Of a stretch of 64,000 nt of DNA, positions 1-64,000 are shown piece after piece. The notes beneath the pieces are model-generated. The model was given only the letters and a program-made list of their open reading frames with translations. It was not told the DNA's origin and ran no database searches. This stretch comes from Phaeodactylum tricornutum CCAP 1055/1 (lineage: Eukaryota > Bacillariophyta > Bacillariophyceae > Surirellales > Neidiaceae). The stretch is from positions 558,001-622,000 of the forward strand of contig NC_011672.1 in assembly GCF_000150955.2 (NCBI RefSeq). The letters are read 5' to 3'. Numbering within the stretch: the first letter of the stretch is position 1; each line of letters begins with the position of its first letter. The position numbers and the translations under genes were made by a program.

Positions 1-3000
1 ACAAGACCTTGTCAGTTGAGCAGAAAGCGGCAGAAATCCAGGAGTCCCTCAACTGGTGGACCAAGAATGCCGCTCGCCATAGCCTCAACCTCGCCGAGGT
101 CAACGAGTCGGTCGAAAAGATGAAGAAGGTCAATCATCTATTCGACTGGTGGCAGCACAGGGATATTCCATTGGAGGACTATTTTGATCCGTTTTCTGAT
201 CCACGAGCCGCTGAGAAGCTAGCAAAGGAAATGGAAGCTGCGCTTCAAAAGTACATGAAGTCTGGGGATATAGTATTTTCCTTGGACGATTTGAGCCTGG
301 TTGATCCCTTCATCAAAGTGAAGCATGCGCTAATTAGCATCTTGTCGAAGGAAAGCTCCCCGGAATCCCTCAAGCTCGATCTCGACGACGTCGTCACTTG
401 GTACAAAAGACATGGCTCGTCATTCGATCCTTCCAATGCTTCTCCTGACGATGTTGCCATGTTCAAAAAAGTACAGCAACTGTTTTCAGTCTGGGGAACC
501 TCGGACCTGCCGAACGTCACCGAAGCAGAAAGGGCAGCCAGAGAAATGCTAGACGCGGCCGATTTTTGGTTACGTAATCGAGATGTAGCCGAAGAATCTT
601 TAGAGTCATTCGAACTTGAAAAGCTCCGAAAAATAAAGCATATTTCGCTTGACCTTCATGCCCTCGCTCTAACTGGCAAACAGACGAAGATCGCCGCGAA
701 AAAGCTTCAAGAAGTCATAGGATGGTGGCGCTTGAAAGGTGGAAAGTACGATCCGCAAACGAGCACCCCTGAAGACGTCGCTCGGTTTGAAAAGTTGCAA
801 ACCATCATGACCGACTGGAAGCTGAATCCTTCTTTGGTTGCGGAGAAGACAGCAAGTGAGATGGCAGAGGCGTTGAGTTGGTGGACCCGAAACAATCACG
901 GAATGGATCCTGAGAAATACGAAAAGGGAGACCTGCCGATGTTCTTGAAAGTACAGCAGGCGATGCAGGTATGGCAAACTAAGGGCGTTTGCAGTCTTTT
1001 AGAGGACCAAGCTGCTTTGGATGCCAAGGAGATTGAAGCAGATCTAAGGCACTGGGAGACTATCAAAGACTCGGATACTGCATCGTTCAAAACGCTGGAT
1101 CAGTTGGTGTTTAATCGTCTGAAGAAAGTATTTTACAAGTTTCATAATAAGAAAGAATACCCCGAAGATTTCATTTGCTTCATGCGCAATCCAAAAGCCA
1201 TTGTTGAGGTCCGGGACACGCTCCAGGAATGGAAGCTACTCGGTGGCAGAGTGAATATGTTAGACATGCCATCGATCACAATCCCGAAAATGAAGAGGTC
1301 TATGTCAAATTTCCTTGACGCTTTGATAGATTGGCGACGTTCAAAAGCCTTCCAAAATCTTTCTGTCGAAGAGGCCGAACGGCTAGCGAAGGAAATGCTA
1401 GGGTCCCTAAACTGGTGGACAACAAAGGGCGGGAAGAAATTCGATCAAAGGCAGGCTCTGCAAGACATGGAACCTGATATGCTCTTTGTCCGAAACGTTC
1501 AGCAGACGATGGCAGAGCTCGTTGATCCCAGGGCCCACTCCGATAGAGACAACCTCGATCTCAGCTACCTTTCCATCGATCTTTCTTCCTCCAAGACCAT
1601 GAACCTCATTGAGACCCTGGAGAAGCAGGTCGGGTGGTTCCGTGCGCACGGAAATAATATCAGTTCCCATACAATTGACGAAGAGTTGAAGTATCAGGAT
1701 GCGAAGAGGTTGGCACAGTGGTGGGCGAAGTATGGTAAACCGCTGGACTCGAAAAGAGCGACAGACGCTTCCGCGGTGATTTTGCGAATTCTCGAAAACA
1801 GATTTGACGAAGATTCTCCAAAGGCAATCAACGCATTTGAAAGACTCTCTCACATGTGGTCCCCTGGTCGAAAGCTAGGTTGTTCACACGACAATGCAAT
1901 TGCAAAGGACATACACGATTCTCTGACCTGGTGGCGTGCGAAGGCTTACATCATCGATACGACCAACCTGACGGCTCCCGATACAGCAAAGATCGAAAAT
2001 CTAAAGCAGCTGGTTCAATGGATAGAACAGAACGGAGCTGGCAATACCCATGATAACGTCGACAACGCGCTAAATTGGCTGCGAGGGCCGAACTCTGATG
2101 ATCTGACCATTGATTTGTACAGCAATATGAATGATATTCTTGACTGGTTTCAGAATGACAAAAAGCCAGGGTCGAATTTCCCTTCGGATGACAATGGAAA
2201 GATGAAGAAAGTGCAGGAAAACGTATCCTGGTGGGAACGAAATCCCAACAAGCAAAGCGACCCCCCTTTGGGCGATCTAGGTGCACTCTACGCTCGATAT
2301 CAGACACTCCGACCTTTAATCGAATGGTGGGATACTAGGGGTAAAGACTTTGCAGTTCGAAACGGACAAATGGTTGTAGATGAGGTGGATGACATCGATT
2401 TCCAGCTGAAACAGACTCTCCACTGGCTTGAAAAGCACGTAGAAGAAAAATCTGTTCCACATCACAGTGGAAATGATATTGACCTTTTGGGGAATACTTT
2501 AAGCTGGCTCCGTGGCGAAGATTCCGGTTCAAGCGTACTCGGTGAGCCAACGGGGGTCAAGAAATCGAAGAAACCGTCCTTTCTCGGGCTTCCGAGAAGT
2601 AGTCTGACGCCGGAAGAAAGGCGTGCTGCGGAGATGGAAGAAGCTCTGAGCTGGTTGAGAACCAACGATCTGAGCTATGACCACCCCGGCATGGACGATG
2701 CTTCGCTTGCAACTATCCGCACCATCAACTCAATTGTTCCCGGTGCATCGATGAAAGACCCAATAGAGGTCGTGAACACGATGGAGAATGCCCTAGACTG
2801 GCTTCGCAATAATGACACGAATAAAGATTGGAGCTTGGATGATCTCTCTGTGGCGTCATCGAGAATAGTCAGAGGCAATGAGGCAGTTGGCCCCCCTACG
2901 ACCCTAGAAGAGGAGCGAGCTCGAGATATGGAAAGTGCTCTTAATTGGCTTCGAAACAATGACGCAACTCAGGGATACGACGCTCCCTCCTTCGGCTCGT

Positions 3001-6000
3001 TTCGAACTATTGGTGATAGTAGCCGTGGTCTCGGAGCAATTCCAGAGAACAGTAACGCAAGAAACATGGAGAACGCACTAGATTGGCTGCGAGCGAACGA
3101 TGCAGGAATTAATTTCGGTGACGATGATCTTTCGTCGTTCAATCCAGATAAAGTCGGACAGAAGGGGATGTCAGCAACTGCCGAGCAGCAGCGAGCTAGC
3201 GATATGGCAGGGGCTTTGGAGTGGTTGAGATCGAGCGTTCCTTCTGGAAGCTCTGTGGCAGATCTGTCGGCGAACTCTTATGGTACGGGTCCTTCAAGCG
3301 ACCAACTGTACAGCGGTGGTGACATTGGAAATGCTCTGAATTGGTTGCGTTCTGAAATTCCGAGCCTAGGGTTTGTTGACGATTTGTCTGTCGTATCTGG
3401 AAGAAACCCCTCACAAGGGCCATTATCAGAGTACGAAAAACGCGCGAAGTCCATGACAGATGCATTGAGTTGGCTTCGAAATGGCGAAGACGAAATTGGA
3501 CTACAAGACCCTTTGTCTATCTCTTTCTCGGATATGCAAAACCGAGGGCTTGACCAGGATCGAAGCAAGCCGTTGGGAATGACCGACGCAATGGACTGGC
3601 TGCGTAGCAATGTAGCAGGCTTTGCTACAGACGGGCTGTCGGATTTATCCAAAAATAATCTGGATGGCGCTCCACTTACAGTAGAGCAGCAACGCTCAAG
3701 GGCCATGGACGATGCCCTCAATTGGTTGAGACAGAACAACCCAGACGACCTCGATGAAACAGAGCCAATAGGATCATCGAAGGACAGAAAGATGCCGACG
3801 ATCGAAGAACAGAAAGCACAAATCCGAGCGAAGCAGTTAAATAGTGCTCTCCTATGGCTTCGAAACAACAACCCGAATGTTAATGATGTAGACGACGAAA
3901 CACTCGACGCCTTCAGAAGTCTTGCTGGGCTTCCTCTACCTGGTATAGAGCTCACGCCTGATCAAAAGAGAAAGGCAATGGAAGACTGTCTGACATGGCT
4001 TCGAACCAATAAGCCAAGTTTGGAAAATATCGATGATGACACTATCGAATCTTTTGCTCGGCTCACTGGATTGCACCTGCCTAGTGATTACACGTCGCCC
4101 GAAGAGAAGGCTCGACTGCTGGAGACTTCGTTGGAGTGGCTTAGAAACAACAATTTAAAAACTCAGGAGGTCGATGATCCAACTGTGTTGTCGCTAGCCG
4201 GCGTGGTTGGCATCGAATTACCTCGGGGGAAGTTGACTGCTTCCCAGAAGAAAGAGACAATGGACAATGTATTGAACTGGCTTCGGAACAACAAACTAGA
4301 TCCAGCAGATGTCAACACAGAAACACTTCAAAGATTAGTGTATCTGACAGGAGTTACCATGCCAAAGCCTCCTATGTCAACAAAAACGAAGAAAGCAATC
4401 GTCGATAATACTCTGAATTGGGTTCGTCGGAACCGTCCCGACTTAGGGTCGGTGGATGATGCCACGATCTCGGCTTTCAGTAGGCTAGCAGGAATACCTC
4501 TCCTTGAACATCGACCGTCCACACAAGATAAGATTCAAGTCGTTGAGAATTTTTGTAATTGGCTTCGTAACACTGAGGTGGACGCATGTAATGTTGATGA
4601 GCCGAGTCTTTTTGCTCTGACGAAGCTGGCGGGTATCCCGATGCCGAGGGGTCGCCTTCCCTCCAAGGAAAAGGAACGGCTTATTGTAGAGGCCTTGGAA
4701 TGGTTGCGAAAGAATAGCCCCGATAGTGGCACTTTTGATTACTCGTGTCTCGCAGCTTTCGAAGCTATCCCTGGGATTCCTATACCACGTGGTCTTTTGG
4801 GCGTGGAGGATAGGCAGCAGACAATTGACGATGCTGTCTCTTGGCTCAGGGACAACGAACCGACCGTTGATGCCCTTGATTTTTCCTCGATTGCTTCGCT
4901 TCGGACTCTAGCAGGTCTACCGATAACGAGAGGACGTCTCGACATAGAAGAGAGATCCAGGGCAATGGAGGATGCCATCAAATGGCTTCGCAGCAATGAC
5001 CCAAGGATCGAGGACGTTGAAATTACGACACTTGCCGCTTTTGCAAATTTGGCGGGGATACCAATCCTCGGAATGCCTCTGTCTATGGAAGAAAAGAGGG
5101 AGGTCTTTACGGATCTTTTGAATTGGATACGCAAAAACGACCCTGACTTACGTGACGTCGACGAGAGTACTGTCAACGCATTTGTCAATCTCGCCGGGCT
5201 ACCGTTGCCACAAGGAAGGATTCCTGCGGAAGATAAGAAGAAGCTCATGGTCGGCCCAGTCAACTGGCTGCGAAGAAATAGGCCGCAAGCAGAGAATGTT
5301 GATGGTCCCACAGTCCAGGCCCTTCGCAATCTTACTGCGCTGTCTCCCCCAATAACTACAGCGTTTGAGAAGGAGAATACTCTGGAGCAAATCTTGAATT
5401 GGATCAGGAAAACTAGTCCAAAAATCGATGGGAAAAAGCTCAATGATCCTTCAGTTTTGGCGATCGCCAATTTGGCAGGTCTTCACCCTCCAAACTCCCG
5501 ACTAACTCCTACAGTGAAGAACAATGCCGTCGACCAAGCATTAGAGTGGCTTCGAAACAATGATCCTGACCCGGAAAACGTTGACTTCCCAATGATAGCT
5601 GCACTAGCAAATCTCTCTGGGGCTCCCATGCCAAAAGGAACACGCAGTGTGGGGGACAAAGCGAAACCGATGGAGGAAGCTCTGCAGTGGCTGCGTGAGA
5701 ATACACCATCACTTGATGACATTGATGAACCCATCTTTCAAGCGTTTGTGAATCTTCCAGGTGTCCCACCACCGTCTCGGAACTTGTCGTCTGAGGAGAA
5801 AAAGAGCATCATGGAAGAAGCAATTGACTGGGTTCGAGCGCACGATGTTGCGCCTGAATCTATCAATCAGGCCACGTTACGATCCTTTGCCAACGTTACT
5901 GGACGTCCCTTGCCCAAAGGTTTACTCACTCCAATCAAGAAACAAAAAGCCATGGAGCATTTTCAACACTGGCTTCGGAACAACGACAAGGACTGGAGTG

Positions 6001-9000
6001 TGGTTGATGACCTTGATGTCAGGGTATTCGCAAAAGTTGCTGGCATTCCTATGCCCCGTGGCGAAAATAGTGACGTTGTGGACGAGGCTATGACTTGGCT
6101 CCGCAGCAATGAGCCTAGACTAGAAGATCTTGACGATCCAACAGTTTTAGCGCTGAGCAATCTTTCGGACCTCCCACTTCCTCAAGGAAAACTTTCAGCG
6201 ACGGATAAGAAAAAGGCATTAGAGGACGCAATCGAGTGGCTTCGAAACAACGATCCGAAACAGCCGAGACTCGTCGATGGACCTACCTTGAAGGCATTGG
6301 CTTCGCTCGCTGGGATCCCCGTCCGCGGAAGCTTTCTTTCACCTGGTCGTAGAGAAGAAATTATTGAAAACTCAATAACTTGGCTTCGCGAAAACGAGCC
6401 GCAGGTAGACAGTCTCGACACACCCTCGATGAAAGCATTGTGCAATTTGGCAAATGTCAATTTGCCTCACGGCCGGATATCCACCGAGGATAAAAAGCAG
6501 GTGCTGGAGGACGCCACGACATGGTTTCGCAGCAATGTCCCTCGGGAGAGCGATATTGATGCATCGCCTCTTCGGGCCTTAGCACGGCTCGCAGGAATTC
6601 CTATGCCACATGGGAGAATCCCGTTCCATGAAAAGGTGAACACTTTGGAAATAGCCGTGAATTGGATTCGGAAGAATGACCCTCGTCTTGACAATGTTGA
6701 AGACCCAGATATTAGAGCCTTAGCAAATCTAATAGGAGTGCCAATTCCTTTCTCGAAGCTTTACCGAGCGGAAGAGAAGGCTGCCCTGGATCAGGTGGTG
6801 AGCTGGCTTCGGAAAAACGATTTAAAGGAACCGGTGTATGACGTAGATGAGCCAACGTTTACAGCACTGACAAACCTTGCCAGTGTGGTTCCCAGGGCGA
6901 TACTCCCACCGACGGCAAAAAACCATGCGATAAATGACAGCCTAGAATGGCTTAGAAACAACGATCCTAAGGCCCGCGACGTGGACCATCCAACCCTTCG
7001 AGCGCTCGCAAATCTAGCCGGTGTCCCGGTTCCTCAAAGTCGGCCTTCGTCACACCGCACACAACTAATTCTGGATGACATTGTGGCATGGCTGCGCAAT
7101 AATTCGCCAAACCCCGAAGATGTCGATGACCCAACCTTGGTGGCCCTTCTGAGTATTGGAAATATTCCAGTTCCTCGGGAAGCGATGGCCCTGGTCGACA
7201 AGACGGCAGCCATGGACAAATGTGTAGATTGGCTTCGCAACAACAAGGTCAATCCCTCAGATGTGGACGATCCGACAGTCAACGCTCTTTGTAGTTTGGC
7301 AGGGACTCCAATTTCTCGAGGCATTTTGTCGGAATCACACAAAAAGAAAGCGCTTGACGAATCCTTGAGGTGGCTCAGACACAACGACACGGATCTAGAG
7401 GTCTTGGACGACCCCACCATTCAAGCTTTGGCAAATGTTGCTGGAATACCTGTTGCGATTTACAAACCAGAGGATATCTTGAGAGACGCGTTGACATGGC
7501 TTAGAAATAACGAGCTCGATGGAGGCAGTGTCGATGACCCTACTCTTGCCGCGCTTAGCAACCTGACCGGGATTTCTCTGCCGAAAGGCGAGCTGTCGAA
7601 TACTAAGAAGGTAGAAGTTGTGGAGGAAGCAATGGACTGGCTTCGCAATAACGAGCCTGAGGCTGACACCGTGGACACTCCCACCATACAAGCCCTTGCA
7701 AATATTGCAGGTATTCCGACGCCGCGACTACGGATATCTCCGGAACAGAAGAGTGAAGCAATGCGTGATATCATGGACTGGCTTCGAAACAGCAATCCAA
7801 AAGTAGAAGACGTTGATGATTCTACTGTTGACTCACTGGCTAATCTTGCAGGGCTGCCGATGCCTAATTCAAACAATGCAACAAGCAAAGAGCTCGAAAA
7901 CGCACTCGACTGGCTCAGGAGTAACGATCCGAGGCCGCAGAATATTGACGATCCCACTTTGGCATCATTCACCGCGATCGCTGGAGTCCCAATGCCCAAA
8001 GCGGCTTTTACCCTCGAAGAGAAAGCAAAAGCTATCGAAGACACAGTAGCCTGGCTTCGATCCAACACTGTGAAACCTGAAGATCTCGACGAGCCAACCA
8101 CGGTCGCCCTTATGAACGTTACCGGAACTTCACCGCGATCGTTCACACCAGCACAAAAGGAGGCGATCGTCGAGCAGGCCCTCACCTGGATTCGAAACAA
8201 CACCCCCCGCCCTGAAGACTTGGAGGATCCGACCATCCAAGCACTGTCGAACATTGCTGGAATACCATCGCCTACAACAAAGATGAGCTCACCTGAGAAA
8301 GCGAGAATGCTCGCTGAGTCCACGGTTTGGCTTCGATCAAACAGCCCTATAGTAGAGAATATTAAAGACCCTGCACTCGCCGTATTTGCGAAATTACCGG
8401 GCGTAAATGTTCCTCGACGTCCTCTGTCTCTTGAACAGAGGACAAAAGCAATGAATGAAGTTCTGGATTGGCTACGTAACAACTCCCCGAATCCGGCCGA
8501 CATGGACGAACCTACCGTCTCGGCGCTTGCTAATATTCCAGGACTTCCCCAAACTCGTGGGGTTGTGTCGCCTGAGCAGACTAAGTCCATTGTCGACGGA
8601 GCTGTTGATTGGCTTCGTAACCGAGGCCCGAAAATGGAGGAGCTAGACGAGCCAACGATATCTGCCTTTCGTACTTTATCGGGTCTTCCCATGCCCGTTC
8701 ATCTTCTTCCTGACGAGAAAATTAAACTGGTAGAAGACGCAGTGAACTGGCTACGAAACAAGGAGCTACCAATCGATCAGACTGATGATCCTACCATACA
8801 GGCGTTTGCGAACATTGCAGGGCTACCTGCTCCCACGAGACGCTTGCTTCCGGACGATAAAAAAGGTGCCTTGCAAGACGCAGTTGATTGGCTTCGGAAC
8901 AATAAAGTGAGTCCTCTCGAGCTCGACGATCCGTCAATTGCAGCGCTTGCCAGTCTTGCTGGCATTCCGGTTGCGCAAGAAAAGATGTCACCCGTTGAGA

Positions 9001-12000
9001 AAGGACGGATTGTGGAGGAATCGTTGGATTGGTTGCGAAACAACGGAGCACAACCGAAAGCCGTGGAGGACCCCGATTTGGTCATACTTGCTAATCTTGC
9101 CGGAGTTCCACTACCTCTCACCCGTCCACCACCCCAAGAAAGAGCGAAGGCTCTGGAGAAGTCGATGGACTGGCTTCGAAAAAATGATCCTCCTCTTGTG
9201 ACTCTTGACGGACCAACGTTGACACTTTTGTCAAATCTGTCCGGAATTCACATACCACAAAGTACAATGGATCCGGATGAAAAAGCGGTAGTACTAGAAA
9301 AGTCGCTCGATTGGCTGCGCCACAAAAATCCACGCCCGACTGATATCGACGAACCTACTTTAAATGCATTGTCACGGTTGGCTGGGGTACCTTTGCCCCG
9401 TGCAGAATTTCCTAAGCACCCAAAAGAAGATCAGCCCGAAAATTCTATAGACTGGCTTCGTCAAAAGCAGCGAAAGCCAAGCTTTGGTGAGCCGGTTCCG
9501 TCAAGCTTGGAAAACGTGCCAGGAAGCCCCCTGATTGTATTGCCGAACGAAGAAGATCAATTATTGGATAGGGCCTTGGACTGGCTCCGAAACAACGACC
9601 CTCCGCTCATTGACATCGACGAGCCAACTCTCGAAGCTTTCACAACCCTCACTGGAGTTCCGATGCCATGCGCTGAATTGTCGCCCGAAGACAAGGCCTC
9701 ATTACTCAACGATGCCCTTGACTGGCTTCGTAACAATGATCTCAAACCCAGCGATATCGATGAGCCTACACTTCAAGCCTTTACTAATCTTGCTGGCGTT
9801 CCAACTGATCAAAGGCCATTGCAGCCTGATCAAAAAGCCAAACTTGTTGAGGAAGCAATTGACTGGCTCCGAAAGAACAATCCGCAACCAAATGATATCG
9901 ACAAACAAACTCTGCTCGCCTTCGCAAATCTGGCCGGGCTTCCTCCCCCCACGCCAAAATTATCTCCGAAAGAGAAGGCAGCTGCGATGGAAGAAGCTAT
10001 CAATTGGCTTAGAAAAAATGAACCCATTCGGATCGTCGACGAACCAACGAGTTTCAAGCCAAAAAACATTGATGGAATCCCGGTGCTACCTGGAGATACT
10101 ATTAGAAATACCGATACTGTAATCGACTGGCTTCGCAACCACGGGGCTACAATTCCTGAAGAATACCTTTCTTCTCCACAGTACGTGAATCTACCAAAAG
10201 CGGTCATGCCAAGACGCTCTGAATTTCCAGAAGAGAAAGTAAAGGCGATGGAAGAAGCCCTAGACTGGCTCCGAGACAAGGATCCTCAAACGCCACACAA
10301 GGAACCAGACATTCTGACATTGAATAATTTCCCTAATATTCCGCCCGATGCATCCCCCGAGTTCCAGACTCAAGCGATCGAAGATGCGCTGAATTGGCTC
10401 AGGAACAAGGCTCCCATTCATCCTGATGATTCAATTGGTAACATTCCATATGACAGAGTCCCCCACACCGGCCTCTCTCGTTTTCCTTACGGGTTGGACA
10501 CCCCTAGCGAGGATCACCCATCCCTCGATTGGAACAGAAATCGCTCTGTACCAGGGGTTCAAGGTCCCAGCCCGTACGGACTAGATGACGGACCCGAAGG
10601 GCCACCATCCATGCAACGCGCAATTGGGCCGGATGCTCGTCCAGACGAATCCCCGGGCTGGGACTGGGCTCGAAATCGACCGGCAGCAGGGCACGAGGGG
10701 CCTAATCCATACAACCTGGACAATGGACCGAACGGCCCAACATCAGTTCCTCGATCTGCCATATCAGGAGACTTTCCAGAAAATCATCCTGGATGGGACT
10801 GGGCTCGCAACCGTCCTATACCAGGAGGCGAAGGCCCCACTCCATATGAGCTCGGTGACAGTCCCCATGGGCCAACATCGATGCCAAGGGGACCCGATGG
10901 AAGCGACCTTCCAGAAGATCATCCGGGCTGGGACTGGGCTAGGAACCGCTTCCCTCCCGGTGTAAAAGGTCCCAATCCATACGAACTGGGAAACGGACCA
11001 AACGGGCCAACATCCATGCCACGAGGTATCCAGGAAGGCAATAATCCCGATGGGCATCCTGGTTGGGACTGGAATCGCAACAATCCAGTTCCAGGAGTCC
11101 AAGGTCCTGGTCCTTATGATTTTTCAGGTCCTTTTGAAGGTCCACTTGGTCTGGCCCCAAGACCACCGCCTGAAAGTCCCGTGGCTTATCCGGAAGTCGA
11201 CTGGAATAGAAATGGACCCCCACGAGGGATCGATGGCCCTGCTGGAATATCTTTCTCGATACCGCCCGAAGGCCCAACATCAATGCCCCGCTATCCGACG
11301 GAGACTCCTGCGGACTACCCAGCCGTAGATTGGAACAGAAACAAGCCCATCCCGGGGAATGCGATAGAACCGTACGAAAATCCCGATGTTGGCGATCAAT
11401 CGGCTCCATGGGCGACGGAACCTGACGAAGAAACTGAAGACGGCCAAGGGCCTAGACCGATGGCTGTCCCCGAAGACCTATACAGCGAGCCCGAGACCGA
11501 AGAATCGAAACAGGAGCCGAAGGGCACCGTCTTTCCGGTATGGCTCTGTTTGACTCTCGCCGTCCTTGCATCAGTAGTTGGTGCCAATTCAGTGTCGGGT
11601 CCTGCCACTGCAACCGGTGCTCCACCTAATTTGCTGTTCGATCCAACAGCTCCTCTTGGTGGCACCCCACCAGTTCTACCGAATCTCCCTGTCGTACCAG
11701 CTGTACCATGTCCTCAAGATGCTGCCTGCGAATTTATAATGGGATCTGTCGATCGTTTCCTCCCTCCCCAGACTCGTGCTCTTATTAATGTACCCGGCAC
11801 CTGCCAGAATTGGTCTCGAGAATGGCTTCGAACTGGGAAGGATATTATGGAGTTTCAAGTCGAGCGTATTCGACAGCGTTTTGCGATGGCACTAATGTAT
11901 TGTGAGTTCAACGGAGACAATTGGCTTGAGAGTGAGCTCTGGGTCTCAGATCTACATGAATGCGATTGGTACACGATGATTGGTGTCGACCCTTGTGGTC

Positions 12001-12671
12001 GACGTGAACAATACCAGATTATACGAAACTACGGCCAGCAAATGCGTGGAACGTTGCCTCCAGAGATCTCTATGCTTTCGTCTCTTTGGGAGATTAGCCT
12101 CTCCGACAACCTGATCGAAGGAACGATACCTTCTGATTTCTACAAACTTTCTGAGCTGGACACGCTGTCACTTTCTTTCAATCTCTTCAAAGGAACCATT
12201 CCCGAATTTATGTGGGAGTACGAAGATATGAACTACATGGACTTGGCGTACAACTTTTTTACTGGCACCATCCCAAACACAGTGCACTTGACGGAACCGA
12301 ACCTTAACGTCTTATTTGTCGAGAACAACGATCTTGCGGGAACAATTCCGGAGACGTTCGGAGATCTAAACTGGAAGCGTTTGCATATGGACGGCAACCA
12401 GTTCAATGGACCAATACCTGCGGGTATCAACTCGCCAAGGATGGAAGAGCTAATGTTGCACAACAATCAGCTGACTGGGGGCTTTCCAGCCTCAGCTTTC
12501 GCGAACGATCTTCCGACCGGAACGTCAAAACTCCGCCAAGTGACAATTTATAACAACGACGTTACGGGAGATGTCAACGAGATGTGCAGTCTTTTTACGA
12601 CTGGTAGTCTCGAGACTTTTGAAGTCGACAAGGATAAAGTTCTTTGTGACTGCTGCGCTGGAGCACCTTAA
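1..12671 (+). CDS. Giant WLRNN-repeat transmembrane LRR protein (5' end outside window)
   Basis: One frame is open from the window edge (first full codon at base 3) to the TAA at 12669-12671, over 4,220 codons. The Leu codon at base 9 is no start: Lys-Thr before it fits the repeat pattern, so the true N-terminus lies upstream. In order it holds WW-type repeats (to about 2600), irregular WLR repeats (2601-3789), about 48 regular repeats of roughly 47 residues (3790-10470), about seven Pro/Gly-rich repeats with DW(N/A)RNR (10500-11400), an acidic linker, one hydrophobic span (about 11538-11591), a Cys-containing domain and plant-type LRRs ending in a CDCC motif. No kinase domain or intron is seen. 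Single-span proteins with such LRR domains are known in diatoms, where the LRR part is thought to face outside; that would leave the repeat part cytosolic. I know of no function for the WLRNN repeats. A cell-surface or adhesion role is inference. Confidence 0.85.
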   Translation, partial: KTLSVEQKAAEIQESLNWWTKNAARHSLNLAEVNESVEKMKKVNHLFDWWQHRDIPLEDYFDPFSDPRAAEKLAKEMEAALQKYMKSGDIVFSLDDLSLVDPFIKVKHALISILSKESSPESLKLDLDDVVTWYKRHGSSFDPSNASPDDVAMFKKVQQLFSVWGTSDLPNVTEAERAAREMLDAADFWLRNRDVAEESLESFELEKLRKIKHISLDLHALALTGKQTKIAAKKLQEVIGWWRLKGGKYDPQTSTPEDVARFEKLQTIMTDWKLNPSLVAEKTASEMAEALSWWTRNNHGMDPEKYEKGDLPMFLKVQQAMQVWQTKGVCSLLEDQAALDAKEIEADLRHWETIKDSDTASFKTLDQLVFNRLKKVFYKFHNKKEYPEDFICFMRNPKAIVEVRDTLQEWKLLGGRVNMLDMPSITIPKMKRSMSNFLDALIDWRRSKAFQNLSVEEAERLAKEMLGSLNWWTTKGGKKFDQRQALQDMEPDMLFVRNVQQTMAELVDPRAHSDRDNLDLSYLSIDLSSSKTMNLIETLEKQVGWFRAHGNNISSHTIDEELKYQDAKRLAQWWAKYGKPLDSKRATDASAVILRILENRFDEDSPKAINAFERLSHMWSPGRKLGCSHDNAIAKDIHDSLTWWRAKAYIIDTTNLTAPDTAKIENLKQLVQWIEQNGAGNTHDNVDNALNWLRGPNSDDLTIDLYSNMNDILDWFQNDKKPGSNFPSDDNGKMKKVQENVSWWERNPNKQSDPPLGDLGALYARYQTLRPLIEWWDTRGKDFAVRNGQMVVDEVDDIDFQLKQTLHWLEKHVEEKSVPHHSGNDIDLLGNTLSWLRGEDSGSSVLGEPTGVKKSKKPSFLGLPRSSLTPEERRAAEMEEALSWLRTNDLSYDHPGMDDASLATIRTINSIVPGASMKDPIEVVNTMENALDWLRNNDTNKDWSLDDLSVASSRIVRGNEAVGPPTTLEEERARDMESALNWLRNNDATQGYDAPSFGSFRTIGDSSRGLGAIPENSNARNMENALDWLRANDAGINFGDDDLSSFNPDKVGQKGMSATAEQQRASDMAGALEWLRSSVPSGSSVADLSANSYGTGPSSDQLYSGGDIGNALNWLRSEIPSLGFVDDLSVVSGRNPSQGPLSEYEKRAKSMTDALSWLRNGEDEIGLQDPLSISFSDMQNRGLDQDRSKPLGMTDAMDWLRSNVAGFATDGLSDLSKNNLDGAPLTVEQQRSRAMDDALNWLRQNNPDDLDETEPIGSSKDRKMPTIEEQKAQIRAKQLNSALLWLRNNNPNVNDVDDETLDAFRSLAGLPLPGIELTPDQKRKAMEDCLTWLRTNKPSLENIDDDTIESFARLTGLHLPSDYTSPEEKARLLETSLEWLRNNNLKTQEVDDPTVLSLAGVVGIELPRGKLTASQKKETMDNVLNWLRNNKLDPADVNTETLQRLVYLTGVTMPKPPMSTKTKKAIVDNTLNWVRRNRPDLGSVDDATISAFSRLAGIPLLEHRPSTQDKIQVVENFCNWLRNTEVDACNVDEPSLFALTKLAGIPMPRGRLPSKEKERLIVEALEWLRKNSPDSGTFDYSCLAAFEAIPGIPIPRGLLGVEDRQQTIDDAVSWLRDNEPTVDALDFSSIASLRTLAGLPITRGRLDIEERSRAMEDAIKWLRSNDPRIEDVEITTLAAFANLAGIPILGMPLSMEEKREVFTDLLNWIRKNDPDLRDVDESTVNAFVNLAGLPLPQGRIPAEDKKKLMVGPVNWLRRNRPQAENVDGPTVQALRNLTALSPPITTAFEKENTLEQILNWIRKTSPKIDGKKLNDPSVLAIANLAGLHPPNSRLTPTVKNNAVDQALEWLRNNDPDPENVDFPMIAALANLSGAPMPKGTRSVGDKAKPMEEALQWLRENTPSLDDIDEPIFQAFVNLPGVPPPSRNLSSEEKKSIMEEAIDWVRAHDVAPESINQATLRSFANVTGRPLPKGLLTPIKKQKAMEHFQHWLRNNDKDWSVVDDLDVRVFAKVAGIPMPRGENSDVVDEAMTWLRSNEPRLEDLDDPTVLALSNLSDLPLPQGKLSATDKKKALEDAIEWLRNNDPKQPRLVDGPTLKALASLAGIPVRGSFLSPGRREEIIENSITWLRENEPQVDSLDTPSMKALCNLANVNLPHGRISTEDKKQVLEDATTWFRSNVPRESDIDASPLRALARLAGIPMPHGRIPFHEKVNTLEIAVNWIRKNDPRLDNVEDPDIRALANLIGVPIPFSKLYRAEEKAALDQVVSWLRKNDLKEPVYDVDEPTFTALTNLASVVPRAILPPTAKNHAINDSLEWLRNNDPKARDVDHPTLRALANLAGVPVPQSRPSSHRTQLILDDIVAWLRNNSPNPEDVDDPTLVALLSIGNIPVPREAMALVDKTAAMDKCVDWLRNNKVNPSDVDDPTVNALCSLAGTPISRGILSESHKKKALDESLRWLRHNDTDLEVLDDPTIQALANVAGIPVAIYKPEDILRDALTWLRNNELDGGSVDDPTLAALSNLTGISLPKGELSNTKKVEVVEEAMDWLRNNEPEADTVDTPTIQALANIAGIPTPRLRISPEQKSEAMRDIMDWLRNSNPKVEDVDDSTVDSLANLAGLPMPNSNNATSKELENALDWLRSNDPRPQNIDDPTLASFTAIAGVPMPKAAFTLEEKAKAIEDTVAWLRSNTVKPEDLDEPTTVALMNVTGTSPRSFTPAQKEAIVEQALTWIRNNTPRPEDLEDPTIQALSNIAGIPSPTTKMSSPEKARMLAESTVWLRSNSPIVENIKDPALAVFAKLPGVNVPRRPLSLEQRTKAMNEVLDWLRNNSPNPADMDEPTVSALANIPGLPQTRGVVSPEQTKSIVDGAVDWLRNRGPKMEELDEPTISAFRTLSGLPMPVHLLPDEKIKLVEDAVNWLRNKELPIDQTDDPTIQAFANIAGLPAPTRRLLPDDKKGALQDAVDWLRNNKVSPLELDDPSIAALASLAGIPVAQEKMSPVEKGRIVEESLDWLRNNGAQPKAVEDPDLVILANLAGVPLPLTRPPPQERAKALEKSMDWLRKNDPPLVTLDGPTLTLLSNLSGIHIPQSTMDPDEKAVVLEKSLDWLRHKNPRPTDIDEPTLNALSRLAGVPLPRAEFPKHPKEDQPENSIDWLRQKQRKPSFGEPVPSSLENVPGSPLIVLPNEEDQLLDRALDWLRNNDPPLIDIDEPTLEAFTTLTGVPMPCAELSPEDKASLLNDALDWLRNNDLKPSDIDEPTLQAFTNLAGVPTDQRPLQPDQKAKLVEEAIDWLRKNNPQPNDIDKQTLLAFANLAGLPPPTPKLSPKEKAAAMEEAINWLRKNEPIRIVDEPTSFKPKNIDGIPVLPGDTIRNTDTVIDWLRNHGATIPEEYLSSPQYVNLPKAVMPRRSEFPEEKVKAMEEALDWLRDKDPQTPHKEPDILTLNNFPNIPPDASPEFQTQAIEDALNWLRNKAPIHPDDSIGNIPYDRVPHTGLSRFPYGLDTPSEDHPSLDWNRNRSVPGVQGPSPYGLDDGPEGPPSMQRAIGPDARPDESPGWDWARNRPAAGHEGPNPYNLDNGPNGPTSVPRSAISGDFPENHPGWDWARNRPIPGGEGPTPYELGDSPHGPTSMPRGPDGSDLPEDHPGWDWARNRFPPGVKGPNPYELGNGPNGPTSMPRGIQEGNNPDGHPGWDWNRNNPVPGVQGPGPYDFSGPFEGPLGLAPRPPPESPVAYPEVDWNRNGPPRGIDGPAGISFSIPPEGPTSMPRYPTETPADYPAVDWNRNKPIPGNAIEPYENPDVGDQSAPWATEPDEETEDGQGPRPMAVPEDLYSEPETEESKQEPKGTVFPVWLCLTLAVLASVVGANSVSGPATATGAPPNLLFDPTAPLGGTPPVLPNLPVVPAVPCPQDAACEFIMGSVDRFLPPQTRALINVPGTCQNWSREWLRTGKDIMEFQVERIRQRFAMALMYCEFNGDNWLESELWVSDLHECDWYTMIGVDPCGRREQYQIIRNYGQQMRGTLPPEISMLSSLWEISLSDNLIEGTIPSDFYKLSELDTLSLSFNLFKGTIPEFMWEYEDMNYMDLAYNFFTGTIPNTVHLTEPNLNVLFVENNDLAGTIPETFGDLNWKRLHMDGNQFNGPIPAGINSPRMEELMLHNNQLTGGFPASAFANDLPTGTSKLRQVTIYNNDVTGDVNEMCSLFTTGSLETFEVDKDKVLCDCCAGAP
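3..2600 (+). repeat. Zone A: long degenerate WW-type protein repeats
   Basis: Coding repeats of about 65-75 residues with a core like EALSWWTRNN, then a middle stretch ending in VQQAMQVW or a similar Trp helix. Copies are strongly diverged, so the duplications look old. Two WLRG copies near 2080 and 2500 bridge to the next zone. Confidence 0.7.
2601..3789 (+). repeat. Zone B: irregular WLRxND repeats
   Basis: About nine units keep the (M)xxALxWLR(N/S)N helix but have variable Ser/Asp/Gly-rich spacers with DDLS-like motifs. The LAGIPMP element of zone C is missing. This zone looks like an intermediate between zones A and C. Confidence 0.75.
3790..10470 (+). repeat. Zone C: about 48 regular 47-residue WLRNN repeats
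   Basis: I counted about 48 units of about 141 nt each. The consensus runs EEKxxAMEDALDWLRNN, then DPxPxDVDDPT, then LxALANLAGIPMPRG. It reads as two short helices joined by an acidic loop and closed by a Pro-rich turn. The DNA around TGGCTTCGAAACAA recurs, but units differ at many sites while the residues are kept, which argues for selection on the protein. The last four units decay at the 3' end. Confidence 0.85.
10500..11400 (+). repeat. Zone D: Pro/Gly-rich DWNRN repeats
   Basis: About seven units of about 45 residues carry W(D)W(A/N)RNRPxPG, then GPxPYxL, then GPTSMPR. The Trp-Arg-Asn core echoes zone C, but the rest is Pro/Gly-rich and probably extended. It sits between the helical repeats and the membrane span, so a flexible stalk is a fair guess. 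Confidence 0.75.
11538..12560 (+). other. Membrane span and LRR domain of the giant protein
   Basis: The hydrophobic segment at about 11538-11591 (VWLCLTLAVLASVVGA) is the only strong membrane span in the visible protein. A Cys-containing domain with SREWLRTG and HECDWYTM follows, much like the N-cap found before plant LRRs. From about 12040 four to six repeats of the LxxLxLxxNxLxGxIP type follow. The orientation is inferred from family resemblance. Confidence 0.75.
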
Positions 12672-13240
12672 CCCTAAACGGGTAAAAGGGCTTTTCGCTT
12701 TATATTTTTACACCTTACCAATTTACATTATTGACAGCACGATCACACAACAAGCTGATTACTGAAAGGAGGAAATCGAAACAATACTGCCTTGAGACTA
12801 TTGCATGCTTCCCAAATGCAAAGGATCGGTGCTGAGGAAGGTTCTTTCCCACATTGAACCTCCTCATTCGTTTCGGAACTCTTGAAGAATTGAAGACAGC
12901 CTTCCCACTCGGATTTTTATTCTTCGGAACCAGTGTCACTCAATTTTGTGATGATCTGACTGTAACGAAAAAAAAATAAATAATGAGATGTTTACATCAA
13001 TTCTTTTTCACATTTGCAGTCGTGAGTAGGCAACACTCGGTGCAGTTATACAGTAGGTAGCTAGTCTTTTGCTCTTCCCTTACACGATATTTAGATCCTT
13101 ATCCCACGCTTCCTCTATCGGTCACTTATGTATTACTAGCGATGATAGTGGGTCTACGGTAGCGGTTACTGTATCGTCATCCAGCTTGTTTCCGGCTGCT
13201 ACTTGGTGTAGGAAGTCAACAAAGCAAATACATTGAATGC
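12672..13240. other. Convergent intergenic region
   Basis: 3' flanks of the giant gene (plus strand) and the RRM gene (minus strand). AT-rich runs lie near 12969-12983. No supported gene is seen; the short frames here lack family features. Confidence 0.6.
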
Positions 13241-14050
13241 TCAATTCGACCTTGTCTTTTTGTTCGAGAATTCTTTCTGCCACAGCTTTCCGTTCGAATC
13301 CCGAAAGCTTCCTTTTATTCGACCATGATCGTATTCGACGCGGCATGGGCGCGCTAGTACAATGATCTGGGTGGCATTCTGGACAGCTTTTTGGGCGCTG
13401 TCGATAGATTCAAATTCGACATAGGCAAAGCCTTTCGACCTTTGACTCTGCGAATGCCGTACTACACGCACACCTCCCGTAGCAATGGCACCGTACGCTT
13501 CCATGACTCGTTGAATATCGCTTTCCGAGGCATCGTACGATAAATTGTTCAACATGACGGTCTTGGAAGGTTTCGAATCATCCGAATTCAAAGAGGGCAC
13601 TTGTGCCTGCGACGTCTTCGGTGCGTTGGCGGCTTGGATTGTGAGATAGCGATTTTGCAGATACTTCCCGTTAAGTTGCAAAGCCGTCTGCTGGGACTCC
13701 TTTGTATCGAACACTACGTGACCGTAGCCTCGTAAGCGACCGGTATCTTGCCAGACGGGAAGACGGCACTCGACAATATCTTCGACACCGTTCTCGGTAA
13801 AGAATTTCTTGACTTCTTGAGGGGTACAAGTGTATGGTATTCCTTCCACAAAGACGGTCCGATCCAATTGTATCGTTTTGGGATCATTGTCGTTGTCTAC
13901 GGGTACCTCGGCTTCGTCGTCGGGTGCGATTTCCGACGACTCCTTTTTGCGCTTGCGCTTCCGACGGCGCTTGCCTTTCTTTTCATCGTCGGGTTCTTCC
14001 AACAAATCCTTCGCGTCGTTGTTCGGATTGTCGTCTTGTGAACTCGTCAT
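13241..14050 (-). CDS. Two-RRM RNA-binding protein, nucleolin-like
   Basis: A protein of 269 residues from the ATG at 14050; the frame stays open upstream but offers no better start. The N-terminus has an acidic stretch, then a Lys/Arg-rich stretch (GKRRRKRKRKKE) that looks like a nuclear or nucleolar signal. RRM1 (about residues 70-150) shows RNP2 TVFVEGIPY and RNP1 RGYGHVVF. RRM2 (about 165-245) shows RNP2 VMLNNLSY and RNP1 KGFAYVEF. The short tail GSFRDSNGKLWQKEF resembles tails of nucleolin/Nsr1-type RRM proteins. It probably binds RNA in ribosome biogenesis or pre-mRNA handling, but RRM proteins are hard to assign, so only the RRM call is firm. It diverges from the TSTD2-like gene across 579 bp. 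Confidence 0.8.
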   Translation of the reverse strand: MTSSQDDNPNNDAKDLLEEPDDEKKGKRRRKRKRKKESSEIAPDDEAEVPVDNDNDPKTIQLDRTVFVEGIPYTCTPQEVKKFFTENGVEDIVECRLPVWQDTGRLRGYGHVVFDTKESQQTALQLNGKYLQNRYLTIQAANAPKTSQAQVPSLNSDDSKPSKTVMLNNLSYDASESDIQRVMEAYGAIATGGVRVVRHSQSQRSKGFAYVEFESIDSAQKAVQNATQIIVLARPCRVEYDHGRIKGSFRDSNGKLWQKEFSNKKTRSN

Positions 14051-14629
14051 GGTCTCGCGTTGGCTTGGGGAGTTGTCCGTATAGAAGAAAAGGGTGGTTG
14101 CGACGACTGAAGGTCCCGTTTGGTGCGAGATTCTGGGAAAACAACGAGCCTTGCAACAATAGTGTGTCTGTTGGTGGCGACGGGGTCTGAAAAGGTTTCG
14201 TGTCGCCCGTCCTTTCTTTGGTTGCAGGTCAGACGCCAAAATCATTCACCGGCAGGGAACGGTCGGATTCCGAAACGAGGAGAGATACAGACGCTATTGA
14301 GAGTAATTGTGAGTACCATACCTTCGGTGCGCAGTGACTTTAAACGGACGAAAGACAGATCAATGTGTAGGTAGACACCACTCTTCCAGAACGTGTAGTG
14401 ATGCACCCAGTCAAATCCCCCAAACCGGCTTTTTACTAACAGTGAAGAATATCCTTGACTGTGAGTGAGCGACGGCGATTCTCGCAGTCAACGAAAACGG
14501 TGAGCCAACCAAACAGAGCAGAGTGTAGTCTTGCCTCACTGCCAACAATGTGCATATGGTTAACAAACAGCAGCACTTGACACCAAACTAGGATCTTAGC
14601 TCAACAAAAGAACGAGTCGACGCGACATT
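14051..14629. promoter_or_regulatory. Divergent promoter region, RRM gene / TSTD2-like gene
   Basis: 579 bp between two divergent start codons; it must hold both promoters and 5' UTRs. No individual motif could be supported by eye. Confidence 0.5.
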
Positions 14630-16204
14630 ATGAAATTAGCCGATAACAACCAACGCAAAAAACGAATCAGCCGCAAAGAACAAAAGGCTCGGAAAAAACA
14701 ACGCTGTCAAAGCGGGCCAGACAAAACCTTTTCACCATCGGAACACTCGGCAGAATCAGCAACAGCTGTGTCAAGCCCTGTGCCTAGTCTCGAAGACCCG
14801 GATGATTCTTACATTCCGACACCGATTCCTACGTACGATCAGCTACGTGCTCAACACAAGGCCAAGCCCCTCGGAAAATGGTTTCCGAAAGCGATGGTAC
14901 TCAAATCGACCCTTCCCGAGAATCTATCCTCTAAGGCGAGTCTCGTTCTGTTTTACCAGTACATTAATCCGGCTTGGCCCGAGTCGGTAGTACAGACACT
15001 GATGGGATTTCTATATGAACTTGCCCAGCGGAGAACGTTGGGCGGGCGCATCCGTGTGGCCCCCGAAGGCGTTAACGCCACCATTTCCTCCGTCGACACG
15101 GAAAATTCGACTGCTGCTACGACGTTGCGACATTTCGCCCGAGATTTGCAACGATTCCATGAAGGTTTTCTACAAACCGATTTCAAATTCATTGATGGTT
15201 TGTCGACGGACCGACACTTTACCAATTTCAAAATGTTCCCCGTGCAGGAACTCGTCTTTTACGGACTCTCCAGTGAACAAGCACCCCTCAGTAAAGGTGG
15301 TGTTCATTTAGAGCCAAACGAGTTTCATAAACGTTTGGAAGATGAGGGCACCGTTGTTGTTGACGTCCGGAACCACTACGAAGCCCTGATTGGTAGGTTC
15401 AATGGCCAAGAGCAGCAGAATGAAAAAGGAGCGGCTGAATACGTCGACCCCATGATGCGCAAATCTACCGATTTTTCGTCTTGGTTGGAGAGACCTGGGA
15501 CGCAAGAAAGGTTACGAGGGAAGCAGGTGCTCTTATATTGTACTGGCGGCGTGCGCTGCGAACGAGCATCAGCCTATCTGAACCAGAAAATGGGATCGAA
15601 TTTGAAGGGAGTATATCAACTGAGAGGTGGTATCGAACGCTACTTGCAAGCCTTCCCGGATGGGGGCCACTGGCGAGGGAAGAATTTCGTCTTTGACAAG
15701 CGCGAAGCGGTAGGCGTGGACAACCCCGATGGTGACGGTGGGATTGTGCGGAAAGGAATGAAGCCGATCCAGATCGAGACGCAGTGCTGCATCTGTCATA
15801 AGCCATGGGATCGATACATAGGTAAAAAGAAATGCGAAACCTGTGGCGTTCCTGTCTTAATGTGTGATTCGTGCATGTCATCAATCAAAAAACGAAATCC
15901 GAAACCTCTCGTTCGCTGTCCGTTATGCATTGAGGAAAATGTGACAGTCCGGGCGGAAGAGGTTGAATACACCAATAATGGCGTCAACGTGACGGCGTCG
16001 ACAAATACGTCAGAGGCAAAAGGAAAGATGGCACCATCGATTTTGAAATGGGGCGGTGGTCATGCCTCGCAAAAGAAAGACAAGCGACGGTTCCAGGGTA
16101 AGCCGTGTCGATTTGGCGCGGAGTGCAGTAGGCCTGACTGTTTCTTTGCCCATCCGTCAGAGCGGTGTGAGAGCAAATCAAAGTTAACTCTTCATAAAGC
16201 ATAA
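14630..16204 (+). CDS. TSTD2/TrhO-like rhodanese protein with CCCH zinc finger
   Basis: A single-exon protein of 524 residues. After a basic, disordered N-terminus comes the TrhO (YceA/UPF0176) N-terminal domain (about 95-190, with RVAPEGVNATIS). A rhodanese domain follows (about 230-345), with VVVDVRNHYE and the active-site loop YCTGGVRCE, whose first Cys (near 303) is the expected catalytic residue. Next come four CxxC pairs (about 385-435) as in the rhodanese C-terminal domain, then a C-x5-C-x4-C-x3-H finger near residues 493-509. Bacterial TrhO makes 5-hydroxyuridine at tRNA position 34; the animal homologue is TSTD2. The combined catalytic loop and zinc clusters suggest a tRNA-modifying role. 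The CCCH finger is an unusual addition and may help bind RNA. No organelle signal is evident. Confidence 0.85.
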   Translation: MKLADNNQRKKRISRKEQKARKKQRCQSGPDKTFSPSEHSAESATAVSSPVPSLEDPDDSYIPTPIPTYDQLRAQHKAKPLGKWFPKAMVLKSTLPENLSSKASLVLFYQYINPAWPESVVQTLMGFLYELAQRRTLGGRIRVAPEGVNATISSVDTENSTAATTLRHFARDLQRFHEGFLQTDFKFIDGLSTDRHFTNFKMFPVQELVFYGLSSEQAPLSKGGVHLEPNEFHKRLEDEGTVVVDVRNHYEALIGRFNGQEQQNEKGAAEYVDPMMRKSTDFSSWLERPGTQERLRGKQVLLYCTGGVRCERASAYLNQKMGSNLKGVYQLRGGIERYLQAFPDGGHWRGKNFVFDKREAVGVDNPDGDGGIVRKGMKPIQIETQCCICHKPWDRYIGKKKCETCGVPVLMCDSCMSSIKKRNPKPLVRCPLCIEENVTVRAEEVEYTNNGVNVTASTNTSEAKGKMAPSILKWGGGHASQKKDKRRFQGKPCRFGAECSRPDCFFAHPSERCESKSKLTLHKA

Positions 16205-16516
16205 CAACGCTTTACATGAGTGATTATCTTACATTATATATCTGTCAGTCAGAGTAGCGGTGTGATCGGGTAGGATTGCTCTGAACCCTACTATAGAGAG
16301 GGGTAGTGGACCGGTGTTCTCCAGAAGTAGAGTTGACCAAACCGTGCCAGAGTCATAAATAACAGAGAAATTCCTGTGCGAAAAAAGCAAAAGCGCGCAC
16401 AGGCTGCGACAATTTGATACGGGGTGGACCCCTGGGACGAGGCAACCGTCTCTGCTTACAGTTCATTGCTATTCCTGATCTTTAAAGACACGGCAATCAC
16501 GACGCCTCTAGAGATT
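16205..16516. other. Tandem intergenic region
   Basis: 312 bp between the TSTD2-like stop and the next ATG on the same strand. It holds a 3' UTR and a promoter; nothing else is recognised. Confidence 0.5.
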
Positions 16517-17713
16517 ATGTCTGCAAGCGAGGCTTCTGAGACATCGACGCCGCAAATGCTCGTTTTAGGACAAGGGGACGATGATCACGAGTTTCTAAAC
16601 GATTCGGCCGCATCATCAAACAGCTCTACTGCAGCGAGCGCAAGCATTAGAACAAGCCCTTCCTCATGGCGCCGAAGGCAGCGTCAGAGGCAGCCGATGA
16701 GTCGTGGGGATGAAATTAAGCAGCCCTCATTGATTAGCCGACTTTTTCTTTCGTCGTCGAAAGACGAATTAGTCGACACGAATCAGCAAGACGTCGAAAG
16801 CGGGTATACATCCTTGGCAGAGCCACAAAACTACGAGGGATTGGGTTGTGAAACCGAAAGAGCGGCACAGATATTCCGATTGAAACGCGCTGCTGCTCTA
16901 AAACAGTCTCTGCTTTGTGATGAAAGTCAACTGGATCAATCGTCGAAAACTGGAGCTGATGTCATGTCCTCGGAAGATGCTTTACAGCAGGATTGTTCCT
17001 TTTTCTATCGTGATTTGGAGGACCTGACAGAGTCCACTGAAACACGATTAAATCGACGGACGCCTCGATTTGGCAGTCTATTGCGACAGTCTTTAAATGG
17101 CGAGGCATCAACAGGTGCATCCTATACGTATATGACGTCCCCACCAATCCTGCAACACTACCGCACGCGATACGAACAGCTCAATCAAGATTTGGCCCCA
17201 ATGCGACATCGTCATGACTTAGAACTATCTATCGGAGATGACGATAACAATGTAGGTGGCGAAACTGAGGAGCATGGCAGATCAAGAGGAGTACAAGACT
17301 ACTCTATCGTCAAGAATGACACAGCCGAGTACTCGAGTCTCTTCTACATTCTCCACGGCAAGCTTCTGATGCATTTACCCCATGATCACATTCGTCTCGT
17401 GATGGATCCCGATTTAGAACCAGGGATTCTTTCGGTAGAGCAACGCCGGCGTCCGTCTGATCGACTGGATCTTTCGGAATCGGACCTTGAGACTAACAAA
17501 GAGCCCCCACCACCATTGCATTACGTTTTGACCGTCCCGGACGACTTGTATCGTCGTGTAGTGGGGGAGCTCAGCGACAGCATCTTCCATTCCAACTGGG
17601 GTTTGACTTCTTCAGAAGAGCGCAAGGTTGATATTCGAGTTGCCTTGTTGGTATTGGCAGTGGTCTGCTTCCTCTTTTGGGTGGTGGTGCTGATTTGGGG
17701 CGAGAAACAGTAA
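16517..17713 (+). CDS. Unknown tail-anchored membrane protein
   Basis: A protein of 398 residues from the first ATG at 16517; the frame extends upstream only to non-ATG codons. Most of it is Ser/Gln/Asp-rich and looks disordered, with a basic patch (RRRQRQRQP) near residue 55. A more ordered part (about 270-375) contains YSSLFYILHGKLL and LHYVLTVPDDLYRRVV. The last 25 residues form one hydrophobic span (ALLVLAVVCFLFWVVVLIW) followed by GEKQ. With no signal peptide, this fits post-translational tail-anchoring in the ER or another endomembrane, N-terminus in the cytosol. I do not recognise the family. Confidence 0.75.
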   Translation: MSASEASETSTPQMLVLGQGDDDHEFLNDSAASSNSSTAASASIRTSPSSWRRRQRQRQPMSRGDEIKQPSLISRLFLSSSKDELVDTNQQDVESGYTSLAEPQNYEGLGCETERAAQIFRLKRAAALKQSLLCDESQLDQSSKTGADVMSSEDALQQDCSFFYRDLEDLTESTETRLNRRTPRFGSLLRQSLNGEASTGASYTYMTSPPILQHYRTRYEQLNQDLAPMRHRHDLELSIGDDDNNVGGETEEHGRSRGVQDYSIVKNDTAEYSSLFYILHGKLLMHLPHDHIRLVMDPDLEPGILSVEQRRRPSDRLDLSESDLETNKEPPPPLHYVLTVPDDLYRRVVGELSDSIFHSNWGLTSSEERKVDIRVALLVLAVVCFLFWVVVLIWGEKQ

Positions 17714-18023
17714 CGTGAAGCGTGGAAAGGCAAGCAAAATCTATTGTCATATTTAGAGTGAGCTTCATTTCAAATATGCTAGCTGGACAATACTTCGACT
17801 AGCAAAAGACCTTGTGGACTATGGCAAGTCATTGCCGATAGTTAATGCCTTTGAAAACGCCACAATAGCATTTTTCTCATGCGTAAAAGCAATTTTGAAA
17901 ATAGCTCACAAAGTTTAGTCTTAAAATGCTGCCGTTTTTTTTTTCTAGCGATGATGGAAGACACAGTCAACACAAATTCTTTTTGCGACTGCCTTGGTGG
18001 AAAGGTTGTCCATGAAATGCATA
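17714..18023. other. Convergent intergenic region with poly-T tract
   Basis: 3' flanks of the tail-anchored gene (plus) and the CYP38-like gene (minus). A run of about 11 T lies near 17934-17944. No gene is seen. Confidence 0.55.
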
Positions 18024-19464
18024 TTACGATTGCGGTTGCACCAAATTTTCTCCTCCATCGACGACTTTGGCCGATACAATCACGTCCCCTTCCAAGATGG
18101 AGCTCAAAAAGTCGGCGCCTTCGGTGACGTACCCAAAGCACGGATACCGTCCATCCAACACGTTTTTACCTGCCGGAGTCAGATCGGAATCAAAGAGTAA
18201 CCAAAAGAACTGTGAGCTACCTGAATTGGGATCGTACTCTTCTCGTGCCCAGCCCATAGCTCCGTAGGCCGAAAACGGCAGGACCGTTGCCTCCCCACCA
18301 CGGCCTTCGTCTTCGATGGTGGATTCGTATACCGGAGTGCTGTCTCCGCGAACCAGGATTTCAAGCGGAATGAGACGCTCTCCGTGTTTTCCGTTCCCTA
18401 CCGTCTTGCTACCTTTAGCAACATAGCCATCGGCTTCACCGGCTGGATCACCAGTCTGTACAACGAAGCCATCCGATCGTTGGATTTCCATTTTGTTGTA
18501 AAAGCCCTTCTGAACCAAATCAATAAAGTTTCCACCAGTGACTGGAGCAGTATAACCATCAATCACCATTACGAGTTTTGCCTGAGGAACGATTTTTCCG
18601 TTGTAGTCAAAGGTCGACTTATCAGCTTTGTCGATAAGCATTTCCACCGTCGCGCGACCATGGAGTTGCGGCAAGTCGGAGTACTCTTCGGGAACGGGTC
18701 GTTTGTATCCCGCCGGAATCAGCTGCTCTTCCAAGGCGGTCAGCTGATCCACAACAACCTGTTGGGCAGCATAAGCCTTGTCCAAGGCTGTGCGCTCCTG
18801 TTCAGATCCTTGAAAGGCTTCTTGACTTTCTTTGAGGGCGTCAGCGAGGGGATCGAGTTTCACAACCATGTCCTTAATAATCGCACCACAAATAGAAGGG
18901 TCCCGGCAGGCAGCCTTTACCTTGTCCGCATCCTTACCCACGAGAAAGGCTTTGGATTTTTTTACGGCATCAGCGGCAGCCAGCTTGCGCTTGGAGCCAA
19001 TGTCCAATTTAATTCCTTCCAAACTTGCCTGCAACTTGCGCACCTTTCCGAAAGTGACGAGAGGACAGAGTTAGAAAAGCTACGTACAGGCCGGATCGTG
19101 CACTATGAATAAGAGAGCGCGTATGGTTCCGTACCTCTTTGTTCTTAATGGGCAATCCGAGACGCAGGAGACTTTCGGGGTCCTTGTTGACGCGGGAACC
19201 ACTTCCGGAGGCCATTTCCTTGGCCACGGCGGGTGGCGTCGCAAAAAAGGCTGACTGGGTTTCGGGATTGACGGGCGTCGACCACAAGGCAGCCGTAACG
19301 AGAGCCGTCGCCACGGTCATTTTCCCCCAGTCTTGCCAGGGCGTGGATGCCTCTAACGAAGTCGTGGATGCCGTTGTTCGCATCGTCGGTTGGCGAGGAG
19401 CAAACGCTGCAGTCGAAGCGGTCAGCGCGAGCCATCCTAGAACGGCGGCAGAAGTGAGCTTCAT
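18024..19464 (-). CDS. Thylakoid lumen cyclophilin, CYP38/TLP40-like
   Basis: Two exons, 19464-19135 and 19043-18024, joined in phase 0 over a 91-nt GT-AG intron, give 449 residues, close to Arabidopsis CYP38 (437). The start is a diatom plastid leader: a signal peptide ending TASTAAFAP with Phe at +1, a transit-like part, then a hydrophobic thylakoid-transfer segment ending PAVAKE. The mature part has the helical N-terminal domain (LDPLADALKESQEAF) and a divergent cyclophilin domain from about residue 255 (GYTAPVTGGNFIDLV, KMEIQRSDGFVVQTG). In plants CYP38 acts in the lumen in photosystem II assembly and has little isomerase activity. The match is strong along the whole length. The first exon carries all the targeting information. 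Confidence 0.9.
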
Positions 19465-20242
19465 GTTTGGTGTCTAGAATGAACACTGGTCGCTTCCACG
19501 AGATCTTCGAGACTATATGACGTTTGGGTAAATGTATCGCTCTGCAGTTTTCCTGGATGAGAACACCTCCGATGGGTCCTTACGGTATAGTGTGAATGAG
19601 CTGTGAAACTTTTCCCTGTAGCATGATGATGGGCGGGGCCCTCTGACACCAGGATTCAGCTGACCAAGTAGGCTACGCATATACCCATGGTTCGTGTCGG
19701 AGGGCATGGCAAGACATTCGATACACTCTATCCCTCGTGTGTAAATCTATTTCTTTTGAAGACAGAATCAATATTGAAATGTTCACACGCCGAAGGTATC
19801 TAGTGCACCACTATGACGTACGCGAACAAGTTCCAAAGCGTTCGAAATCTACTATGAAGCGGATACCACCTGTTGGATTTTGCTTTCCAGCTAACCGTTA
19901 TTTGTTTGAAAAATCAAATAATTTTCAAAGATCCTGTGAAGTTTTTGCGACATGCATTCCAGGGCTACAGCGAGGGGTAGGGCTTTCCATCTTGTTGTGG
20001 AACGGAAACTGTCGACACGCGGCGAGGCAAAGTGACCGAGAATGACACGCGGTGAGTGTCATCCCTGACCGGTGGTCTGTTCACTTCCGAACATTCTTGT
20101 TCGCTCCCAGACTCTCGTCCTTGGTGTTTGTTGGTTCCGTGGCTGCTTCTTTCTAGATCGGTTCTCTCTGACTATCTTTGATGACTTCTGTTGCTGACCA
20201 GGAAGAGAACAGAAGAAAACGGACTTTGGGTAGCTCTTCGAG
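19465..20242. promoter_or_regulatory. Divergent promoter region, CYP38-like / PERK-like genes
   Basis: 778 bp between two divergent start codons. It contains the inverted repeat at 20042-20062 listed separately; I see no gene. Confidence 0.5.
20042..20062. promoter_or_regulatory. Inverted repeat upstream of PERK-like gene
   Basis: Perfect 7-bp arms ATGACAC and GTGTCAT flank a 7-nt spacer, 181-201 bp before the kinase ATG. The TGAC half-sites resemble bZIP-type sites, but a function is only a guess; such arms can occur by chance. Confidence 0.25.
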
Positions 20243-23200
20243 ATGAATCGACGGCAGCGGCGCGGAGTTGTCTGGGCTGTTCTCGTTCTGCCATTGTTCC
20301 TTTCTCTCGGTCGTTCTGTATTCGGAGCACACAAGTCTTCTCGAACGGAAGCTGGTGCCGAAGCATCCACAACGGAGTCATTGTTTGTTCTATGCACCGC
20401 CGACGGAACCATTTACTCCATTGACGCTTGGACGGGAGAATTCCAATCAGTCGTGTTGACTGGATCACCGTTGATCTCACACCACCAGCACGCAGCTCGA
20501 GACGAGCATGCGGAAAGTTCACACAGCATGATGGTACCCGGCTTGGACGGAACCCTTTACTGGAAAGAAGATGGCGGGGCACTTCAAGCTTTGCCGCTCA
20601 CGATGGAATCAATTCTGGAACATCCGGTACGGTCCTGTGATCCGGAAGACCAACACTGTGGCATTCTCACAGCGACAGCCCATACATCGCTTATTGCCCT
20701 AGATGAGTGGGGAAAGCTAGCGTGGAAAACGATTCCCGGATCGACGGACGACCCGCTTCAGGCTCCGACGACTTCTTCCAATGCCGATGAGAACACGACA
20801 CCTCGTCCGAACGAAGAACAAGCGCAGGCATCGTCGGTACTGTTACAGCGTAAAGACTACTGGATCCAACATATCTCCTCCGAAACAGGTCGGCAAGTTT
20901 GGAACGCGACACTAGGAATGTACCAGGCATTGGAATTTGATGCCGATGAGCAAGACGAAGAAGGTCGACTCTTGCCTGGGGCCAGTACCTCTAGACACTC
21001 CGGCGCTACACACTTTCCAGGCGTGGTTTTTTCGAATGCGGGACGGACATTGGCCGGCGTGGATCTTCAAACACAATCCATCTTGTGGCAGATCGACACA
21101 CCTACCGTATTGGCGACCGTATTTGGTATGCATGCGGGTCAATGGAAACCTGTACACGTGTTGCAATCTCACCCATTGGAATCTGAAACAATGCCCAAAG
21201 TGGTACAGCAACGAGCCTTGCCGGATCGCGCCTCGCCGGTAACACAGTATGTAGATTACGCGGAACTTTGGAGACAGCACCAATCGTCGGCGGAGCAAAC
21301 GCATCGATGGTGTCCCCGAACGACCTGTCTCCCCAATCAACCTTGTGAATGTTCGGAATTCAATGACGACACTTGTGTGGATACCGAACCTTCTCGTCTC
21401 GAGCTACCATCGCCCACTTCTGCAGTGCCCATGTTGGTTTCTCAGGTTGACGGTTTGCTGTTGTCCTGGCGTGTCGTGTCGCTTATCGTTGGGAGTTTGC
21501 TTGGACTAGTGGTTTGTGGACAGTTTTGGTACATTCGCAAAAAAGAAAAGTGGTCGCAAGCGACGAAGACGTCCCGATCGCGTTCTTCTTCTTTTGCCAC
21601 AAACTCGCATGAGGATCAAGTTGACGGACCCATGATTGGAATGAAACGCACCATGAGCTTACCGGCGATTCTAAAGCCTGAAAATTCTACCGCTCTGCCG
21701 ACGCAATCTTCGGTTGATATTGTCCCGAGTGCTCCAGCATATTCGAGTCCTGCACCCTCGTCGAAAGACGCCAGCGGTAGCATTCCGTTGGTGCGGTATT
21801 CTCGGTACGCGTCCGAATTTCAAGAGCTGCGGGCTTTAGGGAAAGGCGGATTTGGTACTGTCTTTCAGTGTCAAAACTCCTTGGACGGTCGAGATTATGC
21901 CATTAAGAAGATATTGATCCGAGGAAATGACCTTAATTTCCAAACTCGTTTGGAGCGAGTTTTGCGAGAAGTCAAAATCTTGGCGGTGTTGGACCATCCG
22001 CATATTGTTCGATACTACACGGCGTGGTTGGAACTAGAAGAAAGCAATCATGACGAGAGTTTGAACGTGGACGACGACGAAACATTGTCTCGAAAATTTT
22101 CGAGCTCACTCTTGACAGAACAAACAGATTGGAATGCCCACAAAACAGGACACAACAAATCGCCAAGGCCAAGAACACAAGGGCTAATAATGGGCGGTGA
22201 AGAAAACGGTTGGCGAGACGATTTTGGACTTTCCGAAGAACCGTCATTCATTGTGCGCCGGACTTTTCATAGGGAAATCTCCGACTGCGGCTTTATTTTC
22301 GAAAACAGTAACGAAACGGGAACGGGCACTTCTCCGGACGAGGTTACAGCAAATCAAGACACAGAAGCGGTCGAGGATGTCTGTTCGCATCATCAAGACC
22401 TGAAGTCGCTGGATAAAATTGCGGATCCTGTTGTCACCGGCGATCTTCCTCGATCCCCGTCGAGTAGCTCAGACATAAGCGCGAGTGTGGTCATTGCACC
22501 CGAACTCGCGAAGGCGTTGAAAAAGTCTAGCGACCCACCTTTACGGACTGTCCGGCATATTTTATATATTCAAATGCAGCTTTGCAGTCAAGAAACGGTC
22601 AATGATTTCTTGACTGACGCGAATGCGCGAAAGGGGGTAGCGCCGGAAGGCGTCGACGTTCCATCGGCGTTGAAGCTATTTTTCCAAATCGCGCAAGCTG
22701 TCCAGCATGTACATGGACGGGGTTTAATCCATCGCGATCTGAAACCCAGCAACTGCTTTATCGATGGATCAGGCAACGTGAAAGTCGGTGATTTTGGCTT
22801 GAGCCGCGAATCAACAGACAAAGACGAAGGGGAGGCTTCTTTTCCTCAATCTCGGCAAGAGGATCGAGTTTTCGACAATCACACTGCCGGAATTGGGACC
22901 CGATCATACGCGAGTCCGGAACAAATGAATGGCTCAGACTATGATTCAAGTACAGATGTTTACTCGTTGGGAATTATCTTGTTTGAATTGTGCTATCCCA
23001 TGTACACCGGTATGGAACGCAATATCTGTTTGAGCCAGCTACGATGTTTGCGCTTTCCAGAGACGTGGCATGCCACAGTGGGACGAGGGTTTCCGACACT
23101 TCAAAATCTGATCAAATCTATGCTCAGTCCCAATCCTAATGAACGCCCCACAGCAGGGGTCGTCGCGCAGCACATTCAGTCGATTCTCGGGGAATTTACG

Positions 23201-23530
23201 ATTCAATCTTTGGATCTCCAGGACGCGCCCGGTACAATCTTGTTGCGCGTCGAAGCAGAGCATCGAGATGATGTCCTGCGGTACACAATGCAATGTATTC
23301 AAAACGTGGCGGAGGAGGACGATGCAGCAGAGGGCAAGATAGAAATTGTACAGTATGGTCTTCGTAGCTCAAATCGCAACAAAGATAAACCTACCGCCGT
23401 AATGGAGTTTGCCCTTCGATCCAGTCTTCCCGGGACAATGTTTGTTGAGTACTTGCGGAAACGGCCGGAGGTATTCGTTGTGAGGCAAGTGTCCCACTCT
23501 TCGGGATCTAGCGACTCGAGGAGTCACTGA
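20243..23530 (+). CDS. PERK-like ER transmembrane eIF2alpha kinase
   Basis: A single-exon protein of 1,095 residues. It starts with a signal peptide (hydrophobic 9-27), then a lumenal part with beta-propeller-like strands (FVLCTADGTIYSIDAWTGE), as in PERK and IRE1. A Cys cluster precedes a membrane span (about 406-430). The cytosolic kinase domain starts near residue 525 with GKGGFGTVF, catalytic Lys in YAIKKI (about 555) and HPHIVRYYTAW. An acidic insert of about 170 residues splits the N-lobe, typical of eIF2alpha kinases. Then come IHRDLKPSN (about 830), DFG (about 850) and YASPEQ. PERK phosphorylates eIF2alpha and slows translation when unfolded proteins accumulate in the ER. All catalytic motifs are present. 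A GCN2-type kinase is less likely because of the signal peptide and membrane span. Confidence 0.88.
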   Translation: MNRRQRRGVVWAVLVLPLFLSLGRSVFGAHKSSRTEAGAEASTTESLFVLCTADGTIYSIDAWTGEFQSVVLTGSPLISHHQHAARDEHAESSHSMMVPGLDGTLYWKEDGGALQALPLTMESILEHPVRSCDPEDQHCGILTATAHTSLIALDEWGKLAWKTIPGSTDDPLQAPTTSSNADENTTPRPNEEQAQASSVLLQRKDYWIQHISSETGRQVWNATLGMYQALEFDADEQDEEGRLLPGASTSRHSGATHFPGVVFSNAGRTLAGVDLQTQSILWQIDTPTVLATVFGMHAGQWKPVHVLQSHPLESETMPKVVQQRALPDRASPVTQYVDYAELWRQHQSSAEQTHRWCPRTTCLPNQPCECSEFNDDTCVDTEPSRLELPSPTSAVPMLVSQVDGLLLSWRVVSLIVGSLLGLVVCGQFWYIRKKEKWSQATKTSRSRSSSFATNSHEDQVDGPMIGMKRTMSLPAILKPENSTALPTQSSVDIVPSAPAYSSPAPSSKDASGSIPLVRYSRYASEFQELRALGKGGFGTVFQCQNSLDGRDYAIKKILIRGNDLNFQTRLERVLREVKILAVLDHPHIVRYYTAWLELEESNHDESLNVDDDETLSRKFSSSLLTEQTDWNAHKTGHNKSPRPRTQGLIMGGEENGWRDDFGLSEEPSFIVRRTFHREISDCGFIFENSNETGTGTSPDEVTANQDTEAVEDVCSHHQDLKSLDKIADPVVTGDLPRSPSSSSDISASVVIAPELAKALKKSSDPPLRTVRHILYIQMQLCSQETVNDFLTDANARKGVAPEGVDVPSALKLFFQIAQAVQHVHGRGLIHRDLKPSNCFIDGSGNVKVGDFGLSRESTDKDEGEASFPQSRQEDRVFDNHTAGIGTRSYASPEQMNGSDYDSSTDVYSLGIILFELCYPMYTGMERNICLSQLRCLRFPETWHATVGRGFPTLQNLIKSMLSPNPNERPTAGVVAQHIQSILGEFTIQSLDLQDAPGTILLRVEAEHRDDVLRYTMQCIQNVAEEDDAAEGKIEIVQYGLRSSNRNKDKPTAVMEFALRSSLPGTMFVEYLRKRPEVFVVRQVSHSSGSSDSRSH

Positions 23531-24518
23531 CACCGAAAGATGAGGATTGCTCAAGTGACTTTTCTCGCGTTCTCGCTCGTAGTTCCTTCATTCTAAGGCT
23601 TCCTCCTTACGCCACTCATAAACCTACCATCTACTGACCTGCATAGAAGAGTAGAAATTTGGAGCAAGGAGAATTTTGGTTCTTCGCTCCAAATGAAGAA
23701 GTAAGATGCTCAAATTCTGGTGAACATACCACCACTAGGCCATTGGGACACTTTAACGGAGCAACTCGGCTCCATGCCAAGCCAAATCCATGTCTTTCAT
23801 CGCGATAAGTATAATACAGGAACAACAAGCCTTTTTTTGGGTCTGTGTTCGACAGTTTAGTCTACATTGCAAATTTCCAAAAATCGGATCTGTAACGCAG
23901 TTTATCTTTACCAAAAGTGCAGCGCAGCCATTGGATCTTCAATTGAGCACATCAAAGTCTGCAGCACGACACATGATGAGATGTACCAACGAAGATGGCT
24001 TTGCTTGGGGTGGGGAACCACCGGGATGACACGAATGAACAGATGGATATCGCTGCTTAGGATAGGACGATGATACAAAATATCCTGGGCAGTCCCAACA
24101 CCTAGCAAAAAATCTTACAGTACCACCCTATATATATATATTCTAGCTATTACACATTTCGGTACTATCGAAAACGTGCACAGCGAGCTGTCAAATCTCG
24201 CAAGGTAGCTCTGTTTTCGTAAGTACGCCACCCGGTTCGGTATGAATTTTTCAAGCTCACTTTTGCTCCAAGATAGGCAAGGGTTTGGTCTGTCCTGCAA
24301 GCCGAAAAAACAAGGTAATATTCACAGTCAGATCATACAAAAATATTGATTGCCAAAGATTCTCCAGAGACAACCGATAAAAAATTCTGTCGAGCGACGA
24401 CGGACGTCGAGGAAACCACCCATTTACCGACCGTGTGATTTTGCATGTTTTGCTGTTCGGGGACACACATCGTAGTTCGAGAAACAGTGAGACGACTCAT
24501 TGACAGTGAACAAGCACC
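23531..24518. other. Tandem intergenic region
   Basis: 988 bp between the PERK-like and PPR genes, both on the plus strand. A short TA microsatellite lies near 24128-24141. Short frames here show no family features; I see no gene. Confidence 0.5.
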
Positions 24519-27500
24519 ATGCTGGCACGTTCTATAGGAAGTTCTACAGCTCGTCTTCGGCTTACAAATAGCAAAGACTTTGCGGGAGTTGACCGAGCGC
24601 GTCAAGTTGTACGAGATTTTTCCTCTTGGCAACAACGTCAACAAGTCCGTTTTCATTCGTTTGCTAGAATCACACCCGGATTAGTATCCAGCAGCGATCT
24701 AGTTGAAAACTCTTGCTGCAGAAGAAGTACCGAAAATCCCCTATTTCAACAGGTGCGGTGGAAAAGGAAAGACGGACACAAGGCTTTCGGTCGCGAGCGC
24801 CCGCCAACGAAGGCACAACGCAAACGCTATAACCGGTCCTTGCAAGCAAAAGAAAGCAAGCATGGAGTCCCGGGGAGTAAGGCAGGAATACGGCGAGAGT
24901 GGGAAGCGGAACGAAGAGAAGATATAATGAACCCCCCACCAGATCTCCAGCTAGATGACATGGAGTATGGAATGGGAGACGCTATGCTAGACGATCTCAT
25001 GGGCAACACAGCATATTTGACGGCTCAAGAAACTCCCGAGCCGGCATACCTTGGACATCTCCACAAAAAGTTCTTTAGCCAAGCTGCTAACCGTATGCAA
25101 ACGTATAAAGATCAGCTGGAGCGATTAAGCGACCCCAATAGCGACACGAGCCAACTGGTGGCCGCGGACCGCGTGGAAATGCCAAACGACAAAAACATTT
25201 CTCTCGCGCTTCGTGCTTTTCGCGATCGGTACGGCACCAAACGACAACCGATAGGAATGGTGAAAGCGTTGGAGCATCTGGTGAAAGATATCGGTGTTCC
25301 TATTACCGCTTTTGGCGAAAATACCTACACAACTCTAATGACGTGTAGCCGCAGTCCAGCCGAAGCTCGACGTATCATTGACTTGATGAGAAAAGAGCAG
25401 CATCCTGTCTCGTCGTACAGCTGGTCCATTTTAGTAGATACGTACGCAAAGGCTGGCGACTTTAAAGGCTGTGCAAATGCACAACTCGAAATGATTAACG
25501 ACGGTATTCCTCCAACCTTGGTATCCTTTACCTCCCTTCTCGCGGCTTGTGCCAAAGTTTGCAATGACGGTCGCGTTGCGCATAGTATTCGAGCTCAGGC
25601 GGGAAAACTGGGCTGGGAAAAGTGGCAAGAAATGCGTGTGGTGGGTGTTCATCCGGATGTGATGGCCTACGGTGCTATGCTAAAGCTCACGGCAGCTCGG
25701 GGACATCCGGAACGTGCAATTAATATTCTAGAAGAAATGCAACAAATGGATGTCAAGCCCACAACCCTTTGTTTCAGCTATGCTCTTCGAGCAGTCGCTA
25801 AGAGTCATTCAACATCCATTCGCTACGAGCGAGGTGCATCGCGAAAGATGAAAAGACGGGAGTTTCTGACGCATCACCACGGTAAGCTCGCGCGGTCGAT
25901 TGTACTTCTTGCCGAAAACGCTGAAGTCAAACAGGACCAGGGATTTGTATCAGCACTTATAATGTGTGCAGCTGCTGCCGGTGATGTTGCTACTGCCAAG
26001 GCGATTTATATTGCTAGCCAAATCCGCCAATTGGATGAGCTTCGAACTATTGGATCTGATCAGCATCTGGCAAGACTGAGAGGAGAGGACATCCATCAAT
26101 ATGAGGGTGGCCTTTTGGAAGATCCTTCTCTTTCGAATACAAACTCTTCTCTCAGCTTGCCTCCTCAAAACATGGGTCGTAAGTATCCAAGTTTCGAAGA
26201 ACGAGAATATGGGAAAGACTCGAGAGTTCTCTCTGCCATTCTTCACGCCTGTGCATGTGCTGTTGATAAAAATGGTATCGGTGATATGTGGCAAGGTCGC
26301 GAAAACCAAGGGTATTTGTGCGAAAATTCTCTTCGGCTACTCAAGGCTCGACAGGTGCCAAAGTTTGTCGATAATTCTATTCCTGGCCAAACGAGGACGG
26401 ATGCACTCAAGTGGGAAGGAGAGTATCGGGATGAGGACTATCGCGGAAAAAAGCGGAGTCCTCGTAAATTCCGAGGAGTCGAAGAAGACATCGAAGCCGG
26501 AACGACTCTTGATCAGGTTGACGGGGACATTGCTCGTATGTATGAAGACAAAGAGGGCCGTTTGAAAAAGGAATACCGAAGCACGTCATTCGAGGACGTT
26601 TGGAAATTGAAATATGGCGAGGATTGGGCCAACGACAGCGGTACAAAAAGGATCGAAGAAAGGCCGATGTTCAACCTCGAGTCAGGTCTGACGTCAACAG
26701 GAACAGGAGACGCTTCTGTACGGGATGACGGCACTAATGAGATCGAAGAACAAATGTTCTTTGACAGAGAATCCATGCGATGGACGACAATACCATTAAG
26801 CGAACGGACGAAAACGCGACCGTCTAGTGTAGAGATTAATTTACCTGCAGTTGAAGGTCCGCCGCCGGAGCATGAAGAGATGTATTTTCATAAAGAGACA
26901 TCTCGTTGGATGACTCGTGCGGTTACGCCATCGAACATGACACCAGAAACTGAAAAAAACATGTCGCAGGCTGTTAGCCCCTCAGAATCGCGTGACGCAC
27001 AGGAAGCTGTCGACTTCGACGACAGCAACGAGGACCTATACTTCGACAAAGACGAGAGGCGTTGGAAAACGAGAAGCAGAGCAGACGCAGAGAACGCACG
27101 TCGAACCGCGTTTGAAAACCAGATCCTTCAAGCGAAGAGCCAGCCAAACACGAAAATGGCAGACAGAGAGAAGGTTAGTTTTTGTAGCATCGACAAGAGG
27201 CCGTACTTTTTGCACGTTACCAGTGAAGCAGTCTCTTTATAAGGAGCGACGTTGTTGCTTTGTCTGGATCGACGTACGGCAAAAGAAACCGCTTGAGAGC
27301 CTTCGGAGAGTGTGTTGCTAGACATCTATGAAGCAGCGCTTTCGGAGTTTTTTTGCTACAACTCAAATTGTTTTCCCTTTTTGCGTAGGTCGACACCGAA
27401 AAGACAGTTAAAAAAGGACACGAGTTTCAGATCTTCTACAGCGAACTTCGAAAGGAAATGCAAGAAAGTGGAGAGACGATTGACGATTTGACGGAGGATG

Positions 27501-28798
27501 AAGCCTATGAACTATTCTTGTCTGCAGAAGAAGAATACAACGAAATGATGGACATGGATCCAGACGAGTTTTCGACTTTGATCGACGAGCTCGATGACGA
27601 AGAATTGGCTACCCTATCTTCTAAATCTTTGCCTGAGCCGGAAAGTGCTCTTTCTTCCAATCTTGGAGCGGCTGAGATCAAGTCAAAACAAGAGTTACAT
27701 GCTAAGATTGAAGAACTAAAGGATGAATGGGACGATAGCGATGATGCCCCGGATGATATGTTCGAGCCATCTTTCTCCCCCAGCTCATATAAGAGCGTCC
27801 ATAGCCAATCTTCTCCTGTTCGCGAGAAGACATTTCTGGAGGAACCAACGGTGACAACCACTCACGCTGCACAGGAACCTACCATTTCTTCCGTGAGAGT
27901 GTTGGATGCAGAATATGTTGAAAAGCCACTCACCGGACAATCTCCTTCACCGAAAAATGTTGGCCTTGAGCAAATTGCTGGTGGTCGAGACGTTTTCCCC
28001 GGTGCGTTTCAGGAGCATGCTGCAGCCACGGACGCGGAGAGTTTTACCAAGATCGACGAGCAACTAGAGTTGCTCCGTGGCATGCTTCCAGGGTTTTCCG
28101 ACAAGAGACTAAGTAAGATTCGAAAAGCCTTCCGCAGCTCGCTTGGCGACCCTTCTCTACTCGAGCTCACTTTAATTGCACGGGAGCAAATGCCTGATTA
28201 CATCACCAATAATTGGCTCAAGCATATGAGCAGTTTGACCTCTCGCTACATCATGCATAAGGCTGTTGAGGAAGAGAAAATTGATGTTCACGTGCTCAAT
28301 GCTGTCCTCGAGCTCGATACGGCAGCTGGTAGCCTAGACCGGGCGTTGCAATTTTATGAGACCGAGTTTGCTATCCGAAATTTGGAGCCAACGGCATACA
28401 GCGCCCGGCTTGTGATACAAATGTTTGTCAAAAATAAAAGACTGCAACGTGCTTTGACGTTCAAGAACTCGATTGAAATGAGGGGAAGGACGCTTGACAT
28501 ACTGTCATACGGCGCCTTGATAGACTATTGCAGTCGCCATGAACAACTGGGATCGGCCCTACTGCTTTTAAAGGAGTGCCTTAGTAAGCACGAGGCGCCA
28601 CCTGGCGAAGCCTACCTCAAGCATGTCCGACTGCTGTGTCGTCAAGCCGACCTTATTGAAGAAATTGGCCTGGAAGATATGATTGGCAAAGATCCGATCG
28701 AATGGCTGAGGCACGGCGAGGCAAATCTCAAGCGAGATATGTCTAAAAAAGGCCGCCGCGATATTAATCTTGGGCGGAATCGACTCATGCAGCTTTAA
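24519..28798 (+). CDS. Long PPR protein, probably mitochondrial
   Basis: Two exons, 24519-27173 and 27389-28798, joined in phase 0 over a 215-nt intron (GTTAGT...GCGTAG), give 1,354 residues. Reading on into the intron adds 23 residues and a stop, so intron retention would drop the C-terminal third. The Arg/Ser-rich N-terminus looks like a mitochondrial presequence. PPR-like helical pairs lie at about 265-420 (SWSILVDTYAKAGDFKGCANAQLEM... type, and YGAMLKLTAARGHPERA) and again in exon 2 (ILSYGALIDYCSRHEQLGSA). Between them lie three copies of a short motif like EDLYFDKDERRWKTR (about residues 743, 786, 836) and a long acidic region. PPR proteins bind organelle RNA; the target here is unknown. 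Plastid targeting is unlikely, as there is no ASAF-type leader. Confidence 0.8.
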
Positions 28799-28867
28799 AC
28801 TAAAAAAAGTTACAGCTTTAAGACCTAAGCCTCTAAGATTAACCGAATATTTCTCTGAGTTGGTGAT

Positions 28868-29530
28868 CTACGCGATCTGGTTCATCAGGGAAGTAATGGC
28901 TGCGTACGTAACGCCTTCTTGATACACACGCTGTCTTTTCGTGTTGTCGACTGTCGCTTGGAAGGACACAGTCGAATCATTGACATATTCTACAGAAGAA
29001 TGCTCCAAGGCTGTCACAAGAGCCGGTGACGAAGCATTCAATGCGGAAAGGACAACTTGCGTAGGTGCATCCTTGTAGGACAACGCTAGAACGTCCAAAA
29101 TGGCCCCCTGCAGTTTCACAATCGAATTTTTCGCGAAGACCGCAATTACCGGATCTTCGGACGACTTCAATTTCTCATACGTTTTCCAAAATGCTACAAA
29201 CTGACACGCTTCCAACTGCGAAGCACATTCCAGAACCGTGGCACAGGGTTCGGTCTTCTGTACCGCTATTGGAATCATATACGACAAAGCCAAAATGTCC
29301 GTACTAGGATAGCCCTCGAGTAAAGCCAACATGCACGCGTACGCAACCTTACTTTCATTCATGGTCCCCGGGAAAAGTTGATAGGTCTTCACCAGATAGC
29401 GTACGGCATCGGCTTCATACGGAACCGACCCCGATGTTTGCGCATCCAAGTACGCCTCGAGTTGCGGCAGCGAAGTGGATTTCGGACCTGATGCAACCAG
29501 GGTCTTAATTTCAGCGAGCGTAGGAGCCAT
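28868..29530 (-). CDS. EIF3K: Translation initiation factor eIF3 subunit k
   Basis: A protein of 220 residues from the ATG at 29530 (human eIF3k has 218). It shows the helical N-terminal half and PCI/CSN8-like C-terminal half of the family: YEADAVRYLVKTYQLFPG, then LEACQFVAFWKTYEKLK, the family's LEACDFQxFW element, then a C-terminal winged-helix-like region. In eukaryotes eIF3k is a non-core eIF3 subunit paired with eIF3l in the cytosol. The frame extends 31 codons upstream to a non-ATG codon, so the internal ATG is taken. It ends tail-to-tail with the PPR gene, 69 bp apart. Confidence 0.85.
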   Translation of the reverse strand: MAPTLAEIKTLVASGPKSTSLPQLEAYLDAQTSGSVPYEADAVRYLVKTYQLFPGTMNESKVAYACMLALLEGYPSTDILALSYMIPIAVQKTEPCATVLECASQLEACQFVAFWKTYEKLKSSEDPVIAVFAKNSIVKLQGAILDVLALSYKDAPTQVVLSALNASSPALVTALEHSSVEYVNDSTVSFQATVDNTKRQRVYQEGVTYAAITSLMNQIA

Positions 29531-30044
29531 CTCTAACAGTAAGCGCTTTTTGGATGTAGAATGTGAGGTCCACACGAATCTCTCGGATTCTTGTAATCCG
29601 GTACCGTGATGGGGTAGCAGCAACAGAACGTTGTTGCAAGGAGTCCCAGTTTGCTACACAAAAAACCGAAATCCCTACGAAGCGTAACATACCGGCTCAA
29701 GTGATATCCGGGTTGACCGATAAGCGGTTTAGAGAGGATGGAGCCATAACCTCAATAATTGACTGGGGATTTCTCTAGCTTTCTTCTTTACGGTTAGGTT
29801 TGATGTTTTTTTGCTGGTCTGCTTCGGACCGACCTTGAAATGATGATCTCAAACATCCTACCATCTCCTCTAATAATCGCACAGGGAATGCATCTTCATG
29901 GTCAGCTAGAAACGGCACAACAATGATAAACTTCTCGTAGCAGGCGAAAGAACGGGGTGTTCGTAGTTATTGCCGAGTTCTATAGCAGGATAAAATACGG
30001 ATTATATACCACAAGGAGGGCATTGGTAACATTATATTGTGTGC
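29531..30044. other. Tandem intergenic region
   Basis: 514 bp upstream of eIF3k and downstream of mL49 (both minus strand). It holds the eIF3k promoter; nothing else could be supported. Confidence 0.5.
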
Positions 30045-30756
30045 TTAAAATCCTAACCCAGAAAGCCACTCTTTGACAACACGTACATGATTGCCATCCA
30101 CTTCAATTGTACCACCTACTCGAATACGAAGAGCATCTTCGCGCGCAAGTACCGGGACCGGTAAGTCCAAGACAGCCCGCAATTCTCTTATGAAGGCTTC
30201 CCGGTCACCTTTGACTTTTTTAATAAGTGTAGTGGTCTTTGTACCGTCCTTGCTGCATAATAGGAAAACATGTTGTATGAGAAAGGAACAAACACAAAAA
30301 TTGCTGTCGAGTCTACGTAACCTACCGAAATTTGGAATAAACAGGTAAGAATCCGATCGCATTGCTCGGCTTATTTTTGGTACGCTTCATCTGAAATGGA
30401 TATTCTGGAAGCTGTACATCGGGACCAGGTGGTGCTGACCAACCATTAGGGAGCATTGTAAAGGCGAAAACGGCCTCGTACATTCGCGGACCCACAGGCT
30501 CCGGCGTCCGGTCCACACCCCTACGAGCTTCAACACGGGCTCGAGCCGGATTTTGAAAGAACTTTCGCTTCAGCTGCGTAGAAGAATGCTTACACCGCCG
30601 TTGTGTAACCATTGACCGTGCATCATTCAGCTCAGAATTAAGTGACGGAGCGAACGCCTTGTTGAGGGACGAGAATAATCCGGTGGCGCAGTATCCGGTC
30701 TTTTCGCGTGGTGTAGCTAGCCCTCGTAAAGCTTTCAAAGCAACAGAAGAGATCAT
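30045..30756 (-). CDS. MRPL49: Mitochondrial large ribosomal subunit protein mL49
   Basis: Two exons, 30756-30326 and 30252-30045, joined over a 73-nt intron (GTAGGT...TGCAG) that splits an Arg codon, give 212 residues. The basic, Ser-rich N-terminus suits mitochondrial import. The conserved Img2/mL49 domain spans the junction: PNGWSAPPGP, then YPFQMKRTKNK, then LPVYSKFRKDGTKTTTLIKK, VKGD and the end VKEWLSGLGF. This order matches mL49 of animals and fungi, where the protein sits in the mitoribosomal large subunit. The splice is strongly supported because the conserved domain only reads through when the exons are joined. It diverges from ALG3 across 433 bp. Confidence 0.87.
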
Positions 30757-31189
30757 TCTTCCATGCAGTTAATTCTTGCTCAGCGCACTGTCCTTTCTTT
30801 TCCACAGACCGAAGTACAGCGTCTTTGGGCGCTGGTCGATATCTGTCTATGATTTGCAGTTGGATGTTTACATGTAAATTGTAACTCACTGTCACCATTG
30901 TTTTCTGTCAGCGTCGAACTTGGCAAGATCAGCAACGTCTGTTGGACGTCGGTGGGGGAAATCGATGACTGTGATTGCCCAAACAACGAGAACCCGGAAA
31001 TGTACTTTTGCTTCTCGTTTGCATTGACATTACATTCCGGTCCACAATGCCGAGTCGCTATATTGATTTACAGTCAGATGGGATACAATCCTGTGTTTTG
31101 TTTGTCGTCGCGGTCGAATCTGTTGCCTTTGCGAAAAATCGGGAATTTGCTCTGTTGCGCCAAAAAGTAGCTTACTGACAACAGTCAAG
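30757..31189. promoter_or_regulatory. Divergent promoter region, mL49 / ALG3
   Basis: 433 bp between two divergent ATG codons. Short frames within it show no family features. Confidence 0.5.
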
Positions 31190-32585
31190 ATGATTGACAG
31201 GTTAAAGCGGGCTTACGTCAGTCTGGCCGCGACGCCCGTCTACGATATTGCCTACATTGGCCTTCTATTGATCATGGAACTTGGTCTCAATGTTGTGGTC
31301 ATACGAAAAGTAGCTTACACCGAAATTGATTGGGAAGCTTACATGCAAGAAGTCGAATTCTGGTTGGACGGGGAATTGGACTACCGCAAAATCTATGGAG
31401 GAACTGGGCCATTGGTATACCCTGCAGGCTTTCTCTACCTTTTTGCGTGGCTGCGGAAATTGACAAATTCGGGCAACGATATTCAGACAGCGCAGTACAT
31501 TTTTGCTGCATTTTATGTAGGCACGCAATTTGCCGTGCTATTATTGTATCAGCAAATTCTCAGCTCTTGGCGTCGGCGCAAGGTCAACGAAGAGAATCCT
31601 ACCGAATCGCCGGTCTCGGTTGCTCATCACGTCTGGTCGTGGCGAGTTGGTATGGCCGTGTTGTGTTTGTCCAAACGAATTCATTCCATTTTTGTTTTGC
31701 GTCTTTTTAACGACGGGCCTACTATGCTGCTTCTTTACATATCAATGCTACTCTTTACGTGGAATCGTTGGAACGTGGGCTGTGTCGTCTTCTCCATGGC
31801 GGTATCAATCAAGATGAACGTTTTATTATTCGCACCTGGTTTGTTATTGCTCCTCCTCCAGGTGGGCCCCGATGCACAAACAGTTGCTCTACGGCTTGGA
31901 TTAGGATGTGCTCTACCACAGCTGATACTGGGGGCACCATTTTTGACGACGTACCCGGTTTCGTACCTGAGAAAAGCGTTCGAACTGGATCGCGTTTTCT
32001 TCTATAAATGGACTGTCAATTTCAAGTTCTTACCGGAGGAAGTTTTCTTGTCGAAGGGATGGGCCAAGATTCTTGTGGCGCTTCATGTCGGAACGTTGGC
32101 GTTCTGCGCTACCCAACAACTAGCCCAAGCCAAACGTAAAACATCGAAGCAGATCTTCCTGTTGGACCAAAGTTCTTCGAACCAGAATGCCCGTCGAATT
32201 TCTCCCGAGTATGTTGTGTACATCATGTTTCTCTCAAATTTTATCGGTATAGCCTTTGCGAGAACTCTGCACTATCAGTTTTATGTAAGTATTTCGAGGT
32301 GAATTTGAAAGCTGTTCCGATACCCCTCCAACTTACTTAATATTTCTTTTCGCAAGATAGTGCTGGTACTTTCACGGCTTGCCGTACCTCCTTTGGTCAA
32401 TACCGAGTTATCCTTTGCTTTTAAAGATTGTGATAATGGGGTGCATTGAGGCAGCGTTTTTGTCATTTCCGGCGACTTCTTGGAGCTCCGCCATATTGCA
32501 GATCGCTCACCTTGCGATTTTGCTGCCATCTTGTGTTCGCTCTCCAAGTGTCGTACAAGAGATAACAAAAAGCAAAGGCCAGTAG
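31190..32585 (+). CDS. ALG3: Dol-P-Man:Man5GlcNAc2-PP-dolichol mannosyltransferase ALG3
   Basis: Two exons, 31190-32284 and 32361-32585, joined in phase 0 over a 76-nt intron (GTAAGT...AGATAG), give 439 residues, near human ALG3 (438). It is a multi-span ER protein. Family motifs include EIDWEAYMQEVEFWLDG, KIYGGTGPLVYPAG, SKRIHSIFVLRLFNDG and TVNFKFLPEE. Joining the exons restores the ALG3 C-terminus HYQFYCWYFHGLPYLLW. ALG3 adds the first lumenal alpha-1,3-mannose from dolichol-phosphate-mannose to the lipid-linked N-glycan precursor. No catalytic element appears missing. Confidence 0.92.
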
Positions 32586-33452
32586 AGATATTTGTGGTAT
32601 GCTATTAATTATTGTATGCAACCGGAAAGGAGATATACAAGCGACGTAAGCGTTGCGTCCGATCTCCAATAAAACGGAATAATGTTATGTGAGTCCTCGC
32701 TTCGATCTCATTGTCAAACAAATCTGGAAATCCTTCAAAGATCATCGAAGACACGGCCGATGTTTATCATCAACATATTTCGCGTATGTCGCTTCACATG
32801 TCGTTTGGATTCAGGTGCCGTATATGTCAAATTCCCTCCAATCAAAACCAATACATTCTCACAACATATACACTTCTATAAATGTAAATGACCAACCAAC
32901 TGTAGAATTTTACATTTTGCTATCGATGTTGAAGTTTCAATCCAATCTTTATATTCGAATACTATTCTGATCACCTTCTACAATGAGTCTACTAAGCGCT
33001 CTATTTCAACATGTGTTTTGATTGGCTCGATTACGATACAAAATGTCTGTCTGACAGCAAAGCTTTCACTCTAACAATAAGCCATTCCCGTAGAATGTAC
33101 AAGTGTAACACACCGGAGGGGACCTTCGACCTGCAATTCAACCCAGCGAAGACCAGCAATTATCCTCTAGGTGAGGCCTCTACCAATTCGAAGGAGTCGT
33201 CTCTGCGCGGACGATCAGTTCTCCCTTCTCTGGCTTTGACTTTCCAGACTTCGGAGCAATCTCGATTTGGAGTTTAAAACACATCTATTGAGTTCCGCTT
33301 CCTCTTCACGTAGACACAACTCCCTTGAGTCTGTTGGAATCCATCGTGACAGTCAAAGACCCGGCGAAAGACATTTTTCATTCATCTAGTGAGCCAAAAC
33401 CGATCTTTGTGCGTTCGCGTTTTCAAGAGGCATTTGTCAAAATTGACACTCC
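32586..33452. other. Tandem intergenic region
   Basis: 867 bp between ALG3 and the sensor-like gene, AT-rich in its first half. No supported gene; it should include the promoter of the downstream gene. Confidence 0.5.
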
Positions 33453-36409
33453 ATGTCGGCGTTGAAAAATCGCTCGGTGGTCGATTTTGATACGGAGGAA
33501 GCGTTGCGAAAGGCTCTCATGTCTTTCAACCTACCTACAGAGGAGGGAGAAGCATGCACAAAATACGTAGAAGGTAACGCCGACACGAACGGGAGTATCC
33601 GCTCCCCAATAGCTCCTCAGCCCGGGCCCCTTGGCGAGAGCGGAGAGCCCTTAAAAAATCCAGAAAACATGGATTGGGCTTTGCCGTCTTACGACCCAGA
33701 TACGACAGAGGTGCAGTCAATGAAAGAAGAGCTTCATCGCTTGCAAGTTTTGAAATCCTACCTTATTCTGGATGCTGAACGGGAAGAAAGCTTTGAGCGC
33801 ATAACTGCACTTGCTTGTCGCATCTTCAACGTCCCCATCGCTCTCGTCAGTCTCGTAGATCTTGGTCGTCAATGGTTCATGTCGAATCGAGGTTTGGGTA
33901 GTGTGCGGGAAACTCCGAGAAAATACGCTTTTTGTGCACATGCAATTCTAAACAAGCACAACCTACTCGTTGTACCGGATGCTTCGAAGGACTTTCGTTT
34001 TGAGACAAATCCTCTCGTCACTGGTCCTCCGAACATTCGATTTTACGCTGGCTCTCCTTTGGTATCCCCTGAAGGATACAAGTTGGGAACACTTTGCATA
34101 ATTGATAGCAAGGTTCGTCCAGAAGGTCTTTTGGATGCGGAGAAAGCTACGCTCCGAGACTTGGCCGATATGGTGGTGAAGGAAATGGTCGATCGTCGAT
34201 TTAAGATGAAAAATCAACAATCCCCCGCCCGAATGATCGCTTACACAGCGCACGACCTACTGACACCTCTTACCGGCGTTCAGCTTTCCCTCAGTTTACT
34301 GAAGGATGACGAACAAGTCCAATCCAGACTTGGCCCGCAACAACTAGAATTACTCAACACTGCCAGTAACTGCTCAGACTGGATGATTCGTATTTGTAGA
34401 ACGGCTATGGAAACGTTGCGGCAAGAAAGTACGACGCCTGAGCTTTCTATAACGTCAGCGTCTACGAAAATAACCGAACTGACAAAATCGTTGTTGATGA
34501 TCATGGAACCCATTCCCAAAAGGGTACCGTTTGTAATTACAGTGGACCCGAAGGTACCGCCAGTGATCATTTGCGATGATTTGAAGTTGTTTCGATCGGC
34601 GCTGAATCTGATTTCGAGCGCAATTGCGCGGACGATTTGGGGAAAAGTACATTTTCGTATTCAAGTCGTCGGGGAAAACAACGACCACATTTTGTTCGAA
34701 TGCGAAGATACGGCTTCGGACATCGATGTGCAGGAGTATCCTTATCTATTCCAGCCCTCTCGGAGCGAAGATGGCCAACTGCGTCTGTGCTTGAACAGTG
34801 TTGCTATCTTGATCAACTCTCTAGATGGAACGTATGGTTTTCGGCCGAGGGGAGTGGCCGCAGACGGATCAATGCTCGGGGGCCGTCATGCCGGTTCGAT
34901 TTTTTGGTTTTCGGTGCCCCTGCAGCAGCAACCGAACGATATGAATTCGAAGGCTTCAAATCTCACCTCGACCAATACCGGTCAATTGTCGATTTTGCAC
35001 AATTCAACGAGCAACACGAGCCTAGGCAAGCCGAAGTTGGGTTCTTCGCGCTCTGGTCCTCTAAAAATGCCAATTATACCGGTCATACACAAGAACGGTT
35101 CCAGTACTAGCGTCTCATCCTTCGACAAAATTTCTACCTTGAAAAACCTAGATGTTTTCACTCCTCAAAATATGCGCAATTCTTGTTTCAGCCCCAGCAT
35201 TGAAGATGGGATCTTTCCATCCTCGCGAAGTACCATAGAGAACTCAGCAGTTTCAAAGGCTTTTGCTCACGTACTGAACGGCGAAGACCGCAAGATGCCC
35301 CCCATTGGTTTGAGATCGCCCATGGAAATCCGCAAACGCCAAGCTTTGGTTATCGAGGACTCATTGGTCGTACGAAAAAGCCTGGCACAAGCGTTCGAGC
35401 GGCTTGGCTTCGTGGTGACGCAAGCGGTAGACGGTCTGGAAGGATTGAATGCGCTTAAAGAAACTATATTCGATGTGACTCTTTGCGATTTTTTGATGCC
35501 GGTTATGGACGGCATGGACTGCGTTAAGCAATATCGAGACTGGGAGCGTGAGAACAGACCCTGGTTTCGTCAGCTTATCATTGGTATTTCAGCACATGCC
35601 AATGCCAACGACAGTGGGCAGGGAATAAAAGTCGGAATGGACCAATTCTGGCCCAAACCGGTCAGTATCAAGAAACTTATGGAGCTACAGGAGAGTGATG
35701 TTGCAGTCGCGGCGTCGCGCGAACTGGACAGACAAGCAGACCAACTTGATGGGGGCAATTGCAATTACTCCAATCGAAATTCGTTTCCATTTGCGGCTAA
35801 CATTGTGGATAGCGATCCATTGGAGGATACTGCGAAAAGTATACCGAAGAAACGAGCTGCCGAGCTAGAGACAAAGAGAACAAAGCGTCCCAAATTCGAC
35901 TTGGAAGAAAAAGGTGCTGCTTCTGTTGGACTGATTGCAACGTCTATAGATGAGCCAAGTAATATTTTGGCTAAATTAGAATCTCAGGGCTGGACAACAT
36001 CCGTAGTGCACGACAGCGATGCAACGCTACAGGCACTTAAGGTACGATATATTCACAAACGCTCTTCCTCTCTCAAAGATAATTGATGTCTTACCTCGTT
36101 AAATTGCACTGTTTCAAGCTACGAAACTACAGCCTCGTTCTTATTGAAGACATGACTCCTAATATGGATGCTTGCGCGTGCATGACACAATTTCGAACGT
36201 GGGAGGAAGAAAACAGAGTGAATCGACAAAAGAACACTTATTTCATCTCTGAGGCAAGCATCCCGTCGCCTTTTGAAGCAAATTCATTTGTACAGCCCCC
36301 CAGTGTTTTTGATGGTGTACTGCGGAAGCCAGTCGTATGGGAAGAGCTTGAGTTTCTGCGGCAAAAAAAAGATGACGAAAATTGTCGTATGGAGATTGTT
36401 ATCCGGTGA
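33453..36409 (+). CDS. GAF, histidine-kinase-like, receiver protein with second pseudo-receiver
   Basis: Two exons, 33453-36041 and 36119-36409, joined in phase 0 over a 77-nt intron, give 959 residues. A GAF domain (about 92-240) comes first. A dimerisation helix follows with a candidate phospho-His (YTAHDLLTPL, about 267). The ATPase region (about 345-490) is degenerate: the N-box reads LNLISSAIART without the usual Asn, the G1 region reads DTASDID, while the late GSIFWFSVPL is kept. Receiver 1 (about 630-745) has VIEDS, phospho-Asp in LCDFLMPVMDG and WPKP. The C-terminus resembles a second receiver split by the intron, with LVLIEDMTPNMDA, where Glu aligns with the phospho-Asp. It may be a sensor that is phosphorylated in trans or acts as a scaffold. 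It is cytosolic; no membrane span is seen. Confidence 0.8.
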
Positions 36410-36480
36410 CAAATTCCACGATAATGCTAGCTTGTATTCACTTTTTGTCTCCTCACAAATAACCTTAAGGCCACAGTAAA

Positions 36481-38114
36481 TTAGAATCCGTAAATGGACT
36501 TCATGTCGAAGTCTTCTGGAATACCGCCTATTGAGTAATAACCTCCAGCATTTTGGCAATATCCCATGAAGTACTCGGGAAAGTAATTTCCGTCTCGTCT
36601 CGACGGCACTATCCCAATTTTTTCTGCGACGCGGTCTTCGACATCCCGTCGATATTCAAAGTATTTACGAAAAAACAGCCCGCAAGTTGTTACATTGGTA
36701 AGCTCCTGCAATCGGTAGACTTGCCGTTTGTCTCGCGGGTTTCGGGGATACGGCAACGAACAATCAAATGGCTTCTTGCAAGCTGTGTAATGGACGGTTT
36801 TTACTTCAGAAATGGGCAAGGCCCGGCAATCTTCACATCTTCCGTTCTCGGGCGTGTTGGCAGTAAAGTTGCCATCTTCGACAGGATATTGGCGACATTG
36901 GCCATGGTGATTCATATTGTTGGGCCCCCTCCAAATAACGTCAGCTACAACTTGATTCCACCGGCAAACATCCAGTTCGACCGACCTTCCGGGCCTTACT
37001 TGGTCGTAAAAGTAAGCAAGAACCCCTTGGTAGGCCATTGCTCCCTAAAAATTGAGCGCACCGATATTGAGAACCGAACAAAGACGATTGTTGGTCAAAC
37101 CTCAGAACATACCTGAAATCCACCGTAACCCAATCCACCCCAGCCAGAAGTTGACCCTCGCCCCGGCGTATAGTTGGCGTTCATGATAAAAGACATATAG
37201 GCATGGAAGTCGTCCATACTAGGTCGTGCCACTACGAAACCTCCCTGAACGGCTTGGACCTTTTCCCATGGCGCACTGCTCGTAACATCTTTAGTGTAGA
37301 AAGCATCAATGCGATCAGGTAGATGCTGATACCACGGTCGCTGGATTTGTAAACGGCTCCGTGCTCGTTGACCTTTTGACGAATCGCTGTCATAAATTAT
37401 GGCATCGTACAAGTCATCCATAGGTTGCAGTACTGAAACGTCCAAATCCCAATGCACTACCACAGGATGATGCGTGAAAGTGTAGGCATAAAGCTTGATA
37501 AATTCCTTTGAGCCGCAGCAGTTTTCATTTTCTACATGATCTCGGTACCAGTCATTGTTAACAATTGCGCTTACATTCACAGGTGTCGGCTTGACAACAG
37601 GAATGTACCCGAGGCGTTTGATGAAATTCACGTATTCGACGCAACCTCCGTCCTCGTGAATAATGGCGTACATTTGGTAGCTGTAGGACGACCCCGACGA
37701 AGGATTGTGGACAGAGTTTTGGTGAATGGAATGACGAAGCACTATCAGGGCGTCTAGAGAACCCTTTACCCGCGATGCTTTATGACAGGAAACGAGAGAA
37801 ATTGCGTGGGCGATCTTAATTGGAAAATTTCTGGGCACTTCGATTGAATCACTCGCAACATGGACATCACCTACTCCGCCATTTTTTACTTCAAAACTCG
37901 CGGAATGTTGGGCAAACTTTAGCGCCGTGGTATCATGTGAAACTGAGTTTTTTACCCAGTGAAGGAGATGTTCTCGCGCTTGTGCGCTATCATCCGCATT
38001 GTAAGGTTGCAGGACTTTAATTGCTGCGTAGAAGCTCAAGCACGAAAAAAACCCGAGTACGCCGATGAAAAGACCAAACGAATTGCACAGTGCTGGTCTA
38101 GGTGACTGTTGCAT
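36481..38114 (-). CDS. GT8-like type II membrane glycosyltransferase
   Basis: Two exons, 38114-37113 and 37044-36481, joined in phase 0 over a 68-nt intron (GTATGT...TTTTAG), give 521 residues. One hydrophobic anchor near residues 12-35 with a short N-tail suggests a Golgi type II protein. The catalytic part has a DxD metal site in VVHWDLDVSVLQPMDDLYD. The junction restores GYGGFQGAMAYQGVLAYFY, and exon 2 has VHYTACKKPFDC, like the GT8 His...Lys-Pro metal and phosphate-binding element. Several Cys and N-glycosylation sequons suit a lumenal domain. Donor and acceptor sugars cannot be read from the sequence. It ends 71 bp from the sensor-like gene, tail-to-tail. Confidence 0.72.
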
Positions 38115-38398
38115 GGCGTAAAATGAAATTCAGAATCTTTTCTAATTAGTTAACTGGATAAGGCAACACAGAGCACATGTTTCTCATGGTCACAGATTTT
38201 GTACTTCGAGAAACAGGATTTTTGTCCACATTACTGTTAATGCAATGAAAGACTATCGAAAACCCGGAGGAAACAATTGAGCTACAGGTTGCCTGAACAA
38301 TTTTAAGCCAATGCTAACAGTTATGGTAGTTAGTGTATGACACTATTTGGAAGTTACAAGTCACACATGTCCATAGCTTCCAAAATAATGCGTTCCTG

Positions 38399-40708
38399 TC
38401 AACTGGCTTCTTGCAATTTTGTTTGGTCGTTGCCGTCGTGTAAATTATCCAAGTCCTCCTTGACAGCATCAATGCCGACAGGCAGTCCTTCTAGTATACC
38501 GTATTGAGCCCGTAGCTTCTTTTGTTCAATGCTGAGATGTAGGTGCTTGGCAAATGCATACTCCATTTGCGCTTCCATGTCGGCTAGTCGCGTCAATGCT
38601 ACAATGTATCCCGAAGGCTTCAATGGTTCAGGTGGAGGAGTAGCCGATCGGGTGGGACCTTGTTCCGGGGATGTAATTGATATCGTTGACACAAGCAAGT
38701 CCTTGGGACTTGCCATATCTTTGCTAGGCGCATCACGATTCACCGCATGCTGTGAATGAAGATTGGGAATGGGATGGACAGGGGAATCAAAACGATTTTC
38801 GATTCGTTGCCGCCGAGTGACGGCATTTGCCGGCAATGAAGACAAACCGCTCCTTCTTTGCTGCCATGGCAAAGCAATATTTTCGTGTTGTGCGGTCCCC
38901 CGGTCAGTTCCTCGTCCACCTCGCACAAGGGCATTTCTACCTAGGTCACCAAGACCTCTGCTACGGCCTACAAGCCCACCACGAAAACTCCGCCCGGGCC
39001 CTCCTCGCCTAGAAAAGTCGTCTCCACGCCCTGTCGCCATAGCTCTGTTTCCATTCAGCATGGCCGGAGGTGCAGAATCTCTCCAAGCTTCACGCTTTCC
39101 AGCGTCCGCTTCGCGACCTCGCCCCGACAAACGGCCTTGGCGTCCTCGGCCACCAAACGAAAAACTTCTATCCATGCGATCCAAAGGCTCTGAAGAGAAA
39201 GATCCGGTCCTAATCCCAGTGAAGTTGTGACCTGATCCACTAGCTTCTCCGGGTATTCTATGCGGAACGGCGTCCCTCATACTTGGAGCATCGGCCGAAA
39301 AAGCACTATCATCGGCGTGGCGAACTGGGGGGATGCTCCTATTCGGTAGCGTTGCCGTTTCGTTCCGGTCAGACGACGTAGAATACAACATATCGCCTTG
39401 CCGGGAACCAAATTGGTGTGAGGCTTGATTGCCTTTCGACGGTCCTTTCTCGGTCCGAAAACTGGTGATCGCTGACAAGCTGGTTTCATCTGTTCTAACG
39501 GGACGAGTTTCCTGATTTCTTTCAAAACCCCTTTCTGAATCCGGTAGGCCAGCTGTGGCCTTTGCGTGTTCGAAGGGTACTTTCGATGCCAATAGGTTTT
39601 GTTGCGACCTACGTGGCTCGTCCGGGATATGATCGCGAGAAATTGGTTCTCCGTACACGCCTCTCCCCGTTGACGAAAATGAATTCGTTGGTATGAGGAC
39701 ATCAGATAATATCTCGCCTTCGCTGCCGAAAGAAAGACTCTCACGATTTCTTTTGTTGCCACTATCTTTTTGTTCCATGCTGCCACTTCGTTCGTGCTTT
39801 CCCAAAGCGTTGCTGTCGAGCAGTTTGGGTACGACCGGAAGAGAATGGGTTGGTGCTTCTATCCGGAAATGCGCGCTCCGTCCTTCGCAACGAGCCCTTC
39901 CTTCCCGATCATTCCTTCCACCTCCACGTCGCCCCCATTCAACTCCTCTACCTCTACCTGACTCGCTTCGCCCGGTAAATGTGGCCTCCATGATCCGATC
40001 GTCCGAAGGCCTGAAATCGCCTCGCCCTCTACGTCCTTCCACGGGACTGTCTCTTCCACCCCGCCGTCCCCGTCCATCTCGAGATGCTCTTCCTTCAAAT
40101 CCAGATCCCCGTTCAGGCCAACGACCGGATCGTCCTCTTCCTCCTCGTTCGCCATCGAATCGGCGTCCAGCCGAATCTCTACCACGACCGCCTCTAGGAA
40201 AGTAATTCCCCCCACGTCCACCACTAAAGGAACTTCCCGTGTCACTCAGATCGTCCCTATTCTCTCCACCAGGAGTCAAGCTGAAACGACGATCGAGACT
40301 ATCACCTCGTCCTCTGTTTAATTCTATGTGATCCCTCTCCAAGGTCTGACCTCCCCTTCGACCTCTTCCACCTCGACCCTCACGACCTCCCCGTTCGTCA
40401 GTCCCACGACCTCCCCGGTGTGGTCTACCACGCCCACCTCTCAATGGAAACCCACCACGTCCTCCTCTAATGACAGGAGCATTGTTCCGAATACGAGAGC
40501 GACGGTCGTCTCCCGAAAACGGCGGAGACTGTTGTGATGGTGGACCCTGATGCGCGTTGGGCGGCATTCGGCGCATCGGCGGAGGCCGGTTCGCCAAGGT
40601 CGCGTACGATGGTATCGTTGAGGGAGGGTCGGACGAGAGAATTTCACCCGCCTCGCGACTGCTCGGTCCTTCCGATCGCGGCGACGACGCATCCGTCGTC
40701 GGTCCCAT
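38399..40708 (-). CDS. Arg-Gly-rich (RGG) protein, probable RNA-binding
   Basis: A protein of 769 residues from the ATG at 40708; the frame continues upstream without an ATG, so an extra 5' exon cannot be excluded. Residues about 70-280 and 560-640 are dense in RGG/GRGG repeats (GGRGGFPLRGGRGR and similar). The middle is polar and disordered. The C-terminal 80 residues look helical (TRLADMEAQMEYAFAKHL, IEQKKLRAQYGIL) and may be a coiled coil. RGG boxes bind RNA, are often arginine-methylated and favour condensates; those points are family knowledge. No RRM, KH or helicase domain is visible, so the role is unknown. Confidence 0.7.
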   Translation of the reverse strand: MGPTTDASSPRSEGPSSREAGEILSSDPPSTIPSYATLANRPPPMRRMPPNAHQGPPSQQSPPFSGDDRRSRIRNNAPVIRGGRGGFPLRGGRGRPHRGGRGTDERGGREGRGGRGRRGGQTLERDHIELNRGRGDSLDRRFSLTPGGENRDDLSDTGSSFSGGRGGNYFPRGGRGRDSAGRRFDGERGGRGRSGRWPERGSGFEGRASRDGRGRRGGRDSPVEGRRGRGDFRPSDDRIMEATFTGRSESGRGRGVEWGRRGGGRNDREGRARCEGRSAHFRIEAPTHSLPVVPKLLDSNALGKHERSGSMEQKDSGNKRNRESLSFGSEGEILSDVLIPTNSFSSTGRGVYGEPISRDHIPDEPRRSQQNLLASKVPFEHAKATAGLPDSERGFERNQETRPVRTDETSLSAITSFRTEKGPSKGNQASHQFGSRQGDMLYSTSSDRNETATLPNRSIPPVRHADDSAFSADAPSMRDAVPHRIPGEASGSGHNFTGIRTGSFSSEPLDRMDRSFSFGGRGRQGRLSGRGREADAGKREAWRDSAPPAMLNGNRAMATGRGDDFSRRGGPGRSFRGGLVGRSRGLGDLGRNALVRGGRGTDRGTAQHENIALPWQQRRSGLSSLPANAVTRRQRIENRFDSPVHPIPNLHSQHAVNRDAPSKDMASPKDLLVSTISITSPEQGPTRSATPPPEPLKPSGYIVALTRLADMEAQMEYAFAKHLHLSIEQKKLRAQYGILEGLPVGIDAVKEDLDNLHDGNDQTKLQEAS

Positions 40709-41627
40709 TGGTGTAGAAGAATAAAACCTTACTGGTTCGAAACTATGGTTAGAAATTTTCGCGTTCAAGCTCTCGTGAGACGGACGCAGTCGCTGTAGTC
40801 GGACACTCAACGGTTTTGATGGATACGTGCAGATTACTATCTCGCAGTCTGTTTCCCCGACCTGCAACAGATCACAGGCACTGTCAACGCCATGTCATGG
40901 TCGTGCCCTCCGTCGATGTTGGGAGCTCAACACCAACCCTAACCGTTTTAGCCAAACAGGGCAACACCGGGTACCTACTTACCGTATCACCTGTCACAGA
41001 ACACGATTGCCTCAACATCCGGGTATCTCTTCGAAAAAGACGGCTAATTGACAGAGACAGCGAAGCGGAAACTACCCTCCCCAGGTTTATCCGTTAGCTA
41101 GTATAGCGTATTCATTGTCAGCGAATCAAAATGGAAAGAGAAATGCGTCTCTAATATCATGGTGGGGAATTTCCTCATGCTCCGGACACGACAGGTCTGC
41201 AACGCCATCTTTGCGCGAACCGGCCAACTCAAGATTTTGTTTTGTTGCACGGATGATTTTCACGTCGGATTGAGGAGGAATTGGATCGACGTCCTCGCAT
41301 TGGTCGGCCGTTACGGCCTTAACAAATTCAAGGAAGTGGTCTCAACTTGAGACATCACGAGCTCAGACTGGTCTGCCTTTCTTGGAATTGCCTAAACCAC
41401 CTCATATCAGACCAACTCCTACGAGTTAATTAAAATCAATCATGTATAAAAATACTAAGTAGTAATATACCTGTATATCCTGCCCATGTAATAAAATGCA
41501 ATAAACCGTCCTTCAAAACAGCCCAAAGGGGGGAAAAAGGCGGGGAAAAAGCCGCTCGTTGGTCTGACAAGCAGCAGTCCCAAAAGAGTGTACAAAATGA
41601 TGGCAACGGTGGTAAAAGGAGTCCCCC
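40709..41627. other. Tandem intergenic region with G/A-rich stretch
   Basis: 919 bp between the RGG gene start and the mS35 stop. Near 41528-41551 the sequence repeats GGGGAAAAAG-like blocks, downstream of mS35. Short frames near 40816-41350 are not supported as genes. Confidence 0.5.
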
Positions 41628-42176
41628 CTAGACCGCACCCTCTTCTACCTTTCCGATTTCTTTGGCCAATCGCTGGCAGGCAAAGACAATACGATTGAGC
41701 ATGCTCACCAAATGTCGTTTATTTTCGATGCGGCTAGCGAACTGATTCGAGGAGATGCGAAGCTCTTCTTTTTCGAAATTAAGTCGGGATCCCACAATCT
41801 CATGCAGTAAATTCATTTCCAATTCATTCAGAGGAAGCTTGGAAGTATGGATCTTGACGGAGACCTTGTGTTCATTGACATGCACGTGCGGAACCAACAT
41901 GAGTCGGCCATAGCTCGTTGTGGAATACCGCAAAGCCGACTCGGGGATTCCACAATCAAGGTATCGCTCCGGCGGAGGAGTCAGATCGGTGGACCCAAGT
42001 GTAGTGGGACCTTTCTGCTCCATCCGATTAAAAAAGTCCTGCAGGGGACTCTCATAGGACTGTGCGGAGGCGTAACAGCGGACCAACGTCGATCGGCTTG
42101 GTGCGATGGCAGCGGCGGCGGCGACGTGCTGCTGCAGGCGAGAAGAAAGTTGCCTAGCGACAAGTCGAAAAGACAT
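41628..42176 (-). CDS. MRPS35: Mitochondrial small ribosomal subunit protein mS35
   Basis: A protein of 182 residues from the ATG at 42176. The N-terminus (MSFRLVARQLSSRLQQ, then an Ala run) is a typical mitochondrial presequence. The rest matches the MRP-S28/mS35 domain: LMLVPHVHVNEHKVSVKI, LHEIVGSRLNFEKEELRIS and FASRIENKRHLVSMLNRI. mS35 is a mitoribosomal small-subunit protein. It is shorter than animal mS35, keeping mainly the conserved domain. The call rests on remembered family patterns, not a search. Confidence 0.8.
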   Translation of the reverse strand: MSFRLVARQLSSRLQQHVAAAAAIAPSRSTLVRCYASAQSYESPLQDFFNRMEQKGPTTLGSTDLTPPPERYLDCGIPESALRYSTTSYGRLMLVPHVHVNEHKVSVKIHTSKLPLNELEMNLLHEIVGSRLNFEKEELRISSNQFASRIENKRHLVSMLNRIVFACQRLAKEIGKVEEGAV

Positions 42177-42901
42177 AATGAAATTAAACAAGGAAGCGTG
42201 TGGTCTTACAGATAGTAAAATCTTTGTCGCCTAAAAAGTTCTGTTGTGGTTCTTTGCTTGTCACTTGCTCGTTTTGTAAAAACGAACCCGTCCACCAACA
42301 TACAGGTTGCAAACGACATAGACAGTGAGAGAGCTGCCGGAACGCAACGAGAGGCTCAGCTGTATTTTCACGGTCGACGGAAGACCCCTCAGAAGTTCTG
42401 ACACATAGCTATTGAATCCCTGGTATGATTTCCATTCTGAAACTCGCAACTACAAAGAATTTATATATACACAAAAATTCTTAATGTCTTCGAGACACTC
42501 CCAAGATCGTTGGCCTCTTCCGAAAATCCTTACAAATAATGTAAAACGTCTCGAAACCCCTCCCGCGAGAGCGCTGGGCGGAAAGCCGAACGCTTGGGGC
42601 GAAAGCTATCCAATCCCAGAGAGCTCAGCTTCATCGGAATTTATCGAACGACCAACCATATACCGTACAAAACATATATTTTTTATATCTGTTTGCAACA
42701 TCAAAGCAAACTGACGAATCGGAGATCCATTATTCTGGATCCAGTCTTGCTCCAGCAGATGAGGCGGACAATTCGCGTCGCCAATTGACAAACATAGCTC
42801 AGCTGCATAAATACCGTTAGGTTATCGAAAATACATGTCTATGGATACGATACGAAACAGAGGAACCACCACTGAATCATTACTGTTTCATTGTATGCCT
42901 A
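42177..42901. other. Tandem intergenic region
   Basis: 725 bp between the mS35 start and the SecE-like stop (both minus strand). It contains the mS35 promoter; no other feature could be supported. Confidence 0.5.
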
Positions 42902-43956
42902 CTACAAGCCCGGTAATGATTTCGATCCGGTCACTGTATTCACTTTCTCGGCAATTCTTGCGACATCCTGCTCATTCATATTATCCATCCATCCTTTTGG
43001 TAGATCCAACCCATCGAATCGACTGGCATAGTTTGCCAAGTCGTCCGCAGTCGGGATAAATCCCAGCGACATGTAGGCACCCCGCAACACTTTATCCCAA
43101 GAAATAATGAGAGCACCCGTAACTGCAATGACCACCAACATGAGTCCTACTTCCCGTAAGGCGGAGGCAAAGTCTGGCCATTTGGCGTTGGAAAATTCCG
43201 CCATGGCCTGCTCGACCAAATTCTTGCTCATGACTGGATCAACTTGCTCTTGTTCCTCTTTCGATAGTTCACTTTCCGGGTCATAAAACATACTCGGCAA
43301 ATCCTCGTTCCATTCGCTCTTGGAAATCGTCTTTTCCGAGTTAATCTGGGACAGATCGAGCCCGCCGAACATGTCGGAGTTTTCCGAAGCCGCGCTGGCG
43401 GACCCCGCTGCGGTGGCGGCCTTGGTCTTGGCGGCAATGTAATCGGCGGAAACTTTGGACTTTTCGATACCCATGGATTCCGTTCGTGCCCGAATTGCCG
43501 CTCGCATTTTTTCAATATTGTCCGTTTGGTACTGTACAAATATAGTCCGAACCGAAATGCCCTCAGCGGGTGAGCGCAAGAAACAAGCGCGGTCAACGAA
43601 ATCGATCAATATTTTTAAGTGTAGCAACGTACCTCCGGATTGGAATCGAAATCCCCCATTTGGTCCATTCGTTCCTGGTCTTGTTCTTCAATTAAGGAGC
43701 GTCCGGCATCATCGAAACTAGTCCGCTCCGCTTGTTCACTGTCACTGTCGTTTGCGCCTGATTCCGGTTGAGAAGAATCCCTACTACTCTTTTGGGAATC
43801 CGACAAAAAGAGTGCAAGGCTCGGCCGCGACGAGAGGAACTGCCGACTGATACCTGGTCGAACCGCCAACGGCGTGTTCCAAGCGGCCGTCCATGGCAGA
43901 CTCAATGATGCGATAAACCATACTAGCAAAGCATGGTGGATAGAAAATTGCCGCAT
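42902..43956 (-). CDS. Plastid-targeted membrane protein, possible SecE
   Basis: Two exons, 43956-43633 and 43531-42902, joined in phase 0 over a 101-nt intron, give 317 residues. The leader is a signal peptide ending LPWTAAWNTP, with Trp at the +1 site allowed in diatom plastid leaders, then a Ser/Arg-rich transit-like part. An acidic middle region follows. Near the C-terminus, EFSNAKWPDFASALREVG leads into one membrane span (GLMLVVIAVTGALIISWDKVL). This order, amphipathic helix with a Trp-Pro turn then a single span, resembles SecE. I recall SecY and SecA, but not SecE, as plastid-encoded in diatoms, so a nuclear SecE would make sense. The protein is much longer than bacterial SecE, so the name is tentative. 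Confidence 0.6.
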
Positions 43957-44844
43957 ACTACCCGAGCGAGTCAACCTATGAGTAAGCAGGACCCAGGAAT
44001 CACTCGATCAAAGAAGCGAAAGAGAGAGAGAGAGCAATTAAGAGGATAGTGGGTTGTCTCTGGACGACAAGATAAAGGTTGTTTGCGGTCTCTATAAGGT
44101 CGTGCCACTTGGACTTGTTCAAGGTAGGCAGGCTTTCCTGAAACTCACGGGTTGCCAGACCCTTTGTTTGCATATAGGGTGCGGCGTCGGGTGGGGTTGG
44201 GGTATTGCGATTGCTGTACTGCGCCTGTGATCGTGGAGTCACGAATGGATGCTTCGATTGGTAGGGAAAATCTCTTTGACGGGACACCCATCAAGAAAGG
44301 TACGTCAGTCACTGACTCTGATTTCAGGACGAGGGTGGCTTGAATCGGGCCCCCGTCTGCCCAACCTGCCTACCTCGCATACACGTAGACACTGGTAGAC
44401 TTTCTGCGGCACGCATCGGATGGCTCCCAATCGCTGTGTCCCCGGAGGCGAATCGGTAGATCTCACCGTCTGATTGCGTCCGTACTTGCTACGCACAGCA
44501 CACACGTAACCCGTGTGCGGTGTGTGTGGGGGTGAGGGCTGTGGGAACTCTACGGACGGATCGCTACCGCTGGGGGGAAATTGACCAACGAACGCGGGTC
44601 GACCGCGACACATTCCCTGCTTCGTGTACACACAGGGATCTACATACTTACTTTTACTAGCAACCAATACAGACGCAGAGGTTCCTTGGTACACGCCAGC
44701 CTCCTACACGACACCGGCTTCGATCCTCCATCAGCGGAGACCATCAGTGGTTCCGCCGCATCGAAAGGTTTCCTTCCAATCCTCAAGTCTATCTCTAGCT
44801 ATATTTACCGTTACACAAACCCATCGAGACATATACTTTAAACC
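43957..44844. promoter_or_regulatory. Divergent promoter region of two plastid-protein genes
   Basis: 888 bp between the SecE-like and S1 start codons. It contains an (AG)7 run at 44021-44034, which is CT-rich in the SecE-like 5' flank, and a small hairpin CACACG...CGTGTG near 44501-44517. Frames inside it start without ATG and lack features. Confidence 0.5.
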
Positions 44845-46291
44845 ATGAAGCTAGCAAGTGCCACAGCCTTTGCCGCTTTCCTTGTTACGGCTTCGGCCTT
44901 TAGTCCGTCGATGATGGCACGGTACGTTACTTCTCTGCTTGGGTAGTAGGTAGTAGCACCGTACGTTGTAGTGCAAAGTGTTCACTTCCTCCATCCCCTC
45001 GGTTATGTCCGTAGCCTTGGTTGTTGCTCTAGACAAGTGTACGAGTCTTCCATTCCCTTATTTGCTTGCTGGCTGCAAGTATCCGTCCTCTGTCACTCAC
45101 CTTTCATTTTGCTTTCACTACGTTGTCGTTTCGTGCAGTTCCACTACCAAGTTGTATTCCGCAGTGGCGGACGAAGCTGTAGAGACCACAGAAAAGAAAA
45201 AGGTCAAGGGACCCACACGGTTTGATCGCTTGAAGCAACTCTACAAAGGTCCCAAGTTCGAATCGACGGACGACTCTATTCCCTTTTCCTACGATGAGTT
45301 CGCCAAGGCGGTTGACGAAACGGAATACGGCTTTGAACGCAACGCGGTAGTGCAGGGGACCGCGGTCGAGTATTCGGGCAGTGGATGTCTGGTCGATATT
45401 GGTGCCAAGGCCTCGGCCTATCTACCGGACCAGGAAGCCTCGCTCGATCAGGATCTCAATATTGAAGACGCTGTCCCGCTCGATACGCCCATGGAGTTCC
45501 AAATCATCTCGGAAGAAGACGAGAATGGACAATTGCTGGTATCCATCAAGCGTATCGAATACAAGAAGGCCTGGGAAAAGGTACTTTCCATGGCGGAGGA
45601 GGACCAGATCTTGGAGGCCAAGGTTATCGCTGTCAACCGCGGTGGAGCCATCTGTTTGGTGGAAGGACTCCGCGCATTTTTGCCCGGTTCCCATTTGACC
45701 GGACAGTTGCCCGACGAAGATCTCATTGGAAACAACTTGCAGCTTAAATTCCTCGAAGTCAACCAGGAAACCAATAAACTGGTCGTCTCCAACCGGAAGG
45801 CAGTGGTTGAGCAGCAAATGGCGGATCTCTCCCGGGGTGACCTCGTTGCCGGTATGGTCAAGGCGCTCAAACCGTACGGTGCGTTCGTCGAAGTCGGCGG
45901 TATGTCCGGTCTCTTGCACATTAGTCAGATTAGTTACGATCGTATTGATGATCTCGAGAAGGTCTTGCAACCAGGCATGCAGGTCAAGTGCATGATTATC
46001 GACCACGACAAGGTCAATGGACGTATTGCTTTGAGTACCAAGACGTTGGAACCGGAACCCGGTGACATGCTCAAGGACCCGAAGATGGTGTTTGAAAAGG
46101 CCGAAGCGACGGCCGCCGCGTACCACGCCCGAATGGAAGCCGAACGACAGGCCCGAGAAGAAGCCGCGCGCGATATCGTATTGGGTCTGGGAGATTCTCT
46201 GGATGACTTGGACGGCACCAATGGCGACAGCGACAGCAACGAAGATCCCTTGAAGAATGTTTCCGACAGTCTCGACTCGCTGCTTTCTTAA
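44845..46291 (+). CDS. RPS1: Plastid 30S ribosomal protein S1
   Basis: Two exons, 44845-44921 and 45139-46291, joined over a 217-nt intron that splits an Arg codon, give 409 residues. Exon 1 encodes almost only the leader, with the textbook motif TASAFSPS, so import through the plastid ER and plastid membranes is well supported. The mature part has three S1 RNA-binding domains at about residues 92-155, 179-243 and 256-330 (KPYGAFVEVGGMSGLLHISQ in the third), then a Glu/Ala-rich helix and an acidic tail. This matches three-domain chloroplast S1 of plants and algae, which helps recruit mRNA to the 30S subunit. It diverges from the SecE-like gene. Confidence 0.92.
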
Positions 46292-46586
46292 AACCTAAAT
46301 AAAAGCAATACTTTTACAACGTTTGTTCAAACCGCGTTGTTTTGTTGTTTTGGTGGCCCTTTCGCTAGACCTACCTTTTCGATATCTGCTCTGATTCACG
46401 AAGATACACGATTACTTATGGCGTGGTCGCGGCGTGTTTGGTCTCTTGTCAATCGGCTCCGTCATTTCAATCTGTTGTAATCCTGCCAAACAACCACGTC
46501 TGTTCGTGCTAGAAACACGTAGATTCCTTGTTTGCGTACGGAGAGTGTTGGCTATTTACCTTTCAGACTACAAGACGTTTCTCGGC

Positions 46587-47516
46587 ATGTTCAAGAAAAA
46601 AGACGGAGTCAAGCGCCAACTCAAGAACGTCCGGAAACGACCCGAGTCGGAAGGGGAAGACTCGGATCCTAATGAGACCAGTACACAAATATTGCTGACC
46701 AAAAAGAAGCGCAAATTGTTGACAGACATTCAGTATAAACGAGGCGTGGGCGCCGTTCAGCTCCTCCGAAACGCCATAGATACGACGATGGAAAGATCCG
46801 AACGACGCGACCCTGAATTCGAATCCAACGAAGCATCCAAAGAAGGAATTTTAGAACGGAAGCACAAGCAAGCTATGGAAGCATACATCCGAGAAAAAAC
46901 CGGTGCAGGGGCCGACCTCAAGGAAGAGCTCAAGCTGTCAACTGCCAGCGGCGCAACGTCGTTGACGGAAGAAGAGCTTTACAAGGAACTGGCGCAGAGA
47001 GCGATCCATATGGTGGGGAGGACGGCCGTACAATCTGAGAAATCCGGCGACGTAGGGTCCGGTGGTGCGGTTCTCGTTGCGGGGACTGGTATAGCGGAAG
47101 TGATTTTACCAATCAATGAACGACTCCAAACTGCAGTCGAAACTGAAAACGCACGGGACAACCATCAGTTTCGTGAAAGCCTTCCTGCCGCGTCTAGCGT
47201 TGCGTCGCTGCCCGGTCGATTTCTGGTCCCGTCGAACTGTTCGCACTCCTCAGGGGTATCACAGCGATTGGTGGACGTCAATGGCGACACTTCCACGTCG
47301 CCTACCAACGCACCAGCACCCAACCATGCCAGCAAAGATGAAACTCCTCAACATCCAGACGAGGAGAGATTAGGATTCGAAGCATTAAGAAAAGGAAAAG
47401 ATGGTAGCGCATTGGGACGGGACACTCAGAAGCAAACACGACGTCGCGATAGGGCTTCCGACGATCGGGTATATAAGCAATTCGTGGCTCGAGAAAGAGA
47501 CCAAAATCGGAAGTAG
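46587..47516 (+). CDS. Hep59/TLS1 (C9orf78) family protein
   Basis: A protein of 309 residues from the ATG at 46587; the open frame before it lacks family features. It is charged, with a basic N-terminus (MFKKKDGVKRQLKNVRKR), a central GVGAVQLLRNAI element, ILPINERLQTAVETENAR preceded by GTGIAEV, and a C-terminal ASDDRVYKQFVARERDQ. These follow the order of the Hep59/TLS1 family (human C9orf78: SAVALL, GIPEVDL, ATDDYHYEKF). Members are nuclear and linked to splicing; fission yeast Tls1 acts on splicing of telomere genes. The Ser/Thr-rich stretch before the end is species-specific. It ends 44 bp from the RbfA-like gene, tail-to-tail. Confidence 0.75.
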   Translation: MFKKKDGVKRQLKNVRKRPESEGEDSDPNETSTQILLTKKKRKLLTDIQYKRGVGAVQLLRNAIDTTMERSERRDPEFESNEASKEGILERKHKQAMEAYIREKTGAGADLKEELKLSTASGATSLTEEELYKELAQRAIHMVGRTAVQSEKSGDVGSGGAVLVAGTGIAEVILPINERLQTAVETENARDNHQFRESLPAASSVASLPGRFLVPSNCSHSSGVSQRLVDVNGDTSTSPTNAPAPNHASKDETPQHPDEERLGFEALRKGKDGSALGRDTQKQTRRRDRASDDRVYKQFVARERDQNRK

Positions 47517-47560
47517 AGGAGTCATTCTTTTTCGAGTAATTATCTATAGTTTTTTTGGAT

Positions 47561-48211
47561 CTATTCTGAAAAATCATAAAGATCCTTTAGAGCATCGTGC
47601 AGCATTATTTCTGGTGCTGCTTTCAGTTTCAAACGAGGTGAAAAGTAACTGCTGAGAACGGCGGTGATGCGACGCTGAAGCATTACACCTCCTTTTTCGT
47701 CGATTATTTGCTGCATCTTAAACTGCAAATAGTGCTTTTGATTCTTCGTCAAGCTGTCGTTCAGCAGAACACTGTACGGTAAAGCCCAGTACAAGTAGGC
47801 CATCCTTAATGACGGCTTAACTTCCACTCCTAACAGCAATATTGGATCACCGTGAACACACAAGGACGGATCTTTCATTGACATTTGATCCAAGCAATCT
47901 GTTGCCACGGTCAAAATTCGATTCTCTTCTGAGCGTTGGCGATTGCTTGGGCCCTCAAGCTCTTCCAAAGGCGTGAGCAACGATTTTTTGGTATTCTTGG
48001 ATGCCTGAATCTGGACAGCTGTGTTATTCAAATGAGCGATTCCATCTCGGATTATAGACGCTATTGCTTTATTGCGTGGCGGATTGGCCTGTTTCTCCGT
48101 GTCGACTGCCTTGTTCGAGAGAAAAATCCTTGAGATTGAGTTTGGGCAGTGAGGACGTCTGAATAAAACCGACGGCTTCAAGCATTTTAGAGAGGACGCG
48201 ACACAACTCAT
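47561..48211 (-). CDS. RbfA-like ribosome-binding factor, organellar
   Basis: A protein of 216 residues from the ATG at 48211. The N-terminus (MSCVASSLKCLKPSVLFRR) looks like a mitochondrial presequence and lacks an ASAF-type plastid leader. The region from about residue 60 resembles RbfA: IIRDGIAHLNN at the start of the KH-like fold, VEVKPSLRMAYLYWALPY in place of the V(s)PDLRxAxVYVS strand, then LQRRITAVLSSYFSPRLKLKAAPEI and a final HDAL. RbfA binds the small subunit during 16S-type rRNA maturation. The insert between the first helix and the second strand is longer than in bacteria. Without a search, the compartment and family remain probable. Confidence 0.68.
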   Translation of the reverse strand: MSCVASSLKCLKPSVLFRRPHCPNSISRIFLSNKAVDTEKQANPPRNKAIASIIRDGIAHLNNTAVQIQASKNTKKSLLTPLEELEGPSNRQRSEENRILTVATDCLDQMSMKDPSLCVHGDPILLLGVEVKPSLRMAYLYWALPYSVLLNDSLTKNQKHYLQFKMQQIIDEKGGVMLQRRITAVLSSYFSPRLKLKAAPEIMLHDALKDLYDFSE

Positions 48212-49239
48212 TGGAAACAACGTTGACCGATGCTTTACTTTGAAGTTTTGGCTTGCACTCTGATGGTACAGCCCCCTTCTAACGTTGACTGTTGACTAAG
48301 TATAAACGTAAATATATCGTGTCGATCGTACCAACGTAGACTGGGGCTTCTATTCTACTTCCTTCACCGCCGCATCGCCACTCGCGTCGTCGGTTCGCTG
48401 CGACAAAAGTCAAGCGTAGCGAAAATCGAGAAATCGCGCTTCGCCGTCTTTTTCTATTCGTGTTTCGATTCAATCCAAGACTTCCGACCCAAAAATTGTT
48501 CATTGTCATTTTTAACATAATGTAATATCAGGCTCAGAGTCAGGCAGTCAAGATATCGGCTGTCAATCCTCCCTTTGCCGACTTGGTCACGGAATTGGCA
48601 AATCAAGCACATGCAATCTTGGGAAAATTCATGTATTTCTTTTTCGCATGCTTGTACGTCGGGATAAAACGCCCCAAGGAACGTGTATTCCTCTCGTAAA
48701 CGCATATTGCCATCCTAAATTTCGCATTTTCTCAGCTTTGGGCTGGGAATGGCTTGGTCAAAATAATTGTTAGATAGAACTTACACACCTTGAGGCATGA
48801 CATGGTGGGCATTTGAATAAGTCTCATTAGACACTTTCTTTCGATTAATTTAAAGTACTTCTGGCCCTTTGGATATCATTATCAACTCTTTCAGGCCCAA
48901 AACAGCAAGCGAGTAACCAGAAAAAATACAGTGACCCCGTCGACATTTGGTGAATAAGACGGGGTGCTCCCGTCAATCTTGCAGCTTTCCTTATGGAAAG
49001 GTTTCTACTGCATTCTACATAATCCACGAGTCTTTTGAATTGTAAGTATGATTTGCAATACTGAACATATCTACATAAATGCTCTTTTGCCAAAGGTACT
49101 ACATATGAAGACAGAAATCAATTGCAGACATCACTCAAAAGATTTCGCCAAAAACAATCAAAAGGAGTTCTCGACGATGGTTGTCTCAAGTTGCCTCCAC
49201 GGAGTGCGACAAAGGCCAATTTCAGGTGATTGCCGTATC
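48212..49239. other. Intergenic region with no firm gene
   Basis: 1,028 bp between the RbfA-like start and the globin stop (both minus strand). An 83-codon frame with a real ATG lies at 48705-48454 on the minus strand, but it shows no known domain. Confidence 0.45.
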
Positions 49240-49812
49240 CTATTTGCCAGCTTGAATCATTGAATTCGAAATTCCTGCGAAGAATTCCTTCCAGGCTTTC
49301 CGGGATGCACTGGAGAATGATTCTCCTGTTGCCCTCTCAATTGCATACACTAGCGCTTCACACATGATAGGGTACATCTCGCTTTCGACACCCATACGAG
49401 CATGCTTCTCGCCCAGTTCTGTCATGATTTCGGTCAAAATCTCGACACCAGGCCCAAGCATAGTGAGTGACGTGTCAATCATTTGCACGAAGTACGACGC
49501 ATGCATCAGAAAACGTCGACTCTTTAGAATGAGTGGCGAAGAAGGCTCTATGTTCGCGTTGAAGCCGAACAGTGTCTTTCCTTTAGGACAGTCGGTAAAG
49601 AACCTGCAGCAACATTGATTGTCGATTTTGAGTGTAAAGAGCTCTGTGTAGAAAGTCTCACATCAAGTTTGTTAGCTGTCACTCAGAGACACTTACTTTT
49701 GGAACAGAATCGTACCAGTAACCACTTCATAGTTTTCGATCCTTCGCAGTGCATCCCAGCTCTCGTTGAGATGAGATACTGTTGTGTAACTGATGTCTTT
49801 CAATGCAGTCAT
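49240..49812 (-). CDS. Single-domain neuroglobin-like globin (two exons)
   Basis: Hand assembly gives exon 1 at 49812-49697 and exon 2 at 49603-49240, with a 93-nt intron (GTAAGT...CTGCAG) that splits a Lys codon. The product has 159 residues. An in-frame stop lies upstream of the ATG, which supports this start. The globin fold is read end to end: A helix with LNESWDALRRIENYE, then FFTDCPKGKTLFGF with the CD1-type Phe, E helix RRFLMHASYFVQMID with a candidate distal His, F helix ELGEKHARMGV with the proximal His, and H helix ASRKAWKEFFAGIS. The pattern is closest to neuroglobin-type globins, which often bind haem through both His residues and act in O2 or NO chemistry. No targeting signal or extra domain is seen. 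The actual ligand role is unknown. Confidence 0.82.
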
Positions 49813-50699
49813 CCTTGGTCCGCTACTCTTTCAGTAGATTGCCTTCGTGAATCGCAGCTTTCAGTTTGTAGCGATGGTTGAAAGATAAGTTGCGTATTCT
49901 TCCACTATGCTGCAAGCTGCTGTCTGAGGAGTCATAAATCATTTGCGTTGCCGGCATCGGCGGTCATCCGACATCCAAATTCATCCACTCATTTTTGCAG
50001 AATGTTTTAGGTGGACCGTTGATTTTGCGAGACATCTTCAGCACTTCGGGATAGGTGAATTATATAAGTAAAAGATCTTTGTATTTGGTCATTTCGTTGT
50101 TCCGATGCCTTTGGATGTCCGCCAAGAAAGACGTCAGAACCTTCAACAAAAAGCGAATCCTTTGTGTATAGGTAATATCCACCTGAAACAAAACTGCGGT
50201 CATTAGTCTTGGAGAGCATGTTGAAACAGAGCCCTATGACCGTGTCCTCGCAAGACAGCGTCCATCTGTCTTCAATGGAGTTTCGACAAAATTACAGTTG
50301 TCAGTGCTATATCAGTCCGATTTATTTAATGGTACTCGTACTCTTGATCGATATAGAAAGGGAAGTGTAAGGCTTGTTATGCAGTATTAAACAGTAGCTG
50401 GTAACAATTATTTTCCTTTGTCGTCTGTACACTTGGTATTCATGTTCCAGGAATCCACGAATAAATAATCAAAACATGAAGGGTTTGTCTTTCTGAGACG
50501 TCAACATACCCCGCAAAAAGTGGAACAAGTAGCCTTTACAAACAGTTAGGCTTTGCTGCCTAACTCGCTGTCAGAATTAGGAAGAGCTACTGTCTAGTAA
50601 CCACATGATTAAGCTCTACGACGAAAGAGCCTATCAGATCTGATAGAATTCGAAGTGAAAAACTGAGTTACTATTAATTCGATGTTTGCGTTGCGACTC
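49813..50699. other. Intergenic region with a perfect palindrome
   Basis: 887 bp between the globin ATG and the end of the Arc1p-like gene, both minus strand. The 16-bp palindrome CTATCAGATCTGATAG lies at 50631-50646. I see no gene. Confidence 0.5.
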
Positions 50700-51992
50700 T
50701 CAAGATACCTGCGCATCAGGCATTCCGTTCACAGACTTTACCGCACCGACAGTGGTTGCTCCTACCTTTCCTTTCCATACAACTATACCATCAGCGTCTG
50801 TCTTGAGGTCCGGAGCAAGCTTCTCAAATATCTTCTTTTTGGCAACTTTGTTCTCTGGTTCGGGCTCTCCGGAAAAGCCTTCAAACTGTACTCGCTCTCC
50901 AATTCTAGAACCAGTAGGCGGTACGACAAATTCAACAGCCGAGTGGTCACTGTTACTTGCACACAATACCATACCGTGCGACGGAAACCCAACCAGGTTG
51001 CGCGCCTTCAAATTACAAAGCACGAGCACCAAGCGATCTTGAAGGTCTTCCTTTTTATAAAATGGCCGGAGTCCCGACGCAACCTGACGCTTCTCAGTTC
51101 CAAGATCAATCTCTTCACAAAAGAGCTTGTCCGCTTCTTCATGATGCCATACTCTAATTATCTTGCCAACTCGAATATCCATTGCACTAATGTCAAACTC
51201 TGTCGCGGCCTGATTTCCCGCCGGCTCTGGCGTGGACTTCACCTCCTTTTTGGCTTCCTTCGTTTTTCCTTGCTTTTTTGCTCCTTTTCGTTCAATATTC
51301 TGATCTTTGCCGTCTTGTGGCAGCTGCGCTGGTGGCTGTTTCGGTTGCAGCACAACACTAGCGTCCTCCGAGCCGTAGAAGAAAACAGGCATGGATACAT
51401 GCGCCGACACGGGAGGAAAGGGAAGTGCGATCCCTCCTTTCAAAGCATAATTGTTGAGTACACTCACTACAGTAGTGAACCATCGGTTCACGGCAGAAAA
51501 GCAGGAAACTTCGGTATTCAATGTCAGCAAAACGAGCACGAGATCCAAGTCGGCCAGCGTTGGTTGGGGAGACAAAATCAAAAACGAGTGGCTCTCCAAA
51601 TGAGCGTTTAAGCCCATCAAAAATTCGTCCGAGACTTCCGTTATCTGGGCGGAAATGCTCATCCACATCGTCAAAGACCCCATGGCAGCAGCGGCGGTAG
51701 ATTCGCCTAACGAGCGCGCCGAAAAGCTATGCCCGCCCATGAAATAGTACGGAGCTTGATCCAACGCATAATGCAGTCCGTATCCACAGAGAGCGCGGAG
51801 AATTGCATTGCGCTGCTTCACTTCCTTGTCCCCCATAGAAAGCATCAGAGAGTTACCTTTCTTTTCGATTTTTACAGAGAGCTGTAGGGGCGAAGCAAGT
51901 TTGGCCACCAGTTGGAGGAGAAAGTCTTTCTCCCAAATACGACTGGCAACGGTTAGGCTGCAAAGTGCCGCAGACGTAGGTACCCCCGTCAT
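50700..51992 (-). CDS. Arc1p/AIMP1-like tRNA-binding aminoacylation cofactor
   Basis: A protein of 430 residues from the ATG at 51992. The N-terminal 200 residues look like a GST-C-type helical domain (YYFMGGHSFSARSLGE, SPQPTLADLDLVLVLL). A Lys/Glu-rich linker (about 225-265) follows. The C-terminal EMAP-II-type module starts with FDISAMDIRVGKIIRVWHH and continues with EEIDLGTEKRQVASGL, LVLCNLKARNLVGFPSHGMVLCAS and the late VWKGKVGATTVGA. Arc1p and AIMP1 use this layout to bind tRNA and to hold aminoacyl-tRNA synthetases in a cytosolic complex. No synthetase catalytic domain is present. The last codons read CAG GTA TCT TGA; the GT could be a donor, so a tiny extra 3' exon is possible. Confidence 0.85.
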   Translation of the reverse strand: MTGVPTSAALCSLTVASRIWEKDFLLQLVAKLASPLQLSVKIEKKGNSLMLSMGDKEVKQRNAILRALCGYGLHYALDQAPYYFMGGHSFSARSLGESTAAAAMGSLTMWMSISAQITEVSDEFLMGLNAHLESHSFLILSPQPTLADLDLVLVLLTLNTEVSCFSAVNRWFTTVVSVLNNYALKGGIALPFPPVSAHVSMPVFFYGSEDASVVLQPKQPPAQLPQDGKDQNIERKGAKKQGKTKEAKKEVKSTPEPAGNQAATEFDISAMDIRVGKIIRVWHHEEADKLFCEEIDLGTEKRQVASGLRPFYKKEDLQDRLVLVLCNLKARNLVGFPSHGMVLCASNSDHSAVEFVVPPTGSRIGERVQFEGFSGEPEPENKVAKKKIFEKLAPDLKTDADGIVVWKGKVGATTVGAVKSVNGMPDAQVS

Positions 51993-52572
51993 GGTTGAAT
52001 ATATAGAAATTACGGTAAGGTTGACGACTGCTCGCAACTAGAAATAATCTGTTACTCTGGTTAGCCATGCCCACCCTTGTCTGTGGCGACGTGCTGGCCT
52101 TAGGACGCTCTGCAAGCGCAACGTCGAGGCGGCATCGGGCGACGGACCGGTGGCAGGAGAAACCAAACGTGTGGCCTGGGTCTGCGTAGTTTCACACAAT
52201 CCTGAAAAGTGGATCACGAATAGGTGGGACCAAACAAAGCTTGGCAATTTTTGGACCATCAGGAGACCGTAGTACTTCACTAATAACGCCGTATTCGAGG
52301 GTAGTTTTTTTAAGTTGGCAGGTCAGCTTGACCCCCCTTTACGATTATACAATACATTGCTCTGGCTCAATATCGTATATTTGCCAACAAACGATTCTTC
52401 GTTCAAGGGGACTGTTCCCCAAAATCTGCATGTGATTCGGTTAGTAGTTCATCTCATACCAAAATTTTCTCTTCGATTCGTGTTGCCTCGCTTTAGCTGT
52501 GGAAAGGCTTGTTCCGGGAGCACGAAGAGAGAAACATTCAATATCGGATAATTTTCCGGTCTCGAGGGTGCA
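51993..52572. promoter_or_regulatory. Divergent promoter region, Arc1p-like / CXXC-PHD genes
   Basis: 580 bp between divergent start codons. No motif or gene could be supported. Confidence 0.5.
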
Positions 52573-54342
52573 ATGAAACAATCCCGCTCGTCCAGATCTC
52601 GCGTGGAAAAAACTGTTCCAAAACCACCGCCTACTGGCCCAAAAACTCCATCTACGCTGGCCGCCACCGTGGCAGCAGGGAAATCTTTCGAGACCACCGA
52701 GCGCTGCGGCACATGTTCTGCATGTTTACGTGAAGACTGTGGCCAGTGCGAAGGATGCGTATGCAAACAAAAATACGGAGGTGATGGCTCCAGTAAGAAG
52801 CAGTGCGTCTATCGGGGTTGCCAAGCTATTTCGGAGATAAATCTAAAGGTCGGCGGTGGCTGCTTCGCGAGCGCCACTCACAACAGCGACATCAGTAGCG
52901 TTTTGTCTATATCGCAATACCCACCATACCCCTTCACACCGCCACCGTCTTTAATCGACGTCAACAAAAAGAGGAAACCTGATTTGACAATAGCTGACAA
53001 AAAGTCGATGTATGGGAAGCTCATCCCAAGTGAATCTCCACGCGATCACTGTTCCGGCTGCAACTTACGGCAAGAAACCATTAACGATTCTGTGCTTATC
53101 TGTGACGGTCCTGCTTGCGGTCGTGAATATCATCTGCGTTGTTGCGTGCCTGCTCTTGACATCATTCCGGAAGGCGATTGGCTCTGCCAAGACTGCAGTC
53201 CGTCTGGCAGCGCTGAAACTTTGATGCAATATCTTGAATCAAACGATGAACGACGTTGTGACTTTCAATCTTCTGAGGAATTTGTTGCCTCTCTCATCTC
53301 ACATGACATGGTAAAAGAAAAAGTGCACCGTCGCCCTCTGTCGGAACTCGAACGAGCCACTGAAATCCATCGTAGTGCAATTGGCGAAAATTGGAACCTT
53401 TTGATTTCACCAGACTTTTATGTCGGAAAGCCGTTGCGTATTTACGATGGACTAGCAAACCAGTACCATTCGGGCCGTCTGGTAGATTGTCGACAGTCTC
53501 TCTCTTGTGGGACAGTAGAATACCTTGCGCGTTTCCCTTCCGGAAAGGATGGTCGGAAATCTCCACTCCACCACTGGATTATTCTCGAAGAACATTGCCT
53601 TGCTATTGGCACCGCACTGATCTGGTCACAAACTCTTGGTCGGCGTTGGAAACCTGCACAGCTCCTGCTTCGTACTGGAAGAGAACTTGTCTCTGTCGCC
53701 AGTATGTATTCGGAAGAACAAGGTGAGATTCGGTTTACGGATTCCAAGCATACTTTGAATGCGTTGCCTAGCACACCGGAAACAGACACAACTAAACCTG
53801 CGGCCACTCCATGCTCGGGAAGTGCCTCTCGATCAGCACCGTCTGAGCCAAGGTTTCCTATCAAGAAGAGGCGAAGGAACGAAGTGTGGGGCCTTGTACG
53901 TTTCTTTGGGGAAGGAACCTTTGAATTCGTCCCTTTGACAGCTCGTGCTCGCAGTTATAAGGATCCAATCTTTCAAGCAAAATACGGAAAGTCGGAAGCA
54001 ATATGGCTCCCGCTTGCGATCGCAGAGGCTGAGCAGGCAGAGCAAACATCTGTTCTTCAATGGCGTAACATGGAGCAAAACAATAGACTTAGCCAACATG
54101 TCTTATCGAGCAGAGATGACTACGGTCTTCAACCACTACAACCAACCAACTCGTTCGATTCTGTTTCTTTTCCCTCGCAGCTTACACCATCAATTCCGCA
54201 AGGCTTAGATCGACTTCATATATTGAATCTTTTACAAGAGCAAGGGTTAGAAGTCGACAAAGACATAGCGTCAATTCTTCAATGTACGAGTGTGCCAGTC
54301 AACGTGGCTAGGTGCCTCAAACAAAATGGTCATGTAGTATAG
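52573..54342 (+). CDS. CXXC-PHD-PWWP-like chromatin reader
   Basis: A single-exon protein of 589 residues. A CXXC zinc finger lies at about 43-82 (CGTCSACLREDCGQCEGC, then KYGG and two late Cys), the type that binds unmethylated CpG. A C4HC3 PHD finger follows (about 158-206; CSGC, CDGPACGREYH, GDWLCQDC). After a helical region comes a Tudor-like stretch (GKPLRIYDGL, YHSGRLVDCR). A PWWP-like pair is next, ALIWSQTLGRRWKPAQLLL and VWGLVRFFGEGTFEFVPL, separated by a polar insert of about 75 residues and closed by WLPLAIAEAE. CXXC and PHD are secure; the Tudor-like and PWWP-like parts are inferred. A nuclear role in reading CpG and histone marks is likely. No methyltransferase domain is present. 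Confidence 0.8.
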   Translation: MKQSRSSRSRVEKTVPKPPPTGPKTPSTLAATVAAGKSFETTERCGTCSACLREDCGQCEGCVCKQKYGGDGSSKKQCVYRGCQAISEINLKVGGGCFASATHNSDISSVLSISQYPPYPFTPPPSLIDVNKKRKPDLTIADKKSMYGKLIPSESPRDHCSGCNLRQETINDSVLICDGPACGREYHLRCCVPALDIIPEGDWLCQDCSPSGSAETLMQYLESNDERRCDFQSSEEFVASLISHDMVKEKVHRRPLSELERATEIHRSAIGENWNLLISPDFYVGKPLRIYDGLANQYHSGRLVDCRQSLSCGTVEYLARFPSGKDGRKSPLHHWIILEEHCLAIGTALIWSQTLGRRWKPAQLLLRTGRELVSVASMYSEEQGEIRFTDSKHTLNALPSTPETDTTKPAATPCSGSASRSAPSEPRFPIKKRRRNEVWGLVRFFGEGTFEFVPLTARARSYKDPIFQAKYGKSEAIWLPLAIAEAEQAEQTSVLQWRNMEQNNRLSQHVLSSRDDYGLQPLQPTNSFDSVSFPSQLTPSIPQGLDRLHILNLLQEQGLEVDKDIASILQCTSVPVNVARCLKQNGHVV

Positions 54343-54403
54343 GATGTCAAAGTGTAGCTTAGCTTGAAGTCTAAAAGTTAATATCTATTGCTGACAGCAA
54401 ACT

Positions 54404-56945
54404 TTACTTCTCTAAACTTGGTGCAACTTGAACAAGCTTCGAAACCATTGTCAATGCTGCCTTGGCAAACTTGCCTCTCCTATTTTTCCGACTTCTAGAG
54501 GCCTCATCGGATGACGCTGTCTCTGCACCCGCTCCTTGTGCATTCGTTTGAGATTCAGGAATGGCTGTTTCCTTCAATTTACGCTTCTTTACGTTTTCGC
54601 TCCGGCTCAATATCACGGATGTACAACCATCTTCGCCGGCCAAAGCTGATTGAAGTTGTCGCACTGTTGATGGACGATTTACTCTTGAAGATCTAACGGT
54701 AAGATGATCGTCCTCCCGTCTATCATCTCTCCTATCTTTTATACCATTTTCTGTGTTTTCTGATTCGCTATCTTCATTTTCGTCGTCTAAGCTCAATTCA
54801 TCTGCTTCGCCTACATGGCTGCTTCCAGTTGAATCATCATTGGCATCGCCAGAGTCGCTAGAATCGTTTTGGTTGCGGGATGTTGCCACTAGAAAATCGT
54901 CAGTATCATCAATCTTGGCAATTTCACCGTCCGACAATTCTCCAAATATAGCGTCGTTCAGTTTCTGGTAGTCCACAGATTTCCGCCCTCGTTTCCCGTT
55001 TAAAATGTTGGACTCGTCCAGCTTACCCGGGTCGGAAACGCTTGCGTTTGCAGAGCTTGTGTTTCCACTTTTTCGCAATCGGACGCTTCGTCGTTGAACT
55101 TCTTGTTCACTTTCCTCCTCGTCCTCCGAAACCTCTGAAAGCGCCGCCAGCTCATCTTTACCGATATTCAGCTCCACACTGGACATCTCTTCTAGCGTAG
55201 CTTGACTGCTTCCTTCACTAGCATCCTCCTTATCACCAGATAACTCTACACGAGCTTGATGTCGCTTTTCTTGAAAAGATTCCAGGTCGAAGTGACCGTC
55301 GTCCTCATCCTCCTCGTCATCGTCAATATCTGTGTCGATCTCCTGTTCTTCCAACCCAAGAATTCTCCCCAAAAGTTTGGATGCCGCAGTTGTTCGTTTG
55401 CCATCTTTAAGATCGCATGCTGCTGCATAGTTGACTTCTACTTCAGGAAAAACTTCCTCAACAGCATTCCACGACTTCAATGAATCGTCATCCCCATTCT
55501 TTACGCCATCCAGTTCCGCCGCGTAGCGTCGCTGCTCCCATTCGTCTCCCATATGGTTTGTTTGGATTAAGAGCATCATATCGGCGAGGGTGCTGCAAAG
55601 CGGACAGAACCAATCGTCTTCTTCGTTTTCGACTTCTTCCGGCTTGACGTGTGGTTGAAGACACCGCATGTGATACGCGCGATAGCACCCACAGCCATCG
55701 CACATGATCATATCGTTTTCATCCGTAGCCTCACTTTGGTGACAGACGCAGCAGCGCAAATTGTCCAACGAAATACCACTATCACCATCATGCTTTGCTA
55801 TGGGTTTCGACTGGTCGGTTATGGATTGTGCCGGTTCAGAATTTGCCTGCGTTTCGCTGTTAATGGTAAGAGAAATTTCGGCAGGAACTGTATTGGATGC
55901 GTGTTCTTCTGCGTTCAGTGTCATTTCCGGAGTACGAGGATCAACTCGTCGCGAGTGCGACATTCCGAACGGAAAGGCGACTCGTGCTACGAATTCCGGG
56001 GACGCGTCATCCCGACAAAAGCGGAGTAGCATGTTCCATCGCATTTCCTGGTCCCCGCGGATGAGATCTTGTAGGTTCAGCAGCACATGTCGTAGCTTGC
56101 GCCGGCTCCCGTACAATCGCACCATACACTGTGCCAGTTCTTGGGAATTTTGTGCGAAATGCGATCGATTCTTGGCCGTGCTCGTCAAGGTTTCCAACGC
56201 CGTCTCGGCCAAACGAACGTTGGCCAGTTGCGAGTTGACTTGGAGTGGAACACGGTTGTGTAGCTCGGCTTTCCATAGGGCCGCTTTGACGTCTCGACAG
56301 GCGCTTTCCCAAGCGACTTCCTCCTCACGCACGCCCGGGTTGGGAGGAGACTGAAAACAGGACGACGATAGACGAGGAATAGCGTGGTCTTGGCTCGTCG
56401 CAGGAGTTTTTCGTTTTGAATGGTCATTGCCGGTAGCCGGTTTCTTTTTCTTGAGCGAGATTTTCGCTTTTTCCCTTTGTGTTTGACACACCAAACAGTC
56501 CCACTTTCCTCGCGGGACAACGGTCAAGGGCACAAAGTGACACTTCTGGTGGTACATACGATCGCACGAATCACAGTACACGAGTGCATTAGAAGGATCG
56601 TAGAGGGTGTTCGGTAGATAGGGATCGCTCTTTCGAAAGAAATATTCCTCCTGATCGCTGTCTTCGTGATAATCTTCGTGCCGATCATCTCGAAAGAAAG
56701 CGGCGCGATCGCTGTAGTCCAGTGCACAATGACAAAGACAACAAGCGCCAACGTCCAAGGATCCTGCCGACGACGCGTCGTCCGCGCAATTTAAATCTAC
56801 ACAGCAAAGGAAGATTTGGTGAGAAGACGCGCTCTTGCGTTGTGATATACCGGAAACCCTCTGCACTGTCTGCAACGGCAACGGGCTGCACCGTACTGCC
56901 CGACTGCTCACCTTTGGATTGGCGTTTCGGAGCTATTTTGGGCAT
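54404..56945 (-). CDS. Double PHD-finger nuclear protein
   Basis: Two exons, 56945-56912 and 56796-54404, joined over a 115-nt intron (GTGAGC...TGTGTAG), give 808 residues. Exon 1 holds only MPKIAPKRQSK plus one base; the large exon has no suitable ATG of its own, which supports the split. A first, divergent PHD with an acidic insert spans about 20-105 (CCLCHCALDY, CDSCDRMYHQKC, CLVC). A canonical second PHD lies near 350-405 (CCVCHQ, CDGCGCYRAYHMRC, CPLC). After it, SWNAVEEVFPE, then RRSVRLRKSG and SVDYQKLNDAIFGE resemble parts of plant PHD-homeodomain proteins such as HAT3.1, but no homeodomain is seen. The rest is acidic and Ser-rich, with a basic end (SRSRKNRRGKFAKA). A histone-tail reader role is likely. 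Confidence 0.8.
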
Positions 56946-57692
56946 TTTCTCACAAATGTAAAAAGCTGGTGCCCTGTATCAGCAGTCCTGTACGATTCCG
57001 TATCCTCCGGTTACGCAAGGGATGTGTGTGAATTGAAAAGTGTTAGAAGTGCTGGTACTTGCGATAGTTAGAGGTCGACCCTTGCTCCGAAACAATGAAA
57101 GGCCCGACGTGGTTCTTGGAAAACCTCTCGGGGAACGCCGACCTCACTGGATACGCGGACGTATCGGACAAATCAAAATTGTGGGACGACGACGGCTGCC
57201 GCATGTGGCTAGAAATTTCTGGATCAACGACGATTTTGGTATCGGGAGTCTTCCGCCTGGACGTGGCGCGAAGAAGGACCAATTATCTGTCGTGGGCCAG
57301 ACGAGGCTTATGTACAGAGTCCGGTCGTCCCGCGGGTGAAGAACAAGGAAGTCGCATCGGTATTGACCGGTGTCTCCTCTTTCGAATTCGGCTCGATGCG
57401 CCAAGGAACTTGCTCGTAATTCGATGATTCCACGACGGATGTATGCAGTTTAAGAAGCACGTTGAATGGGATCATAGAGAAACATAGCAAAACGTTGTGC
57501 ATTGTATCTTCTAACTCTACTGCTCGTAGTGAGTTCGCGGCGCAAAGGACACCATGCGAAGCAATTACGTGTTGCGAACGAGGGAGCCATGGATGGCTTC
57601 GCATTGGCACGGCCATCGCTTCGCTTTCTTCGAGACGTTGCCCGTACGGAAAGAATAGGAGATTCTCATACAGTTGACAGGTTGTAGCAATC
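56946..57692. promoter_or_regulatory. Divergent promoter region, PHD / MBL-fold genes
   Basis: 747 bp between divergent start codons. Several overlapping frames of 80-110 codons occur on both strands, with no domain to favour any. Confidence 0.45.
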
Positions 57693-59036
57693 ATGCCATC
57701 CTTATTTCGTCGTAACGTTTCCTCTCTTATCCTGTTGGGGATTTGTAGCTTTACGCATTCCTTGGCTTCGAGACATTTTCTCTCGCACGCTTCACGACGC
57801 CCCCTCGCATTTCCCAGTACGGGAGACACTAGGTCTTCTTTGGCATCTTCTTCATCCAACCAGAGCCTGACGCCATCGAAAGATGCGGAGATGCGAAATA
57901 TTCGTGACTTGGACCACCTCACAGTACAGGTGCTTTTCGAGAACGAGTGCGACGCCATGAGTAGTGCGGGTTGCGATCACGGTTTCGGATTCTCCTACAC
58001 GCCCGAACGAGCCAATTTGCATCCACATGCCGCACAATCGTCGGTTCTCCCAACTACCGTAACTGGTGATTGTACCTGCCGCGCCGGGCATGGCCTTTCA
58101 TTGCTCTTGACGGCACACACGTCCAACGTTGATAAGATTCCGTTCGCCACGTCAGCTGTCGAGGGCAGGACAGCGGCTCTGTCGGATCAAGGATCAATAT
58201 CCCACACGCTACTACTAGATGCTGGGTCGGATGCAGACTTGTGGAAATCGAACGCTGATAAGTTGAACAGTGTTCGTCTGGCCGACATCGAGGCGGCCGT
58301 TTTGTCTCATTATCACTACGACCACTCCGGAGGTCTGGTGGGGGCCATTCAGACCATCACCGATGCTCGGAATAAACAAGGAAAACAAGGTCCCAGCATC
58401 GTCATTGATTTGCACTCTTCTGGAATCGTAAAACGTGGCAGGCCTTCACCCGAAAACCCACACCAGGTTATACCTCACCGGCCAGACAATCCCACGCCCG
58501 AGCAGCTGTGCGAAGCATCCGCCGGTTCCGTTGACGTACAATTACACGATCAGGGGCACACTTTGTGCGACGACACATTTTTTGTTAGTGGCTACATTCC
58601 TCGTGACCGGACAAACTACGAAAAGGGTATACCTAATCATTTGACTCAGAAGCGAGACAGTGGAGAATGGGAGCTCGATGAAGAAATTGTTGATGAGCGA
58701 TACGTTGCATGCAAAATAAAGAATCGCGGATGGGTTGTTTTTTCGTCCTGTTCCCACGCGGGTATCATTAATGTTTGTCGCGATGTCCTCCTTCGTTCAA
58801 GCGGGAACGGCCAACAGGACCAGTTGTATGCAGTCATTGGCGGTTTTCATTTAGGGGGTGCCGCTGTTGAAGACCGAATCGAACGAACGGTTGCGGATTT
58901 GCAGAGCTTGAATCCTTCGGTTGTATTGGCAGGGCATTGCACAGGCTGGAAAGCCAAAGTCGCTTTGGCGAATGCCTTTCCTGGTCGATTTCAACCTCTT
59001 GCCGTTGGGGCCAAGTACGATTTCGATGCAGCCTAA
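57693..59036 (+). CDS. MBL-fold metallo-hydrolase, MTH1-type
   Basis: A single-exon protein of 447 residues. The N-terminus has a signal-peptide-like segment (SSLILLGICSFTHSLA), then a basic Ser-rich stretch, so secretion or organelle import is possible; an ASAFAP motif is not clear. The metallo-beta-lactamase fold shows LLLDAGSDADL, the metal motif LSHYHYDHSGG (HxHxDH), VVFSSCSHAGIINVC with the second metal His, and VIGGFHLGG, with GHCTGWKA near the end. This pattern fits the MBL subfamily typified by the archaeal dihydropterin-type aminobenzene-phosphate synthase. Many eukaryotic and bacterial members have no known substrate, so only a metal-dependent hydrolase role is claimed. Confidence 0.82.
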   Translation: MPSLFRRNVSSLILLGICSFTHSLASRHFLSHASRRPLAFPSTGDTRSSLASSSSNQSLTPSKDAEMRNIRDLDHLTVQVLFENECDAMSSAGCDHGFGFSYTPERANLHPHAAQSSVLPTTVTGDCTCRAGHGLSLLLTAHTSNVDKIPFATSAVEGRTAALSDQGSISHTLLLDAGSDADLWKSNADKLNSVRLADIEAAVLSHYHYDHSGGLVGAIQTITDARNKQGKQGPSIVIDLHSSGIVKRGRPSPENPHQVIPHRPDNPTPEQLCEASAGSVDVQLHDQGHTLCDDTFFVSGYIPRDRTNYEKGIPNHLTQKRDSGEWELDEEIVDERYVACKIKNRGWVVFSSCSHAGIINVCRDVLLRSSGNGQQDQLYAVIGGFHLGGAAVEDRIERTVADLQSLNPSVVLAGHCTGWKAKVALANAFPGRFQPLAVGAKYDFDAA

Positions 59037-59252
59037 CCGCAAGGACTCGCTTTTATAATTAGTTAAAAAATCGCAAAGAAGCATGTGTGGACTTGGTGTT
59101 AGCTCCGTAGACTTCTCGGATGTACAGAAACAGATACAAGACAATCGTACGTTATAGCTCAGGGTCTATTGTTAAGCAGTCTAAAATGGTTACTGGCTTG
59201 CACGAAAATGCCATGGCTTACGTAGATTTTTGGTGCAGAATATTTCACTTTC

Positions 59253-61484
59253 CTAATGCCGGATTGGCTGCCCTTTGGCCCAGTCTCCTTCGTGCCTCAG
59301 AGAATTATCAGGACGGACCTCCTTTCCTCGACCATGCATTTCACCGTTGAACCATTCGCCTTCGTACCACCCGCCATCACTCCAAGACATTCGGCCATAT
59401 CCAAAAAATTCTCCTTCGCGGAACTCTCCTTCATAAACTGACTGGTCGGAAAAGACACACCGTCCTCGTCCGTGGCGCATGCCGTCCACCCAGCTTCCCG
59501 CATAGGTACTTCCGTCTTGATAGGTCATTTTACCTTCGATCATTTGCCCATTGACGTATTCACCGACAAAAGTACGACCATCAGCAAATTTCATCACACC
59601 GCGACCATGTTTATGATCATTCTTGAGGCCACCCTCGTAAAAGTCACCGTCCCCGTTTGAAAGACGCCCGTACCCTGTCCAACGACCGTGTTTCCAGTCA
59701 CCTTCATACCAGCGACCGGCTTTGTCGTACTCTAGACGTCCGGAACCATGTGGCATACTTGTGGAGTTCGAAATTGAGCCTGTGTAGGTTCCCTTTTCTC
59801 CGTACGGATCCGTTACTACCAACGAAGCTACTTGATATGTACCTGCACCGTGCGAGGAAGACCCGTGCCCAGATCCGTTTTGCGAATTGGTATCAAATGT
59901 GACAGATTTCCCACTTCGTGTCGAAGCTATGGAAGCATCATCTCCGGCCGAGCGAACTCCAGAACGCAGGGACCCCCTTCGCGAGCTTCGACTGTAAGAA
60001 TGGCGAGACCCGCTTACTACGGACGATGTACCAATGCTCTCTCGACTGTTCGTTGCGCTGTGAACGACTTTTCCACCGCTACTGATTGAATCACGGACGT
60101 GGTTGGAAAGTACACGGCCTCTGTTGGAACCTCGGCCGCCGCCGTAATCGTCGGAACAAACTCCGCCATGAGATATCTTGCTGGAAGCAAAACTGCGAAT
60201 TTCGAATACTTCTTCTGCAACACTCGGGTGGCTATTACTATCGTCATCTTCGAGCTCAATTTCGCGGGGCAATGACTTAACGGATTTGGATGCCGACACA
60301 ACCGACTTGGCGCGGCTTTTGGTAGTTCCTGCACTACCGGTACTCCCGGTAGACTCTCGTCTACTGGCCCGATAAGAAACACGGAAGGTTGCACTCGCGT
60401 CACTCGGTTCTACATCCTCGTCATCTCCGCAGGTCTCTGTCCACTCCCCGTCCGTAGGTTCGTTCCAGTGCGTATCGATTTCGTGATCATCGTCTCCGAG
60501 CTCGATTTCGCGTGGCACGCCTGATCGGCCAGAACGTGCCGACTGAGAACGCGCCGAGTAGGTCCGGCGGGCTCCGGTAGGGCGATGCACTCGGTTGCTA
60601 CGGGATTTGCCCGACTGGAGGTCCCCAGTCACACTAGTTCTACTGTTGCCACCCACGTACTGTTGTTCCTGAAGCTTGCGCACCATATGATGCAAGAAAG
60701 TGAGTTGCGACTGCATTGACTCGAGTTGATCCTTGAGTCGAGCATTTTCTTCTTCTTTTTGACGAAGGCGGTGAACGGAGCCCGCATCGGCTTCTTCCGA
60801 ATCGTTGACTATGGCTGGGGAAATCCGTGAAGTTTTGAGTACTGGATGTGAGGCCTCGGGTTCAACAACTGCCGACGCTCGCGAATTCTCCAGGGGTTCT
60901 TTTGGAGCCGTTGCTCGGTTCATTTTACATTTTGCACAAAGTAATTTCACTTTTTCTTTCTGAACGTTCGGGCATTGCAAATACAACAGCTCACCATCGA
61001 CTTCATCATGGATTGTTTCGTTGTGATCAACAATGGCGAGATACTTCTTCGCTCCATGAATGCTGAAAGGTTTGGTGAAGGAGAAGTTTTTGGGATCGTT
61101 GAGATACTTTTGTATGTGCTTCTCTGTATAATGATGCCGGGCGATGCTGTATTTGACAATTTCGTCACCTGCTCGTTTGCCTGCTTTCCAATCGTTCCGA
61201 CGTGCTTCACTAACGCGCAATACTTTGTCGATTGATTCTTTTAAGGCCATGTGCTCAGGATCGCTACGTTCTAGTCGGATGCGCACTACACCGTCCAGAA
61301 TGGGATGCTGACCTTCCCGAAAGGCTTTTTGATAGGTGCGACAGTTCTTCCATTCGCATATACATCGTGGTGCCATCGAAGACGAAGTCGATATATTATG
61401 AGAGGAAGTACTCATATTGACGTCCTTCTGTTGCTGTTGAGATTGACTAGACGAAGAGGTATTTCTTTCCTCGGCCGTAATCAT
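59253..61484 (-). CDS. MORN-repeat protein with coiled coil
   Basis: A single-exon protein of 743 residues from the ATG at 61484. The N-terminal 190 residues contain CICEWKNC, paired His residues (RHHYTEKH) and CAKCK, a possible zinc-binding domain that I do not recognise. A coiled coil follows (about 245-280; RQKEEENARLKDQLESMQ). A long Ser/Arg-rich region contains two similar PREIELxDDD motifs (about 330 and 410). The C-terminus carries seven MORN repeats plus a partial one (from about 570; YEGDWKHGRWTGYG, YEGEFREGEFFGYG, YEGEWFNGEMHGRG). MORN repeats link proteins to membranes or cytoskeleton. The function here is unknown. It diverges from the gene at the window's right edge. Confidence 0.82.
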   Translation of the reverse strand: MITAEERNTSSSSQSQQQQKDVNMSTSSHNISTSSSMAPRCICEWKNCRTYQKAFREGQHPILDGVVRIRLERSDPEHMALKESIDKVLRVSEARRNDWKAGKRAGDEIVKYSIARHHYTEKHIQKYLNDPKNFSFTKPFSIHGAKKYLAIVDHNETIHDEVDGELLYLQCPNVQKEKVKLLCAKCKMNRATAPKEPLENSRASAVVEPEASHPVLKTSRISPAIVNDSEEADAGSVHRLRQKEEENARLKDQLESMQSQLTFLHHMVRKLQEQQYVGGNSRTSVTGDLQSGKSRSNRVHRPTGARRTYSARSQSARSGRSGVPREIELGDDDHEIDTHWNEPTDGEWTETCGDDEDVEPSDASATFRVSYRASRRESTGSTGSAGTTKSRAKSVVSASKSVKSLPREIELEDDDSNSHPSVAEEVFEIRSFASSKISHGGVCSDDYGGGRGSNRGRVLSNHVRDSISSGGKVVHSATNSRESIGTSSVVSGSRHSYSRSSRRGSLRSGVRSAGDDASIASTRSGKSVTFDTNSQNGSGHGSSSHGAGTYQVASLVVTDPYGEKGTYTGSISNSTSMPHGSGRLEYDKAGRWYEGDWKHGRWTGYGRLSNGDGDFYEGGLKNDHKHGRGVMKFADGRTFVGEYVNGQMIEGKMTYQDGSTYAGSWVDGMRHGRGRCVFSDQSVYEGEFREGEFFGYGRMSWSDGGWYEGEWFNGEMHGRGKEVRPDNSLRHEGDWAKGQPIRH

Positions 61485-62604
61485 GGTAGGTGCTGGGATC
61501 TAGAGGAAGCTAGCAGCGTAACTCCACTTCGGTATTCTTTCCGTTCCACTCGCTAGCCAAACCAGACACAGATAAAATACAGCTGATGATGGTAGAATAC
61601 GGTTTTGGCGTTTGATAGGAACAAGAGCGAAAAGGACGAATGTGCGGGCCCGCCCCCTATTTACGAATCGAACGGCAGAGGCAATTTTCCTTGGAGGCGG
61701 ACGTTAGAGAGCCCCACACACGAAACGATTTAGGTGCTGGCACAAGGACACTGCACAAGACTTCAAGAAAAGGACCCAGAGCTGTTGCTTGTTCGACCCA
61801 CAATTAACTTGCTGCGAAAGGCCCAACGCATAGCGACGTCAGAGAGCGACAAAAGGTTTTGAGTTACGAAATCCATCCTTAACATGTTGGGACTTTAGAG
61901 AAATTTATTCACCTCTCCATATAGCATAAATACAAGAGCTTATTCCGACACTCCCTAGCTAAGCCTAAAGTCACAATGACCGATTTTGTGAAAGAGATCC
62001 CGGTCGATTTGGAATTCGCTTCCAGGTTATTAAGCGTACAAGCGAACAGGCTGATGGTCTGATTTCGACCGACCGTTTTGCAATACGGGAATGAATTGTG
62101 TCACATATCGAGGCCGCAGCCATCGGCCATTGCGCTCTCTATTTCAATTTCACGACGTGTCCTTGTAGGCTAGTCGGAGTAGACTTCTCGTAGTCGTCCG
62201 GACAGCCTATTTCAGTTAAAAAGCAGCCCCGCGACGTTGATATTTTAAACAGAGGCCAGAGAGGTCCGTTATATGGGGTTCCAAAAGAGTTATATAAGAC
62301 TCCTATTTTTTAGTTAGACATTTGCTGAATGAGGTGGTGAGACTCCAACTTATAACATGAGCCGACCACTTCGTAACTCGGTATCTTCCACCGCTAAGTG
62401 ATGTGCGGTTGCGAAGCGGTCCGCATAGGGGCGTCTCTCCTTCCGGTGAATTCAAGAATCCAGCCGTAAATACAGCAAGAATGTGCTCCCCGAAATATTG
62501 GGCCTCCTCGACAAAGAAAGAGGACCTAGCGGCTCAGACAGGCATAGACACGTAAACTCCCAGATTTCGCTTGTTGCGTTCAAGAGAAACGTTTACTTCA
62601 CAAC
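61485..62604. promoter_or_regulatory. Divergent intergenic region, MORN gene / right-edge gene
   Basis: 1,120 bp between divergent start codons. No supported gene, RNA or repeat was found in it. Confidence 0.45.
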
Positions 62605-64000
62605 ATGACTTCCGAAACGGAAGCCCCAACCAACAAAAAGTCCGCCGTATCGGCTTATCTGCAGCATTTGCAAGAAAAACAGCAAAATTCCAAGGTAGCA
62701 GTGGTAGTTTCGCCTCGCTCCAGGGAACGCCCTGCACAACCGCCCGAGCGATTGCCTGTGTGGAAACAGCGTCAGTTGCAGCGAGTACAAGTACAATCCA
62801 ACCTTACCGCGTACACGAACGCTCCAATCGGTGCGAAAGTCAACGCTTACAACCATGCAATCAGTAGTACTAGCACGACCTCCATTGGTCGCAGGCCTCC
62901 TCGGCATCCGTTCCCGAAAGACTCAACAACAGAGGAGCAGAGCAAACGAAGTATACCGAGTCCGAAACTCGTATCGGTACCTTCCCCCTCTTCAAGTCAA
63001 CAGCTCCACACAACGCGGGATAGCACCAGCATCACGTACGTAAGTTCCTCCGACGGAAGTCACGAGGAGATGGATTCTTCGACCAAGTCGGAATCTCTGG
63101 ACGATCCTCGTTATACTCGAGTTAATCACGTTGTCACGGTGCCGGAGGACGATATTGCGTCAGTCACGCTACCATCCTTGGCGCAACGTTTGCCCACGAT
63201 CACTAGCGATGCGCCGTACCGAAGATCACGAAATTTCGAACAATATCGCAGCGCACCTTCACAGCGACCCTTCGCTGACGAACGCAGCAGACCCACTACA
63301 GAACAGAGTCGCAGTCTTGTTCTGTACGGAGAAGACGGTCTGATCGATCCAGAGAAGTTTGGAAATAATCGAGGAAACGACGAGGATTCGTTCACGGCCC
63401 TGGATCGGCTGATCGAGGAGACTTCGTCGAGATGGCAAAACTCGAGCAAATTGACAGCTTCCACAGCTACTTCAACGGCTCCTTCCACGGCTATGGTACT
63501 TGTCTCACCCTCAGGGTCCACCACGGATTCTCCAGAAGACATTATTGCTAGGCAGCAAGCCGAAATCGAGTGCCTGAAGGCACAATTGATGCAACAGCAC
63601 AGCTTGGTTGCCTATCAACAGGAAGACGCCGACGAAGACTCATACCACAGTCCGCAGGAACAAATAGATCAAGTTCCTGTTGAGCACGTGGAAGTGGACC
63701 ACGACGATCACTTAAGTGTCACATCTGGGCTGACAAATTTGAACGGTGGTGATCTCTCACGCATGAATGACGACATCAGTACCATTATATTGGATAATAT
63801 TCCGACACGCCGCCCGGAAGCGGATGCTGAATCCATGCACGGCCGGGACAATATTGCTGGAATCGGTGCATCCGCCACTCCACGTGGCGTTGGGTTACGG
63901 CAGCGCCGGGTCCGCAACCATGAACTTCAGTTGTATGCCGCTAACGGCGTTTCCCGGAAAGCTTTGTACAGTGGCCCCCTTACGGCCGAAGGATTGTGCA
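62605..64000 (+). CDS. Unidentified protein, 5' part only (runs off window)
   Basis: The frame from the ATG at 62605 is open for 465 codons to the window end, so the 3' part is missing. The visible part is Ser/Thr/Gln-rich and probably disordered. A short helix lies near the start (SAVSAYLQHLQEKQQ), a coiled-coil-like helix near residue 325 (IIARQQAEIECLKAQLMQQH), and an acidic stretch follows. The last residues, RKALYSGPLTAEG, look like the lead-in to MORN repeats of the YxGxL...G type, but no full repeat is inside the window. A basic patch GLRQRRVRN precedes it. No function can be assigned. Confidence 0.7.
   Translation, partial: MTSETEAPTNKKSAVSAYLQHLQEKQQNSKVAVVVSPRSRERPAQPPERLPVWKQRQLQRVQVQSNLTAYTNAPIGAKVNAYNHAISSTSTTSIGRRPPRHPFPKDSTTEEQSKRSIPSPKLVSVPSPSSSQQLHTTRDSTSITYVSSSDGSHEEMDSSTKSESLDDPRYTRVNHVVTVPEDDIASVTLPSLAQRLPTITSDAPYRRSRNFEQYRSAPSQRPFADERSRPTTEQSRSLVLYGEDGLIDPEKFGNNRGNDEDSFTALDRLIEETSSRWQNSSKLTASTATSTAPSTAMVLVSPSGSTTDSPEDIIARQQAEIECLKAQLMQQHSLVAYQQEDADEDSYHSPQEQIDQVPVEHVEVDHDDHLSVTSGLTNLNGGDLSRMNDDISTIILDNIPTRRPEADAESMHGRDNIAGIGASATPRGVGLRQRRVRNHELQLYAANGVSRKALYSGPLTAEGLC

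Follow-up and report, generated by a model that had tools for sequence, protein, structure and literature searches.

A 4,500-residue diatom protein with an unnamed WLR-type repeat array ahead of a predicted membrane span and plant-type LRRs

We analyzed a 64,000-nucleotide stretch of the Phaeodactylum tricornutum genome (the window), which opens with most of a giant gene. Window positions 3-12671 (+) form one open frame of 4,222 codons, cut on its 5' side by the window edge alone. When the frame was extended upstream in the assembly, it was open from C4:557079, with a first ATG at C4:557169, 831 bp ahead of the window. The full product has 4,500 amino acids, a mass of 501 kDa, and a pI of 4.86. 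A preliminary description had reported more than 4,200 codons without an intron; the unbroken giant frame stands, and the lack of introns can be stated only in the form of that unbroken frame. The same description had proposed extending the gene upstream in search of more repeats or a signal peptide. The extension supplied a start codon (C4:557169) and more tryptophan runs of zone A, and no signal peptide by hydropathy. The protein divides into the following parts, with zone limits drawn by eye and positions given in window coordinates.

1..12671, + strand: part of the gene inside the window; 4,500-codon gene with in-frame coding signal, its stop codon ending at 12671.
Residues 1-85: head, net charge +6.
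1..2588 in the window, starting at window -576, + strand, residues 86-1140: zone A, with 28 tryptophan runs.
2589..3824, + strand, residues 1141-1552: zone B, with nine W[LIVF]R units of irregular length.
3825..10082, + strand, residues 1553-3638: zone C, with 45 WLR units, each predicted to form two helices.
10083..11348, + strand: C/D link with three WLR units, followed by zone D (residues 3761-4060, window 10449-11348), which has seven Pro/Gly-rich DW[NA]RN motifs and 21% proline and is in part a 135-bp DNA repeat.
11349..11519, + strand, residues 4061-4117: juxtamembrane segment, acidic and proline-rich (17 D/E and 2 K/R in 57 residues).
11520..11585, + strand, residues about 4118-4139: predicted single membrane span, by hydropathy, taken as an uncleaved signal anchor.
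11586..12668, + strand: proline-rich stalk, then a plant-type LRR domain with cysteines; LRR part from about 11724 (residue about 4186).

Over window 1-12671, each of the other five frames is interrupted by 70 to 252 stops, with no open run longer than 412 codons. Codon statistics trained on zone C gave positive in-frame values for zones A, B, C, and D and for the span plus LRR part (zone C, as the training set, is not an independent case). Across the same parts, the other two frames of this strand gave negative values. For the 85-residue head, the in-frame value was about zero. An antisense open frame of 410 codons (window 7460-8692, - strand) faces zone C and is perhaps a by-product of repeat codon use. 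Elsewhere on the contig, two adjoining - strand frames (L009:1626-2570 and L009:3303-4112; C4:549826-552312) are clearly similar to each other, with, for example, RTEQFNVELAARRYATYWEHRVELFGPEKAFLPLTL in the first. They look like a tandem duplicate of a CRAL-TRIO-like protein.

The dominant feature of the protein is its tryptophan-centered repeat. The full protein contains 62 W[LIVF]R motifs. Zone C holds 45 of them and zone B has 9; another 4 lie in zone A, 3 in the C/D link, and 1 in the LRR part. Tryptophan runs over zones A to D number 98 (28, 10, 46, 3, and 11). The preliminary counts of 57 WLR-type units before the span and 48 units of the zone C type were both recovered exactly, the former from zones B and C plus the link and the latter from zone C plus the link. 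Zone C is the most regular part, with 34 of its 44 intervals measuring exactly 47 residues. Tryptophan pairs at a lag of 47 occur 34 times in zone C, compared to a maximum of 6 over 2,000 random placements.

We estimated the age of the array from the 34 regularly spaced units out of 45. These share a mean amino acid identity of 32.7%, and at four-fold codons common to the regular units, third-position identity is 27.8%, compared to 25.3% expected from composition (4,469 comparisons). All six arginine codons are in use for the Arg of W-[LIVF]-R across the 45 units. This codon spread is the independent evidence, because W and R themselves are fixed by the choice of motif. Neighbors in the list of regular units are 35.6% identical, and units 2 to 12 places apart are 31.6 to 33.7% identical. 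The only DNA-level tandem repeat that Tandem Repeats Finder detected in the gene lies in zone D. With synonymous sites near saturation and the unit pattern retained, zone C is therefore an old array without recent DNA expansion, and its protein pattern is maintained by selection.

The repeat has no second copy among the best candidates that our own-genome search scores. A zone C query of 126 aa matched no other gene (best outside match, E 0.21). Queries from zone A (328 aa), zone B (337 aa), zone D (174 aa), and the head (first 255 aa) also found this gene alone; the best outsider, for the head query, had an E value of 0.48.

The other zones relate to zone C to different degrees. Zone B gave a summed score of 153.8 bits against the zone C profile, and by this measure its units are related to those of zone C. 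In zone A, each of the 28 tryptophan runs closes a helix-like stretch (e.g., EMAEALSWW), and many are about 30 residues apart. Zone A totaled 9.6 bits against the zone C profile, where the best of 1,000 shuffles reached 7.2 (476 shuffles gave any match), which is suggestive of a relationship. Neither the 862 in-window residues of zone A nor the N-terminal 337 residues matched a Pfam family at E values up to 1. Zone D shares a D-W-x-R-N core with zone C and could descend from its units, though its composition is Pro/Gly-rich and the zone C profile did not match it. Its tandem repeat (window 10770-11021, 135 bp, 75% matches) is the sole DNA-level tandem repeat reported for the gene, a sign that zone D may have arisen later than zone C.

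We predicted the structure of zone C with AlphaFold2, using alignments drawn entirely from the array itself (11 rows for a four-unit job and 22 rows for a two-unit job). Mean pLDDT was 83.5 for four units and 83.7 for two (about 72 to 84 over the five models of each job), with moderate pTM values of 0.54 and 0.65, respectively. In the models, a unit consists of a 17-residue helix (the SPEEKxxxMEEALDWLR region) and an 11-residue helix (the DPTLxALANLA region), linked by an extended GIPMP segment. The four-unit model, covering the three to five adjacent units that the preliminary description had proposed to fold, thus yields two helices per unit. Foldseek returned no matches at E values up to 0.001 for either model against the PDB or for the four-unit model against viral models.

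The preliminary description knew no named repeat family for this unit, and our searches agree: no Pfam family covers the unit convincingly, and the PDB gave no convincing match in sequence or fold. For the profile searches that it had proposed with all 48 units, we used profile A1, built from 30 of the 34 regularly spaced units after removing four by eye as shifted or degenerate, and no known repeat family was convincingly matched. (In alignment A3, the first leucine is written as M in two rows, its codon having been taken for a start.) Named alpha-solenoid repeats (TPR, HEAT, ARM, PPR, and others) did not rise above the Pfam cut-off, and a search of NCBIfam produced no hit over its cut-off. 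PknG_TPR, which represents the helical repeats of a bacterial kinase, appeared once in Pfam (E 9.3e-4; 18.5 bits against 27). DUF2388, DUF6570, and Erythro_esteras passed whole-protein cut-offs because weak stretches over many repeats add up; they fell below the cut-off or were absent in four- and two-unit pieces, and we judged them spurious. Against PDB sequences, the top match of a two-unit profile was the rRNA methyltransferase 3dou (61 profile positions aligned, E 0.0068), which we judged to be chance, and a one-unit profile gave nothing better than 0.2. We also asked whether the unit arose from AxxWLxxxDP, a motif of the LRR N-cap; the profile comparison gave a probability of 1.6% and no support, in a weak test with only 3 caps from 14 frames.

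Searches of prokaryote, viral, and phage collections yielded no convincing relative. A pattern scan found six stretches in prokaryotes and none in viruses. Two of the six carry WLRNN pairs in translation, one low-complexity and one LRR, and none was matched by the repeat profile. The pattern needs CTN for the first leucine and exact WLRNN pairs and finds six pairs in this window, so many relatives would escape it. A tblastn search of phages gave no convincing relative among eight weak records (best E 0.08; query coverage at most 50%). A literature search returned nothing on this protein, and the WLR repeat goes unmentioned in the available portions of three diatom LRR accounts (PMC6261938, PMC9054022, and PMC5485032).

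The C-terminal part belongs to a much more familiar class. The single membrane span of the preliminary description is borne out by a 19-residue hydropathy of 2.24 at residue 4121, compared to 1.56 for the next best position in the protein. Beyond a 47-residue stalk without K/R, Pfam identified LRR_1 (2.7e-15) and LRR_8 (7.2e-9). The best PDB match is a plant LRR receptor kinase (2.2e-96), and plant LRR receptor proteins head the best 60 of 118 matching chains; the LRRs are thus plant-type, as first described. Protein kinase families were absent from Pfam results at E values up to 1 for the in-window frame, its ends, and the N-terminal 337 residues. Pfam gave no enzyme or signaling domain that we regard as real in any part of the protein, and we found no known cytoskeleton-binding domain.

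The last 380 residues matched 92 places in the own genome, including this gene itself and often several places per gene. Of 19 related LRR loci, 11 show an N-terminal region, a span with a hydropathy of at least 2.0, and then LRRs; because L014 and L016 overlap, these loci represent 10 genes. In L041, the span lies after the LRRs. The other seven have no span of at least 2.0 in the piece read, which is possibly incomplete. In the 11 loci with the shared order, the span begins at residue 92 to 423 of the piece (some are cut on the 5' side) and is preceded by 0 to 4 tryptophans. As judged by these matches, the C terminus is an ordinary diatom membrane span plus plant-type LRR module.

This arrangement raises the question of which side of the membrane the repeat occupies. 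The N terminus is not hydrophobic (best 11-residue hydropathy in the first 40 residues, -0.49; signal peptides were judged by hydropathy only). Cysteines number 11 in the 4,117 residues N-terminal of the span, compared to 10 in the 362 residues C-terminal of it. Such a bias fits an oxidizing environment on the C-terminal side only and thus a cytosolic repeat. We place the repeat in the cytoplasm because of this distribution, the lack of a visible signal peptide, and an LRR type known from extracellular domains. The K/R-free stalk agrees with this placement; the positive-inside rule is weak here because the inner flank is acidic. Some paralog pieces begin with moderately hydrophobic stretches or lack their 5' side, so the topology is not settled by paralogs. 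A single-pass type II topology is likely, with the repeat in the cytosol and the LRRs lumenal or outside. The preliminary description had envisaged a very long repeat filament on the opposite side of the membrane from the LRRs; these same features favor the opposite sides, and the filament itself is conjectural.

Our best reading, held at somewhat less than even confidence, is that of a giant spacer or tether in the cytoplasm with a type II membrane anchor. The first ~4,100 residues would remain in the cytoplasm, with zone C strung out as a long series of small two-helix modules, zones A and B probably built in a similar way, and zone D serving as a Pro/Gly-rich linker. The last ~360 residues, stalk and LRRs, would face the secretory lumen or the cell exterior, and the LRR domain may bind a partner there, whether on the surface or within a secretory compartment. 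The many near-equivalent units could extend far and offer numerous weak binding sites to a partner in the cytoplasm, the cytoskeleton being one example. The tether role is uncertain, and it is from the anatomy that we infer a mechanical one.

Other readings concern either the nature of the units or the role of the whole protein. One proposal makes every unit a degenerate ubiquitin-binding UBA domain. Pfam lists UBA_7 at E values up to 1 for 6 of 11 four-unit zone C pieces, and one of these (window 5472-6020) scores 27.9 bits (E 2.3e-6), which is 0.9 bits over the cut-off of 27. However, that score is a sum of partial matches in which no single stretch passes alone, and the best stretch covers profile positions 26 to 45 of 48, i.e., the last helix. 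The remaining four-unit pieces reached at most 19.3 bits or were unlisted, and two of four natural two-unit pieces matched below the cut-off, at 16.9 and 19.4 bits. In the predicted units, the stretch needed for UBA helices 2 and 3 forms the one continuous 17-residue helix, rather than separate short helices as in the three-helix UBA, and no UBA entry is among the best 50 of 71 and of 139 PDB fold matches. We consider this proposal very improbable. A neutral expansion lacking a function of its own would agree with repeat pieces that match this gene alone in its genome, and is harder to reconcile with a unit pattern kept while synonymous sites near saturation and with the lack of visible recent expansion; it is the least probable reading, with only a slim chance of being right.

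The protein might instead be a receptor whose LRRs sense a ligand, such as a sexual or environmental cue, and whose array offers signaling proteins many docking sites in the cytoplasm instead of acting as a mechanical tether. Many near-equal units suit multivalency. It has been suggested that kinase-less diatom proteins with a span and LRRs receive pheromones or mediate adhesion (PMC6261938), and receptor-like LRR genes of Pseudo-nitzschia respond to sexual cues and shift expression during sexual reproduction (PMC5485032). The lack of a credible signaling or enzyme domain counts against a signaling platform, as does the regular 47-residue spacing, which a dock would not need (an argument rather than a test), and we regard it as unlikely though a serious possibility. 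In a related proposal, W/R-containing helices of a membrane-anchored scaffold would act as multivalent stickers that condense a cytoplasmic client. The 98 tryptophan runs, and a zone D that keeps the DWxRN core, would serve this purpose, whereas zone C units are predicted to be folded (mean pLDDT about 84) and not short stickers in disorder, leaving the scaffold improbable. Very long repeat proteins are often extracellular, and this one could be an adhesin with its repeat at the surface or in mucilage and its LRRs cytoplasmic or cleaved. Artificial upstream splicing of 332 donor/acceptor pairs gave 61 candidate starts with a short hydrophobic stretch (best 11-residue hydropathy, 2.04); these stretches are about ten residues, which we judged too short, and the frame has no visible signal peptide. 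The cysteine bias and plant-type LRRs also speak against an outside repeat, and we rate the adhesin as quite improbable.

The cytoplasmic spacer or tether can be carried one step further. In raphid diatoms, the unnamed helical repeat might make up the cytoplasmic side of a giant membrane-spanning mechanical linker that connects the cytoskeleton to an LRR receptor or adhesin at the surface; we offer this as a speculation that is rather unlikely to hold in full. Diatoms move, adhere, and mold silica through membrane-linked machinery in which the connectors that cross the membrane are poorly understood. An anchored repeat protein of 500 kDa, from what appears to be a transformable model diatom, is a direct candidate for this role. 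The repeat, for its part, may represent a new fold, a proposal that can be tested on about 48 naturally varied copies of a single 47-residue module.

The protein is real, well delimited, and undescribed in the sources searched, and it is unusual in length and repeat. To call the whole an undescribed system, as the preliminary description suggested, overstates the case, since the C-terminal module falls within a large class of diatom proteins with a span and LRRs, part of which has been described; for the repeat and its length, no description was found in those sources. By their description in PMC6261938, members of this class such as MRP2 and MRM2 of Pseudo-nitzschia multistriata have, like this protein, a span and LRRs and no kinase domain. 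In Nitzschia putrida, PMC9054022 ranks LRR proteins as the most common predicted secreted proteins and suggests a role in attachment. The 11 own-genome loci share the order of N-terminal region, span, and LRRs, and differ in what precedes the span: in this protein, a repeat-bearing stretch of about 4,117 residues. Plant LRR receptor-like kinases (GSO1, FLS2, and others) are alike in LRR sequence; here, in contrast, no kinase domain was matched and the LRRs are C-terminal to the span. UBA_7 and other UBA domains resemble the unit in the one-helix sequence AxxWL, and the rest of the domain is unmatched.

In overall layout, a parallel can be drawn with the nesprin-type giant anchored rods, in which a giant N-terminal array of helical repeats is followed by a single span near the C terminus and a short lumenal portion. 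Set side by side by description, this protein would share that layout. It differs in that no spectrin or KASH family appeared in Pfam at E values up to 1, and the putative lumenal part is an LRR domain. Read as a mechanical linker, it would parallel, in a protist and with unrelated components, linkages of the nesprin or integrin/talin type.
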